The notes below the pieces were generated by a model. That model worked only from the letters and a program-made list of their open reading frames with translations, ran no database searches and was not told the origin of the DNA. From the NCBI GenBank assembly GCA_020724775.1, contig DYGG01000021.1, forward strand, positions 1 to 51,885: 51,885 nt of DNA, written 5' to 3'. This document shows, in pieces, positions 1 through 51,885 of the stretch; the stretch's first letter is position 1, and every line of letters begins with the position of its first letter. Source of the stretch: Ignavibacterium sp. Its GTDB lineage: Bacteria; Zixibacteria; MSB-5A5; GN15; PGXB01. The position numbers and the translations under genes were made by a program.

Positions 1-130
1 AATATAACCCCAAATTCGAGGTTTCAAATGGACCAGTTTTCGGGGGGAAGGTCAACGTCATATGTGTTTTGTATCTGTCGAGGACAAGTGTTTTGTGTTG
101 ACTGCGACCTATGTGTCTTGTATTGTTGTG
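1..130. repeat. Short imperfect direct repeats, possibly the end of an insertion sequence
   Basis: Three imperfect copies of GTGTYTTGTRT start at 64, 88 and 113, a spacing of 24 and 25 bases. They follow a purine-rich stretch containing TGGACCAGTTTT (29-40). Evenly spaced degenerate repeats like these are typical of transposase-binding sites at the ends of IS21- or IS481-type elements. No transposase is present in the window, so the rest of the element would lie to the left or be lost. The repeats are seen directly; the IS-end reading is inference. Confidence 0.4.
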
Positions 131-171
131 AGTGCGCAACGTATACACCACCAATTAGATGAAATTTTAAG

Positions 172-204
172 CCCAATGGAGGAATCATCAGATTCCTCCA
201 TGGG
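172..204 (+). promoter_or_regulatory. Strong hairpin just upstream of the first gene
   Basis: The left arm is CCCA (172-175) plus TGGAGGAATC (177-186), with A176 bulged. The loop is ATCA (187-190). The right arm is GATTCCTCCATGGG (191-204). The 14-bp stem has no T-run, so it is not a classic terminator. The Shine-Dalgarno sequence AGGAGG (211-216) of the next gene follows 6 bases later. The CCTCC of the right arm could in principle pair with either the left arm or that Shine-Dalgarno, so a translational control role is possible but unproven. Confidence 0.5.
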
Positions 205-221
205 ATAATCAGGAGGGCAAG

Positions 222-968
222 ATGAGTATAAGTAATCTCATCACTCGAATCAGCAGCATGGGGACCGGATACAGGGCAATTCTAATCCTGTTCGCCGCTG
301 CCATATTCTATCTCTGCAATTTGACATTAGAACTTTCCGCGGATGAAACTCTGAGGATTTTCCCGCCCGTAATGGCGGTTGCAGTGACATTGCTCAGTAT
401 CGCCGCCTATTATTTATTAATATCCGGCCTGGACACCGACAGCAAACTGCCGGGTGAATTCCAATTGTCCCTCAAGCGGGGTCCTTTTATTGGTGGGCTG
501 TTATTTGTTATGTTCGTCCTCCTGGTTATCAGCAATAAAGAACAAGATTACTTGGCGGAATATATAATCGGCAGCATCCCCGTCTTTCTTGCATCTTCAC
601 TGGCGACGCGCATTGTACGGCTTGGGAGTTTCGACCTATCGGAGAGGCTACACGGCAAGAATGACTTCCGGGGATTTTTATTGCGGCTTCTTGCCACAGC
701 GATATCCGCGCTTTTGTTTTGGGTAATTCAAAGCCCCGTGAATGATTGGTCAATAATCAGTCTCCAACTATCCATTGCATTCTCATTCATGACGGCTTCC
801 AGAAGTCTTCTTCCCCTTGCCATTTTCGGCGATGCCATGCTTTATTTTGATTTCAACATCATAGTCATAATCGCCGCCGAAACAATTATCCTATTCGCCG
901 TAATCGTGGCCTTAGCGCATTGGCGAGTGAACCGTCGAAAGTCTGTAGCGGAAGCGCCGGCGGGGTGA
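222..968 (+). CDS. Polytopic membrane protein of unknown function
   Basis: This 248-residue protein has about seven hydrophobic segments, roughly at residues 18-36, 48-68, 87-105, 112-130, 150-168, 177-195 and 205-232. It ends in a short basic tail. I do not recognise a family or any catalytic motif. The ATG start is supported by AGGAGG at 211-216, 5 bases upstream. The gene stands alone: the next gene begins about 175 bases later with its own promoter-like sequence. Base composition is somewhat AT-richer than the large operons further right. It is a probable real gene because of the good ribosome binding site and the consistent membrane topology. Function is unknown. Confidence 0.75.
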   Translation: MSISNLITRISSMGTGYRAILILFAAAIFYLCNLTLELSADETLRIFPPVMAVAVTLLSIAAYYLLISGLDTDSKLPGEFQLSLKRGPFIGGLLFVMFVLLVISNKEQDYLAEYIIGSIPVFLASSLATRIVRLGSFDLSERLHGKNDFRGFLLRLLATAISALLFWVIQSPVNDWSIISLQLSIAFSFMTASRSLLPLAIFGDAMLYFDFNIIVIIAAETIILFAVIVALAHWRVNRRKSVAEAPAG

Positions 969-1107
969 AAACTGGTAGTTAATCATGTACTGGCAGGACC
1001 CTCAATCCAAACGCTATAATATCATAGCCTTGAGCGGAGTCGTCGTCTATATTTTTTTTCGGCCTCGCCAGTAATATAATATCTTCTTCTTCCTACTATG
1101 ATCTCAT

Positions 1108-1137
1108 TTGTTCTATAAGGGCAGAACTTTATATATT
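1108..1137 (+). promoter_or_regulatory. Candidate promoter for a leaderless CPBP protease transcript
   Basis: TTGTTC (1108-1113) and TATATT (1132-1137) are separated by 18 bases, and the -10 lies 6 bases before the ATG at 1144. No Shine-Dalgarno precedes that ATG. Two other TATAAT hexamers, at 1015-1020 and 1075-1080, have poor -35 partners and are alternative -10 elements. Confidence 0.4.
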
Positions 1138-1143
1138 TATATT

Positions 1144-1857
1144 ATGAGGCATTCTTCTCCCGATAATTTTCGATCGCTGCTGATGCCGGCAGTCTGCCTT
1201 GCATTCTCTATAGGCGGTTTTATACTCAATCTAGTCCATGTAGCGATATTGAAGAGCAACGATCTGACTGAACTGTACATAGTGCAGATTATTGGCAATC
1301 TCTATGCTTTGTCTGCTTTCGCAGTTATCATTGTAGACATCTCCGTATGGAAGGGCAGTCTGACTAAATGGGGATTTGTCTTTGGCAAAGGCTTTATGAT
1401 AAGTCTCAGTTTGGTTATACTTGCCACCGTATTAGTAGCCCACCAGACCTCGATCTTGACTACTGTAAACCATGCATTATTAGTGCAGATAATTCTTCGA
1501 AGGGCGAGCGAAGAATTGATTTTTAGAGCGCTGATGATCACAGAAATCAGACGGCTATTCCATTCAGTCGTCTGGAATCGCCATCTGGCAGTGATAGCAA
1601 GCTCCCTGTTATTTACCATTATGCACGTTCCGACAAAATCGGCAGTGGAGTTGATATTTGTCTTTACAACCTCGTTGCTCCTGGGCTATATTTATTTGTT
1701 AACCGGTTCCATCCTATTTCCCATTTATGCCCATTGTATGGGTGACATTGCGCAGCGATTTGGATGGCTGATCGGTGTTCTTGTGATTGTAATATATATT
1801 CTAATTACCCTGGTCAGCAAACTCTTCAACAAATTTAGAAGTGACCAATTATCTTGA
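1144..1857 (+). CDS. CPBP family intramembrane metalloprotease
   Basis: The 237-residue polytopic membrane protein carries the three motifs of the CPBP (CAAX protease and bacteriocin-processing, Abi) family. These are EELIFR with E123, E124 and R128, FTIMH with H161, and HCMGD with H197 and D201. In this family the glutamates and histidines sit in the membrane and form the active site. Bacterial members act in bacteriocin self-immunity, protein processing or unknown roles, so the substrate here cannot be named. An upstream in-frame TTG at 1108 would add 12 residues, but TATATT 6 bases before the ATG favours 1144. The stop is 12 bases before the ABC ATPase, so co-transcription with the exporter is plausible. 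Confidence 0.85.
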   Translation: MRHSSPDNFRSLLMPAVCLAFSIGGFILNLVHVAILKSNDLTELYIVQIIGNLYALSAFAVIIVDISVWKGSLTKWGFVFGKGFMISLSLVILATVLVAHQTSILTTVNHALLVQIILRRASEELIFRALMITEIRRLFHSVVWNRHLAVIASSLLFTIMHVPTKSAVELIFVFTTSLLLGYIYLLTGSILFPIYAHCMGDIAQRFGWLIGVLVIVIYILITLVSKLFNKFRSDQLS

Positions 1858-1869
1858 GCGCAAGGAATC

Positions 1870-2811
1870 ATGTTATCTCTTAAAAATATAAAATTCCAGT
1901 ACCAGAGTAAAAAGTCCTTCACTATTTATTCGATATGCCTTGATATCCCCCCCGGCGAAATCTTCTCCCTCCTCGGTCCCAACGGGGCGGGCAAGACCAC
2001 TCTGATTCGGATTCTCTCCGGACTAATAATACCGCAGGGGGGAAAGGTTTCTATCTGCGGATTCGATTCGATCGAAAATGAATATGACGCTCGCCGCTCT
2101 CTTGGGCTTGTACTGGGTGATGAGAGAACTTTTTACTTCCGTCTTTCCGGCGCGCAGAATCTCGAGTTCTTCGGCGGACTATATGGTCTAAATAGAGGAT
2201 TCCTAAAGAAGCGAATTCCTGAGCTTCTGGAGATGGTCGGGCTTCGGGATGACGCCAAACTTCAATATATGCGCTACAGCACCGGGATGAAGAAACGGCT
2301 GGCTCTGGCTCGCGCCTTGTTGCATGACCCGCCGGTCTTCCTGCTTGATGAGCCCAACAGTGGTGTCGACCCCAGATCTGCCCGCTCGATTCGAGAGATA
2401 ATATTCGATTTGAAAGGAAGGGGAAAGACCATTCTCTTGACGACTCACGATATGAGTGAAGCCGATAAGATGGCCGACCGGATTGGATTTCTCAGAGAGG
2501 GAAGGCTTATCAAAATCGGACCGGTATCCGAATTCAAGAAGGTCATCAAGCGGAACAAACTTGAGGTCGAATTTGCCGGCGCTTGTGATGTTGCCACGTT
2601 GGGCAGGATTAATCACCTCGTTCAGAGGTTAATGGATTTTGCCCCTTTCCTTTCGGTGGCGTACCATCATCCTGTAATAGAAATTATGCATAACGGAAAA
2701 TTCAATTTAAGCCAAATACTGAAGGTAGTAGCCGATGAAGGACCGCCTATAGTGAGGACGAGCACGGTGGAACCTTCGTTAGAGGATGTCTTTCTCAAGC
2801 TGGCGGAATAG
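1870..2811 (+). CDS. ABC transporter ATP-binding protein (ABC-2 exporter type)
   Basis: This is a 313-residue nucleotide-binding subunit. Walker A, GPNGAGKTT, is at residues 36-44. The signature is the non-canonical YSTGMKKR at about 136-143, as in many DrrA/CcmA-like exporters. Walker B with the catalytic glutamate is VFLLDE at about 156-161, followed by the D-loop SGVDP and an H-loop histidine in TTHD. The last 80 residues form a C-terminal extension common in this class. It would power the permease encoded 2 bases downstream. AAGGA at 1861-1865 precedes the ATG by 4 bases. The substrate is not predictable; lipids, drugs and polysaccharides are all exported by relatives. Confidence 0.93.
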   Translation: MLSLKNIKFQYQSKKSFTIYSICLDIPPGEIFSLLGPNGAGKTTLIRILSGLIIPQGGKVSICGFDSIENEYDARRSLGLVLGDERTFYFRLSGAQNLEFFGGLYGLNRGFLKKRIPELLEMVGLRDDAKLQYMRYSTGMKKRLALARALLHDPPVFLLDEPNSGVDPRSARSIREIIFDLKGRGKTILLTTHDMSEADKMADRIGFLREGRLIKIGPVSEFKKVIKRNKLEVEFAGACDVATLGRINHLVQRLMDFAPFLSVAYHHPVIEIMHNGKFNLSQILKVVADEGPPIVRTSTVEPSLEDVFLKLAE

Positions 2812-2813
2812 CG

Positions 2814-3617
2814 ATGTTTAAATTGTATCTTTTTCTGAAGCGATTTATCGTGACCATGGTCAGTTATAAGACTGCTTTGGTTCTGGGCATACTGAGCGGG
2901 TTTATCGGGCTCCTGCAATTTTCTTTTATGGGCAAGTTTTTGACTGACGGCAACAGTTTCCCGGCCCTGGAGCAGTATGGAGGAAACCTACTGTCTTATT
3001 TGATAATCGGTACTGCTTTCACGAGTTTTCTCGGTGTCTCTCTAAGTTCTTTTCAGGGCACTATTCGCGCGGAACAGCAGATGGGGACGCTGGAATTTCT
3101 CTTGATGAGCAATACGAGGCTGGAGTTAATCTTGAGTTATTCGGGCCTGATGAATTTCCTTCAGGCTCTTCTCAATGTCGCTATTCTCCTTATCGTTGTG
3201 ATATTCGTCTTCGATATTCCAATGGAGGTTAATATTCCGGCAGCGGCGCTGACCATGCTGTTGACTATAATTTCACTTTCGGGAATCGGGATGATGAGCG
3301 CGGGGATTATCATCATGACCAAAGTTGGTGACCCTATAACCTGGATTTTCACCACGCTCACGGGTCTTTTCAGCGGCGTTCTTTTCCCGGTCGAGTATCT
3401 GCCGCCTCAGTTACAGGCGATATCAATGGTGTTGCCGACAACTTATGCACTGGACGCATTGCGACGGGCGCTCAGTAACAATGCTTCAATGTTCGAAATC
3501 GCCCCGCAACTACTTCTGCTGGGAGGAATCGCCATGGTGACCGTTCCACTGGGATTCGCGATATTCAAAATGGGTTATAACCGGGCCAGGAAGGTCGGTT
3601 CTCTGGCTCAATATTGA
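2814..3617 (+). CDS. ABC-2 type transporter permease
   Basis: This 267-residue integral membrane protein has the usual six hydrophobic segments of ABC-2 permeases. The family signature region is near the C-terminus, where a loop with FSGVLFPVEYLPP is followed by a conserved 'LPTTYALDALRRAL' segment. It starts 2 bases after the ATPase stop, so the two are clearly translated from the same message and form one exporter. Dimerised permeases with two ATPases are the usual assembly. The next gene, a Yip1-like membrane protein, starts 10 bases later and probably belongs to the same operon. Confidence 0.9.
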   Translation: MFKLYLFLKRFIVTMVSYKTALVLGILSGFIGLLQFSFMGKFLTDGNSFPALEQYGGNLLSYLIIGTAFTSFLGVSLSSFQGTIRAEQQMGTLEFLLMSNTRLELILSYSGLMNFLQALLNVAILLIVVIFVFDIPMEVNIPAAALTMLLTIISLSGIGMMSAGIIIMTKVGDPITWIFTTLTGLFSGVLFPVEYLPPQLQAISMVLPTTYALDALRRALSNNASMFEIAPQLLLLGGIAMVTVPLGFAIFKMGYNRARKVGSLAQY

Positions 3618-3627
3618 GGGAGGAACT

Positions 3628-4377
3628 ATGCAGATCGATGAAACCGTGTCTCTGAAGGGGTCAATCGACAATATCGGCATTATTTCCTATTGGAAAGCCA
3701 TTTTAAACGTTTTTATATCTCCCCAGATGACGTTTCGAAGCGTTAGTATTAAGCCTCGCTGGGTCATACCGGTCATTCTCTGCGTGATAGCAGCGATAAT
3801 CTCAGAAGCCGCGACCAGCAGGTATCGGATGGCGGAAGCACGTGAGCGAATTCTGTCATCTCAGGAATTGTCTGTCGAGGAAATCGAGCGGCGGGTTGAT
3901 GCGATTGATTCTCAGGCGGTCACTTCTATTAAACCGGAATTGGTTGCAGCCGCTTTTGCCATATTTGCCGCCGTGCACATGATCAAGCTGCTGGGCATAT
4001 CATTGTTCGTCTGGCTGGGGCTTCATCTGTTTAAGAGCGCGGTGAAATTTGTTTCCATCCTGTCGGTAACCAGCTTTTCCTTTCTGGTGCAGTTACCTGA
4101 AGCCGCTCTCAAAATCCCTCTTATAGTATCGAAGGAAAGCACACGCGTCTTCCTGGGACCGGCCGTTTTTTTGCCAACGGAATGGTATGGTTCTATCCTT
4201 TTCCGCATTGTGGACAAACTGAATTTTTTCAATCTCTGGATGGTCGGCCTTCTAATGGTCGGATTGCCTCTTGTAACGGATATCAAGCGAAGCAAGGTGT
4301 ACTTGACTGTCATCTACCTATTTGTTATCTGGCTCATATTTTCTTCACTTTTTGGAGAATTAGTCCAAATAGGGTGA
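3628..4377 (+). CDS. Yip1-like membrane protein
   Basis: The 249-residue protein begins with a soluble stretch containing 'WKAILNVFISPQMTFRSV', typical of bacterial YIP1-domain proteins. It then has about five membrane segments between residues 47 and 245. Bacterial Yip1 proteins often lie beside ABC-2 exporters, and this one is 10 bases downstream of such a permease with GGGAGGA at 3616-3622 as ribosome binding site. Their biochemical role is not established; eukaryotic homologues act in membrane trafficking. A function in assembly or gating of the exporter is inference from position only. Confidence 0.75.
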   Translation: MQIDETVSLKGSIDNIGIISYWKAILNVFISPQMTFRSVSIKPRWVIPVILCVIAAIISEAATSRYRMAEARERILSSQELSVEEIERRVDAIDSQAVTSIKPELVAAAFAIFAAVHMIKLLGISLFVWLGLHLFKSAVKFVSILSVTSFSFLVQLPEAALKIPLIVSKESTRVFLGPAVFLPTEWYGSILFRIVDKLNFFNLWMVGLLMVGLPLVTDIKRSKVYLTVIYLFVIWLIFSSLFGELVQIG

Positions 4378-4423
4378 TTAACTGCGTTGGAACCGCATCA
4401 ATTTATCTGAGAAGGCAATAGCA

Positions 4424-4531
4424 ATGGAGAGTCCCAAAGTGAAAACGATGGTAATCATCCTCGGCGCGGGGCATTTCGGTGAGAAAGACGCGCCGAAACT
4501 AAGTGAGTGGGTATACGCTGATAGAGAGTGA
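4424..4531 (+). CDS. Possible 35-residue small ORF
   Basis: An ATG at 4424 opens 35 codons, beginning MESPKVKTMVIILGAGHFGE, and ends at a TGA at 4529-4531. A weak AAGG (4412-4415) lies 8 bases upstream. It fills most of the gap between the Yip1-like gene and the next small membrane protein gene. The hydrophobic 'MVIILGAGHFG' recalls the start of a nucleotide-binding fold, so it may be a decayed gene fragment rather than a functional gene. Evidence is thin. Confidence 0.2.
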   Translation: MESPKVKTMVIILGAGHFGEKDAPKLSEWVYADRE

Positions 4532-4569
4532 TACCAGAACATAATACCAATTTGAGACGAGATAATATT

Positions 4570-4797
4570 ATGAAACGCTTCTTTAGCCGAGCACTGATTT
4601 ACATTATCATCGGCACGCCGTCAATTATTCTCCTGCGGGTTTGGTTTGAATACCTGCTGGAATCTGGCGACGGTGAGACTCTTGTCACCATCACCAGCGC
4701 TTTTATCGCTGTCACGATAGCGGGGACGGTCGAACTCTTTATCTGGAAAAAGAGAAACAGAAACAAGAGCGCGAAAACAGCATTGAACTCCAAGTAA
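4570..4797 (+). CDS. Small two-segment membrane protein
   Basis: The predicted 75-residue protein has two hydrophobic segments, about residues 7-28 and 36-57, joined by a short acidic loop. It ends in a strongly basic tail (KKRNRNKSAK). The ATG at 4570 is preferred to an in-frame GTG at 4528, because the longer form only adds a polar unstructured extension. GAGACGAGA just upstream is a weak ribosome binding site. No family is recognised. It precedes another tiny membrane protein by 20 bases, and the two are probably co-transcribed with the exporter genes upstream. Confidence 0.55.
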   Translation: MKRFFSRALIYIIIGTPSIILLRVWFEYLLESGDGETLVTITSAFIAVTIAGTVELFIWKKRNRNKSAKTALNSK

Positions 4798-4817
4798 TCC
4801 GGGGATGAGGGAAATCT

Positions 4818-5078
4818 ATGATTGTATTTTTGATTCTCTCGATAGTGATGGTCGTTACCGGATTTGTTCTCTTCGTTAAATCCCTTGGAATGACCACCCC
4901 GGCGCATCCGGGCTGGCCGATTTGGGATTTGAAAAAATGGCGCTGGTGGTGGGACCAGAAAGAATGGTACAGTCCCAGAGGCTTCAAATATCATATGTTC
5001 GGAATCTCGCTGATTTCTAATGGGTTCCTTATCGGTGCCGTTTACTGGTTTTGCAGATGGCTGAACGGAGGCAACTGA
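4818..5078 (+). CDS. Small tryptophan-rich membrane protein
   Basis: The 86-residue protein has an N-terminal membrane segment (residues 2-24), a polar middle and a second membrane segment (about 61-80). The middle is remarkably rich in tryptophan, with a KKWRWWW run. Nine of the 86 residues are Trp, and several are flanked by Lys or Arg. Such aromatic-basic belts lie at membrane interfaces. GAGGG at 4807-4811 is a suitable ribosome binding site 6 bases before the ATG. I recognise no family. Its place beside the exporter and another small membrane protein suggests an accessory role, which is inference. Confidence 0.6.
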   Translation: MIVFLILSIVMVVTGFVLFVKSLGMTTPAHPGWPIWDLKKWRWWWDQKEWYSPRGFKYHMFGISLISNGFLIGAVYWFCRWLNGGN

Positions 5079-5191
5079 ACTCGGGGAGTTCGTTCTTGAA
5101 CGATATTTTGTCCGGCAGCACAGAAATTTGAACGTCTGATAACTATTTTCGTCTCATAGTTGAAGGGTTCGGCAAAGCGAGGATAGACGAA

Positions 5192-6013
5192 GTGTCCGAG
5201 TTTCCTAATCAGCAGAAAGTCCTATATCAGAGAAATCTTCTCCTGGGGCAAATCGCCGGCATATTGATATGCGTATTGGCCTCTCTCTTCCTGTTTCTAA
5301 ATCAAGATGAGACTGTATCTATGGATACCGGAAGGGTCTTGCCGATCAGATTGCATCTGGGCAAAGGACCGAAAACAGGCGCCGGTTTGGCTCCGGCAGT
5401 TCCACCATCGGTAATTGCGGGAAAATCGCCGACTGAGGCCGTCGGGCGGGGAGATATTCAGAAGGATAATGAAAAGCCGACCAGAGCGGTGCGACAGGTG
5501 CGTCAGAGGGACGATATCGGCTCAATCTTATACTCTATCAAAGTAACCCGTATGGCGGATGCGCAAATGGATTCTACAACTGGATGGTTGAATTCCAGAA
5601 TCGGCGGTGATATGGTATCCGTTAACTCAGGCTCGTCTCTTGTCGGCGTTGGGGACGGGAGGTTCGGCGAGACAGACTTAAAACCGAATTTTGAGCGGGA
5701 ATTGATAATCGAATTTGCCGCGCCGCAATATCCTATCAAAGCGCTTGGTCGCAGCGGATTTGTTACGCTGGCGCTCGCTATTGACGAAAGAGGCCGTATT
5801 GACAGTTGCCGGGTTGTTCAAGAGATTCCTCCCTATCTGAATTTTGCCCGAAGCCTGATTAATGCTGTTTACTTCAGTCGTTTTAAGCCGCCAGTAATGA
5901 ACGGCGCTGAACTTCCGGTAAGACTTCTTCTAACGTATGAATTCTGCTGGGATTGCTCGACAGGCTCCAGAGTTATAGCGGCGAGTGAGGGCATAGCGGT
6001 TCATATCAAGTAA
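5192..6013 (+). CDS. TonB-like protein (C-terminal TonB domain)
   Basis: The 273-residue protein has a short cytoplasmic N-terminus and one membrane anchor at about residues 18-38. A proline- and charge-containing periplasmic linker follows. The C-terminal domain (about 165-255) has the TonB/TolA fold pattern, with 'FAAPQYPIKALGRSGFVTLALAID' and '..ARSLINAVYFSRFKPP'. In the family this domain touches outer-membrane receptors and transmits proton-motive energy from ExbBD. No exbB or exbD is nearby, so it could equally be a stand-alone TonB-domain protein of unknown partner. The start is GTG with GAGGA at 5179-5183; no better ATG exists upstream. Confidence 0.75.
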   Translation: MSEFPNQQKVLYQRNLLLGQIAGILICVLASLFLFLNQDETVSMDTGRVLPIRLHLGKGPKTGAGLAPAVPPSVIAGKSPTEAVGRGDIQKDNEKPTRAVRQVRQRDDIGSILYSIKVTRMADAQMDSTTGWLNSRIGGDMVSVNSGSSLVGVGDGRFGETDLKPNFERELIIEFAAPQYPIKALGRSGFVTLALAIDERGRIDSCRVVQEIPPYLNFARSLINAVYFSRFKPPVMNGAELPVRLLLTYEFCWDCSTGSRVIAASEGIAVHIK

Positions 6014-6046
6014 TTCCGCTTTTCACAGTCTCATTCCCCCAAAAAA

Positions 6047-6076
6047 TTGTTCCCGCAATTGCGGATTTCTTATTAA
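6047..6076 (+). promoter_or_regulatory. Candidate promoter with a 12-bp perfect palindrome in its spacer
   Basis: TTGTTC (6047-6052) and TATTAA (6071-6076) form a possible -35/-10 pair with an 18-base spacer. Inside the spacer lies the perfect palindrome CCGCAATTGCGG (6053-6064). The position would suit a repressor operator. The downstream gene starts at 6089 without a Shine-Dalgarno. The palindrome is certain; the promoter assignment is moderate. Confidence 0.4.
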
Positions 6077-6088
6077 ATTGATTATGCC

Positions 6089-7528
6089 ATGCCGCCGAAA
6101 ATCCTCTTTGTCTATCCGTCTTCTTTCTTCATCAGTCCGCTGATGCCGGTGGAGGAGATAAAATCTCCCCTGCTGGGGCTGGCGTCATTTGTCTCCCGAC
6201 GATATGACGTTGAATATACCGATTTTGAAATCCTGTATGGGCGTCCCGATTCCGCGATAAAAGTACGAAGATTTGAGCGTAAAGTTGCCGAGCATCTGAG
6301 CAATGCCGACTTTGAGATCCTGGCTATCTCCTGCTGGACCTCGGTTTCCTATCTGGCGACTATGAGTGTGGCAAAGGTCGCCCGTCAGATAAAACCGGAG
6401 GCGCTGATAGTTGTGGGGGGATATCATCCGACCGCGTTGCCGTTCGACTTTGTTACCGAGGAAAAACTCTTTGACTACATTGTTCAAGGGGAAGGGGAAT
6501 ATGGGATGCTCGATATCGCCGCCAAGTATGCTGATGGACTTCGTCCCGAAAAAAGCAAAATCTACAAAAGCCCGCCGCTTCGCTCCGATGACATTATCGA
6601 TTATGACTGGAGCCTGGTTGATAACCTCATAAATACCAACTTTTCCGGGCGCGTCGGCACTTTCAATCTCTTTCTGTCACGCGGTTGCCCCTTCCGATGC
6701 AGTTTCTGCATGGAGCCGCTCAAACCGAGCGCCTGGCGAGTTCTTGCTCCCGAACTGGCGATTGAGCAGATTCGCAACGCCATCGAGCATTATAGCCCGG
6801 CGGCGGTCGGAGTCGGTGACGCCTGTTTCGGCGTTCAATCCGGCTGGCGGAAGGAATTCATCTCAAGGCTGGTGGAGTTGAATCCCTCCTGCTGGATACT
6901 GTTTGAGACTCGCCCCGATTATATCGACGAGGACGATATTCGGAAGCTGTCCCGTCTGAAAATCGAAATCCAGTTTGGGGTGGAATCCTGCTCGCCACAG
7001 ATACTGCAATTGATGAATAAGACCAAACATCCGGAGAAGTTTCTCTCGGCCTTTCTTGAGACCAGCCGCGCCCTTTCGGAAAACGGGATTGTGCATGGCG
7101 GCAATATCATATTCAATCACCCCGGCGAGACAAAGGCAACTCTGAATGAGACCTATTCCTTCATTGACACCCAACTGGACCGGGGGCAATCTTATCTCAT
7201 ATGGACCTGCCACGGCTATATGCATTTTCCCGGCAGTGAAATATATCAGAAGCAGAGGCGTTATGAGAAAGAATTTGGCGCGAAATTTCCGGGGAAATGG
7301 TGGTATGAGGAGACCGACCCTTTTGTCAGCAGCCGCCAGGTGGTGCCGTCGTCGGAGTTAGTCGGCGATGAGACGGAATTATGGCGGAAGATGTATCGTG
7401 AGCGGGAGCAGAAATTCAAGGACGGCCTGACCGATATCGCTTTTCGGATTGCGGCGCAATCGTATTATCCGGGCTGGTCGAAAGACCGGAGATACCAGGA
7501 ACTGGTCAATTTCGAGCCGGAACCTTAA
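6089..7528 (+). CDS. B12-binding domain radical SAM protein
   Basis: The 479-residue enzyme has an N-terminal cobalamin-binding-like Rossmann domain (about residues 1-150, with VVGGYHPT near 109-116). A radical SAM core follows, with the iron-sulfur motif CPFRCSFC at C200, C204 and C207. A C-terminal region of about 130 residues is of unknown role. The family uses a 4Fe-4S cluster and S-adenosylmethionine, often with cobalamin, to methylate or rearrange unactivated carbons in lipids, hopanoids, cofactors or natural products. The substrate here is unknown. There is no ribosome binding site; the ATG follows closely on a promoter-like region. The gene stands alone and converges with a methyltransferase gene. 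Confidence 0.9.
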   Translation: MPPKILFVYPSSFFISPLMPVEEIKSPLLGLASFVSRRYDVEYTDFEILYGRPDSAIKVRRFERKVAEHLSNADFEILAISCWTSVSYLATMSVAKVARQIKPEALIVVGGYHPTALPFDFVTEEKLFDYIVQGEGEYGMLDIAAKYADGLRPEKSKIYKSPPLRSDDIIDYDWSLVDNLINTNFSGRVGTFNLFLSRGCPFRCSFCMEPLKPSAWRVLAPELAIEQIRNAIEHYSPAAVGVGDACFGVQSGWRKEFISRLVELNPSCWILFETRPDYIDEDDIRKLSRLKIEIQFGVESCSPQILQLMNKTKHPEKFLSAFLETSRALSENGIVHGGNIIFNHPGETKATLNETYSFIDTQLDRGQSYLIWTCHGYMHFPGSEIYQKQRRYEKEFGAKFPGKWWYEETDPFVSSRQVVPSSELVGDETELWRKMYREREQKFKDGLTDIAFRIAAQSYYPGWSKDRRYQELVNFEPEP

Positions 7529-7668
7529 AAACCCGGAGCGCTATCGTATGGTAATGGAATACCGGAACTGTCTCTCCTGACTCCGACAGATTAAGTATAG
7601 AAAACCTCAGGCTGCCTTTGAACACCACTTCTGTGGAGCAATTGGACATTAACATATCGAGAGTTGAA

Positions 7669-8427
7669 TCATGCCCCTCTGCCCGGCTTTCTTCCGATAA
7701 TCCAGAGCCACCGTCGCGATCGGTCTATCGGCTCATCCTTTATCGAGCCGGTTCCTGAAATATCGACAAACCCAATCTGCGTCAGTATAGAAATCAACTC
7801 ATGATATGAGTAAACTCGCAACGATATATTATATGCATGCGTTGAGCCGTTTTTGAGGAAGCACCATTCGATCCTGTTCCTGGAATGGGCGTAATCGAAC
7901 TCCCGAGATTCTATAGATATGGAGTTGCCAGCCTTGATCCAGCCGCGGGATTCGAAGTTGGCTATCAGCCAGTCGCGGTTTATGAGATGCAACATAATTC
8001 TTCCGCCCGGTTTCAACGCTTGATAGAGTCTGCGGAGTACCATCAGGTTGTCCTTTTCATCCTCAAAGAATCCGAGTGATGTTCCCAGATTGAGCGCGGC
8101 ATCAAACCGGTTCTCGAATCTGACTTTTCTCATATCTTCAAGAACCGTCTCAACCTTCACTTTTTTCTTGGAGGCTATTTCCTGAAGTTCCTCCAGATAC
8201 GAACGGGTAATATCGACCGCGGTCACCCTGAGCCTGCTTTGCGCCAGAGGAATGGAAACCCGTCCGTACCCGCAGGGACAATCGAGAACACGGTTGCCCG
8301 GCTTCAATCCCAGTTTGCGGATTATATAACGGACCTGGAATACGGTGTCTCTTGGCGATAGAATGTTGAGAAACGGTCGAAAATCCTTTTCGAAAAAGTC
8401 TCGCCACCACTCTTTTTCCTTTTTCAT
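7669..8427 (-). CDS. Class I SAM-dependent methyltransferase
   Basis: The 252-residue protein has the Rossmann-like methyltransferase fold. Motif I is VLDCPCGYGRVSIPLA at about residues 48-63. An acidic residue at the end of strand 2 lies in VTAVDIT, and the post-motif segment is 'DAALNLGTSLGFFED'. The sequence after strand 5 ('LKPGGRIMLHLINRDW') is typical of methyltransferases acting on small molecules or lipids. The substrate is not predictable. GGGAG at 8437-8441 (read on the minus strand) is 9 bases before the ATG. It is transcribed towards the radical SAM gene and divergently from the glycosyltransferase gene; the 205-base divergent gap must contain both promoters. Confidence 0.85.
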   Translation of the reverse strand: MKKEKEWWRDFFEKDFRPFLNILSPRDTVFQVRYIIRKLGLKPGNRVLDCPCGYGRVSIPLAQSRLRVTAVDITRSYLEELQEIASKKKVKVETVLEDMRKVRFENRFDAALNLGTSLGFFEDEKDNLMVLRRLYQALKPGGRIMLHLINRDWLIANFESRGWIKAGNSISIESREFDYAHSRNRIEWCFLKNGSTHAYNISLRVYSYHELISILTQIGFVDISGTGSIKDEPIDRSRRWLWIIGRKPGRGA

Positions 8428-8633
8428 AGGAACACTCCCGGCTTGAGATTGTTAGGGTCGCCTGATTAACAAAATATCGCCGTCGATACCATACTCCAAT
8501 ATAGTCTCCAAGTCAAGCCCCGACTGACCGGGAGGCCAATGACCGCGAAAACGAACGACATTTTATTTCCCTCAAACCGGTTCTAATCTTATATTTTATC
8601 CGCATTGGAAAGACGAACCGAATCGGAGCGAAT

Positions 8634-9854
8634 TTGAGCCTTAATCTTGAATTTCCTGATGATTCTGTGCCGGAATCATTGAAAGTTCTGTTTATCACCC
8701 ATAATTACATCCGCTTCAAGGGGGATTTTGCCGGCGTGTTTCTGCATCTTCTGGCGCGCAAACTCCGCGAGCAGGGTCTGGAGGTGATAGTGGTCGCCCC
8801 TCATGATGCCTCTTTTGCCGATTCGGAAACTATCGATGGCATCCGGGTTTTCCGGTTCCGGTACGCCCCCGAGCATAAAGAGACTTTTGCCTACCGGGGG
8901 GATATGCATCGGCAGTTGCTGCGAAACCCGCTGCGGATTTTTCGCCTGCTTCGCTTCCTCAATACCGGATATAAACTGGCGCGGGAAATCATCGAGAAAG
9001 AGGAAATAAAAGTTGTCTCCGTGCACTGGGTCGTTCCGAACGGAATAATCGGATACCGATTGAAAAGGAGATTCAAAGATAAGATTCGACTGGTGCTCAG
9101 TTCACATGGCACTGATGTCCGATTGATTACAGAATATAAACTGCTGATGCGTCTTTTCCGCCCGGTTGTAAGAGCCTGCCGCCGATGGACGGTGGTTTCG
9201 AGTTTCCTTAAAGAGAAGATTTCCGCTCGCGATTATGAAGCGGCTGGAAAAGTGCAGGTGGTGCCGTTGCCGAATGATGAATCGCTGTTTTATCCTGATG
9301 ACCGGATTCGGCGGGAGCCGTCGCTGGTAGTATCAGTTTCGCGGTTGACGGTCCAAAAGCGGCTGCCGATTCTCTTTCAGGCGATTAAACTTGCCTCCCG
9401 TGATATTTCGGGATTGAAACTTGAAGTCTATGGCACCGGTCCGGAGAAATTCCGACTGGAGCGGATGATTACCGATATCGGATTAGAGGGGAGAGTCTCC
9501 CTTGTGGAGCCGCTTCCCCAACGGGAATTGCGACGGGTTTACAATCGCGCCACCGTTGTGGTGTTAAACTCCGTGGAGGAGGGGTTTGGTCTGGCTTTGA
9601 CCGAAGCGATGCTCTGCCGCACGGCAGTCATTGGCGCCCGCTCCGGGGGAATTCTGGATATTATAGAGGACAGAAGAACCGGTCTGCTTGTCCCACCCGA
9701 TAATCCCGAACTGCTTGCCGAAGCGATAAAACTGTTAATCAAAGATTCTGAGATGCGGTCACGGCTTGCCGAGGAAGGGTACCATTCGGCTTTGAAGAGA
9801 TTCATCGCGACCGCGACCGCCCGCCAGTACGCCGAAATCTTCAAGTCGGCTTGA
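8634..9854 (+). CDS. Glycosyltransferase family 4 (group 1) protein
   Basis: The 406-residue enzyme has a GT-B fold with two Rossmann domains. The N-terminal acceptor domain starts 'KVLFITHNYIRFKGDFAG'. The C-terminal donor domain has 'SVSRLTVQKRLPILFQAI' and the nucleotide-sugar motif EEGFGLALTEAM, with the family's paired glutamates. Members are retaining transferases that use nucleotide sugars for lipopolysaccharide, glycolipid or exopolysaccharide synthesis at the cytoplasmic face of the membrane. The start is TTG, supported by GGAG at 8625-8628. Its partner gene is not obvious: gatE lies downstream, convergent, 11 bases away. Confidence 0.9.
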   Translation: MSLNLEFPDDSVPESLKVLFITHNYIRFKGDFAGVFLHLLARKLREQGLEVIVVAPHDASFADSETIDGIRVFRFRYAPEHKETFAYRGDMHRQLLRNPLRIFRLLRFLNTGYKLAREIIEKEEIKVVSVHWVVPNGIIGYRLKRRFKDKIRLVLSSHGTDVRLITEYKLLMRLFRPVVRACRRWTVVSSFLKEKISARDYEAAGKVQVVPLPNDESLFYPDDRIRREPSLVVSVSRLTVQKRLPILFQAIKLASRDISGLKLEVYGTGPEKFRLERMITDIGLEGRVSLVEPLPQRELRRVYNRATVVVLNSVEEGFGLALTEAMLCRTAVIGARSGGILDIIEDRRTGLLVPPDNPELLAEAIKLLIKDSEMRSRLAEEGYHSALKRFIATATARQYAEIFKSA

Positions 9855-9865
9855 AGAGCCCCCGA

Positions 9866-11779
9866 TCATTTTGCTTTCGATAATTGTGAGTCAACCCGGC
9901 TGAGAATCTCTCTTAAGTCGGCTGGAAACCGCCCCAGCAATTGACCCACCACAAAACGCCGAAGTTTATTCCGATGATTTTCTGTTGTTCTTCCGGAGAA
10001 TGCCTTCTCCGCGTACCTCCAGACTTTCTCGAAGGCATCGCTGGTCAATTTGCCGTTATCGGCAGAGACCTGTTTCTCTCCGCTATCCTCGGCGAGTAAG
10101 AGATTCTTGACCTGGCGATAGGGCAGGTCATTTTCAAGGGTCGTTCTAAAAATATTAAGAATTTCGGAATTACCAGGACGCCGGGAGACAAACCCCTGGC
10201 GGTGCAATGCCACCATCAGCGCTGTGCAGAGATGCGCCGCCCGTCGCGCCTTACCCGGTATTTCGGCGGCGAGTTGCTCAAATGCCCCGACAAAGGGGGA
10301 GAGCGAAAGCGCGTTTATCTGCTCTTGATGAAGCCCCATCTTTGCCCAGCGTGCCTGTTTCTCCCAGAGCGGCTCACCGACTTTGCCCCGGTTGGCAGTC
10401 ACCCGCTCCTCGGTTATCCTGACCGGCGGATGGTCGGTATCGGGATACATTCGGTCAGGTCCCGGTAGAATCCGCTCAAAATCAGTAGTGCCGTCTTTCA
10501 TATCCTGACGGGTCTCGTGAATCACCCCTTGCGCCAGTTCCGCTATCCTGATTTTGATTTCATTGATGGCGGTGGCAACGTCGGCGGATGGACCGCAAAT
10601 CAAAACGATATCATCCTTCTCTCTCCACCCCAGTGAAGTCTGGCATTCCTGCCATTTTCGGTCAGGAATGTCGTACTGCCGGCGGCGCGAGTAGAAAAAC
10701 AGATTTGGCTTGCTGTCGATGCAGGCAATAACCCTTATCCGTCCCATCAATTCTGAGCCGAAATTCCAATTCGGCTGAAGCGGGGTGGTAATATATTCGG
10801 CAAGCCCGGGGAGAAGGAGGGCTACCACTTTCAGAGGCTGGTCGCTTTCCAGGCGGCGGCCGATAGTGTTGCCGGCACCGCTGAATATGGCGGTGAGATT
10901 GTCTTCTTTATACGATATGGATGCCGGAACGGGAAACTGACGGTTGAATTTCTCCTGAAGTTCCAGAAGTCCTTTCTGACGCAGCGCTTCATAAGCCGTC
11001 AACGCCCGAATATTCCCCACCTTATAGACACCTTTGATTTCGACCCGTTTGCCGCCGGTAATCGAAACATTGACATCCTGACGCACCGTACCGATACCTC
11101 TCCGAACCAGCCCGGTAATCTTCATGGAGTTTCCGAGCAGACGGCAGACTTCCTCCGCCTCAATCGGATTTCTCATATCGGAACCGGTTATGATCTCGAC
11201 CAGGGGAGTGGACAGACGGTCGGTGGCGAAAGTTATAACATGCCCGATATCCGAAATCTCCCGGCAGGCTTCCTCCTCCAGATTTACCTGGGTAATAGTT
11301 ATCTTGCGCGCTTTGTACGGCACCCAGCCATCGACGCCGATTATCATTGTCCGTTGAAAGCCGGTCGGAATGGAGCCGTCAAGATACTGCTTCCTGATGA
11401 CATGAATCTCATCGACGATTTTACAATTGAAGAGAAGGGCAATCTGGATGGCATAATCGACCGCCTGCTGGTTAACCAGAAAAGGGGGGGTATCATCCAT
11501 CTCGTACGTGCAGGTGCGGTCGCGGTAAAGGCGGTAGATAACCTCTTTTTTCGTTTTGAACTCCATCAGCGCCGTACCGTCGTACTCTCCCAGTTCCGAC
11601 AGAGTCGGACGCATGTGACGGAGAATTTCGGCGTCGTGGCGCCGTTTAGTCAAACCGACCGGGCAGTGGCAGAAGAGTTTTTTTTCGGTCGCTACCTGCT
11701 GGTGAATCTCCAGCCCGCACTTGAAGCCGAGGGATTCAAAGAGCGCCGGGTCATTTATGTCAACCTTACCGAAGTCCAT
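9866..11779 (-). CDS. gatE: Archaeal-type Glu-tRNA(Gln) amidotransferase subunit E
   Basis: The 637-residue protein matches GatE, the tRNA-dependent kinase/transamidase subunit of GatDE that converts Glu-tRNA(Gln) to Gln-tRNA(Gln). The GatB/E core shows LEIHQQ, KLFCHC, RPTLSELG, RKQYLDGSIPTGFQRT and LEEEACR in order within the first 220 residues. The segment from about 290 to 430 is the extra aspartyl-tRNA-synthetase-like insertion that separates GatE from GatB, and a YqeY-like helical tail ends the protein. GatDE was described as an archaeal enzyme, so its presence in a plainly bacterial segment is unusual. No gatD (asparaginase-like partner) is in the window. There is no Shine-Dalgarno; a TATATT lies 10 bases before the ATG. 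Confidence 0.88.
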   Translation of the reverse strand: MDFGKVDINDPALFESLGFKCGLEIHQQVATEKKLFCHCPVGLTKRRHDAEILRHMRPTLSELGEYDGTALMEFKTKKEVIYRLYRDRTCTYEMDDTPPFLVNQQAVDYAIQIALLFNCKIVDEIHVIRKQYLDGSIPTGFQRTMIIGVDGWVPYKARKITITQVNLEEEACREISDIGHVITFATDRLSTPLVEIITGSDMRNPIEAEEVCRLLGNSMKITGLVRRGIGTVRQDVNVSITGGKRVEIKGVYKVGNIRALTAYEALRQKGLLELQEKFNRQFPVPASISYKEDNLTAIFSGAGNTIGRRLESDQPLKVVALLLPGLAEYITTPLQPNWNFGSELMGRIRVIACIDSKPNLFFYSRRRQYDIPDRKWQECQTSLGWREKDDIVLICGPSADVATAINEIKIRIAELAQGVIHETRQDMKDGTTDFERILPGPDRMYPDTDHPPVRITEERVTANRGKVGEPLWEKQARWAKMGLHQEQINALSLSPFVGAFEQLAAEIPGKARRAAHLCTALMVALHRQGFVSRRPGNSEILNIFRTTLENDLPYRQVKNLLLAEDSGEKQVSADNGKLTSDAFEKVWRYAEKAFSGRTTENHRNKLRRFVVGQLLGRFPADLREILSRVDSQLSKAK

Positions 11780-11789
11780 TTTGCAGGGG

Positions 11790-11800
11790 AATATATATCA
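11790..11800 (-). promoter_or_regulatory. Extended -10 element upstream of gatE
   Basis: On the minus strand the sequence reads TGATATATATT, which is an extended TGn motif followed by overlapping TATATA and TATATT hexamers, 10-12 bases before the gatE ATG at 11779. No convincing -35 is seen. Transcription would start only a few bases before the ATG. Confidence 0.35.
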
Positions 11801-11905
11801 GAACGGCGAAAAATAAAGGGAATTCTGCATCTTTTCGCGACCGGAATCGATTGACAGCGGCGCATCAAAATCCTTTATTTTTTGAAACCTTTATGAGGAG
11901 GGTCT

Positions 11906-12625
11906 ATGGGATCCATTGAAGTAATCATCGACCGTCAACTTCGCCGTTGGGAAATGGAGCAGAGGAAAAAGGCGGAGGAAGAAAAGAGGGGAGAGTGCGG
12001 CGCGATTCGTCCCATTGTCACGGTCAGCCGTCAGCGCGGAAGCCGCGGCGCATATCTCGCGGAACGTCTTGCCGAAAAACTCGGGTATCAACTCCTGCAT
12101 CGCGAGGTAATCGACCATATCTGCAACTCCACCGGATATCACCGCCAGATAATCAAATCGCTCGACGACAAAGTCCGCTCCCGTATTGAACTCTGGTTTG
12201 AAGGGGTGTTCAAAGGGCTGTATGTCGATTCCTCCGACTATTTCCGTCACCTTTACAAGGTGATGATCTCGATAGCGGAACTGGGGGGAGTGGTTGTGGT
12301 CGGTCGGGCGGCCAATTTCATTCTGGGGCGCGACCGGGTTTTCAGTATCCGTGTGGTTGCCTCGCTTCCTCGTCGTCTCGAAAATCTCATTCAGTATCAG
12401 AACCTGACTCGCGAGCAGGCGGAAAAAGATATTCGTGAGACCGACCGCGAGCGGCAGGAGTTCGTGCGCAGTCACTTTCGCCAGGATATCGATTCCCCCG
12501 GCGCCTACGACCTGGTCATCAACACCACTTATATCGACCTCGAATCGGCTCTAACGCTGGCTGAAACCGGAATAAAATCGAAATGGCGCGCTCTGGGAAT
12601 CGCGACCGCGCCGTTTGCGGAATGA
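11906..12625 (+). CDS. Cytidylate kinase-like family protein
   Basis: The 239-residue protein has a phosphate-binding segment 'VTVSRQRGSRGAYLAERLAEKLGY' at about residues 36-60, then 'LLHREVIDHIC'. These are features of the cytidylate-kinase-like (AAA_33/Cytidylate_kin_2) group. An arginine-rich lid region ('RETDRERQEFVR') follows near residue 180, and the end resembles nucleoside monophosphate kinases ('YDLVINTTYIDLESAL'). The group is related to CMP kinase, but the substrate of this branch is not established, so it should not be named cmk. GAGGAGGG at 11893-11900 gives a strong ribosome binding site. It diverges from gatE and precedes the lysine-rich microprotein cassette. Confidence 0.85.
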   Translation: MGSIEVIIDRQLRRWEMEQRKKAEEEKRGECGAIRPIVTVSRQRGSRGAYLAERLAEKLGYQLLHREVIDHICNSTGYHRQIIKSLDDKVRSRIELWFEGVFKGLYVDSSDYFRHLYKVMISIAELGGVVVVGRAANFILGRDRVFSIRVVASLPRRLENLIQYQNLTREQAEKDIRETDRERQEFVRSHFRQDIDSPGAYDLVINTTYIDLESALTLAETGIKSKWRALGIATAPFAE

Positions 12626-12973
12626 CAGTTTCCGTCGGCAGACGGGACCGATTGACATCATGAAAACTGCGGAGGGAGAGAGAAAAAGCCGAATTCTCCT
12701 ATGAAAAAGTAATCTGGAGCGAGTTGTGCATCATGCGGTCGGGTGAGTTTTCCCTATGACGGCGACTTCTGCGATTTGAAAAAAAAATTTCAAATTTTAA
12801 AAGTTTTTTGTTGCAATGAGTTTTAAACATGATTTTAATTTGTCTTCAAGATGATACAATGGAAATTTAGAGATTGATGAATCAGAATGAAGTGTGCGAT
12901 TGTAAATAACGGCGAATCTAAAACCAACTTCTATACAGTACTTCAACCCCCAACAGTTCTTAAGGAGGACTAA
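12626..12973 (+). promoter_or_regulatory. AT-rich leader and promoter of the lysine-rich cassette
   Basis: This 348-base gap contains no long reading frame. TTGCAA (12811-12816) and TTTAAT (12834-12839) are 17 bases apart and make a good promoter. Just upstream is an A/T-rich dyad, ATTTGAAA (12774-12781) with TTTCAAAT (12788-12795), which might act as an UP element. The message would have a leader of about 125 bases before the first microprotein, long enough for regulation. A small dyad TCCGTC/GACGGG (12631-12646) follows the kinase gene without a T-run. Confidence 0.5.
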
Positions 12974-13045
12974 ATGCCAACCAAGAAGAAAGCGGCCAAG
13001 AAGCCGGCGAAGAAGGCAGCGAAGAAAACTGCCCGGAAGAAATGA
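12974..13045 (+). CDS. Lysine-rich microprotein 1 (23 residues)
   Basis: The ATG at 12974 follows a perfect Shine-Dalgarno, AAGGAGG (12962-12968), with 5-base spacing. It opens 23 codons ending in TGA. The peptide has 11 lysines, 1 arginine, 6 alanines, 2 prolines, 2 threonines and no acidic or aromatic residue. KKPAKK-type repeats resemble the tails of histone H1 and of bacterial H1-like DNA-binding proteins. The same K/A/P pattern forms the N-terminal tail of the SWIB protein two genes downstream. I infer a nucleic-acid-binding role, probably in the nucleoid. It is too short for usual gene callers, but the ribosome binding site and the paralogue next door support translation. Confidence 0.7.
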   Translation: MPTKKKAAKKPAKKAAKKTARKK

Positions 13046-13115
13046 CGAGCACAATCGTTCATTTTAGTTTTATCAATCTCAAACCTTAAACTTCCGTTGG
13101 TACATGGAGGAACAG

Positions 13116-13184
13116 ATGGCTACAAAGAAAGCCAAGAAACCGGCCAAGAAATCCAAGAAGCCGGCCAAGAAGAGCAAGAAGTAG
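13116..13184 (+). CDS. Lysine-rich microprotein 2 (22 residues)
   Basis: The ATG at 13116 is preceded by GGAGG (13106-13110) at 5 bases. It encodes 22 residues: 12 lysines, 4 alanines, 2 prolines, 2 serines, 1 threonine and the initiator methionine, ending in TAG. It contains repeats of K-K-P-A-K-K and no acidic residue. An in-frame ATG at 13104 would add MEEQ, but it lies inside the ribosome binding site and has none of its own, so 13116 is preferred. It is a close relative of microprotein 1, 70 bases upstream, and of the tail of the SWIB protein downstream. Function is unknown; DNA or RNA charge neutralisation is the simplest inference. Confidence 0.7.
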   Translation: MATKKAKKPAKKSKKPAKKSKK

Positions 13185-13199
13185 TCAGAGTATCAGAGT

Positions 13200-13234
13200 G
13201 GGATCTCTGGACATGACTCAATGGCAGGGATCCC
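13200..13234 (+). promoter_or_regulatory. Hairpin between microprotein 2 and the SWIB gene
   Basis: GGGATCTCTG (13200-13209) pairs with CAGGGATCCC (13225-13234) through 10 base pairs including one G-U, around a 15-base loop. It ends 9 bases before the Shine-Dalgarno of the SWIB gene and has no T-run. It may set relative expression by processing or partial attenuation. Confidence 0.45.
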
Positions 13235-13257
13235 CAATGTTTTAAAGGAGGCACCGA

Positions 13258-13617
13258 ATGCCAATGAAGAAAGCCAAGAAGCTGGCCAAGAAGAAAGCGC
13301 CGGCGAAAAAGAAAGCACCTAAGAAGAAAGCGCCTGCGAAGAAAGTAGCCAAGAAGAAAACCGCCCGCAAGCCGAACCCGGCATTTATGAGACCGATGCA
13401 GCCGGATGAATACCTCGGCGCCGTGGTGGGTATGAAGGCGATGCCGCGTACGGAAATTACCAAGAAGCTCTGGGACTACATCAAGAAGAATAAACTTCAG
13501 GATTCAGTCAACAAGAGAATGATCAACGCGGATGAATCCCTCAAGGCAGTCTTTGGCGGCAAGAGACAGGTCAGCATGTTTGAAATGACCAAGTTGATTG
13601 CCAAGCATATGAAATAG
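13258..13617 (+). CDS. SWIB/MDM2-domain protein with lysine-rich tail
   Basis: The 119-residue protein has two parts. Residues 1-38 are a lysine/alanine/proline tail like the two microproteins upstream. Residues about 45-118 form a SWIB domain with the family hallmarks 'MPRTEITKKLWDYIKKNKLQD', 'INADESLKAVFGG' and 'VSMFEMTKLIAKHM'. SWIB domains occur in chromatin remodelling complexes in eukaryotes. In bacteria such as chlamydiae they occur alone or fused to topoisomerase. A role in chromosome compaction or topology is inferred. AAAGGAGG (13244-13251) lies 6 bases before the ATG. A strong terminator ends the cassette 24 bases after the stop. Confidence 0.9.
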   Translation: MPMKKAKKLAKKKAPAKKKAPKKKAPAKKVAKKKTARKPNPAFMRPMQPDEYLGAVVGMKAMPRTEITKKLWDYIKKNKLQDSVNKRMINADESLKAVFGGKRQVSMFEMTKLIAKHMK

Positions 13618-13640
13618 GCGCTTGCCCGCCTTAGAAACGA

Positions 13641-13666
13641 AGGCCGAAGTGATTCGGCCTTTTTTT
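13641..13666 (+). terminator. Rho-independent terminator of the lysine-rich/SWIB cassette
   Basis: AGGCCGAA (13641-13648), loop GTGA, TTCGGCCT (13653-13660), then a T-run reaching 13666. The 8-bp GC-rich stem plus T-run is a classic intrinsic terminator. Confidence 0.92.
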
Positions 13667-13767
13667 GTTGGGGCTGCTTTTATCGCCCGGAGGGCAGTTT
13701 TCCTTTCGACAAATTCCTTTCCTGACCGTCAACTATTTGGGTATATTCTGATAGTTGGAGGGTAGCC

Positions 13768-14214
13768 ATGCTAAAATTCAAGATTACAGGCGTCATCATT
13801 GCCGCGATTTACTTAATTTCCTGCCAGAGTGATACTATTGTCAGGAGCGATTCCGGGGATTTTCGGGGAATATATCATGCCGCAGTGACCTTTGCTAATC
13901 TGTCAGATTCGACAGAATTGGTGGGTGGAGGTTTTAGGTCAATTATGGAATTCAAGGCGGTCGAATTTTCTATGGTGCCGGAAGGTCCAAGAGAAACCTG
14001 GTCCCCCTGTGCCGGAATTTCCGGATACTTCCTGCTGCTTTCTCCGGAGATAATCAGATTTTCGCAACGACCTGTTACTAACGAAAGCCCCTGCCAGGAA
14101 AGCGGTCAGTACCTTTTCGGAGATTATCGTATAGAAAAGCAGTACAAGAAAATTCGGCTCCACCGGCTCAATCCTCCGGTGAAATGCTACCTTTTGATAG
14201 AACTGACAAGATAG
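13768..14214 (+). CDS. Predicted small lipoprotein of unknown function
   Basis: This 148-residue protein starts with a lysine-containing n-region and a hydrophobic stretch. The lipobox LISC ends at C19, so it is probably cleaved by signal peptidase II and acylated (lnt is encoded in the same window). The mature part has several aromatic residues and three more cysteines (at about residues 82, 110 and 139). It looks like a small beta-rich domain, but I recognise no family. GGAGG at 13757-13761 is a good ribosome binding site 6 bases before the ATG. It is monocistronic as far as can be seen. Confidence 0.7.
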   Translation: MLKFKITGVIIAAIYLISCQSDTIVRSDSGDFRGIYHAAVTFANLSDSTELVGGGFRSIMEFKAVEFSMVPEGPRETWSPCAGISGYFLLLSPEIIRFSQRPVTNESPCQESGQYLFGDYRIEKQYKKIRLHRLNPPVKCYLLIELTR

Positions 14215-14248
14215 GCTGAATTTTGGAATTTCCCCGTTCTCTTGAATT

Positions 14249-14257
14249 TGATATATT
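14249..14257 (+). promoter_or_regulatory. Extended -10 promoter element, leaderless start
   Basis: TGATATATT gives a TGn extended -10 with TATATT at 14252-14257, six bases before the ATG at 14264. No Shine-Dalgarno and no clear -35 are seen. The spacing predicts transcription beginning at or next to the start codon. Confidence 0.45.
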
Positions 14258-14263
14258 CCGTCC

Positions 14264-16015
14264 ATGGAGAAACGTGCCCTTGCTGACTCTGAGGGAAGAA
14301 CCGGGGCTGGTAGTTTCTGGCGAGCGCCCTGGCTTTATTTCATTCTGATTTCTATTCTATTCAGTTCTAATTTTCTGCTCAACTGGGACTATATCGGGGT
14401 GGGGGACTGGGAACTGTTCACCACCATGGCGGCGATTCCGTACCGGACAATAGTGGAGTATCACCAGTTCCCGCTCTGGAATCCGTACCTTGCCGGCGGA
14501 AATATCCTTTTTGCCCATCCCGAGGTCAGCATTCTCTCGCCGCTGTTTCTACTGGTATTGATTTTTGGACCGCTTGCCGGATTGAAATTTCAGGTCCTGG
14601 TCGCCTATTTCCTCGGCTTCTACGGGTCGTATCTGCTGGCGCGCCGGCTTAATCTATCGCCCCTTGCCGCCGCCCTGGTATCGATTGCTTACTTCGGAAG
14701 TTCCTATTTCGCGCTGCACTTTTCCATCGGGCATATGCCTTTCACCCATTTCTGCTTTCTACCCTGGTTCCTCTATTTTCTATTGAAATCCGATGACCAT
14801 ATCCGCTACCTAATCGGAGCGGCAGTCGCCATAGCCCTCATTATCCTGGGGAACGGCGCCGCCATCCCTTTTCTATATACGGTTTTCTTCTCCGGGCTAA
14901 TCGTAGCCCTTTTTTCGTTCGAGATTAAGACTTATCGTTACCTGGTCCGGTTTGTCTTTTCCGTTGTTGGCGGGGTGCTTCTTGCCGGAGTCAAATTTAT
15001 CCCGATGGTTGCTTACTTGACTCAGAACCGCTGGCCCGGAAAACCGGATGACCGAACCCCGCTGGGGCTTGTTTTTGATGCCTTTTTTTCATTTGACCAG
15101 GATATCTTTCGTCGTGTCGTTCCCGAGCAACTCTGGGGATGGCATGAGTACAGCGCCTATGTTTCACCGCTGGTGGCGCTGCTTGCCCTTGTCGCCGTGG
15201 TTCTGGCTTTTAAGAAAAGCCGACTCTGGCTGATTCTCGGTATCTTCTTCTTCATTTTCGGATTGGGGCATTTCTCCAGCAATTCCCCCTGGAATATGAT
15301 TTTGAGACTCCCCGGATTTTCATCGATTCGCTGTCCCTCACGGGCTTTCCAGTTTGTCATTCTTTCCCTTGCCATAATGAGCGGTATCGGACTGGACACG
15401 CTTATGGAACGATACAAGTCAAAGATTAAAAACCTGAGACTTATTGCCGGAGGTATTGTAGGAATAGTCCTTATCGCCAATTACTTCATAAATCTTCCGG
15501 GATTTCTTACCATCAGATATAAGAAGCCGGAGAATTTGACGCCGGAAAAGGAGTTCCGTCATGTGATAGGGCGGAAGGATGACATTTACAACCAATTCCT
15601 CCAGAATCATGGCTCGCTCACCACTCCCTGGCTTTCGGGGTACAAAGACAGCCGGGCGCTGGTTACGCCGCTTAATGAGGTAATGATGGAATATCTCCCC
15701 GAAGGTCAGGCGGAAATCCTCAGCCGTGAATTCACCCCGAACAAAATGAGTTATGAAATTCGGCCGTCCCGGGCCGGGACAATTGTATTCAGTATCGGGT
15801 ATGATGAAGGCTGGAAGGCTAAGGATAGGCGTCAGTTGTTCGAGCAGGATGGTTTACTGGCGACCAGATTTAATGAGCAGGACCGAACGCTGGTCTTTGT
15901 CTATCATACTCCTTATTTCTGGACGGGGGCGCTGGTATCACTCCTGACCGCGCTGGCGCTAATCTATATTTTTTTCAGTTCTAAACCGCTCCAGAGGCTG
16001 AAGGCGGTACTTTAA
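14264..16015 (+). CDS. YfhO-like polytopic membrane protein (GT-C type)
   Basis: The 583-residue protein has about a dozen membrane segments, with a long first periplasmic loop containing 'GVGDWELFTTMAAIPYRTIVEYHQFPLWNPYLAGGNILFAHPE'. The acidic and NPY/GG residues of this loop recall the YfhO family of GT-C glycosyltransferases, which use polyprenyl-phosphate sugars as donors. The C-terminal region has a beta-rich periplasmic part ('GTIVFSIGYDEGWKA') and a final membrane segment, again as in YfhO. It probably decorates a surface polymer. The convergent gene encodes a GT2 of the kind that makes polyprenyl-phosphate sugars, so the pair may work together. Its 3' end overlaps that gene by 57 bases. 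Confidence 0.75.
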   Translation: MEKRALADSEGRTGAGSFWRAPWLYFILISILFSSNFLLNWDYIGVGDWELFTTMAAIPYRTIVEYHQFPLWNPYLAGGNILFAHPEVSILSPLFLLVLIFGPLAGLKFQVLVAYFLGFYGSYLLARRLNLSPLAAALVSIAYFGSSYFALHFSIGHMPFTHFCFLPWFLYFLLKSDDHIRYLIGAAVAIALIILGNGAAIPFLYTVFFSGLIVALFSFEIKTYRYLVRFVFSVVGGVLLAGVKFIPMVAYLTQNRWPGKPDDRTPLGLVFDAFFSFDQDIFRRVVPEQLWGWHEYSAYVSPLVALLALVAVVLAFKKSRLWLILGIFFFIFGLGHFSSNSPWNMILRLPGFSSIRCPSRAFQFVILSLAIMSGIGLDTLMERYKSKIKNLRLIAGGIVGIVLIANYFINLPGFLTIRYKKPENLTPEKEFRHVIGRKDDIYNQFLQNHGSLTTPWLSGYKDSRALVTPLNEVMMEYLPEGQAEILSREFTPNKMSYEIRPSRAGTIVFSIGYDEGWKAKDRRQLFEQDGLLATRFNEQDRTLVFVYHTPYFWTGALVSLLTALALIYIFFSSKPLQRLKAVL

Positions 16016-16675
16016 GAGAGTCCAGATCGCCTCAATCCCGTCATACCACCTAATCTTTTTCCCCTCTTCAAACTTTCTCGGGTAATAGGCGATCGGCACC
16101 TCGTAGATTCTGATGCCGTTTCTGCCCAATTTCGCCACCACTTCCGGACAGAATTCGAACCGCCGGCATTGCAGATTCAACTGCCTGAGGATATCGGTCC
16201 GAACCATCTTGTAACAGGTGGCTTCATCAGTTATCCCGACTCCGAAGAGAAGATTGGCAAGAACGGTTAGAAACTCCCCTCCCCAGAGATATCTGTTGTA
16301 GGAGATGCCGGATGACGGATTCAGTCTTCGTGACCCAAAGACCGCCATGGCGCTGTTTTCCTCTGCCAGTTCGACCATTTTGACAAAATCGTTTGGGTCA
16401 TATTCAAGGTCGCCATCCTGGATGACGGTGTATTTCCCGCGTGCTATCTTCAAGCCGGTTACGACCCCGTCACCCTTGCCGATATTGATATCTTTATTGA
16501 TAATCTTGACATTGGAACATTCCGCGAATCGCGCCAGAATCTCGCCGGTTTTGTCGGTCGAGCCGTTGTTGACAATTATTAATTCCAGTTCCAGCGGAAC
16601 CGCCAGGACCTTACTGATAATCCGCTCCACTGTCTCTTCTTCATTGTAAACCGGCATCAGAACCGTCAAGAGCAT
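15959..16675 (-). CDS. Glycosyltransferase family 2, polyprenyl-phosphate sugar synthase-like
   Basis: The 238-residue GT-A enzyme has 'VLMPVYNEEETVERII' at the N-terminus and 'VNNGSTDKTGEIL' near residue 35. 'VIQDGDLEYDPND' carries the metal-binding DxD-type acidic residues near 90. This set resembles dolichyl-phosphate mannose synthase and DpmA-like enzymes that load a sugar on a lipid phosphate. No membrane segments follow, so it is a soluble or peripheral form. The gene has an excellent promoter placed so close that the ATG would be the first transcribed codon, and it has no Shine-Dalgarno. Its 3' end overlaps the end of the YfhO-like gene by 57 bases on the opposite strand. Confidence 0.9.
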   Translation of the reverse strand: MLLTVLMPVYNEEETVERIISKVLAVPLELELIIVNNGSTDKTGEILARFAECSNVKIINKDINIGKGDGVVTGLKIARGKYTVIQDGDLEYDPNDFVKMVELAEENSAMAVFGSRRLNPSSGISYNRYLWGGEFLTVLANLLFGVGITDEATCYKMVRTDILRQLNLQCRRFEFCPEVVAKLGRNGIRIYEVPIAYYPRKFEEGKKIRWYDGIEAIWTLLKYRLQPLERFRTEKNID

Positions 16676-16680
16676 GGCTC

Positions 16681-16708
16681 AATATAATGAAACAGTATCA
16701 ATTCTCAA
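16681..16708 (-). promoter_or_regulatory. Promoter of the GT2 gene, predicted leaderless
   Basis: Read on the minus strand: TTGAGA (16703-16708), 16-base spacer, TATATT (16681-16686), then five bases and the ATG at 16675. Both hexamers match the sigma-70 consensus at five of six positions. The predicted start site falls on the A of the start codon. Confidence 0.65.
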
Positions 16709-16721
16709 GTTTTCTTATGCC

Positions 16722-16750
16722 TTGACAGCAGGGAGACGCGGTATTAGTTT
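16722..16750 (+). promoter_or_regulatory. Candidate promoter of purM
   Basis: A perfect -35 TTGACA (16722-16727) lies 17 bases before a weak -10 TAGTTT (16745-16750); TATTAG at 16742-16747 is an alternative -10. purM starts at 16762 with no Shine-Dalgarno, so its leader would be only a few bases. It is divergent from the GT2 promoter. Confidence 0.4.
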
Positions 16751-16761
16751 GCCGATTCATT

Positions 16762-17802
16762 ATGGAAAAGAAGAAATTGGATTACAGCACCGCCGGCGTC
16801 GATATCGCCGCGGCCGACCGAGCAAAAGAGAAAATCAAGCAACTGGCGCGAAAGACCTTTAATGCTTCCGTCCTTTCCGAAATAGGTGCCTTTGGCGGAT
16901 TTTTCAAACCGGATCTGACCGGATACAAGAATCCGGTTTTGATATCATCGGCCGACGGGGTCGGCACGAAACTCAAAATCGCCTTTATGACCGGCCGCCA
17001 CAACACGGTGGGCGAAGACCTGGTAAATCATTGTGTCAATGATATTCTGGTGCACGGCGCCCGGCCGCTCTTTTTCCTTGATTATATCGCCACCGGCAAA
17101 CTTGACCCTGATGTTGTCGCCGAGATTATCATGGGCCTTTCCCATGGCTGCCAGAATGCCGGGATGGCGCTTCTTGGCGGCGAAACGGCGGAAATGCCTG
17201 ATTTCTACCCGGCCGGCGAGTATGACCTGGCCGGTTTCATTGTCGGAATCGTAGAGCAGAGTAAAATAGTCATCGGCAGTGATATCGAGGAAGGGGATGT
17301 TCTCATAGGTCTGGCATCGGAGGGACTCCATACCAACGGCTATTCACTGGCGCGGAAAGCGGTCTTCGAAATAGCCGGCAAGAGTCCCGGCGAAGTGGTC
17401 TCAAGCCTCGGTATATCGGTCGCCGATGCCCTCTTAGCCACCCACAAATCATATCAACGGCCCATCTTTCACCTGATGGAGAAATACCATCTCAAAGGGA
17501 TGGCTCATATCACCGGCGGCGGCATCAAAGGCAATCTTATTAGAATACTGCCCGACAGGATGCGCGCTATCATCTTCAAATCGGCATGGCCCGTTCCCCC
17601 CGTTTTCTCCTTTATCCAGCAGTGCGGGGGTATTGCCGATGATGATATGTACCCCGCTTTTAATATGGGCATCGGGTATATAGTGGTTGTCGCGGCGGAT
17701 GATGCCGCCTCCGTCATGAACGACTTGAGAACTCTCGGAGAGACCCCGTATATCATTGGTAAAATGGAAAAAGGGGAAAGAGAAGTTGTACTGAAAGCGT
17801 GA
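16762..17802 (+). CDS. purM: Phosphoribosylformylglycinamidine cyclo-ligase
   Basis: The 346-residue enzyme is AIR synthetase, which closes the imidazole ring in de novo purine synthesis using ATP. Diagnostic stretches are 'LDYSTAGVDIAAAD' at the start, 'SADGVGTKLKIA' near residue 55, 'GGETAEMPDFYP' near 138, 'GLHTNGYSLARK' near 192 and 'HITGGGIKGNL' near 249. Length fits the family (about 345). No other pur gene is adjacent. gpmI follows 3 bases after the stop, so purM, gpmI and lnt look like one transcriptional unit of unrelated housekeeping genes. Confidence 0.97.
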   Translation: MEKKKLDYSTAGVDIAAADRAKEKIKQLARKTFNASVLSEIGAFGGFFKPDLTGYKNPVLISSADGVGTKLKIAFMTGRHNTVGEDLVNHCVNDILVHGARPLFFLDYIATGKLDPDVVAEIIMGLSHGCQNAGMALLGGETAEMPDFYPAGEYDLAGFIVGIVEQSKIVIGSDIEEGDVLIGLASEGLHTNGYSLARKAVFEIAGKSPGEVVSSLGISVADALLATHKSYQRPIFHLMEKYHLKGMAHITGGGIKGNLIRILPDRMRAIIFKSAWPVPPVFSFIQQCGGIADDDMYPAFNMGIGYIVVVAADDAASVMNDLRTLGETPYIIGKMEKGEREVVLKA

Positions 17803-17805
17803 AGC

Positions 17806-19365
17806 ATGTTTTTACTTTGTATTTTAGATGGTTTCGGACTTCGCGGAAACAAGCACTATAATGCTGTCATTGGCGCCCGCAAACCGAATCTGATAAAGTT
17901 ATTCAAAACCTGCCCCAATATTCCGATTGACGGCTCCGGGCTGGCGGTGGGGCTCCCTCGCGGACAGATGGGGAACTCTGAGGTGGGACATCTTAATTTC
18001 GGCGCCGGACGGATAGTCTATCAGGATATTACTCGTATAGACAAATCTATAACCGATGGCGATTTCTTCACCAATCCGGTTTTCCTCGAAGGGATGAAAA
18101 AGGCTGTCGCATCCGGTAGCGCTGTCCATCTTTTTGGGCTTCTATCCGACGGTTGTGTTCATTCCTCAATGGAGCATTTGAAGGCTCTGGTGAAACTGGC
18201 AAGGGAACGGGGTGTGAAACGGCTCTATCTGCATGCTTTCATGGATGGTCGGGACACCTCCCCTACGGCCGGGGTCAACTATATGAAGGAGATGCTCGAA
18301 TATTTCGGGGCGGTAGGGTTGGGAAAAGTCGCGACGGTTGTGGGACGATACTACGGAATGGACCGCGATAAGCGCTGGGAGCGGACGGAGAAGGCATATC
18401 AGGCGATTGTCAACCGTGTCGGAGACAAGTTTGATGACCCGATGACCGCCATTGAGACCTCTTACAAAAAGAATGTCACCGATGAATTTATTCTGCCGTC
18501 AGTCATCCGGGTCGATTCCGAAGATGAGGGAAGACTCCGGAGCGGCGATATTGCTCTTTTCTTTAATTTTCGCGCCGACCGGGTCAGACAGTTATCATAT
18601 CTTTTCGCCGGACGAGAATATGAAGGGTATTCGCATCCCGGGAATCCGGCCATTCATCTGATTACCCTGACCAATTATGATGTGGAACTGAAGGAGGCGC
18701 ATGTCGCCTACCCTCCGGTTCATTTGAGCAATATATTCGGCGAGGTCCTCTCCCGTGCCGGATTAAAGCAACTTCGAATCGCGGAAACGGAGAAGTATGC
18801 CCATGTGACCTATTTCTTCAACGGCGGTGTCGAGGAGCCTTTTCCCGGTGAGGACCGCAAACTGATTCCGTCTCCTAAGGTAGCCACCTATGATTTGAAG
18901 CCGGAGATGTCATCGGTTGAAGTCTCGGATGAGACGGTTCGGGCAATCAGGTCGAAGAAATATGACTTAATCGTTCTGAATTTTGCCAATTGCGATATGG
19001 TCGGTCATAGCGGGATACTGGAAGCGGCAATAAAGGCGGTCGAGGCGGTCGATGCCGGTGTCGGCAAAGTAATGGCGGCCGTGGAAGAGGTTAAAGGGCA
19101 GGCGATAATTACCGCCGACCACGGCAATGCCGAGCAGATGTTTGACCCGGAAACCAACGGACCCCACACGGCACATACTACCAACCCGGTTCCCTTCATA
19201 TTTTATGACAGTGTTTCCCGATGGAATCGGGTGAGGCTTCGGACAGGCGGAATCCTTGCCGATGTCGCGCCTACTATCCTGAAATATCTGAATATTAACC
19301 AGCCGGTCGAGATGACCGGGAAGTCGCTTTTGATACCGGGTGAAGTCCCTGCTGGCAAGCATTAA
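17806..19365 (+). CDS. gpmI: 2,3-bisphosphoglycerate-independent phosphoglycerate mutase
   Basis: The 519-residue enzyme interconverts 3- and 2-phosphoglycerate in glycolysis and gluconeogenesis with two manganese ions. The N-terminal metal ligand is in 'LCILDGFG'. The catalytic serine is Ser58 in GNSEVGH. '[11 protein letters not shown]' is near residue 147, and '[11 protein letters not shown]' near residue 432 supplies further metal ligands. The start is unusually tight: the hydrophobic first strand follows directly on Met1, and the ATG lies only 3 bases after purM. Length is normal for the family. The 3' end overlaps lnt by 26 bases. Confidence 0.97.
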
Positions 19366-20932
19366 AGCCTTCTTCTGGCCCCCCGATACCGCTCTGCGGC
19401 TCCGTCGGGCTGAACTAACCTTCTGGGCATTTATACTCGCTGTGGCATATCTTCCGATACCTTTCGGATTCCTGGCATGGTTCGCGCTTTATCGACCGCT
19501 GTCGATTATTGTCAATCTCAAGGGGAAAGAGGTTTTCAAAGCGGCATACTTCTATTCGTTTATGTCGAATATTTTTACCCTCTACTGGGTGGCGATAGTA
19601 ACCCCCCCAGGTATGATTGCCGCGGTTTTCATCCTTTCCCTCTACCCGGCGGCGCTGCTTTCTCTATTCGCCCGTCTTTACCACTGGAAAAAATATGTCG
19701 GTCTGATAGCCCTTCCGTTCCTCTGGGTCGGGATGGAATACTTTCGGAGCCTCAGCCAATTTGCCTTTCCCTGGACTGACCTGGCATACAGCCAGGGGTA
19801 TTATTTGACCTTTATACAGATTGTCTCCGTGATTGGCTCCTATGGTCTCTCCTTCGTAATTGTAATCCTGAATATTCTGGCCTGGCAATTTTTGGAAAAG
19901 AGCGCTCGTCTCGAAAAAAGAGTGAGTTCCGCCCTTGCTTTTACCGGCATAATTGTCGGGGTATATCTGTACGGATGGGTGGTTTTTCCTCCCTATCCCG
20001 AACCGGGGAAAATAAAAGTCTCGCTTCTACAGGGGAATGTTGACCTCGATATCAAATGGACGCCGGAAACCAGGGATTGGAATTTTGCGCTGTATGATAC
20101 CCTGGTTGAGGAAGCGGCTGAAGATTCGGCTCATTTGATAGTCTGGCCCGAAACAGCCGCCCCCTGCTACCCCCGCCATGAGCCGCGATACAAGAGGATG
20201 CTGAGTGAATCGGCGCGCAAGAGCGGCGCCTATAATATTGTGGGAACGCTCGATATCGAAACCTGGAACGACAAAGGGAAATCCTACAATTCCGCCTTTC
20301 AGTTTGCGCCCGATGGCACCATGTCGGCGCCATATCACAAGGTTAATCTGGTGCCGTTTTCCGAGCATGTCCCGTACCAAGACTATTTCCCTTTTCTGAC
20401 ACGGGAATTCCTGGAAAATTACCTGACTTTTATCAGAACGCAGGAGGTGGAATGGTGGTCAGATTTCTATCCCGGTGACTCTATCGTCATCTTTGAAACA
20501 GACCAGTCAGCCTATGCCGTCCTCATCTGTTTTGAATCGGCATTCCCGGAATATATCCGGCAGTGTCTTCTCAAAGGGGGCGAATTCCTGGTCAATATCA
20601 CCAATGATACCTGGTTCGGTCGCTCTCCGGGACCGTTCCAGCATATGCGTATCGCCGTTTTTCGGGCGGTCGAAAACCGTGTCTGGATAGCCCGTTGCGC
20701 CAACAGCGGTATTTCGGCTCTAATTGACCCATATGGCAGAGAAACCGTGCGAGCCGGATTATATGAAAGAAAGGTTATTACGGGCGGAATCAGACCGCTT
20801 GACGAATATACTCTTTTCACCCTCCATGGTCCAGTTGTCGGACGTCTCTCCTTATATGTTACTCTTTTCCTTATTGTCGCTGTCGGCGTTCTCACTTTTG
20901 TCGGTCGTTTTACGAACAAATCGCCCCGGTAG
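19340..20932 (+). CDS. lnt: Apolipoprotein N-acyltransferase
   Basis: The 530-residue inner-membrane enzyme adds the third acyl chain to lipoproteins, so the cell is expected to have mature triacylated lipoproteins and an outer membrane. The N-terminal half (to about residue 215) has about six membrane segments, followed by a periplasmic nitrilase-like domain and a last membrane segment near the C-terminus. The catalytic triad is visible as E271 (VWPETAAP), K334 (YHKVNLVPF) and C397 (LICFESAFPE). The GTG start overlaps gpmI by 26 bases; TTTTGATACC upstream offers no good ribosome binding site, so translation is probably coupled to gpmI. Confidence 0.95.
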   Translation: MKSLLASIKAFFWPPDTALRLRRAELTFWAFILAVAYLPIPFGFLAWFALYRPLSIIVNLKGKEVFKAAYFYSFMSNIFTLYWVAIVTPPGMIAAVFILSLYPAALLSLFARLYHWKKYVGLIALPFLWVGMEYFRSLSQFAFPWTDLAYSQGYYLTFIQIVSVIGSYGLSFVIVILNILAWQFLEKSARLEKRVSSALAFTGIIVGVYLYGWVVFPPYPEPGKIKVSLLQGNVDLDIKWTPETRDWNFALYDTLVEEAAEDSAHLIVWPETAAPCYPRHEPRYKRMLSESARKSGAYNIVGTLDIETWNDKGKSYNSAFQFAPDGTMSAPYHKVNLVPFSEHVPYQDYFPFLTREFLENYLTFIRTQEVEWWSDFYPGDSIVIFETDQSAYAVLICFESAFPEYIRQCLLKGGEFLVNITNDTWFGRSPGPFQHMRIAVFRAVENRVWIARCANSGISALIDPYGRETVRAGLYERKVITGGIRPLDEYTLFTLHGPVVGRLSLYVTLFLIVAVGVLTFVGRFTNKSPR

Positions 20933-21011
20933 GGCGGTTCTACATTTAAAGAATTGATGTTATCGATGCCCGCCATCGAATTGTACGCCGAACTTCATCT
21001 GTATCGAGCGG

Positions 21012-21040
21012 TTGTTAAAACTGAAGAATTTCGCTATATT
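21012..21040 (+). promoter_or_regulatory. Promoter of the propeller protein gene, predicted leaderless
   Basis: TTGTTA (21012-21017), 17-base spacer, TATATT (21035-21040), then seven bases to the ATG at 21048. No Shine-Dalgarno is present. An in-frame TTG at 21012 is part of the -35 and is not a credible start. Confidence 0.6.
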
Positions 21041-21047
21041 TTGGTTT

Positions 21048-23255
21048 ATGCATAGAGCCGCAAAGTTAATCTGTATCTCTTTTCTGGTTTTGGTCTCGAT
21101 TGTCGGTCCGGTCCGGGCTGACCTGAGCGCGGAATTTCACGGCTGGCTCTCATACACATCGACTAAGGAAGTTCGGTATGTTGACTATTTTGAAGACTCT
21201 TTGCAGGTGGTCACCTATGGCGGATGGCTAAAAATTGACCCAATCACAAAGGGGATGCGAAAAATTACCAACGCCTCCGGTATCGGCACCAATGACCTGC
21301 ATTATATTATGAAGGACCCTGACGGTAATGTCTGGCTTGCCGGATATGGACGGCTCATTAAGCAGAGTGACGGCAATTTCACCCCTTATCTTTTTTTCGA
21401 CCGCGATAATAACCTGATTACCATCTATACGATTGAAGATGACGGCGACCAGTTATGGCTGGGGACGTCCCGCGGGTTGTATCTCTTTTCCAAATTTGCC
21501 AATGGCGGGCAGATCGAGGATTTCTATTTTCGCTTTGGAGGCATCAATCCTGAGCCCTCCGTTTATGATATATTGATTGATGGAGACAGTATCTGGCTTG
21601 CTACTTCGGGGGGGCTGGCGGTGGCGAATAAGTCGAACCCGGACCTGCTCAAATCGTATATCAACTGGCGGAGTTTCAATACCAACAATTTTCCGGTACT
21701 GGCGGTCGATACGATACGCGCCCTGGCTCTATATCGCGATACGGTTCATCTCGGCACCACCCGCAGCGCTTTTAAGTTGTCCCTATCCTCTATCGACACC
21801 ACCTTCACCCGTCTATCGACCCGACTGCCTATCACCGTGAGGAAGATGACCCTTGAGGGGGATTCGCTTTTCATCTATTCGTCAGGCGGATTCTTTATCA
21901 AGCATGGCGCCTCCATCTACTGGAACAACACCCCGACTCTTCCTAATTACAGTTTTGCTACGGGACGACTGGTCGGTTCGCAGCACTGGCTCGGGATGGC
22001 GCGGGACGGTATATATCTGGGTGACCTCACCACGTATGAAAAGTTCAATGATGAAGGTTTGCCGGGCAATAATGTGTCCGCTCTATCAGCCAACGCCGCC
22101 GGCGATGTCGTGGGATGTTTTGACCGCAATGGCGCCGCCATCTTTGACGGCCAGGGGTGGAGCAGTATCAATCTAAGTATCAGGGAGTGGGCTACCGCCA
22201 CGGTTCAAGACCCGCTTGGCAATATCTGGCTGGCGGCATGGGGAGGAGGGTTGTTTCAGGTCACGCCGGACAGTATTATTAATTATAAAGAAGTCAACTC
22301 CAGTTTGCGCGGCGTTATCGATTCCCCCGATTATGTCGTGGTGCGTGACCTGGCAGTGAGTTCCTCCTATCTGTACTCCTGCCAGTTTATCTCCCGCGAG
22401 AACAACAATGTTTCTATCATGAATCTTTTTGACCATTCCCAGTGGATATCTTTCGGGATGTCGGATGGGGTGATGATGGAGGGGGTTTTATCTATTGATT
22501 TTACCGACCGTTATTTCGCCGTCGGCACCGAGAACAACGGGGTATATTATTATTATTATGGAACGAATCCTTTTGACAAGAGCGATGATTCGGCGGTCAA
22601 CTTCCGTGAAGACAATACCCGTCTCGGCTCCAATAATGTCAACGTGGTCCGCTTCGACCGCAACGGCATTCTCTGGGTCGGCACCAAATACGGTCTTTCG
22701 CGGTATGACCCGGGGATTGAACGGTTCATAAATGTTCTTCTGCCGGCAAATTTTGGACCGGAGGTGACCACCCTGGCATTTGACCGTCGCGGAAATATCT
22801 GGATGGGTTCGCGGCGTGGTCTGGCAAAGTACAATTCGGTCAGCGGCACCATTGATGTTTATACCACTCTCAATTCCGGTCTGGCGGATAATATCATCAA
22901 TGCTCTTATGATAAACCCGGTTACTAATGATATCTGGGTGGGCACTCCTGCGGGGGTTTCCCGGTTAAGTTCGCCAATCGGCGCGCCAACCTCCGATATA
23001 TCTCAGGTTATCGCTTTTCCCAATCCGTTCCGGGTAAGCGGCGGGGGAGAATTTCTCTCGTTCAATTATAACGGTGAGGCGACAGTCCGGATTTTTACGG
23101 CATCAGGCGAGAAAGTCAGGGAATTTAATATTAATGTTCCCTGGGACGGAAAGAACCAGCAGGGTCAGGCGCTGGCAACCGGGATCTACATTTTTCTGTT
23201 GACCGCCGAGGATGGCTCGGTGGGGCGCGGCAAAATTCTATTGATACGGGAATAA
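21048..23255 (+). CDS. Secreted beta-propeller protein with C-terminal FlgD-like/sorting domain
   Basis: The 735-residue protein starts with a signal peptide (about residues 1-23, ending near VRA). Most of it is a series of two-component-regulator-type propeller blades, each with a 'G(N/I)(I/L)W(L/V/M)G(T/S)..GL' core; about a dozen are recognisable. There is no membrane segment or kinase domain after the propeller, so it is not a sensor kinase. The last 80 residues, from 'VIAFPNPFRVSGGGEF', form a FlgD Ig-like or type IX-like sorting domain ending 'ATGIYIFLLTAEDGSVGRGKILLIRE'. The protein is thus probably exported to the cell surface. Its stop overlaps the next start (TAATG), so it is translationally coupled to a glycan cassette. 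Confidence 0.85.
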   Translation: MHRAAKLICISFLVLVSIVGPVRADLSAEFHGWLSYTSTKEVRYVDYFEDSLQVVTYGGWLKIDPITKGMRKITNASGIGTNDLHYIMKDPDGNVWLAGYGRLIKQSDGNFTPYLFFDRDNNLITIYTIEDDGDQLWLGTSRGLYLFSKFANGGQIEDFYFRFGGINPEPSVYDILIDGDSIWLATSGGLAVANKSNPDLLKSYINWRSFNTNNFPVLAVDTIRALALYRDTVHLGTTRSAFKLSLSSIDTTFTRLSTRLPITVRKMTLEGDSLFIYSSGGFFIKHGASIYWNNTPTLPNYSFATGRLVGSQHWLGMARDGIYLGDLTTYEKFNDEGLPGNNVSALSANAAGDVVGCFDRNGAAIFDGQGWSSINLSIREWATATVQDPLGNIWLAAWGGGLFQVTPDSIINYKEVNSSLRGVIDSPDYVVVRDLAVSSSYLYSCQFISRENNNVSIMNLFDHSQWISFGMSDGVMMEGVLSIDFTDRYFAVGTENNGVYYYYYGTNPFDKSDDSAVNFREDNTRLGSNNVNVVRFDRNGILWVGTKYGLSRYDPGIERFINVLLPANFGPEVTTLAFDRRGNIWMGSRRGLAKYNSVSGTIDVYTTLNSGLADNIINALMINPVTNDIWVGTPAGVSRLSSPIGAPTSDISQVIAFPNPFRVSGGGEFLSFNYNGEATVRIFTASGEKVREFNINVPWDGKNQQGQALATGIYIFLLTAEDGSVGRGKILLIRE

Positions 23256-24193
23256 TGCCCTTCACCCTCTTTTCAACCGCCGAACTTCCGCGCGCGAAGT
23301 GGGCTGAACTCACCTCCGGCTCCCTTTTTTCATCGCCGGAATTCGCGTCACTCTGGATGACGGTCGGCGGGACACCTCTATTTCTTGCAGAAGAGGATAG
23401 AGGGGAACTGAAAGCCGGCATGGCAGCCGTCTCGTTCGGCAGCGGTTTTGGCAGGCGGCTCCGCTCCATGCCGGAAGGGCTCTATGGTGGACCTTTTTAC
23501 AGCAGCGGCATAAGCGAGAACGAGAGAGACAATTTTGTATCTTCACTGGTTCGTTTTCTTAAGAGCCGGCATTATTTGAGAGCCGATATTTTCAATCCCG
23601 CAGCGCCGGTTGTCAATCCGGCATTCCGCCAAAAGGAGCATGCCACCCAGATTCTCGACCTTATGGCTCCCGTATCTGCCGATTCCAAACGGGATGCCGA
23701 AATTCGCCACGGGATTAAACAGGGAGGGATAGTTGCCGTCTTTGAGTATCAGCCATATGCCGAGCAGTTTTTTCGGCTGGTAAAAGGAAATCTACAGCGC
23801 TCGGGGAGGAAACTGAAACTCACGCCGGAATTCTTTGAAAGTTTATACGCTCTCTCGCAAAAGGATAACCGCATCCTCTGGTTGATGGTAACCAAAGGGG
23901 AGAAACTGGCAGCGTCACATATCTACCTGGTCGAAAGAGACCAGATGCTTTACTGGCAGAGTTGTTTTGAGCGGGAACTCTCCGACCTGAAACCAAATTA
24001 CCTGATGCTTGATTATGCCATTCGTGCGGCGCGTGCGCGAGGATTTCACTATTTCAATTTTGGCGCCTCACCGGCCCGAGCCGAGACATTGATACAGTTC
24101 AAGAGCGGCTGGGGAGGTGTTAGAACCCCCTATCATTTCTATACCTACACGAGCATTTGGGGGAAACTGTACTATCGCGGGAAGAAAGCATGA
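23255..24193 (+). CDS. FemAB/GNAT-like acyltransferase
   Basis: The 312-residue protein resembles the FemAB-type GNAT group (peptidoglycan-bridge or lipopolysaccharide aminoacyl/acyltransferases). It shows 'SLFSSPEFASLW' near the start. The C-terminal half has the acetyltransferase core, with 'AASHIYLVERDQMLYWQSCFERELSDLKPNYLMLDYAIRAARARGFHYFNFGAS'. Such proteins transfer an amino acid or acyl group to a cell-surface precursor. The acceptor is not predictable. Its start overlaps the propeller gene stop by one base, and its stop overlaps the next start (ATGA), placing it in a translationally coupled surface-glycan cassette. Confidence 0.75.
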   Translation: MPFTLFSTAELPRAKWAELTSGSLFSSPEFASLWMTVGGTPLFLAEEDRGELKAGMAAVSFGSGFGRRLRSMPEGLYGGPFYSSGISENERDNFVSSLVRFLKSRHYLRADIFNPAAPVVNPAFRQKEHATQILDLMAPVSADSKRDAEIRHGIKQGGIVAVFEYQPYAEQFFRLVKGNLQRSGRKLKLTPEFFESLYALSQKDNRILWLMVTKGEKLAASHIYLVERDQMLYWQSCFERELSDLKPNYLMLDYAIRAARARGFHYFNFGASPARAETLIQFKSGWGGVRTPYHFYTYTSIWGKLYYRGKKA

Positions 24194-25266
24194 AGGTTCT
24201 TATGCTTGCCGATGGCCGCTCGGTGCATTCAACTCGTTATCTTGCGGAGATGAAACGACGTGGCGTTGAGATTATTCTGGCATCGCTTGAACCGGAGGAG
24301 CCTGTGGACAAAATTCTCAGACGGAAAAGCGGGATTAATTTTCTTGATTACATCTTCAGTGCCAGCCAGATTGGCCGTCTGACGAGAATATTCAAGCCCG
24401 ATATAATCAATCCGCATTTCGCCTCCGGTTACGGGTTCTCTACCGCCCTTGCCGGTCTGCACGGCAAGTTTCCGGTCCTCCTTCATTGTCTCGGTTCCGA
24501 TATCCTGATTTCTCCGACCAAGTCGGCTCTTCATCGTGCCCGTGTTCGTTACGGATTGAAGCGCGCCGACCATATTGTTGTCGATTCAGCCTTTCTTGGT
24601 GAACAGGTCAGAAGGCTGGGTTACAGAGGGGATATTACGATTATCCCCTGGGGGCTGGAAGATGTTTATTTTCCACTCTTTGAGAATAAGATTGCAAGTA
24701 AACCGATTGATAGCGCCCCTCTCAAAATAATTGTTCCGCGACCGCACAACAGAATATACAACAACCGCTTCATCATAGAATCATTAACCAGTATATTGAG
24801 GCAAGGGTTACTGACTGTCACTTTCCCGGATTGGGGAGATGAAGTGTCAATTTTTCGTCAAGCGGTGGAGCGTCTGGGAATCGGCGAGGCGGTACGGTTT
24901 TATAGCCGGTTATCCCGGCAGGAATTTATCCCGTATTATGCGTCGTTTGATATCTATCTTTCGGCATCTCTATCTGATTCTTCTCCGGCATCACTTCTGG
25001 AGGCGTTCGGTCTCGGACTTTTTCCGATAGTGGCGGATATTCCGGGTGTGCGGGAATGGGTGGGAGAAACCAACGGCGCCCTTTTTGACCCCCGTGACCC
25101 GGTGAGCCTGCAGGCGGCGGTTGAAAAACTTCTGAAGCGCGACTATGCGGTGGAAAAGATTCTGGAAAGTAATCACAGGTTGGCGGCATCAAGGGCACGT
25201 TTCAGCGACAATATTGCCGTGACGCTCAACGTTATGGAAAGGATAAAAGCCAGCCGTGCCGGATAA
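24190..25266 (+). CDS. Glycosyltransferase family 4 protein
   Basis: The 358-residue GT-B enzyme begins 'MKVLMLADGRSVHSTRYLAEMKRRG', a typical acceptor-domain first strand. The donor domain includes 'FDIYLSASLSDSSPASLLEAFGLGLFPIVADIPGVREWV', corresponding to the E-x7-E region of GT4. The ATG at 24190 overlaps the preceding TGA (ATGA). Longer in-frame starts such as 24157 would lie deep inside the upstream gene. It probably transfers a sugar from a nucleotide donor during surface-glycan or glycolipid assembly. Sugar and acceptor cannot be read from the sequence. Confidence 0.88.
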   Translation: MKVLMLADGRSVHSTRYLAEMKRRGVEIILASLEPEEPVDKILRRKSGINFLDYIFSASQIGRLTRIFKPDIINPHFASGYGFSTALAGLHGKFPVLLHCLGSDILISPTKSALHRARVRYGLKRADHIVVDSAFLGEQVRRLGYRGDITIIPWGLEDVYFPLFENKIASKPIDSAPLKIIVPRPHNRIYNNRFIIESLTSILRQGLLTVTFPDWGDEVSIFRQAVERLGIGEAVRFYSRLSRQEFIPYYASFDIYLSASLSDSSPASLLEAFGLGLFPIVADIPGVREWVGETNGALFDPRDPVSLQAAVEKLLKRDYAVEKILESNHRLAASRARFSDNIAVTLNVMERIKASRAG

Positions 25267-26500
25267 GAAAGTTCTGCTGATTTCGTACTATTTTCCGCCG
25301 CTCGGTATGGGGGGAGTATCACGAGCCGCGGCGCTTCATCGTTATCTTCCCCGGCATGGCTATCAGGTATTTACTCTCACGGTCAAACCGATTCTCTATC
25401 CGGAATATGACCACTCCCGATTGGCATCTTTGAATCAAGATAACATTATTCGCGCCGGTTCGCTCGACCCGGCGCGGATATTATATCTGATGGGAAAGAG
25501 AAAAGTTTCGGGCGCACTTATCGAAAAAGCCAAAGGGACTTATCTTCTCCAGAGACCGGATTCCAAACGGTACTGGAACCTCTTTGCTTATCGCAGAGCC
25601 CGCGCTCTTATAAGACAGGAAAATATTCCCACAATTATCACCACCTCTCCACCGCCATCGACACATATCATAGGGCGGAAACTCAAAAGAGAATCAGGCA
25701 TTTGTTGGATTGCCGATTTCCGAGACCTCTGGCTTTCTCTGCCGATAGAGGAAAATTATCATTCTGCCCGTGCCAGAGACTACTCCCGAAGGCTCAAGGA
25801 GGCAATTGTCGCCGAAGCCGACGAGGTCGTCGCGGTAAATAACGATATCCGGAGATACCTGGGCAGGGGAGAGGTGATAATGAACGGCGCCGAACCGGAG
25901 ACTCAAGAACTATGGCAGAAATCATCACCATCCGGAGGCGACTTTTTCACAATCGGGATACTTGGCACCATTAATCGCCTCTGTCCGGTCGAAAGGCTCT
26001 TTGCCGCGGTGGCTTTGGTGGACAGAAGGAATCCTGACCTTGGAAGAAAAGTGCGCATACTTCATGTTGGCCATGCGGAATCAAAGATTATACGGTCGCT
26101 TGCAAATAAGTTCAAAATCGGCGACAGATTCAGAGACCGAGGGTATCTTCCGCACGATGAGGCGATAACGGCGCTTGCCCCCGCCGATATCCTCTTTTTC
26201 TCTGTCGGCAAGTTCTCAGAGTTCCATATTCTTCCGGGTAGGATATTCGATTACTTACTTTCCGGCAAACCGATTGTATCAGATGTTCCCGCCGGTTCCG
26301 ATGCGGAAAGATTGCTTAAAGAAAATCCGGCCGGCTTTCTTGTCACCGATGGAGAGATTGATGCTATTGCCGGGGCATTGGAGCATTTGGCGGCAAAACC
26401 GAAGCCGGCTCTGACCCTCCCTGAGACTTATTGCTCGAAGTTCACCACTAAAACCATGGCGGCAAAGTTCGCCGCGTTGCTGGACCATAGAGTGAAATGA
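25256..26500 (+). CDS. Glycosyltransferase family 4-like protein
   Basis: The 414-residue GT-B protein starts 'KKVLLISYYFPPLGMGGVSRAAALHRYLPRHGYQVFTLTVKP', as in many sialyl- or mannosyl-type GT4-like enzymes with an N-terminal GT4-4 domain. The donor domain has 'TIGILGTINRLCPVERLFAAV' and a C-terminal 'PGRIFDYLLSGKPIVSDVPAGSDAERLL'. The GTG start lies 11 bases inside the upstream gene, and its ATGA stop overlaps the downstream start. All signs point to one coupled cassette of four genes building a surface sugar structure. Confidence 0.85.
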   Translation: MPDKKVLLISYYFPPLGMGGVSRAAALHRYLPRHGYQVFTLTVKPILYPEYDHSRLASLNQDNIIRAGSLDPARILYLMGKRKVSGALIEKAKGTYLLQRPDSKRYWNLFAYRRARALIRQENIPTIITTSPPPSTHIIGRKLKRESGICWIADFRDLWLSLPIEENYHSARARDYSRRLKEAIVAEADEVVAVNNDIRRYLGRGEVIMNGAEPETQELWQKSSPSGGDFFTIGILGTINRLCPVERLFAAVALVDRRNPDLGRKVRILHVGHAESKIIRSLANKFKIGDRFRDRGYLPHDEAITALAPADILFFSVGKFSEFHILPGRIFDYLLSGKPIVSDVPAGSDAERLLKENPAGFLVTDGEIDAIAGALEHLAAKPKPALTLPETYCSKFTTKTMAAKFAALLDHRVK

Positions 26501-27369
26501 ATCAACCGGCCTCAATATCAATTATAGTCATCAGTTTCAACGGCGCATCTTTTGTTGAGGATTGCCTGCGCACAACTATTGACTCGGTTGGAACATCTCC
26601 CTATCAAATAATAGTGGTCGATAATGGCTCCACCGATAATACGCGGGAGATTATAGAGTCCCGATTCCCGGCCGTCACAGTTATCGTCAACAAAGAGAAC
26701 CGCGGCTTTGCCGCGGCGGTCAATCAGGGGCTCGAAACCGCCTCCGGCGAGTTTATTTTTCTCCTCAATCAGGATATTCGCGTACAAGGCGACAGTATCC
26801 TGCGTCTTATGGATAGACTGAAGAAAGATTCCCGTATCGGGGTGATTGGCCCGAAATTTGTCAATTTTGAGGGGAGACTTCTGAAATCAGCCCGCGCTTT
26901 TCCGCGACATCGCGACCTCTTGTTCGAATTGGCCGGGTTATCTTATCTTTTTCCTCGCTCGAAGACTTTTTCGAGTTGGAAGATGGGATGGTTTGACCAT
27001 GAGGAAGAACAGGAAGTGGAGCAGCCGATGGGAGCGGCGATGATGTTTCGGCGGTCTCTGGTCGAAGAGGTGGGGAGATTTGATGAGGCTTTTCCGATAT
27101 TTTTTAACGATGTCGATTTTTGCCGCCGGGTTATTGAGGCCGGGTACCGCAATCTCTATTATCCGTCGGCGGTGATGGAGCATTTCGTGGGGGGCTCTAC
27201 ATCGCGACGTCGGACGGCGATGCTTTTTGAATCGCACCGCTCTATGTATCGCTATTATTTAAAATACAGCCGCGGACTTTTTGATGAACTGCTCACCCAC
27301 CTTTGCGGTCTTCTTCTGCTTCTTGCCGCCCTGGTCCGGGCGCCATTCTCGCTTTTTCGTCGAAAGTAA
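26497..27369 (+). CDS. Glycosyltransferase family 2, rhamnosyltransferase-like
   Basis: The 290-residue GT-A enzyme has 'SIIVISFNGASFVEDCL' and 'VVDNGSTDNTREII' at the start. The DxD-like element is in 'FLLNQDIRV'. 'FFNDVDFCRRVIEAGYRNLYYPSAVMEHFVGGS' is characteristic of the WbbL/RfbF-type rhamnosyltransferase branch. A weakly hydrophobic C-terminus (about 264-285) could associate with the membrane. ATGA overlap with the previous gene couples translation. Its stop codon abuts, base to base, the stop of the convergent C25 protease gene, so no terminator separates them. Confidence 0.9.
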   Translation: MNQPASISIIVISFNGASFVEDCLRTTIDSVGTSPYQIIVVDNGSTDNTREIIESRFPAVTVIVNKENRGFAAAVNQGLETASGEFIFLLNQDIRVQGDSILRLMDRLKKDSRIGVIGPKFVNFEGRLLKSARAFPRHRDLLFELAGLSYLFPRSKTFSSWKMGWFDHEEEQEVEQPMGAAMMFRRSLVEEVGRFDEAFPIFFNDVDFCRRVIEAGYRNLYYPSAVMEHFVGGSTSRRRTAMLFESHRSMYRYYLKYSRGLFDELLTHLCGLLLLLAALVRAPFSLFRRK

Positions 27370-29694
27370 TCACTTCAAGAGAATCATCTTTCGGGTCGCC
27401 TGATTATGTCCGGCGCTCAGGCGGTAGAAGTAAATGCCGGAGGGGAGCGCGTTGCCCTGATAGTTGCTTCCCACCCAATCTATGACGTAATTTCCGGCAG
27501 GCTGGGAAGCAAGAGTCTGACCAAAGACCAGTTCTCCAAGAAGATTATAAACTTCAAAATTCACCGCCGCTCTATACGGAAGTGAATAAGATATTCTGGT
27601 TGTGCCATTGAACGGGTTGGGGAAGTTTTGACTAAGATAGAACGTCTCCGGAAGCAGATCGCTTTCGTCCTCGGCAAGGTCAGAGGCTATAGAGGGAACA
27701 TATTCCCTGGCAGCGATGGCGAATCCATCTTTGACGGCGGCTACGGTATATTTCTTCTGCAAATCAAGCGGATAGGTTATGATGAAATTCCCCGCCGGGT
27801 CGCTTTCGCCCTGCTCAAGAATAGTTCCGCTGTCGGAAAGAATCACCATCGCGCCGCCAACCGATGCCCCTGCAGAACTTAGCGTCACCAGATAGCGATT
27901 TCCCCCCTGCCGATAAATCTCTATCTCCATATCTCGAGGCGCCGATCGGTACAGTTTTAATGCCGGGTCGCCGTAATAGTTCTGTCCGTAAATTATATCC
28001 CTCAAATAGGTATGCTCCAACCAGGAGAGATACATCGCCCGCACCGGAGAATTCTCAGCCTCGGCGAAAAGTTTTGCCATAAAAGATTCCTGGAGAAGAT
28101 AACTGGAATAGACCCAGCCCCAGCGGGTATAGGCGACTATACCGATAGCGCCTGACGATTCCGCCGCCAGAAGACCCTCCACAAAAGAATAATCGACGGA
28201 ATCTCCATACAGTGTGTCGAGGTCATAGCCGCCGACATCACAGGAAAGGGAGTAGTAAAAGGAACTTTTGCCGTTAGGGACGAGGTTAAGTAGACTCCCG
28301 TTGCCGCCGCTTTGAGGGGCGCTGAGAATATAAGAAACCGGTCGCCCCAGATAATTTGCCGATCGGACCACAAAACCATCCACCCTCCCGTGAGCAATCA
28401 GATTTATTATGCCGTAACCGTCACTGATGCCGGAGATAGAACTAAACCCGTCAGGGTTGGTCGGATTAGGGGCGTCACCGGACGGGTGCTCTACTCCCCA
28501 CGATGTATCGACTTCGATATCGAGCGGAAGCCCCTCCGCTATGGCGCCATGCTGTCCCCCTTCCGGGTAATCGCGCATCTCATCGGAGCAGAAGAACAGA
28601 TGACGGTTCAAATATGAATAGTCCCCGTTACCGGGCTTCCGATAGTACTGTAGCAACTTATCAATGTATCTTGCCACGGCCGCGGAGTCTTTCAGTGGGA
28701 TTCTCCCTACCAGGATTTCCGGATAAAGGTCGGGAGCGTCTTGATTGGGCTCACCCCAGATACGGTCGCCGTCTTTATCCCATTCGCCGCTCAGGTCGGC
28801 ATAGTACAGGTCGGAAGGCAAAAGTTCATACCTGCTGGTGGGGGCAACGGCGCAGTTGTAGTAAACAAGATATCGGGTTGGAACCAGCGTCTGGTCGCCG
28901 CCAAGAAGAAGATACCGCCCGCCGGACTGATAGAACTCCTTTAGGTAGTTGCGGAGTTTCTCCGCGGCATCAACTCCCGGATAAGCACTCACGATACTAT
29001 CGACCAGCGCCACGGAGGCGGTAACGCCCAGACTTCTTTTGAAAGATGCCAGTTTCTCATATTCCGCCTGAAGCCGGCGGTCGGTTACAATCAAATACTC
29101 TATGCCAAGCGGGGGGGCACCCGATTTCTGACTGATGGCGCTCTTCAAAGGAGGTCGTAGAAAACCGGCCGAGGAAGACCTCGCGACCAGTTCCTCGATT
29201 TTCAGAGGCAGGTCCGGCAATGAGGGAATAATGATGCCTGTCGCCATTCTCAGGAGTCCGTCGCTTTGAACAGTTAAAGGCAGAAGCGATATCGAGGTGA
29301 CCGTATGCCCATCAGATTCGAGACGCTCGATATTGAAAACCACTTTCGAGATATCGCCCCGGCGCCTTCCGGGAATCCCGATATTCTGCTCCGCCGAGGT
29401 AACGGCGTTATCAAAATAAAGCAGATTCGAAGGGACTATGTCCCGCTTTGTCAGAGTATCATAGGAGATGAAAATAGCGGAGTCATCCAGTCCAAAATCC
29501 CCTTCCCAGTAGAAAGTTAAAAGCGGAAGAGAAAGGGAGGCATTGACCGAAAGCGCTTTAGCGCCGGGATAAGAGAAGTGGTAACTGCCTGTGGATTTTT
29601 CAAGTAGAGCAGGGTCAAATTGCAGTGATGCCCCATGCAGGGGAGAGGCAATTACTGTCACCACCAGGATGCATAACAATATCCCCGACCGCAT
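27370..29694 (-). CDS. Secreted C25 (gingipain-like) cysteine peptidase with C-terminal sorting domain
   Basis: The 774-residue protein starts with a signal peptide ('GILLCILVVTVIASPLHGAS') and a propeptide-like region. The C25 peptidase domain runs from about residue 205 to 565. The catalytic pair is H435 in LIAHGR and C485 in SLSCDVGG. An Ig-like segment and a C-terminal 'YLSQNFPNPFNGTTRISYSLP' FlgD-like/sorting domain, ending 'ATRKMILLK', follow. Gingipain-type peptidases are secreted and cleave proteins or process other surface proteins. The ATG at 29694 is preferred over a TTG directly before it because AGGAG lies 5 bases upstream. The gene is convergent with the glycan cassette. Confidence 0.92.
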   Translation of the reverse strand: MRSGILLCILVVTVIASPLHGASLQFDPALLEKSTGSYHFSYPGAKALSVNASLSLPLLTFYWEGDFGLDDSAIFISYDTLTKRDIVPSNLLYFDNAVTSAEQNIGIPGRRRGDISKVVFNIERLESDGHTVTSISLLPLTVQSDGLLRMATGIIIPSLPDLPLKIEELVARSSSAGFLRPPLKSAISQKSGAPPLGIEYLIVTDRRLQAEYEKLASFKRSLGVTASVALVDSIVSAYPGVDAAEKLRNYLKEFYQSGGRYLLLGGDQTLVPTRYLVYYNCAVAPTSRYELLPSDLYYADLSGEWDKDGDRIWGEPNQDAPDLYPEILVGRIPLKDSAAVARYIDKLLQYYRKPGNGDYSYLNRHLFFCSDEMRDYPEGGQHGAIAEGLPLDIEVDTSWGVEHPSGDAPNPTNPDGFSSISGISDGYGIINLIAHGRVDGFVVRSANYLGRPVSYILSAPQSGGNGSLLNLVPNGKSSFYYSLSCDVGGYDLDTLYGDSVDYSFVEGLLAAESSGAIGIVAYTRWGWVYSSYLLQESFMAKLFAEAENSPVRAMYLSWLEHTYLRDIIYGQNYYGDPALKLYRSAPRDMEIEIYRQGGNRYLVTLSSAGASVGGAMVILSDSGTILEQGESDPAGNFIITYPLDLQKKYTVAAVKDGFAIAAREYVPSIASDLAEDESDLLPETFYLSQNFPNPFNGTTRISYSLPYRAAVNFEVYNLLGELVFGQTLASQPAGNYVIDWVGSNYQGNALPSGIYFYRLSAGHNQATRKMILLK

Positions 29695-30036
29695 CAATTC
29701 TCCTGTTTCAGTCTGAATTCTATTTTCAGAACTGCAACCGGACTGCCGCCGAGCAATTCCACAAGGTGATTCTGACGGCGCCTAAGGTGTTATCTTGGAT
29801 TCGTTTATGAAGCCTGAAAGGGAGGTCGATATCGATTGCACGCCGGAACTGGAAAAAAGATGGGAGCCACGCCATACTTTAGGGAGTGTGACTTAAAGAA
29901 TTTTTTTAACCTGGGGGAGTTATCAGACTGGACAGAAGGCAATACAGTATAGAGCATTAGAGTATTAAGTTTTTCAGCAAGGTCTTATCCATTGATATGA
30001 AAGCGATTAAGCCGGAGAAAATTAGAAAGTTTTTGC

Positions 30037-30065
30037 TTGACATATATCTAAAATTTCGCATCTTG
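30037..30065 (+). promoter_or_regulatory. Candidate promoter of the dcw operon
   Basis: A perfect -35 hexamer TTGACA lies at 30037-30042, but the hexamers 16-18 bases downstream are poor (ATCTTG, CATCTT). TAAAAT (30049-30054) is a better -10 but has no -35 at the usual distance. One of these probably drives mraZ. Confidence 0.35.
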
Positions 30066-30084
30066 GGGGAAATTTTGGTGTACT

Positions 30085-30110
30085 GTGGTAGGAAGTGGGA
30101 ATTAAGGTGG
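30085..30110 (+). promoter_or_regulatory. Possible MraZ-binding repeats in the mraZ leader
   Basis: GTGG occurs at 30085, 30095 and 30107, giving steps of 10 and 12 bases. The last copy is part of the ribosome binding site GGTGGAGG. In several bacteria MraZ represses its own operon by binding TGGG-type repeats spaced 10 bases apart. The resemblance is good for two copies, less so for the third. Confidence 0.4.
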
Positions 30111-30120
30111 AGGAAATCCG

Positions 30121-30588
30121 GTGGATGGCTTCTTCGGTCAATACAATGTGGTGATGGACGAGAAAGGGAGAATCTCTCTTCCTTCCCGTCTGCGACCATC
30201 GGTGCAAACCGGAGAGATCGAACCGGATTCATTCATACTGACCAAGGGACTGGATAACTGTCTCGCCTTATATCCCCATAAGCAATGGGAACTGATTCAG
30301 CGACGGCTGGATACAGTTAGTTTTACCCGAAGAGATTTTAGATTTTTTACCCGCCTGCTTCACTCCATGGCCGTCCAGGTTTCTTTGGATCGTCAGGGAA
30401 GGCTCTTAATCCCTTCACACCTTCAGAAGGAAGCCTCGCTCAAGAGGGACGTTCTTGTCTTAGGGGCTTACCGCTGGGTCGAGTTTTGGGACCCTGAAAT
30501 CCATAGGAATTATTTAGCCGGATATGGCCAGAGTTATGAAGAGGTAGCCGAAAAGCTCTTTGACATCGACGACCGGCAGCAGGAGTGA
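30121..30588 (+). CDS. mraZ: Transcriptional regulator MraZ
   Basis: The 155-residue protein has the two AbrB-like half-domains of MraZ. Each contains the D-x-K/Q-G-R motif: 'VMDEKGRISLPSRLR' near residue 11 and 'SLDRQGRLLIPSHLQ' near 91. MraZ forms a ring, binds the leader of its own operon and tunes division and cell-wall genes. It is the first gene of the dcw operon, as is usual. The start is GTG, with GGTGGAGG (30106-30113) 7 bases upstream. The gene overlaps rsmH by 29 bases. Confidence 0.95.
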   Translation: MDGFFGQYNVVMDEKGRISLPSRLRPSVQTGEIEPDSFILTKGLDNCLALYPHKQWELIQRRLDTVSFTRRDFRFFTRLLHSMAVQVSLDRQGRLLIPSHLQKEASLKRDVLVLGAYRWVEFWDPEIHRNYLAGYGQSYEEVAEKLFDIDDRQQE

Positions 30589-31510
30589 ATTTTTTCATCG
30601 CCCGGTTCTGGCTGATGAGGCGGTGAATTTACTTCTCACTCGCCCCGACGGTATCTATGTCGATTTGACCTGTGGCGGGGGAGGACACTTGCGGATTCTG
30701 GCGGAGCGACTTGACCCGTCAGCCGTCGTTCTCGGCATCGATCGCGACCCCGAGGCGCTTTTAGCCGCCCGGGAAAATCTGAAATCTCTTTCACTGAAAA
30801 TGGAATTAAAAAATTCAACCTTTGGACGTTTGGACGAACTGCTCGCCATGGCCGGCATCAAGGAAGTTGACGGTATCTTGATTGACCTGGGGCTTTCTTC
30901 TTATCAGATCGATACCGCCAGCCGCGGATTTTCTTTTATGAAAGATGGACCCTTGGATATGAGGATGGATACCCGGACTTCTCTGACGGCAGCAGCGGTG
31001 GTCAATGAGTATTCCGAAGAGAGATTGACGGCGATTTTCCGGGAATATGGCGAGGAGAAACGGGCGGCGCGGATTGCCCGCGCTATCCGGGAGGCGTGCA
31101 CCAGGCAGAAGATTATGACTACTCTCCAGCTGGTGGCAATCCTCAAGCCGCATCTGCCGCCCCGGGATATAAATTCTTCCCTGGCGCGGCTCTTTCAGGC
31201 TTTGCGAATAGAAGTCAATCGGGAATTGGAGGAACTGGAAGCGGTCCTTCCCCAGATGCTTCGGGCGCTGCGCTCCGGCGGACGGGCCGTGATAATCTCC
31301 TATCACTCGCTGGAAGACAGAAGGGTCAAGCGCTATTTTGCGCAAGAAGCGCGCGATTGCCTCTGTCCGCCCCGGATTCCGGTATGTGTTTGCGGTCACA
31401 AAGCGACCGTCCGGCTGTTAACCAAGAAAGCGATGAAGCCGTCAACCGAAGAACTGAGAGTAAATCGTCGCGCCAAATCGGCGCGTCTCCGCGCCGTGGA
31501 GAAACTTTAG
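30560..31510 (+). CDS. rsmH: 16S rRNA (cytosine(1402)-N(4))-methyltransferase
   Basis: The 316-residue enzyme methylates N4 of C1402 in the ribosomal P site. It shows 'FHRPVLADEAVNLL', SAM-binding 'YVDLTCGGGGHLRILAE', 'GILIDLGLSSYQID', 'GPLDMRMD' and 'SYHSLEDRRVKRYF', all family signatures. The only suitable in-frame start is TTG at 30560, 29 bases inside mraZ and without a clear ribosome binding site, so translation is likely coupled. It is also called mraW and holds its conserved second position in the dcw cluster. Confidence 0.95.
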   Translation: MTSTTGSRSEFFHRPVLADEAVNLLLTRPDGIYVDLTCGGGGHLRILAERLDPSAVVLGIDRDPEALLAARENLKSLSLKMELKNSTFGRLDELLAMAGIKEVDGILIDLGLSSYQIDTASRGFSFMKDGPLDMRMDTRTSLTAAAVVNEYSEERLTAIFREYGEEKRAARIARAIREACTRQKIMTTLQLVAILKPHLPPRDINSSLARLFQALRIEVNRELEELEAVLPQMLRALRSGGRAVIISYHSLEDRRVKRYFAQEARDCLCPPRIPVCVCGHKATVRLLTKKAMKPSTEELRVNRRAKSARLRAVEKL

Positions 31511-31514
31511 CGGT

Positions 31515-31979
31515 ATGGACTATTCCGTTACCAGATATCAGGCGACCGGCCGTTTCAGCAAGTCTTTCGCGAAACGTGTCATTGCCTCCCGAGCTATAGT
31601 GCCGGCCTTGTCTTTGACGCTTCTTATGATTTTCGCCTGCCTGCATATCTGGCAGCGCAACTATGTGCTTGCTCTGGAGAGACAAAACGGTCTGCTGGAA
31701 GATGAGTCGGGTCGCCTCAATGACCTTATAAAGAAGACTTCCGGCGAAATAACCGAACTGACGCGAGTTTCCCGGATTGAGCCGCTGGCTACGGAGAAAC
31801 TCGGTCTGCAGAGAACCAATGCCGAGAATATTTTTACAATAGTCATAGAGAAGCCCCAGGTCAAGCGGGAAGGGATCGACAATGTGCTTTTTACTCTTCA
31901 GAACCTTGCCGATCATCTCCCCATTGTTACCGAAAGTAAGGCTGAAACATTGAAAATTTTCGACAGCAATGACAACTGA
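31515..31979 (+). CDS. ftsL: FtsL-like cell division protein
   Basis: The 154-residue bitopic protein has a basic N-terminus, one membrane segment at about residues 30-47 and a periplasmic heptad-containing coiled coil ('LALERQNGLLEDESGRLNDLIKK'). The classic FtsL ending 'IEPLATEKLGLQ' follows, then an extra tail of about 50 residues. FtsL with FtsB and FtsQ activates the FtsW-FtsI septal synthase. The sequence is poorly conserved in general, so position between rsmH and ftsI carries much of the assignment. It overlaps ftsI by 11 bases. Confidence 0.85.
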   Translation: MDYSVTRYQATGRFSKSFAKRVIASRAIVPALSLTLLMIFACLHIWQRNYVLALERQNGLLEDESGRLNDLIKKTSGEITELTRVSRIEPLATEKLGLQRTNAENIFTIVIEKPQVKREGIDNVLFTLQNLADHLPIVTESKAETLKIFDSNDN

Positions 31980-34110
31980 AATTAAGAAATCCCGGCTCAT
32001 TCTCTTCTGCCTCACGGCAGCGATTATTTTTGGCCTGATAGTCTTCCGGCTGGTCAATATCCAGTTAGTCTATGGCGACAACTACAGCGAGATTGCGCTT
32101 CGGCAGACCACCGGACGGCGCGAGATTCCGGCTCCGCGGGGAATCATCTACGACCGGTTCGGGCGGGAACTGACAATGAACGTTCAGAAATATTCTCTTT
32201 TCGCTCACGCCGAAAACACCGGTGAGATAAGTCGCATCCATTCCTATCTTGATTCCCTTCTGGAAAAACCGCGGGGGCATTCCCGCCGGACTTATTCCAT
32301 TGAGCCGAAGAAATTCACCTGGCTGGAGAGACGGTTTCCTGATTCGCTGGCGAAGCAGGTTGAGAAAGATACGGTGCGTGGACTGTATATAGACCCCTGT
32401 ATAGGCCGCAGTTATCCATTCCTTGGTGTCGGCAAGCAGTTGCTGGGGTGGACCAATATTGACGGCAAAGGGGTTGCCGGAATGGAGTATAGTTTTGACA
32501 CCCTGCTTGCCGGTTGTCCCGGTTATTCCGAGTATCTTCGTGACGGGCAGCGCAACACCTATCGGTTGCGGCATTTATCCCAAATTCCGCCGGTACCGGG
32601 GAAATCTATCACACTTACGGTTGACTGGAATCTGCAGGAAATAGTTGAGGATGAGTTGAAAAAAGGGATTGAGAAGTACAGGGCCCTGGAAGGAAATGCG
32701 CTGTTTATTGATTGTCATACCGGCGAGATTCTTGCCGCCGCCGATTTTGTCGCCAACGGCAAGAACGATGCTGTCAAACTGCGCGCCATAAGCAACAGGT
32801 TTGAGCCCGGTTCCGTGTTCAAAGTCTTTACGGCTGCGGCGCTGCTGGATGAAAACCTGGTTGACCTTACCGAGAGAATCGATTGCGAGAACGGCGTCTG
32901 GAAAGTGAACGGGCGGCTTCTTCGCGACGACAAAAAGCATGGGCTTCTCAATCTGCGGGAAATCATTGAGCGCTCCAGCAATATCGGCATCAGTAAACTG
33001 GCATTGCGTCTCGGCGCTGACCGGCTGTACGAAACCGCCCGCCGATTCGGTTTCGGTCAAAGATACTATGTGGGACTCCCCGGTGAGGAATCGGGGGTTA
33101 TCAATCATCCCGACCGAGCCCCGGGTCAGAAAATTGCGGCAAACAAAAAGAAAAAATCGAAACCGGCAGAATACAATACCGCCGCTCTTTCTATAGGTCA
33201 TTCTCTCTCTGTTACGGCGCTGCAACTGGCAAACGCCGTTGCCGCTATCGCCAACGGCGGAACCCTGTACCGCCCTAAAATCATCAAGGCGATTACCACT
33301 CCTGACGGCAAGGTTCTTGAGCAGGCGGAAGTTGAAAAAATCGCTACCGTCATGAAAGCCTCCAGCGCCGAGATCCTTCGCTCCTATATGAAAGGGGTGG
33401 TCGATACCGGGACAGCCAAACCGGTTAAATCGGATATAGTCTCAATCGCCGGCAAGACCGGAACAGCCGAAGTGGTTGACACTATCTCCGGCGGGTATAA
33501 AAAGAACAAGTTTGTCGCCTCCTTTCTTGGCTTCTTTCCGTACGAATCCCCCCGCGTCGCCGGAGTGGTGATTCTCCACGAACCGGAACCGATACATTAC
33601 GGCGGGTACACCGCAGGACCGATTTTCAAGCAGATTGCGGAGCGGTATTCTAATACTCGCATCGAGCAGTTCAAGCCGGACAACAAAATCATAGCATCAC
33701 CGGCTTCGCCGGAATTCAAAACTATACCTGATTTTGTCGGGCACGAGGTTACTCAAGCTTTGAGTATGGCAAGACACCGCGGTCTGGAACTGGTCATGAA
33801 CGCCGCACGCGGAACTATCACGTGGCAGTTTCCGCCTGCCGGAAGGAAAATTACAGGGAAAGGAAAAGTGGCGGTCGGGGTGAGTATGAATGAAACTGAT
33901 TCACTGGTTATGGCCGACTTAACCGGCCTTAACCTGCGCACGGCCGTCTCCTTTCTCGATTTTCTCGGATATGAATATGAAATCGAAGGTGAGGGAATGG
34001 TGGTACGGCATGAGCCGCGGCCGGGGGAAATCTTATCGGACAGCACCCGCTGTCTGCTGATTTGCGGTAAAGGATTAATGGATGCGGATTCTGCTAAAAA
34101 ATCTAATTAA
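31969..34110 (+). CDS. ftsI: Septal peptidoglycan transpeptidase (penicillin-binding protein) with PASTA domains
   Basis: The 713-residue class B penicillin-binding protein has a membrane anchor at about residues 8-28, a dimerisation domain and a transpeptidase domain. The active-site motifs are S282-x-x-K285 (GSVFK), S336-S337-N338 and K496-T-G-T. Two PASTA domains, about 584-646 and 647-704, follow. These are common in Gram-positive and FCB proteins but absent in the E. coli enzyme. It cross-links septal peptidoglycan with FtsW as glycosyltransferase partner. The start overlaps ftsL; the end overlaps murE by 29 bases. Confidence 0.95.
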   Translation: MTTEIKKSRLILFCLTAAIIFGLIVFRLVNIQLVYGDNYSEIALRQTTGRREIPAPRGIIYDRFGRELTMNVQKYSLFAHAENTGEISRIHSYLDSLLEKPRGHSRRTYSIEPKKFTWLERRFPDSLAKQVEKDTVRGLYIDPCIGRSYPFLGVGKQLLGWTNIDGKGVAGMEYSFDTLLAGCPGYSEYLRDGQRNTYRLRHLSQIPPVPGKSITLTVDWNLQEIVEDELKKGIEKYRALEGNALFIDCHTGEILAAADFVANGKNDAVKLRAISNRFEPGSVFKVFTAAALLDENLVDLTERIDCENGVWKVNGRLLRDDKKHGLLNLREIIERSSNIGISKLALRLGADRLYETARRFGFGQRYYVGLPGEESGVINHPDRAPGQKIAANKKKKSKPAEYNTAALSIGHSLSVTALQLANAVAAIANGGTLYRPKIIKAITTPDGKVLEQAEVEKIATVMKASSAEILRSYMKGVVDTGTAKPVKSDIVSIAGKTGTAEVVDTISGGYKKNKFVASFLGFFPYESPRVAGVVILHEPEPIHYGGYTAGPIFKQIAERYSNTRIEQFKPDNKIIASPASPEFKTIPDFVGHEVTQALSMARHRGLELVMNAARGTITWQFPPAGRKITGKGKVAVGVSMNETDSLVMADLTGLNLRTAVSFLDFLGYEYEIEGEGMVVRHEPRPGEILSDSTRCLLICGKGLMDADSAKKSN

Positions 34111-35548
34111 ATCGGTAACCGGAGTGCAATTGATCGGGCGGGATGATATTGCTATCAGCGGTATCGCGTATGACTCCCGAAAGGTTCAGCCGGGGATGCT
34201 CTTTGCCGCGGTACCGGGGTACAAAACCGATGGCCGTAAATTCATCCAGCAGGCGATTGCCAACGGCGCCGTGGTTGTCCTGACCGATTCGCCCGTCAAT
34301 CTTCAGTTACCGGTACTGGTCGCCGCATCTGTTCGCATAGCCCTGTCAGATATCGCCGCCTCATTCTACGGATTTCCCGGTCAACAACTGGAGTGTGTCG
34401 GGGCGACCGGCACCAACGGCAAGAGCACATCGGTTGCGGCCATCCGGCATATACTGGAAAAAGCCGGCAAGAAAACAGGGATGATTAATTCTCTGACTTA
34501 CGACACCGGCATTCGTCAGTATAAAGCCGACCGGACTACCCCCGAGTCGCTCGATTTGCAGCGGTATCTGTATGAAATGAGAGAAGCCGGATGCACCCAT
34601 GCCTCCCTTGAGGTTTCCTCCCATGCGCTGGTGCTTCATCGGGTAGAGAATATCGATTTTAAGGTCGGTCTCTACACCAATTTCAGCCGTGACCACCTTG
34701 ATTTTCATAATACTATGGAAGAATATCTGGCGGCGAAAAAACTGTTTTTGAAAAAACTGACAGGAGCGGATAAGGTCGTTGTGATAAACCGGGATGTTCC
34801 GGAATATGTCGCTTTCATTCCCGATGCTGCCTGTCGGGTGATAACCTACTCGGCGGCAGGAGAAAAGGCCGATATCATGATTCGAGATGCGAGTCTTGCG
34901 GCAGATTATTCTACTTTCGAATTACTGACGCCGGCCGGTTCTGCAAAAATATCGACCCGGCTGATAGGCCGGTACAATCTTGCTAATATGGCAGGAGCCG
35001 CCGCGGTTGCGTTTGCACTGGGCATTCCAACAGCGACTACGGCCGCGGCTCTGGAGACACTGGAGCCTGTACCAGGGCGGTTCCGCCCGGTAATGGCCGG
35101 GCAACCTTTCTCCATCCTGGTTGATTACGCCCATACTCCCGATGCCATTGAGCGCCTCTGTCTTTCCGCCCGGGAAATAACGCGCGGGCGTTTGATTATT
35201 CTGTTCGGGTGCGGCGGCGACCGGGACAAAGGGAAACGTCCCATAATGGGCAAGGCGGCAACGCGATATTCCGATTTCGCGGTCGTAACCTCCGACAATC
35301 CCCGCACCGAAGACCCGATGAAAATTATTGAGGATATTCTTCCCGGATTGAACGGCGACAACTATCTGGTCGTGCCTGACCGACGGGAGGCGATTCGGAA
35401 AGTCATCAAGATGGCGCAGCCGGGCGATACTATTCTTCTTGCCGGCAAAGGAGCCGAAGATTATCAGGAAATTGGCGCGCAGAAAATTCCTTATGATGAT
35501 ACCACGGAGGCGACCGCCGCTCTGGCGGAATTTGGATACAAGGAGTAG
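34082..35548 (+). CDS. murE: UDP-N-acetylmuramoyl-L-alanyl-D-glutamate--2,6-diaminopimelate ligase
   Basis: The 488-residue Mur ligase has the ATP-binding P-loop 'GATGTNGKSTSVAAI' near residue 110 and the central motif 'LEVSSHAL'. The C-terminal specificity motif DNPR is at 405-408. DNPR is the signature of enzymes that add meso-diaminopimelate, not lysine, so the peptidoglycan is predicted to be DAP type. The ATG at 34082 lies inside the end of ftsI; a 29-base overlap suggests coupled translation. Length is normal for the family. Confidence 0.96.
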   Translation: MRILLKNLIKSVTGVQLIGRDDIAISGIAYDSRKVQPGMLFAAVPGYKTDGRKFIQQAIANGAVVVLTDSPVNLQLPVLVAASVRIALSDIAASFYGFPGQQLECVGATGTNGKSTSVAAIRHILEKAGKKTGMINSLTYDTGIRQYKADRTTPESLDLQRYLYEMREAGCTHASLEVSSHALVLHRVENIDFKVGLYTNFSRDHLDFHNTMEEYLAAKKLFLKKLTGADKVVVINRDVPEYVAFIPDAACRVITYSAAGEKADIMIRDASLAADYSTFELLTPAGSAKISTRLIGRYNLANMAGAAAVAFALGIPTATTAAALETLEPVPGRFRPVMAGQPFSILVDYAHTPDAIERLCLSAREITRGRLIILFGCGGDRDKGKRPIMGKAATRYSDFAVVTSDNPRTEDPMKIIEDILPGLNGDNYLVVPDRREAIRKVIKMAQPGDTILLAGKGAEDYQEIGAQKIPYDDTTEATAALAEFGYKE

Positions 35549-35555
35549 TTGACGG

Positions 35556-36968
35556 GTGATAAGTTTGGATTACAGGACACTGGCACAGGAAGTGCATGGA
35601 GAACTGGCAAACAGCAGATTCGGCGCAGCCGAATTCCGCGGTGTATCCATTGACAGTCGCGCCGTTTCGGAACAGCAGTTATTTATTGCTATCCGAGGCG
35701 TCCGGGATGACGGACATAAGTACATTCGGAATATTCTGAATATTCCGGGAGTCGGGCTGATGGTCCGCCGCGGATATGAGGCTCTTCCCGAACTATACAA
35801 TGACCTTCCGGTCGTAATTGTCGAGGATACTCATCAGGCTATGAGGGAACTGGCTCGTGGCTACCGGCGCCGTTTGAAATGCTATGTCATTGCCGTCACC
35901 GGCTCCAATGGCAAAACCACGACCAAGGAATTTATCTATGCGATGATTGCCTCCCGCTTCAAGAGCAGTTATCGCTCGCAGGGGAATCTGAACAATCTCT
36001 ACGGTCTGCCGCTGACGATTTTTGCCATGCCGTCGGATACAAGATATGCGGTTTTTGAATTGGGGATTTCGCTGCCCGATGAGATGACCGGACTGGCGAC
36101 CATTGCCGAGCCGGACCTGGCGCTCATAACCAATGTGGGACCGACTCATCTGGAAACGCTCGGCACGGTTGAGAATGTCGCCGCCGCCAAATTTGAGTTG
36201 GTTGATTTCTTGAGTGATGACAAACCGGTAGTACTGAACGCCGATTCCGAGCCGGTTATGCAGGCGGCGGCAAAGAGAAAACGGAAATTCATCACCTATG
36301 GCATAAAGAATCAGGCTGACTTTATGGCTCGCCCCGCCGGAATTTCGGAGGATGGTTTTCCACTGGTCGAGATTGAGCGGCATCTCATTAAAGTGCCTCT
36401 TTTCGGGGAGCACCAGGCATATAATCTCCTCGCCGGATACGCTGTCTCCAGAGTCCTCGGCATCGATATTACACCGGCCGACCTCGACCGGATTGATTAC
36501 CGCTTTGCTCCCTATCGCGGCGAAATCGAGAATATCAACGGCGTGACTGTTATCGCCGATTGTTACAATGCCAATCCGGTTTCGATGAAATCAGGTCTCC
36601 GCTCCTTTCACCATTATATGAGCAATCCGACTCTGGCAAAGCGACGTTCTGTCGTCACTATCGGCGACATGCTGGAATTGGGGGAGAAATCAGCCCAATA
36701 CCATGCCGACATCGGGAAATTGCTCGGGAATTTGAGATTTGATATGGTGCTCGCCGTGGGACAGCAGTCACGTGAAATTGTAACCGGGGCGATAGATGCC
36801 GGATTCATCAAAGAAAGAATATTACATTTTGAAAATACCGAGCAGGCGGGAGATTTTCTGATAGACAATGTCAGGAGGGGAGACATTGTCTATTTGAAAG
36901 CCTCCCGCGGCATCGGACTGGAAAAATTGATAACCCTTCTTAAGGGAAGCGCTTTTCGTCAGAACTGA
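35556..36968 (+). CDS. murF: UDP-N-acetylmuramoyl-tripeptide--D-alanyl-D-alanine ligase
   Basis: The 470-residue Mur ligase adds D-Ala-D-Ala to complete the pentapeptide. The P-loop is 'VTGSNGKTTTKEFI' near residue 114. 'GNLNNLYGLPLTIF' and 'FELGISLPDEMTGL' are specific to MurF, and 'VIADCYNANPVSMKSGL' lies near residue 333. The start is GTG with AAGGAG at 35540-35545. Seven bases separate it from murE and one from mraY. D-Ala-D-Ala must come from a ddl gene elsewhere, as none is in this operon. Confidence 0.95.
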   Translation: MISLDYRTLAQEVHGELANSRFGAAEFRGVSIDSRAVSEQQLFIAIRGVRDDGHKYIRNILNIPGVGLMVRRGYEALPELYNDLPVVIVEDTHQAMRELARGYRRRLKCYVIAVTGSNGKTTTKEFIYAMIASRFKSSYRSQGNLNNLYGLPLTIFAMPSDTRYAVFELGISLPDEMTGLATIAEPDLALITNVGPTHLETLGTVENVAAAKFELVDFLSDDKPVVLNADSEPVMQAAAKRKRKFITYGIKNQADFMARPAGISEDGFPLVEIERHLIKVPLFGEHQAYNLLAGYAVSRVLGIDITPADLDRIDYRFAPYRGEIENINGVTVIADCYNANPVSMKSGLRSFHHYMSNPTLAKRRSVVTIGDMLELGEKSAQYHADIGKLLGNLRFDMVLAVGQQSREIVTGAIDAGFIKERILHFENTEQAGDFLIDNVRRGDIVYLKASRGIGLEKLITLLKGSAFRQN

Positions 36969-36969
36969 T

Positions 36970-38058
36970 ATGCTCTATTTCTTATTTACCAGCCTGGTCG
37001 GTTATGTTTCCGGATTTAATCTCTTCCGGTATATAACCTTTCGCACCGCCGCCGCCACCATCACGGCCATTCTGATTACGCTCTTTCTGGGTCCCTATTT
37101 CATCCGCCTTTTGCGGAAGTTCCAGATTAAAGAGAAAATTCGCACCGACGGACCGCAGACGCATCTGGCGAAGGAAGGGACGCCGACCATGGGGGGAATT
37201 ATTATCCTGACCGCCATCATCATTCCGACCGTCCTCTGGGCCGATATGACCAACTATTTTATCCTGATGATTTTACTTACGACTTTCTGGCTGGGGTTAA
37301 TCGGGTTCATGGATGATTACCTGAAGGCGGTGAAACATCAGCCGAAGGGGATGGTGGCGCGCAAGAAACTGATTGGCCAGTTATCGCTGGGGATTGTCTT
37401 CGGCCTTGTGCTTACTTTTCTTCCCCCTAACTTCAGTTTTGACGGCACCACCGGCATACCGTTTCTGAAGAACTATATTCTCAATCTGGGGATACTCTAT
37501 ATCCCGTTCGTGGCTATGGTAATTACCGGATTTTCCAACGGGGTGAACTTGTCGGACGGACTTGACGGCCTGGCAATCGGACTATCCGGCATCTGCTTCG
37601 TGGCTTTTACCGGACTGACTTATGTAACCGGACGCGCCGACTTCTCCAATTATCTTCAGATTGAATATATACCGGGCGCAGGGGAGATGGCAGTCTATTG
37701 CGGCGCGGCTCTGGGTGCGGCGATAGGCTTTCTCTGGTTTAATTCTCATCCGGCCGAGGTCTTTATGGGGGATACCGGCGCCCTGGCGCTGGGAGGCGCT
37801 CTTGGCGCCATTGCCGTTCTGATTAAGAAGGAACTGATACTGGTGATTGTCGGCGGGGTTTTTGTTATAGAGGCTCTGTCGGTCGTAATACAGGTTTTAT
37901 CATATCGATATAGAGGCGGTAAGAGAGTTTTCAAGATGGCGCCGCTGCATCATCATTTTGAACTGCTCGGATGGCCCGAATCGAAGGTGGTCATTCGCTT
38001 CTGGATTATAGGCGCCCTCTTTGCCCTTTTAACACTTTCGACGTTGAAAATCAGATGA
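36970..38058 (+). CDS. mraY: Phospho-N-acetylmuramoyl-pentapeptide-transferase
   Basis: The 362-residue enzyme with about ten membrane segments makes lipid I from UDP-MurNAc-pentapeptide and undecaprenyl phosphate. It shows 'LAKEGTPTMGGI' near residue 66, 'GFMDDYLK' with the catalytic aspartates near 113, 'NLSDGLDGLA' near 196 and 'MAPLHHHFELLGWPE' near 322. All are strict family signatures. It starts one base after murF and its TGA overlaps the ATG of murD. Confidence 0.97.
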   Translation: MLYFLFTSLVGYVSGFNLFRYITFRTAAATITAILITLFLGPYFIRLLRKFQIKEKIRTDGPQTHLAKEGTPTMGGIIILTAIIIPTVLWADMTNYFILMILLTTFWLGLIGFMDDYLKAVKHQPKGMVARKKLIGQLSLGIVFGLVLTFLPPNFSFDGTTGIPFLKNYILNLGILYIPFVAMVITGFSNGVNLSDGLDGLAIGLSGICFVAFTGLTYVTGRADFSNYLQIEYIPGAGEMAVYCGAALGAAIGFLWFNSHPAEVFMGDTGALALGGALGAIAVLIKKELILVIVGGVFVIEALSVVIQVLSYRYRGGKRVFKMAPLHHHFELLGWPESKVVIRFWIIGALFALLTLSTLKIR

Positions 38059-39449
38059 CCACAAAAGACCGAGTAAAAGGCAGGAAAATCGGCATCATCG
38101 GGATGGCCCGCTCCGGACTGGCGGCGGCAAAGTTAATCAAAAAGTTGGGAGGGTACCCCTTTGTCTCCGATGTCAAGACCGAAGAGCAATTGACAAAGGA
38201 AATCGCTCTTCTCAAGGAGCAGGAGATTCCGTATGAGACCGGCGGGCATACCGAGCGGCTTCTCAAATCAGACTTCGTGATTCTTTCGCCGGGCGTCCCG
38301 CGCCAGACTCCGATTATCGGTCAGATAGATGCCGCCGGCATTCCGATTTTTTCCGAGATAGAACTGGCCTCCTGGTTCTGCCGCGGAAAAATTATCGCCA
38401 TCACCGGCTCCAACGGCAAGACCACCACCACCAGTCTGACCGGCGAGGTTCTGACCAGCGGCGGACTCAAGAATATCGTCTGCGGAAATATCGGCAATCC
38501 GTTCGCCGAAGTTGTTCTGGATATCCCCGCCGACGGTTTTGCCGTGGTCGAGGTCTCCAATTTTCAACTGGAGACTATTGAAGATTTCGCGCCGCATATT
38601 GCCATGATTCTCAATCTCACCCCTGACCATCTTGACCGGTATGACGGTTTTGACGATTACAAAAAAGCCAAGTATCGGATTGCCGAAAACCAGGCATCGA
38701 CCGATTATCTGATTCTCAATGCCGATGACGCCGTCATCGACCGCAATCATATCGCCACCGGAGCGCAGAAGATATATTTTTCAACCGCCCGCAGTTTGCC
38801 GACCGGGGTCTTCCAGAGGGGAGAGTCACTGGTCGGCATGGCGGGCGGCAGAGAAATGGAAATCATCGATATAAAGCAGATACGGATTCAGGGGCCGCAT
38901 AACCTTCAGAATGCCGCAGCCGCCTCGTTGGCGGGAATACTTCTCGGAATAGCCCCCGAAAAAATCGCCGCCGCCCTTCGCTCCTTCCCCGGCGTCCCCC
39001 ACCGCCTGGAAGATGTCGACGTCGTCGCCGGAATAAGATTCATCAACGACTCCAAAGCGACCAATGTCGATTCTGTCTGTTTTGCCCTGCGCTCCATCAA
39101 GACTCCCATCTGCCTGATCGCCGGAGGGCGAGATAAAGGAGGCAGTTATCAGCCGATTGCCGAAACTGGGCGGGGAAAAATCAAAGAGATAATTCTGATA
39201 GGGGAAGCGCGCGAGAAGATGTTCGACGCCCTGGGATGTCACTTCCCGGTGCAGTTTGCCGCCAGCATGGAGGAAGCGGTGAAGAAGGCTTTCGAGGCGG
39301 CATCGCCGGGAGAGACCGTGCTCCTCTCCCCGGCTTGCTCCAGTTTTGATATGTTTGAAAATTTCGAGCACCGCGGCGAGACCTTCAAGAAAATCGTCAA
39401 TTCTCTTAAGAATAACCATTCCGCCTCGCAAAGAATTGGAGCCAAATGA
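38055..39449 (+). CDS. murD: UDP-N-acetylmuramoylalanine--D-glutamate ligase
   Basis: The 464-residue Mur ligase adds D-glutamate. It begins with an N-terminal Rossmann segment, 'KIGIIGMARSGLAAAKL'. The P-loop is 'ITGSNGKTTTTSLT' near residue 117, 'VVEVSNFQLETI' is near 166, and 'INDSKATNVDSVCFALRS' near 333 is typical of MurD. The ATG at 38055 overlaps the mraY stop (ATGA); a longer in-frame start at 37971 would lie within mraY and is rejected. The end again overlaps the next start by ATGA. Confidence 0.95.
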   Translation: MTTKDRVKGRKIGIIGMARSGLAAAKLIKKLGGYPFVSDVKTEEQLTKEIALLKEQEIPYETGGHTERLLKSDFVILSPGVPRQTPIIGQIDAAGIPIFSEIELASWFCRGKIIAITGSNGKTTTTSLTGEVLTSGGLKNIVCGNIGNPFAEVVLDIPADGFAVVEVSNFQLETIEDFAPHIAMILNLTPDHLDRYDGFDDYKKAKYRIAENQASTDYLILNADDAVIDRNHIATGAQKIYFSTARSLPTGVFQRGESLVGMAGGREMEIIDIKQIRIQGPHNLQNAAAASLAGILLGIAPEKIAAALRSFPGVPHRLEDVDVVAGIRFINDSKATNVDSVCFALRSIKTPICLIAGGRDKGGSYQPIAETGRGKIKEIILIGEAREKMFDALGCHFPVQFAASMEEAVKKAFEAASPGETVLLSPACSSFDMFENFEHRGETFKKIVNSLKNNHSASQRIGAK

Positions 39450-40531
39450 CCATGGACAAGATTCTTTTGTACGCGGCGGTCTTTCTGGTGATTATCGGGC
39501 TGGTGACGGTATACTCGGCATCGTCGCTCATTGCCCGCGAATCTTTCAATTCGCAGTTTCACTTTCTATATAAGCAGGCGATATTCTTACTCCTGGGGAT
39601 TCTAATTGCTCTGGTGGTTATCCGCCTTGACCTGAAACGGCTCGCCCCGTATTCCGTGCCGATTGTCTTTATCTGTATCGCCCTGCTGGCGGCAGTTTTC
39701 GCTTTCCCCAGTCGAAATGACGCCCATCGCTGGATAAATATCGGTCCTTTCACTATACAACCTTCGGAACTGTTCAAACTGGCTATTATCTATTATCTGG
39801 CATTCTCGTTGTCGCAAAAAAAGCGCAATATCGAAGACTGGCGGCAGTTGGTTTTCCCCTATGCGCCGCTCATCGGCTCCGGAATTCTTCTCATCATCTT
39901 TGAGCCGGGCCTGGGTTCCGCGCTGACTATCACGGCGACCGTCATAGTAATACTCTTTCTCGCCGGCATGCGCCTGTATCATCTGGCGTTGTTCACGGTG
40001 CCGCTGGGCGCGGTCGCCACTTTCCTGATTTTCATCTACGGCTACAAAAAAGCGCGCGTACTGGATTACCTCTCGGCGATTCAGGACCCGCTGGCAGGGA
40101 GTTTCCAGGTGAAACAGGCGATACTCGCCATGGGAGCGGGCGGTCTCTATGGCGCCGGACTCGGCAACGGCAGACAGAAAATGTTTTTCCTGCCGTACCC
40201 CTACACCGATTTTATCTATGCCAGCATCGGTGAAGAATTCGGCTTTATCGGTCTTTGCATAATATTACTTCTGTTTGCAATTATTGTCTGGCGGGGAATT
40301 CATATTGCCCTCTATCAACCGGACCGCTTTGGGTTCCTCCTGGCGATGGGGGTAACGGCATCAATAATGATTGCGGTAGTAATAAACGTAGGCGTGGTGA
40401 CCACACTGCTTCCGACCACCGGCATTCCTCTGCCGCTGATATCTTACGGCGGCACCGCTCTGCTTGTGTCGATAGCCTCCATAGCCATCCTTTTGAATCT
40501 CTCGCGCCGGAAGGGAGTGATTGCCCGATGA
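39446..40531 (+). CDS. ftsW: Septal peptidoglycan glycosyltransferase of the SEDS family
   Basis: The 361-residue membrane protein has about ten segments and the SEDS signatures 'VTVYSASS' near the start, 'HRWINIGPFTIQPSELFKLA' near residue 92, 'YTDFIYASIGEEFGFIG' near 253 and 'PTTGIPLPLISYGGTALL' near 321. FtsW polymerises lipid II at the septum together with FtsI. Position between murD and murG argues for ftsW rather than rodA. It overlaps both neighbours by four bases (ATGA). Confidence 0.95.
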   Translation: MTMDKILLYAAVFLVIIGLVTVYSASSLIARESFNSQFHFLYKQAIFLLLGILIALVVIRLDLKRLAPYSVPIVFICIALLAAVFAFPSRNDAHRWINIGPFTIQPSELFKLAIIYYLAFSLSQKKRNIEDWRQLVFPYAPLIGSGILLIIFEPGLGSALTITATVIVILFLAGMRLYHLALFTVPLGAVATFLIFIYGYKKARVLDYLSAIQDPLAGSFQVKQAILAMGAGGLYGAGLGNGRQKMFFLPYPYTDFIYASIGEEFGFIGLCIILLLFAIIVWRGIHIALYQPDRFGFLLAMGVTASIMIAVVINVGVVTTLLPTTGIPLPLISYGGTALLVSIASIAILLNLSRRKGVIAR

Positions 40532-41643
40532 AACCGCTCAAGGTGATCTTTGCCGGAGGCGGCACCGGAGGACATCTTTTCCCGGCGCTGGCAATCGCCG
40601 ACAAACTGAAACAGCGCTCCTCAAGTAATGCCCGACCGGATATTCTCTTCATCGGAACCAAACGGGGATTGGAGTTCCGAATCAGGGAGTCGCTCGGTTA
40701 TCCTCTGAAACTGATAAATGTGCGGGGTATGGCGCGGCGCTTAACTCTCGTCAATCTTCTTGTTCCCTTTCTTCTGGTCGGCGCGGTTGTCAAATCGATG
40801 CTTATCATCGCCCGCTTCCATCCCGATATCGTCATCGGCAGCGGCGGATATGTTATGGGACCGGTGCTTATTGCCGCCATCATCATGGGGAAAAGACGTG
40901 TCATTCAGGAGCAGAATTCTTTTCCCGGCGTAACCACGCGAAAACTGGCCGGCAAAGTTGACCGGGTCTTTCTCGGATTCGGCGAGGCATCAAAATATCT
41001 TCCGGCAAAAGCGAGACTGGTCGAATCCGGCAATCCTATCAAAGAGGTGATAGGGACCATCCCCCCGGAGGAAGGGCGGAGATATTTTGGAGTCCAATCC
41101 GGCAAGAGAGTTATCCTGATTCTTGGCGGCAGTCAGGGCGCGACGGCAATTAATAGGAACATTTTGAGTCATATCGCAAAATTACCGGAAGATTTTCATC
41201 TGATATGGCAAACAGGCGAAAGGGACTACAAGGATGTGGCCGCATCCGCGGGCGGCAAGGTTTCAGGCCGCGCCCTTTTTGCTTTTACTGATAGGATAGA
41301 ATATGCCTATGCCGCCGCCGACATCGTCATCGCCCGCGCCGGCGCGCTCACGCTGGCCGAGATAATTGCGGCCGGGTCGCCGTCGCTTCTGGTGCCGTAC
41401 CCTCACGCCGCTGGAGACCATCAACGGAAGAATGCCCTACCGATGGAAAAAATGGGAGCCTCCATAATTGTGGAAGACCGTCAACTCCGGGAGAAAAATC
41501 TTCTGGATGAGGCGGTTGGAGTATTCCAGTCCGGGCTATACGACGCCATGAAAAAGGCGGTTGAGTCACTGCGCGCCAGAAGAAACAGGCCTGCCGCCGA
41601 CTTGATTGCTGATGAAATAGAGGCGCTCTTAAATATCTCTTGA
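40528..41643 (+). CDS. murG: Lipid II synthase (undecaprenyl-PP-MurNAc-pentapeptide GlcNAc transferase)
   Basis: The 371-residue GT-B enzyme adds GlcNAc to lipid I. The N-terminal glycine-rich loop is 'FAGGGTGGHLFPALAIAD'. 'VIGSGGYVMGPVLIAAIIMGKRRVIQEQNSFPG' is near residue 94, 'LGGSQGATAINR' near 196 and 'IARAGALTLAEIIAAGSPSLLVPYPHAAGDHQRKNA' near 269. The ATG at 40528 overlaps the ftsW TGA. An in-frame start far upstream at 40255 lies in ftsW and is rejected. Confidence 0.96.
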   Translation: MKPLKVIFAGGGTGGHLFPALAIADKLKQRSSSNARPDILFIGTKRGLEFRIRESLGYPLKLINVRGMARRLTLVNLLVPFLLVGAVVKSMLIIARFHPDIVIGSGGYVMGPVLIAAIIMGKRRVIQEQNSFPGVTTRKLAGKVDRVFLGFGEASKYLPAKARLVESGNPIKEVIGTIPPEEGRRYFGVQSGKRVILILGGSQGATAINRNILSHIAKLPEDFHLIWQTGERDYKDVAASAGGKVSGRALFAFTDRIEYAYAAADIVIARAGALTLAEIIAAGSPSLLVPYPHAAGDHQRKNALPMEKMGASIIVEDRQLREKNLLDEAVGVFQSGLYDAMKKAVESLRARRNRPAADLIADEIEALLNIS

Positions 41644-41651
41644 GGTAAGAA

Positions 41652-43070
41652 GTGAAGACTTTTGTTGCGGCAAAATCAAAATTCGAAGGCAAGAAAATGA
41701 TTTTTGGAAAATTCAGAGAACTGTTTTTTGTCGGAATCTGCGGCGCCGGTATGTCCGGCATCGCTGAGATTCTTCATAACCTCGGCTACAAGGTGAGCGG
41801 TTCTGACCTGGCGCCCGGGGATGTCGGCGCGCATCTGCAAAAGCTCGGCATCAATGTTTACACCGGGCATGAGGGACATAATATCGGCACCGCCAATGTG
41901 GTCGTTATCTCTTCGGCCGTCAGCAAAGACAACCCGGAAGTCATCGAAGCGCGGCGGCGCGGAATTCCTATTATCAAGAGAGCCGAGATGCTGGGCGAAC
42001 TGATGCGTCTCAAATACTCCATCGGCATTGCCGGTACTCACGGCAAGACCACCACCACGTCAATGGTGGGGAAAATCCTCTATGAGGCTCGTTTTGACCC
42101 GACCGTGATTGTCGGGGGGATTGTCGCCGGCACCGGTTCCGGAGCGTCGCTGGGAGCGGGAGATTATCTGGTGGCGGAAGCGGATGAATACGACCGTTCC
42201 TTCCTGTCAATGTTACCGTCAATGGCGCTGGTGACCAATATCGAACCTGACCATCTCAGCAGTTACGACGGAATCGATGACCTGGAAAACTCTTTTCTGA
42301 CATATATGAATCGGGTTCCTTTCTACGGCCTGGTGATTTACTGCATAGATGACCCTACTCTGGCGCGCCTGCGTCACAAAATCACGCGGGCTTCTGTCAG
42401 TTATGGGTTCTCCTCCGATGCCGACTATCAGGCGACCGATGTCGTGCTCAAAGAGGGAAAATCACGCTTCACGGTTTTCAAGCGGGGAGAGCGGCTGGGG
42501 CTATTCACGCTCAATATCCCCGGAAGACATAATGTTCAGAATGCGGTCGGCGCCATTGCCGCCGCCTCGGAACTGGAAATCCCCACCGAAACTATAGGAG
42601 AGGCTCTATCGCTCTTCCGGACGGTAGAGCGCCGATTCGAGATAAAAGCGGAAGTCAACAATATCATGGTGGTCGATGACTATGCCCACCATCCCACCGA
42701 GATTTCGGCCACCCTGGATACTGCCCGCAGTTTCAATCGTCGGGTCATCGCCATTTTCCAGCCGCATCTGTTCAGCCGCACCAAGCAGTTTTATCGGGAG
42801 TTCGCGGAAGCGCTGCACAAAGCCGATATCGTATTTCTTGCCGATATCTATCCGGCCCGCGAGAAACCGATGGAGGGGGTCACGGCGGAAATGATTTCCG
42901 ACTACGCCCGGCAGCGCGGGTATGAAAATATCCACTATATCGGTCCCAAAGAAAACGGAGTGCCGGAGTTGTTGAAGATAGTGCGCGCCGGTGACATGGT
43001 TATTACCATCGGAGCCGGAAGCATTACCCGGATCAATCCTGAAATCGCGAAAGCCCTGGAGAAAAAATGA
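41652..43070 (+). CDS. murC: UDP-N-acetylmuramate--L-alanine ligase
   Basis: The 472-residue Mur ligase adds the first L-alanine. 'FFVGICGAGMSGIAEIL' starts the Rossmann domain, the P-loop is 'IAGTHGKTTTTSMVGKIL', and 'VVDDYAHHPTEI' near residue 337 is MurC-specific. Two starts are possible. GTG at 41652 has GAGG (41642-41645) 6 bases upstream; ATG at 41697 has AAGG 7 bases upstream and gives a protein 15 residues shorter that still has the whole domain. GTG is chosen for its better ribosome site and spacing to murG. The gene overlaps ftsQ by ATGA; murB, often next to murC, is absent. Confidence 0.94.
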   Translation: MKTFVAAKSKFEGKKMIFGKFRELFFVGICGAGMSGIAEILHNLGYKVSGSDLAPGDVGAHLQKLGINVYTGHEGHNIGTANVVVISSAVSKDNPEVIEARRRGIPIIKRAEMLGELMRLKYSIGIAGTHGKTTTTSMVGKILYEARFDPTVIVGGIVAGTGSGASLGAGDYLVAEADEYDRSFLSMLPSMALVTNIEPDHLSSYDGIDDLENSFLTYMNRVPFYGLVIYCIDDPTLARLRHKITRASVSYGFSSDADYQATDVVLKEGKSRFTVFKRGERLGLFTLNIPGRHNVQNAVGAIAAASELEIPTETIGEALSLFRTVERRFEIKAEVNNIMVVDDYAHHPTEISATLDTARSFNRRVIAIFQPHLFSRTKQFYREFAEALHKADIVFLADIYPAREKPMEGVTAEMISDYARQRGYENIHYIGPKENGVPELLKIVRAGDMVITIGAGSITRINPEIAKALEKK

Positions 43071-43807
43071 CCTTCCGAGTCCGCAGGCCGTTTTTCATTC
43101 TCCTGCTTCTGACTATTCTGATGGTCGGGACGGCGGCCTATGCCTATTACACCGGATATTTTGTGCTCAAGACCATTACCATTGAGCCTCCCGAGTATCT
43201 GGCTTCGCTTGAAAAAATCCCCCTTCGCCCGGGGCAAAGCCTTCTTTCTCTGCCGGTTGACGAATCGCTCACGTTCTTGTGCGATGGGCGTAAAGTCAGC
43301 CGGGTGGCGCTGAAGTACCAATTCCCCGACGCGGTAAAAATAGAGATAACAGACGCGGTTCCGACCGTGCTGGCGTTCGGTGACGACAAAAAGACGCTTC
43401 TGGGAATCGACCGTAGAGGGCAGGTCATTTCCTATGTGAGGGAGGCGAACCTGATGCCGTACCCACTGGTAACGGGATTAAAAAATCTCCGGCTATATGA
43501 AACGGTCAGCGACAGCAATTTCACGATTCTTCTGGAGCAACTTATTCAATTGCAGGCGCGGGGGAACGAGTTGTATGAGAATATTTCGACTATCAATCTG
43601 TCGCCCGCGGATTCTGTGGTGGTTTACATCGACGGTCTGCCTTTTCCAGTGATTGCCTATCCCGGACGATTTTCACGGGCGCTGGAGCGGCTGCCGCATT
43701 TTCTCTCACTGGCGGAAAAAGAATTAAAGGAGATAGTATATATCGACATGCGGTCCCAGGAACAGATAATAGCCAAGAGAAAAGAATGTCCGAAACAAAA
43801 ATCATAA
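43067..43807 (+). CDS. ftsQ: FtsQ-like cell division protein
   Basis: The 246-residue bitopic protein has a short basic N-terminus and a membrane segment at about residues 7-27. A periplasmic POTRA domain begins near 'LKTITIEPPEYL' and is followed by the beta domain ending in 'KEIVYIDMRSQEQIIAKRKE'. FtsQ bridges FtsL/FtsB to the rest of the divisome. Sequence conservation is modest, but the fold pattern and the position between murC and ftsA are standard. It overlaps ftsA by 22 bases. Confidence 0.9.
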   Translation: MTFRVRRPFFILLLLTILMVGTAAYAYYTGYFVLKTITIEPPEYLASLEKIPLRPGQSLLSLPVDESLTFLCDGRKVSRVALKYQFPDAVKIEITDAVPTVLAFGDDKKTLLGIDRRGQVISYVREANLMPYPLVTGLKNLRLYETVSDSNFTILLEQLIQLQARGNELYENISTINLSPADSVVVYIDGLPFPVIAYPGRFSRALERLPHFLSLAEKELKEIVYIDMRSQEQIIAKRKECPKQKS

Positions 43808-45009
43808 CCGGTATAGATATCGGTACGACCAAAATTCGCGCTCTGATAGCGGAAAGCGACGAACGCGGCATGCCGGTGTTTCTTGGGTATGGCGCGACCG
43901 TGGCGGAAGGATTGCGGCGGGGTGTAGTGGTCAATATGGAAAAGACGGTGCAGTCGGTTTCTAAGGCGGTGGAAGATGCCGAACTGATGGCCGGCGCCCG
44001 GGTGGAATCGGCTGTCGCCGGAATAGCCGGCGACCATATAAAATCAATCAACAGCCAGGGAGTTATTGCCGTCTCGCGGTCGGATAATGAAATAAAGGAA
44101 AGCGATGTTAAAAAAGCGATCGAAGCGGCAAGCGCCGTCGCCATCCCCGCCGATCGGGAGATAATCCACGTTCTTCCCCAGCAGTACACTATCGATGAGC
44201 AGAGCGGCATAAAAAATCCGATAGGGATGAACGGCGTCCGCCTGGAAGTCGACGTGCATATCGTCACGGCCGCCGTCACGTCGGCGAAAAATATCTTCCG
44301 CTCCCTGGAACGATGCGAAATAAAGGTTGACTATTTGGTTCTGCAATCGCTGGCTTCGGCGCATGCCGTCATCGGAAACGCCGAGCAGGAGATGGGCGTG
44401 ATTCTCATTGATATCGGCGGCGATATAACCGATATCGCGGTATTCTATGACGGCTCCATTCGCCATTCGGGAGTGGTCCCGCTCGGCGGGAAGATTGTCA
44501 CCAACGATATAACTATCGGCCTGCGCACTGCGGTCGAGCAAGCGGAAAGACTGAAACTGGTTTACGGAGCGGCCCTGACCTCGCTGGTTGACCCGGAAGA
44601 GATGATGGAGGTTTCCGGCATCACCGGGCGGGCGCCGCGAAGTATCTCGCGCAATGTTCTGGCGTCTATAATCGAGCCGCGGATGGAGGAGATTCTCTCG
44701 CTGGCGGCGCGGGAAATCAAGAAATCAAATCCGCCGGAAACGTTGGCGGCCGGGATCGTTCTGACCGGCGGCGGCGCGCTGCTCCCCGGCACCGTGGAAC
44801 TGGCTGAACAGATTTTTGATATGCCGGCAAAACTGGGGGTTCCCGGCGGGATTGAAGGCTTGCCGGAAAATATCGCCACTCCGGAATTCTCGACGGCGGT
44901 GGGGCTGGTGATGTACGGCTTCAAGCATGGCGACGGGCATGATGCCGGAGGCGGCAGGTTGCGAGGTTTCTTCAAGAAGATTGAAAATTGGTTTACAGGA
45001 AATTTTTGA
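43786..45009 (+). CDS. ftsA: Cell division protein FtsA
   Basis: The 407-residue actin-like ATPase tethers FtsZ to the membrane. It begins 'ITGIDIGTTKIRALIAE' (phosphate 1). It has a 1C domain with 'GIAGDHIKSINSQGVIAV', a phosphate-2 segment 'VILIDIGGDITDIAVF' and an adenosine motif 'GIVLTGGGALLPG'. The last residues, 'LRGFFKKIENWFTGNF', form the amphipathic membrane-binding helix. In phosphate 2 the usual G-G-G/S-T is G-G-D-I, a small deviation worth noting. ftsZ follows directly, with a GGAGG ribosome site in the 21-base gap. Confidence 0.96.
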   Translation: MSETKIITGIDIGTTKIRALIAESDERGMPVFLGYGATVAEGLRRGVVVNMEKTVQSVSKAVEDAELMAGARVESAVAGIAGDHIKSINSQGVIAVSRSDNEIKESDVKKAIEAASAVAIPADREIIHVLPQQYTIDEQSGIKNPIGMNGVRLEVDVHIVTAAVTSAKNIFRSLERCEIKVDYLVLQSLASAHAVIGNAEQEMGVILIDIGGDITDIAVFYDGSIRHSGVVPLGGKIVTNDITIGLRTAVEQAERLKLVYGAALTSLVDPEEMMEVSGITGRAPRSISRNVLASIIEPRMEEILSLAAREIKKSNPPETLAAGIVLTGGGALLPGTVELAEQIFDMPAKLGVPGGIEGLPENIATPEFSTAVGLVMYGFKHGDGHDAGGGRLRGFFKKIENWFTGNF

Positions 45010-45030
45010 TAAATCATGGAGGATGAACCG

Positions 45031-46209
45031 ATGAGTAACGAGAGACTGAAATTCGATTTTGACGAGAGTTTTGATGTCTGCGCCAAAATCAAGGTAGTGG
45101 GAGTCGGAGGAGCCGGCGGCAACGCCATCAATCGAATGATTGAGTCGGGGCTGTTGGGAGTTGACTTCATAGCCCTCAATACTGATGCCCAGGTGCTGGA
45201 GACCAACCGCGCCGAGAAGAAAATTCAGATTGGAAAACGTCTGACCAAAGGTCTCGGCGCCGGCGCCAATCCGGATATCGGCAAGCGGGCGGCGGAAGAA
45301 GACCAGGAAGAGATAAAAGAGGCTCTTGCCGGGGCCGATATGGTATTTGTAGCGGCCGGAATGGGTGGCGGCACCGGCACCGGCGCCAGCCCGATAGTCG
45401 CGGAACTGGCTCGTCAGCACGGCGCGCTCACGGTGGCGATTGTTACCCGGCCCTTTATGTGCGAAGGTCTGCGCCGCAAAGGGAACGCCGACCGCGGCAT
45501 CCGCGAATTGAAGGAAGCGGCGGACAATATCATTGTAATTGAAAATGAAAAATTACTGGCTGTGGTCGATAAATCAACCCCGGTCAATAAAGCGTTTGCC
45601 GTTGCCGATGAGGTGCTCCAGCAGGCGACTCGCGGCATTGCGGAATTGATAACCGTCCCGGGATTAATCAATTGCGATTTTGCCGATGTGCGCACCGTGA
45701 TGCTGGAGAAGGGGGGGACGCTCATGTGCACCGGCGTTGCCTCAGGCGAAAACCGCGCCGAACTGGCGGCGCAACAGGCTCTCTCTTCGCCGCTGCTCGA
45801 TAAGGTTTCTATCTCCGGCGCCAAAGCGGCGCTGGTCAATATTGCCGGCGGGGAAGACCTGACCCTCTTTGAGGTCAACTCCGTTATGTCGGTCATTTAC
45901 CAGGCGACCGGCTCCGAGGCGAACCTGATTGTCGGGACCGTCGTTGACCAGACTCTCAAAGACCAGGTGCGGGTGACGGTCATTGCCACCGGCTTCGGCG
46001 AGGAAGTTCAGGAGGCGCGTCCGGAGGAAGAGACGTCGTCCGTTATCTCATCACAGCCGGCGAAAGTGATGTCGCTGTTTCCTGAGGCGTCCACTTTCCC
46101 GATGCGGAAAGCGGCCGGTGGAAACGGCGGAAACGGACGAGGAAAGATGCCCTCTTTCCAGGAAATCGACCGTCAGATACCGGCATATATTCGAAAAATC
46201 GACGAATAG
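45031..46209 (+). CDS. ftsZ: Cell division protein FtsZ
   Basis: The 392-residue tubulin-like GTPase forms the division ring. It shows '[17 protein letters not shown]', '[11 protein letters not shown]', the tubulin signature '[12 protein letters not shown]' and '[25 protein letters not shown]'. A variable linker and the C-terminal peptide '[12 protein letters not shown]', which binds FtsA and other partners, follow. ATG at 45031 is preferred over ATG at 45016 because GGAGG (45018-45022) lies 8 bases upstream of it. It is the last gene of the dcw operon; a strong hairpin follows. Confidence 0.97.
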
Positions 46210-46242
46210 AAAAAAGTAAGCCCACTCGGTTCCTCCACACCA

Positions 46243-46275
46243 GGACCGCCGGTCACGTTACCCGGCCGGCGGTCC
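46243..46275 (+). terminator. GC-rich hairpin after ftsZ
   Basis: GGACCGCCGG (46243-46252) pairs perfectly with CCGGCGGTCC (46266-46275) around a 13-base loop. No T-run follows. It probably marks the 3' end of the dcw message, by RNA stabilisation or factor-dependent termination. Confidence 0.55.
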
Positions 46276-46380
46276 AAATCATTCAATAAGATATGGGTAA
46301 TCCCCCATAAATTTTCTGCGGCAGTTTCCCGGCGGCGCGGATAAGTCGCTTGGAGGCTGTCAGATATCTATCTCGCTGGC

Positions 46381-46396
46381 AGGCACAGGGCTTGCA
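46381..46396 (+). promoter_or_regulatory. Sigma-54 promoter of the flagellin gene
   Basis: AGGCACAGGGCTTGCA matches the sigma-54 consensus TGGCAC-RNNN-TTGCA closely: the -24 GG is at 46382-46383 and the -12 GC at 46394-46395, exactly 10 bases between. Transcription would start near 46407, leaving a 34-base leader before the flagellin ATG. Control would need an enhancer-binding activator, not seen here. Confidence 0.8.
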
Positions 46397-46440
46397 GTGA
46401 AACTGAGAGGCAGATTTCACTTTTGCTTCAGGGAGGCAAA

Positions 46441-47205
46441 ATGGGCTTTCGTATCACCAACAAGATCGGGGCTGATTTCATAACGTTAAATCTCAACCGG
46501 GCATATGGCGCCATGCTGAAATCAATGGAAAAACTTTCATCCGGTTACCGAATCAACCGCGCCTCCGATGACCCGGCCGGGCTGGTCATCTCGGAGCAGA
46601 TGCGCGCCCGCATCGCTTCGCTGAATCAAGAAATCGAGAATACTACAATCACGATAAATAAATATCAGACCGCCGACTCCGCGGCGCTGGAATTGCGGCA
46701 GCAACTGACCGAACTTCGCTCGCTGGCAGTGGCCGCCGCCAACGGCGGATATAACGATGAGGCTATCACCCGGGCGTACCAAGCCGAGGCCGACAATATC
46801 GTGCAAAACTATAACCGTATAATTCAGAACACTTCCTTTGGAACGCAGAATCTTCTTGATGGCTCCCTTGGCTCAGTGGCGCTGGTGGCGTCGATGGCGC
46901 CGGTGGACCTTTCCAGCCCGGAAGGAGCCCAGGTGGCGCTCGATGCCATTGATGTCGAAATATCCCGCGTGGACGCGACACTGATTGATATCGGGGCGAC
47001 CCAGAAAAATGACCTGGAGAGCCGCCTGGCAAACCTTCGGATTGAGGTTCAGAACCTGACGGCGTCGGAATCGCAGATACGCGACCTCGATTTTATAACG
47101 GAGTATTCCACCTTTCTCCGGAATAAACTGGTGGTTCAGTCGGCGATGTCGCTTTTGTCGCACCAGAATCTCTCTTCGCAGACAGTGCTGAATTTGCTGT
47201 CATGA
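46441..47205 (+). CDS. fliC: Flagellin
   Basis: The 254-residue protein has the two conserved flagellin helical ends. The N-terminal D0/D1 region contains 'MEKLSSGYRINRASDDPAGLVISEQMRARI' and 'TALELRQQL'-type helices. The C-terminal end is 'DFITEYSTFLRNKLVVQSAMSLLSHQNLSSQTVLNLL'. The variable central part is short, so the filament surface domain is minimal. It polymerises outside the cell into the flagellar filament. ATG at 46441 has AGGGAGG 4 bases upstream; a longer in-frame start at 46423 is rejected. No other flagellar gene is in the window. The symbol fliC is by family only. Confidence 0.93.
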   Translation: MGFRITNKIGADFITLNLNRAYGAMLKSMEKLSSGYRINRASDDPAGLVISEQMRARIASLNQEIENTTITINKYQTADSAALELRQQLTELRSLAVAAANGGYNDEAITRAYQAEADNIVQNYNRIIQNTSFGTQNLLDGSLGSVALVASMAPVDLSSPEGAQVALDAIDVEISRVDATLIDIGATQKNDLESRLANLRIEVQNLTASESQIRDLDFITEYSTFLRNKLVVQSAMSLLSHQNLSSQTVLNLLS

Positions 47206-47230
47206 ATTTTCTTGAAGAAGTCTTCGTAGG

Positions 47231-47254
47231 GGCGAACCAATGCGTTCGCCTTTT
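47231..47254 (+). terminator. Rho-independent terminator after flagellin
   Basis: GGCGAAC (47231-47237), loop CAATGC, GTTCGCC (47244-47250), then TTTT. It lies 26 bases after the flagellin stop. The stem is also of the GTAGGGGCGAA type that recurs as small palindromes in many genomes, so it may be a mobile REP-like unit used as a terminator. Confidence 0.7.
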
Positions 47255-47270
47255 CTGTATGCTCAAATCA

Positions 47271-47300
47271 GAGCCGTCAGGGACCCCTTCCTGACGGCTC
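47271..47300 (+). terminator. Second strong dyad after flagellin
   Basis: GAGCCGTCAGG (47271-47281) pairs with CCTGACGGCTC (47290-47300). A G-U and an A-U pair extend the stem to 13 bp with a CCCC tetraloop. A weak T-rich tail (TCTTATT) follows. It may back up the first terminator or work in both directions. Confidence 0.5.
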
Positions 47301-47461
47301 TCTTATTCTGGCAAAAAAAGGGCTTCTGATTGCGCAGTACATTTTCGCATGAGACATTTTAACAATGAAAGAAGTGTCAGTTGCATAGTCTATGGAATCA
47401 TCGCTCATGTTTTAATCAAACCATATCCGGAAACATCCTTCAACTATTTTGCACAGACTTC

Positions 47462-47490
47462 TTGACAATTTGCTTTGCTATCATTAGATT
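47462..47490 (+). promoter_or_regulatory. Promoter of the AT-richer lipoprotein gene
   Basis: A perfect TTGACA (47462-47467), 17-base spacer, TAGATT (47485-47490, four of six). The predicted start near 47497 and AGGAGG at 47506-47511 together support the GTG start at 47516. Apart from this promoter and the two dyads above, the 310-base gap 47206-47515 holds nothing recognised. Confidence 0.6.
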
Positions 47491-47515
47491 TGAATCAAGT
47501 ACGTTAGGAGGATTT

Positions 47516-48622
47516 GTGACGATTTTCTGCGTACTAAATTCGGTTAAGGCTGTCTTCCCGTTGGTTTGTTTGCTGATGTCGATTCTATCCTGTGACGAAG
47601 ATGGCCGGGTAAGCAAGCCTGTGACAATCGTGCCGGATTATCATCTTGTGTTCGGTCCAGCCCAGCGCAATGACCCGTTTCAATCTTACTATGTTGTGTA
47701 TAGTTCCAGAAGTTCATCAATCGTAGATTCAAGCGAAGCATCCTATTGGATGATGAGCGACTTCGTTTTCACAAACGACGGAGCATTACTTATATTCTCA
47801 GGCTATTACAACACCATCCCACGAGGACCAAATGCAGTCTGGGCCGTAGATTACAAATCAAAGAATTCAATTTCACGTCGAGAGGGCTTCTTCTTGTGCA
47901 ATATGAAGATAGACCCGGCCGACGCCTTCATTCTGGGTTATGGATGCGGGCGCTTTGATATTGCAACATTACCTGGCTTGGACGACGTTTATTCTGACAG
48001 CATTGGAGCGGTTATCGGTGGATTCTTGAATGAGGATAATAAAGCCTATTATCTTGTTGACGGCATAGACTCAATCAATGTCGTAGATTTCAGAAATGTC
48101 GACTCGATCAAGACACGGCAATATCCGGTGAGATTTAGTATCGCTGGCAGAAATTATTTGGATGGAATAACTGACTATAAACGGAAGCGACTGTACGTAT
48201 TGATTGGCGATTCAGCAAGTGAAACTTCTGCGCTTGTGATCTATGACTCTGAGACCTGCGAGAAACTGAATGCGAGAGTTCTACCTCATTCTTATCGCTC
48301 ACTATTTCTCAGACCGGATGGATCAGTATTATATCTTGTTGGCTATGGTTCGGACACTTGGGCTGGAAACAGAATCGATGCATATAATACCATCTTTGAT
48401 ATTGTAACCCCTTTTATGACAGCAGAAGATTACAATCTTCCGGTTCCTTTCCGCCCGGTCCAGTTAGAAATCACCTCAGACAGCGAAGAGATGTACATTC
48501 GAATGGCGGAGGCTGCGGGACCGGGAACTGCAATAATGAGGCTGAAAGTAGAAGACGGGCACCTCATAGATTTTTTGCGGGCTATTGAATATAACATGTA
48601 CGCAATGAGAGTTAGACCCTGA
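47516..48622 (+). CDS. Predicted lipoprotein with beta-propeller-like repeats
   Basis: With the GTG start the protein has 368 residues. It begins with a signal peptide and a lipobox ending in C26 (MSILSC), so it is probably an outer-membrane or periplasmic lipoprotein. The rest contains several beta-strand repeats, such as 'DFVFTNDGALLIFSG', 'RSLFLRPDGSVLYLVGYG' and 'QLEITSDSEEMYIRM'. These resemble YncE/TolB-type propeller blades. No catalytic motif is seen. An in-frame start at 47381 would place the promoter inside the gene and spoil the signal peptide. The gene is visibly AT-richer than its neighbours and has less of their CGG/GCC codon style, consistent with acquisition by transfer. Confidence 0.7.
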   Translation: MTIFCVLNSVKAVFPLVCLLMSILSCDEDGRVSKPVTIVPDYHLVFGPAQRNDPFQSYYVVYSSRSSSIVDSSEASYWMMSDFVFTNDGALLIFSGYYNTIPRGPNAVWAVDYKSKNSISRREGFFLCNMKIDPADAFILGYGCGRFDIATLPGLDDVYSDSIGAVIGGFLNEDNKAYYLVDGIDSINVVDFRNVDSIKTRQYPVRFSIAGRNYLDGITDYKRKRLYVLIGDSASETSALVIYDSETCEKLNARVLPHSYRSLFLRPDGSVLYLVGYGSDTWAGNRIDAYNTIFDIVTPFMTAEDYNLPVPFRPVQLEITSDSEEMYIRMAEAAGPGTAIMRLKVEDGHLIDFLRAIEYNMYAMRVRP

Positions 48623-48807
48623 GGCCTCGGAAGGTTGCTAATGTGCCTGACAGAGGTCCACATCTTCCGGTAACTCAATGTGGAACTTCAGAACATGTTT
48701 CGCGGGGATGACGATTAGGGGCAGGAAAGGGTTACTGCCTGCGCAGTGAAAAGGAATTCGAAGGGGCGGAAACTATTCTTTCGCTTTCCTTCATTTATCC
48801 ATAGCCC

Positions 48808-51648
48808 TCATGGGCAGAGCGGGTTGGGGCCGTTCTTGTAAAGATAACTCAAAAGATAAGTGGCATCGAGGATGTTAATAGAACCATTGCCGTTGGAATC
48901 GCCTGACTGAAGCGGCTGTGGCGCCGGACCGCTCTTATACAGATAAGCGATGATGTAGGTGACGTCGAGTATATTAATTACGCGATTTCCGGTCGGGTCG
49001 CCGCAGACAAAATCGCAGAGATCTCCGATACCGTTGCTGTTGGCATCTTCCTGCCCGGGGTTGAAAACATCAGGGCAGTTGTCGCATGCGGAGCCGACAC
49101 CGTCGGCGTCCGGGTCTTCCTGCAGCGGATTGGCGACATTCAGACAGTTATCGCAGGCGTCACCGACACCGTCAGAATCGGCATCTTCCTGTCCGGGATT
49201 GGCAATAGTGGGGCAGTTGTCGTTGGGGCAGAGATTTTCGGGATGACCGGGATTGCCGTAACTATCGCCGTCAGTATCGACACAAGGGGGCACCGCCCAG
49301 CCATCGAGGAAGAGCAGTATCCGGGTCAAAATGGTATCTCTCTTGGTGTAAGAAACAGACGTGTTAAGAATCGATTCGTAGCCCCAGTTAAAGAAGACCA
49401 GTTTGTACGAGCCGGAATAGGATAGGGCGGAGTACTGGCTTCCGTTGCGAAACTTGAAAGCGCCCAGTCCGCCATTGACCGGAATAATCTGCGACGAAAT
49501 GGTAATTCCCTGATTGGCGCCGCTGAAGTACCGGGCGACAAAACCGTCGCCAATCGGCGAGCCGGCGATGCCGTCATGATAGATACTGAAATAAGTGCCG
49601 CCATAACGGGCGCGAAGGTAATTCTCCAGAAAAAGAGAATCCTGGGTGCGAAGTTCATTGGCCAACCCCTGGCCGGTCAGAAAGAGGTTGCCGCCGTTGT
49701 CGAGAAAGTATTTCATCGAGACAATATCGGCCGGCAAAAGATAATCGGCGGCGCTGTCGCCGGTGAACCAAATGACAGTGCTGTAGTCAGCCAGCGCTGC
49801 GCCGGGCGGAGTGCCGGAAGCCTGCTTGTTCCAGATATTGGCCGGTACACGCCGCTTGTAAGTGTCGCCGAAATACATCTCTTCATAATTGCCGCCGCGG
49901 TCGTCATCAACAATCAAAACCCGCGTTTTCCCCAACACTTTTTCGATGGCGAAGGTCTTCTGATAAAGTCCTCCGTTGGCGGTCAAATCTATGAATAAGG
50001 AATCATAAGTCGGATTGTCGATATTGGGGACAATAAACTGAAGTGAGTTGCCGACCGTGCTGGCAGTGCCGCCATTGCCGTTGATAAGCGGAATGGTGCT
50101 ATTGGGGACGGTAAAAGTCAGACTGGGGTCATTGGAGGTAACGGTTATATTGACGCCGGTGGCGGTCAGCCAGTCGTTCTTGAAAAAGAGGTCGAGGTCG
50201 ATTGATTCCCCCGGCTCAAGATACCCATCGGCATCATCATCGGCAAAACGGGAGGAGTCAATGGATAGATATGGGCGCGACCAATTTATATCGAGATTGG
50301 CGACCATAATGGAGTCAGAGGGGGAGATATTCCAGACAGCAACCTGAGTGACGCTGTTAGTATAACTGCGAGAATTGGGGATGGTCTTATCATCAAAGTG
50401 GTCGGTCCCACCCCAGGGATAGACATCGCTGGCATCGCCGCCATTGTTGTTGTTCTGAAGGTCGAATCGTCCGTCAGCCTGCTCCAGCATCACCAGCGGA
50501 TGCCAATCATTAGTATTGCCCCACTGGGTTTCATCGATATGCCAGATAAGGAGCCCTTCCCAGGGGAGGTCGCGGTCAAAACCCATCCGCTGACGATTTT
50601 CGACCAGGAAGTACTGGCTTCCGACTGAGCCATTAGCCCAGAGCCGGTAAGCGGTTGGGTTCCAGGCGGCCGCCGGTAAGGAAACATTGGTCTGATTAGA
50701 AAGTACATTGGTCGGAGATATGAAGCCGAGTTCTTTCTTGCACCAGGCGTCAAAATGTGCCGGTATGCGCGAATTGCCGTTGTAACTTCCGCTCGCCATG
50801 ACCGTCCAGTAGCCGCATCCGCGCGATGAATAATCGGTGTCATAGAGGTCGGGGAGACCAAGAACATGACCGAACTCATGGCAGAAGACCCCGATAGGGG
50901 CGATGTCGGCGCTGCCGGCGGATTCTTCCGGCTCCATAGAATATCCTGATATATAAACTCCATCTTTAAAGCGTGGACTGATGCTCCAGGCATGGGAGTG
51001 GATTTCGCAATCGCCGCCGGATTCTTCATACCCGGTGCCGGCATGGACAATAAAGATGCCATCGACATAATTATCGCCGTCGTTGTCATAAAGTGAAAAA
51101 TTGATATACGGGTCAGCGGCATCGATGGCTTCTTCTGCCAGCCTCTGAGCGTTGGTAGGATAATCGCCGAAACCGTGCGAGCCGTCACAATTTTGAGTAT
51201 AATAAGTGGAATTCTGAGAAGCGCGGTACCACCCGTAAACATCTCCCAGCATAACAAAATTGCCGTAAGAATTTTCGAGATAATATTCCTTCATTGAACC
51301 GGTAGGATTCAGAAAACCATCGGAGAAAAGGATAGAGTCAAAATCGGCGACGGTGGCGGCGGCATAACCGGCAGTATATGGTTTGTCGGGGAAATCGACC
51401 AAAATCACCAGCACGCGAAAAGTGACCGGGTTGCCGAGAGCCAGCGCGGCCCTGGTCTTCTGGTTCGCGGTCTGCGGCATATCAACGCCACGCGCACGGG
51501 CGTCACTAATCCGGGCGACAACCTCATCAAGTCGTCCCTCATTGCGCAGTTTGGCAACAACCTGCTCCGAAAGAGGAACAGCGTTTATGGTAGCGGAAAA
51601 TAACAGGCTTAAGAGCAGTGGGAACAACAGACAGGCATGACGGCACAT
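48808..51648 (-). CDS. Secreted M6 family metalloprotease with thrombospondin type 3 repeats and dockerin
   Basis: The 946-residue protein has a signal peptide (about residues 1-23), a prodomain, and an M6 (immune inhibitor A-like) peptidase domain with the zinc motif [11 protein letters not shown] at H257, E258 and H261. A long region of Ig-like and DUF-type modules follows. Calcium-binding thrombospondin type 3 repeats (about 789-879) come next, with '[23 protein letters not shown]' in outline. A type I dockerin with two F-hand-like repeats (about 880-946, each with 'INILDxTYxxxYLY') ends the protein. It is probably surface-bound or secreted. The ATG at 51648 has GGAGG 9 bases upstream; an in-frame start at 51744 is rejected. 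Confidence 0.93.
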
Positions 51649-51676
51649 TTTGAAAGTCCTCCGAGGGATGTAAGTT

Positions 51677-51711
51677 ATTATGCAATATATGCATAGGTCG
51701 TCAAAAGTCAA
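51677..51711 (-). promoter_or_regulatory. Promoter and palindromic operator of the M6 protease gene
   Basis: On the minus strand two overlapping sigma-70 promoters are possible: TTGACG (51699-51704) with CATAAT (51677-51682), and TTGACT (51706-51711) with TATATT (51684-51689), each with a 16-base spacer. A perfect inverted repeat, TATGCA-ATATA-TGCATA (51679-51695), covers both -10 boxes and could be a repressor operator. Confidence 0.5.
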
Positions 51712-51803
51712 GGAATATAAAGACTTACACATATGATATCGCAATAAATACGGGTGGTTGAATCAAAAAGGCAGGTTTGACTTAGTGACAGCAGAGATTA
51801 CTC

Positions 51804-51835
51804 TCGGCAAAAAGAAACCCCGCAATATGCGGGGT
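51804..51835 (-). terminator. Rho-independent terminator for a minus-strand gene to the right
   Basis: The perfect stem ACCCCGCA (51817-51824) / TGCGGGGT (51828-51835) with a three-base loop is followed, on the minus strand, by TTTCTTTTTG. It would end a gene lying beyond the right edge of the window. Confidence 0.75.
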
Positions 51836-51845
51836 CAGACTGATG

Positions 51846-51881
51846 ACAAAGGGCAGTTTTTCGGGACTGTCCTTTGTTTTT
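51846..51881 (+). terminator. Terminator-like hairpin at the right edge
   Basis: ACAAAGGGCAGT (51846-51857) pairs with ACTGTCCTTTGT (51866-51877) with one G-U, an 8-base loop and a T-run to 51881. On the plus strand it has terminator form, but no plus-strand gene ends nearby, so its purpose is unclear. The window stops 4 bases later. Confidence 0.45.
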
Positions 51882-51885
51882 GTGT

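Follow-up and report, generated by a model that had tools for sequence, protein, structure and literature searches.

In archaea, GatDE supplies Gln-tRNA because GlnRS is absent. A 2022 review describes GatDE as nowadays restricted to archaea, links that restriction to the lack of GlnRS and to co-evolution with the tRNA(Gln) of archaea, and gives the A1:U72 pair of tRNA(Gln) as the feature recognized by the archaeal enzyme (PMC9499178). According to a 2014 paper no known bacterium encodes both routes to Gln-tRNA (PMC4206432), and elsewhere a discriminating GluRS was inferred where GlnRS is present and GatCAB absent, with GatDE left unmentioned (PMC3927822). No report of bacterial GatDE was found in the open-access literature, and the occurrence of GatDE together with GlnRS seems to be undescribed; the genes themselves are likely labelled in databases, since the automatic NCBIfam annotation would already name such proteins GatE.

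The window analysed here is a whole stretch of 51,885 nucleotides from a bacterial genome of the phylum Zixibacteria (G000, 95.7% complete). An intact open reading frame, gatE, is located on the minus strand at positions 9866 to 11779, with the ATG at 11779, the stop codon at 9866-9868 and 637 codons for a product of 637 aa. A preliminary description, made from the letters alone, had attributed a GatE core to this product, and this was borne out by both curated NCBIfam GatE equivalog profiles: NF003107 was matched with 459.4 bits at a cut-off of 456, which is a narrow margin, and TIGR00134 with 392.8 bits at a cut-off of 319.6. The best GatB profile, named beforehand as a possible better match, reached at most 134.5 bits, far under its cut-off of 338. 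The top PDB relatives were the archaeal GatE entries 2d6f (E 4e-80) and 1zq1 (E 2e-79), followed by GatB at 1e-20. The product is GatE, not GatB.

The first part of the GatB/GatE catalytic (cradle) domain was assigned by PF02934 to positions 10928 to 11722 (minus strand) and carries the residues E24, H26, E168 and E195. These align with E13, H15, E157 and E184 of M. thermautotrophicus, which we take to be the catalytic set of the archaeal GatE structure, and the four Glu/His positions are identical in 72/72 GatE and 15/15 GatB sequences aligned. The PF02934 model of 277 positions is stretched across 441 residues of the product, so that the catalytic domain is interrupted, and from this spread and from Foldseek matches to AspRS an AspRS-like (GAD) insert was placed inside it at about residues 285-412 (10544 to 10927, minus strand, approximate limits). 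Pfam GAD itself was undetected in the window GatE and matched weakly in the relative L035. The AlphaFold model of the window GatE (mean pLDDT 86.9, alignment of 46 sequences) gave 1zq1_C, the P. abyssi GatE, as the best Foldseek match with a TM of 0.83 by target; 2d6f was also close, GatB ranked lower, and the matches to aspartyl-tRNA synthetase were weak, as expected from the AspRS-like insert. The AspRS-like segment without counterpart in GatB that had been noticed at the outset was thereby confirmed. In place of the YqeY-like tail, an apparently diverged helical C-terminal region, all-helical in the model, is located at about residues 475-637 (9869 to 10357, minus strand); a Pfam match to PF02637 is absent across the window GatE family and present in the relatives L035, L057 and L064.

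As for the context of gatE, a glycosyltransferase family 4 gene (Pfam) is located at 8634 to 9854 and a cytidylate-kinase-like gene (PF13189) at 11906 to 12625, both on the plus strand, and no gatD lies alongside, as had been stated before. Four related genomes share the order glycosyltransferase, gatE, cytidylate-kinase-like gene and SWIB gene, and base composition gave no sign of a foreign origin of gatE. That the gene is a misidentified GatB, or stems from contamination or from a contig chimeric at gatE, as had been considered for the last case, is refuted by the profile scores, by a separate true GatB gene in the same genome and by the gene order repeated in sister genomes, including the single-contig genome G007, and this reading retains practically no probability. 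The presence of gatE on this contig is no assembly artefact. Among the neighbours of gatE, the SWIB gene, located at 13258-13617 on the plus strand, is conserved best, with an identity of 67-90% across related genomes; its small product begins with a histone-H1-like stretch rich in Lys, Ala and Pro and has a SWIB/MDM2 domain (97.9 bits).

A genome-wide search for gatD, gatCAB, glnS and the types of GltX, as suggested in the preliminary description, yielded gatD, GatB, GlnRS and one bacterial GltX in G000. The gatD gene (L167:10832-12214, contig 79) is located between mfd and secA, unlinked to gatE, and scored 518.6 bits with the curated profile (cut-off 324); the GatD active-site residues T, T, D and K are intact in G000 and identical in 40/40 sequences, both archaeal ones included. 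GlnRS was detected with 767 bits (cut-off 425.8), so that the lack of GlnRS typical of the archaeal GatDE pathway is not found here, and Y211, C229 and Q255 (E. coli GlnRS positions), which we take to be glutamine-pocket residues, are visible in its sequence. Beside glnS, an uninterrupted open frame of 2287 codons was observed (L168:1-6861, minus strand); the sister genome G001 has a corresponding frame next to its own glnS. The single GltX gene scored 548.6 bits as the bacterial type and did not pass the archaeal GluRS model. GatA was not found in the 95.7% complete genome; since gatA is close to gatB in G001 and the GatB gene of G000 sits near a contig end, gatA of G000 is probably located in an assembly gap. 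AsnRS is encoded as well (623.5 bits), and Asn-tRNA therefore needs no amidotransferase; GatDE as the needed Asn-tRNA enzyme was ruled out by AsnRS in G000 and in G008, a genome without GatB.

Since the cell has GlnRS too, GatDE most likely acts beside it as a second or a corrective route, converting Glu-tRNA(Gln) to Gln-tRNA(Gln), and this is the reading that we consider probable, if by no means secure. GatE and the separately encoded GatD would form a bacterial amidotransferase in which GatD would free ammonia from glutamine (or asparagine), and GatE would use ATP to activate the side-chain carboxylate of the tRNA(Gln)-bound Glu, which it would amidate to give Gln-tRNA(Gln). The substrate Glu-tRNA(Gln) may be made by GltX or by an error of GlnRS, and would be corrected by GatDE to the right product. 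The basis of the proposal is the presence of both subunits, the conserved catalytic residues, the co-inheritance of GatD and GatE, the co-occurrence with GlnRS and the bacterial tRNA(Gln), from which we infer complex formation, activity, substrate and corrective role of bacterial GatDE. Correction of a small flow of Glu-tRNA(Gln) and an alternative route are, taken together, favoured over any other service. The identity of GatE, gatD in the same genome, the invariant active sites of both subunits, the presence of AsnRS and the single GltX gene speak for a second or corrective route, whereas GlnRS makes the GatDE reaction dispensable for decoding. The preliminary suggestion of a lineage that uses GatDE stood in part: a gatD gene is present in the same genome, but use of the enzyme for Gln-tRNA is at most probable, GlnRS and GatB being encoded there as well.

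A scan of the GTDB collection with short exact peptide patterns yielded at least 263 GatE relatives, the best 80 of which all come from records with bacterial titles and represent Zixibacteria, Ignavibacteria, Bacteroidota, Calditrichia, KSB1, Latescibacteria, Fermentibacteria, Aminicenantes and other Acidobacteria, WOR-3, Krumholzibacteria, Elusimicrobia, Myxococcota and others. GatE with GatD is thus found in many bacterial phyla, not in one odd lineage as had been suggested. Among the 47 of these genomes that were tested, GatD was above the cut-off in 44, GlnRS in 35 (in one further genome just below the cut-off at a contig edge), and a clear GatB was found in 23. The gatD gene lies directly downstream of gatE in 58/80 bacterial loci (best 80 of 263). 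Moreover, glnS, gatE and gatD are adjacent in L310 and L311, where the coordinates place gltX at a distance of about 2.5-4.5 kb, and gatE, gatD and glnS are adjacent in L312. This clustering with glnS and gltX points to a tie of GatDE to Glu/Gln-tRNA charging and supports the second or corrective route. It argues against a shift of bacterial GatDE to another substrate (another misacylated tRNA, an amino acid carried by tRNA but not used in translation, or an acceptor other than tRNA), by which the amidation chemistry would be kept and Gln-tRNA made by GlnRS, and which we regard as unlikely. The diverged tail domain of the window GatE family would agree with such a shift, whereas the conserved catalytic and AspRS-like parts would not, nor would the occurrence of GatDE in G136 and in about ten genomes from other phyla in which no GlnRS was detected and Glu-tRNA(Gln) is available. 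Most Fermentibacteria genomes have GlnRS and GatD and no full GatB. G056 of this group, in which neither GlnRS nor GatB was found, was rejected as a GatDE-only bacterium, as nearly all close relatives have GlnRS and its GlnRS gene is probably missing through incomplete assembly; G129 was rejected likewise, as the end of one of its contigs carries a fragment of GlnRS. A plasmid of Natrinema thermotolerans was noticed to have a GatE-like frame (L211:3887-5329) that is unannotated, stays open for no more than 481 aa and is perhaps broken.

For the phylum of the window, 83 genomes, each at least 90% complete, were surveyed. Here and elsewhere in the analysis many genomes are metagenome assemblies; a gene scored as absent is less certain than one scored as present. 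GatE is present in 52/83 genomes, with GlnRS above the cut-off in 48, as fragments in 3 and not detected in 1 (G136); for the 31/83 genomes without GatE the corresponding numbers are 15, 2 and 14. GlnRS thus accompanies GatE in 51/52 genomes and occurs in 17/31 without it (Fisher p about 1e-6 in a plain count ignoring kinship). The kinship-corrected test of this association gave the right direction without significance and was underpowered, 2-3 of 8 independent pairs being informative and none contrary, and this outcome weighs against the second or corrective route. So does the distribution in the GlnRS-less lineages of the phylum, where the need for a Glu-tRNA(Gln) amidotransferase is greatest: GatE is missing from all but one, and Gln-tRNA is obtained via GatCAB. 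The other-substrate explanation gains from the presence of GlnRS in 51/52 GatE-bearing genomes and from several lineages that lack both GatE and GlnRS. GlnRS and GatE without GatB were found in 28/83 genomes, and the near-complete genomes G078 and G117 have kept GlnRS with both GatE and GatB missing. G136 (L315, L317), which has no GlnRS, was observed to carry an Acidobacteria-type GatDE together with its own GatB and lends itself to comparison.

The GltX tree follows kinship, with the GlnRS-less lineages nested among the GlnRS-bearing ones and no gene replacement between them. The GlnRS-less relatives must have a GltX that charges tRNA(Gln), so that in some lineages this task must fall to the same GltX gene, which also speaks for the second or corrective route. 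That the same gene must be non-discriminating in these sister lineages lends something to the view that GatDE and a non-discriminating GltX are the main Gln-tRNA route of the cell, GlnRS being auxiliary, for example when glutamine is plentiful. Arg at Thermus-358, numbered on what we take to be the Thermus GluRS sequence, was found in all groups and discarded as an uninformative marker of discriminating GluRS; its failure to separate the groups also suits this view. G078, G117 and others, however, keep GlnRS without GatE and GatB, so that GlnRS suffices there. A comparison of GltX (L165:904-2355) with the GltX of 48 other genomes furthermore revealed a Trp-ended segment of the anticodon domain, TTKYWLETRW, in 35/36 GlnRS-bearing genomes and in 2/13 without detected GlnRS, both of which may simply be incomplete genomes. 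This segment may be a candidate mark of a GltX that rejects tRNA(Gln) in GlnRS-bearing cells; it points to discrimination, and GatDE as the main route is in our judgement rather improbable. The same segment also tells against the second or corrective route, as GltX in these cells may already reject tRNA(Gln). The tRNA-Gln(CTG) genes of G000 and its relatives, the CTG genes being those found, are of the bacterial type with U1:A72 and G73, and not of the archaeal-pathway type with A1:U72 and A73. Given that archaeal GatDE reads A1:U72 (PMC9499178), U1:A72 is a further point against a second or corrective route, and the lack of A1:U72 and A73 one in favour of another substrate.

The ancestry of the pair was analysed with FastTree trees of GatE and GatD (SH-like support values). 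In the GatB-rooted GatE tree, the 69 bacterial GatEs cluster together (0.90), and this cluster lies next to, not within, the three archaeal sequences (0.99). The proposed phylogeny of GatE and GatB thus placed the bacterial proteins next to archaeal GatE, but no nesting within archaea was seen with three archaeal sequences. Three GatE types exist inside the phylum, namely the window family, a gatE-gatD operon type and the G136 type grouping with Acidobacteria (1.0); transfer of GatDE between bacteria is indicated by these three types in one phylum. As to the ancient transfer suggested earlier, a tree with three archaeal sequences is too small to tell it from common ancestry or to give direction and age. 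The GatD tree repeats the grouping of the GatE tree, and from this match the two genes are inherited together, moving and persisting as a pair even where unlinked, as in the window family. That GatDE is a transfer relic, neutral and not selected for any role, would be in keeping with its nominal redundancy to GlnRS (and to GatCAB in genomes that have it) and with patchy losses, but is very improbable in view of this co-inheritance of an unlinked pair, of catalytic residues invariant across many phyla, and of the gene and its synteny being kept at about 65% protein identity in the window GatE family.

It may well be, although we put it forward tentatively, that GatDE is common among bacteria and coupled there to GlnRS, that we have here the first bacterial case of two dedicated routes to Gln-tRNA(Gln) in a single cell, and that the enzyme serves quality control of mischarged Glu-tRNA(Gln) or a new substrate and is not an archaeal-style sole supplier. 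The occurrence of GatDE beside the ordinary bacterial enzyme for the same task recurs in many other bacterial groups. An unsought GatDE weakens the type of discriminating-GluRS inference made in PMC3927822 for 28/83 genomes, GatDE beside GlnRS makes the coexistence of GlnRS and an amidotransferase route testable, and bacterial GatDE bears on whether GatDE was present in the last common ancestor or moved later.

Compared with the archaeal GatDE of M. thermautotrophicus (2d6f) and P. abyssi (1zq1), the bacterial system is alike in its two subunits, curated families, fold and catalytic residues of GatE and GatD. It differs in its bacterial host with GlnRS, bacterial-type GltX and a tRNA(Gln) that has U1:A72 and G73 where the archaeal one has A1:U72 and A73, in its separation from the three archaeal sequences when the tree is rooted on GatB and, in the window family, in the unlinked gatD. 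Bacterial GatCAB with a non-discriminating GluRS shares the homologous kinase/transamidase core (GatB) and the same expected product, and works with U1:A72 tRNA; GatE, in contrast, has the AspRS-like insert and pairs with the asparaginase-type GatD instead of the amidase GatA, whereas GatCAB also serves Asn-tRNA, and G000 has its own GatB gene as well. A further comparison is with bacteria that have GlnRS and GatCAB (Deinococcus, Thermus, Bdellovibrio; PMC4206432), in which direct GlnRS and a tRNA-dependent amidotransferase likewise occur in one cell. There, however, the amidotransferase is explained by Asn-tRNA formation, and this explanation does not transfer to the present case because Glu-tRNA(Gln) is the known substrate of archaeal GatDE and G000 encodes AsnRS.
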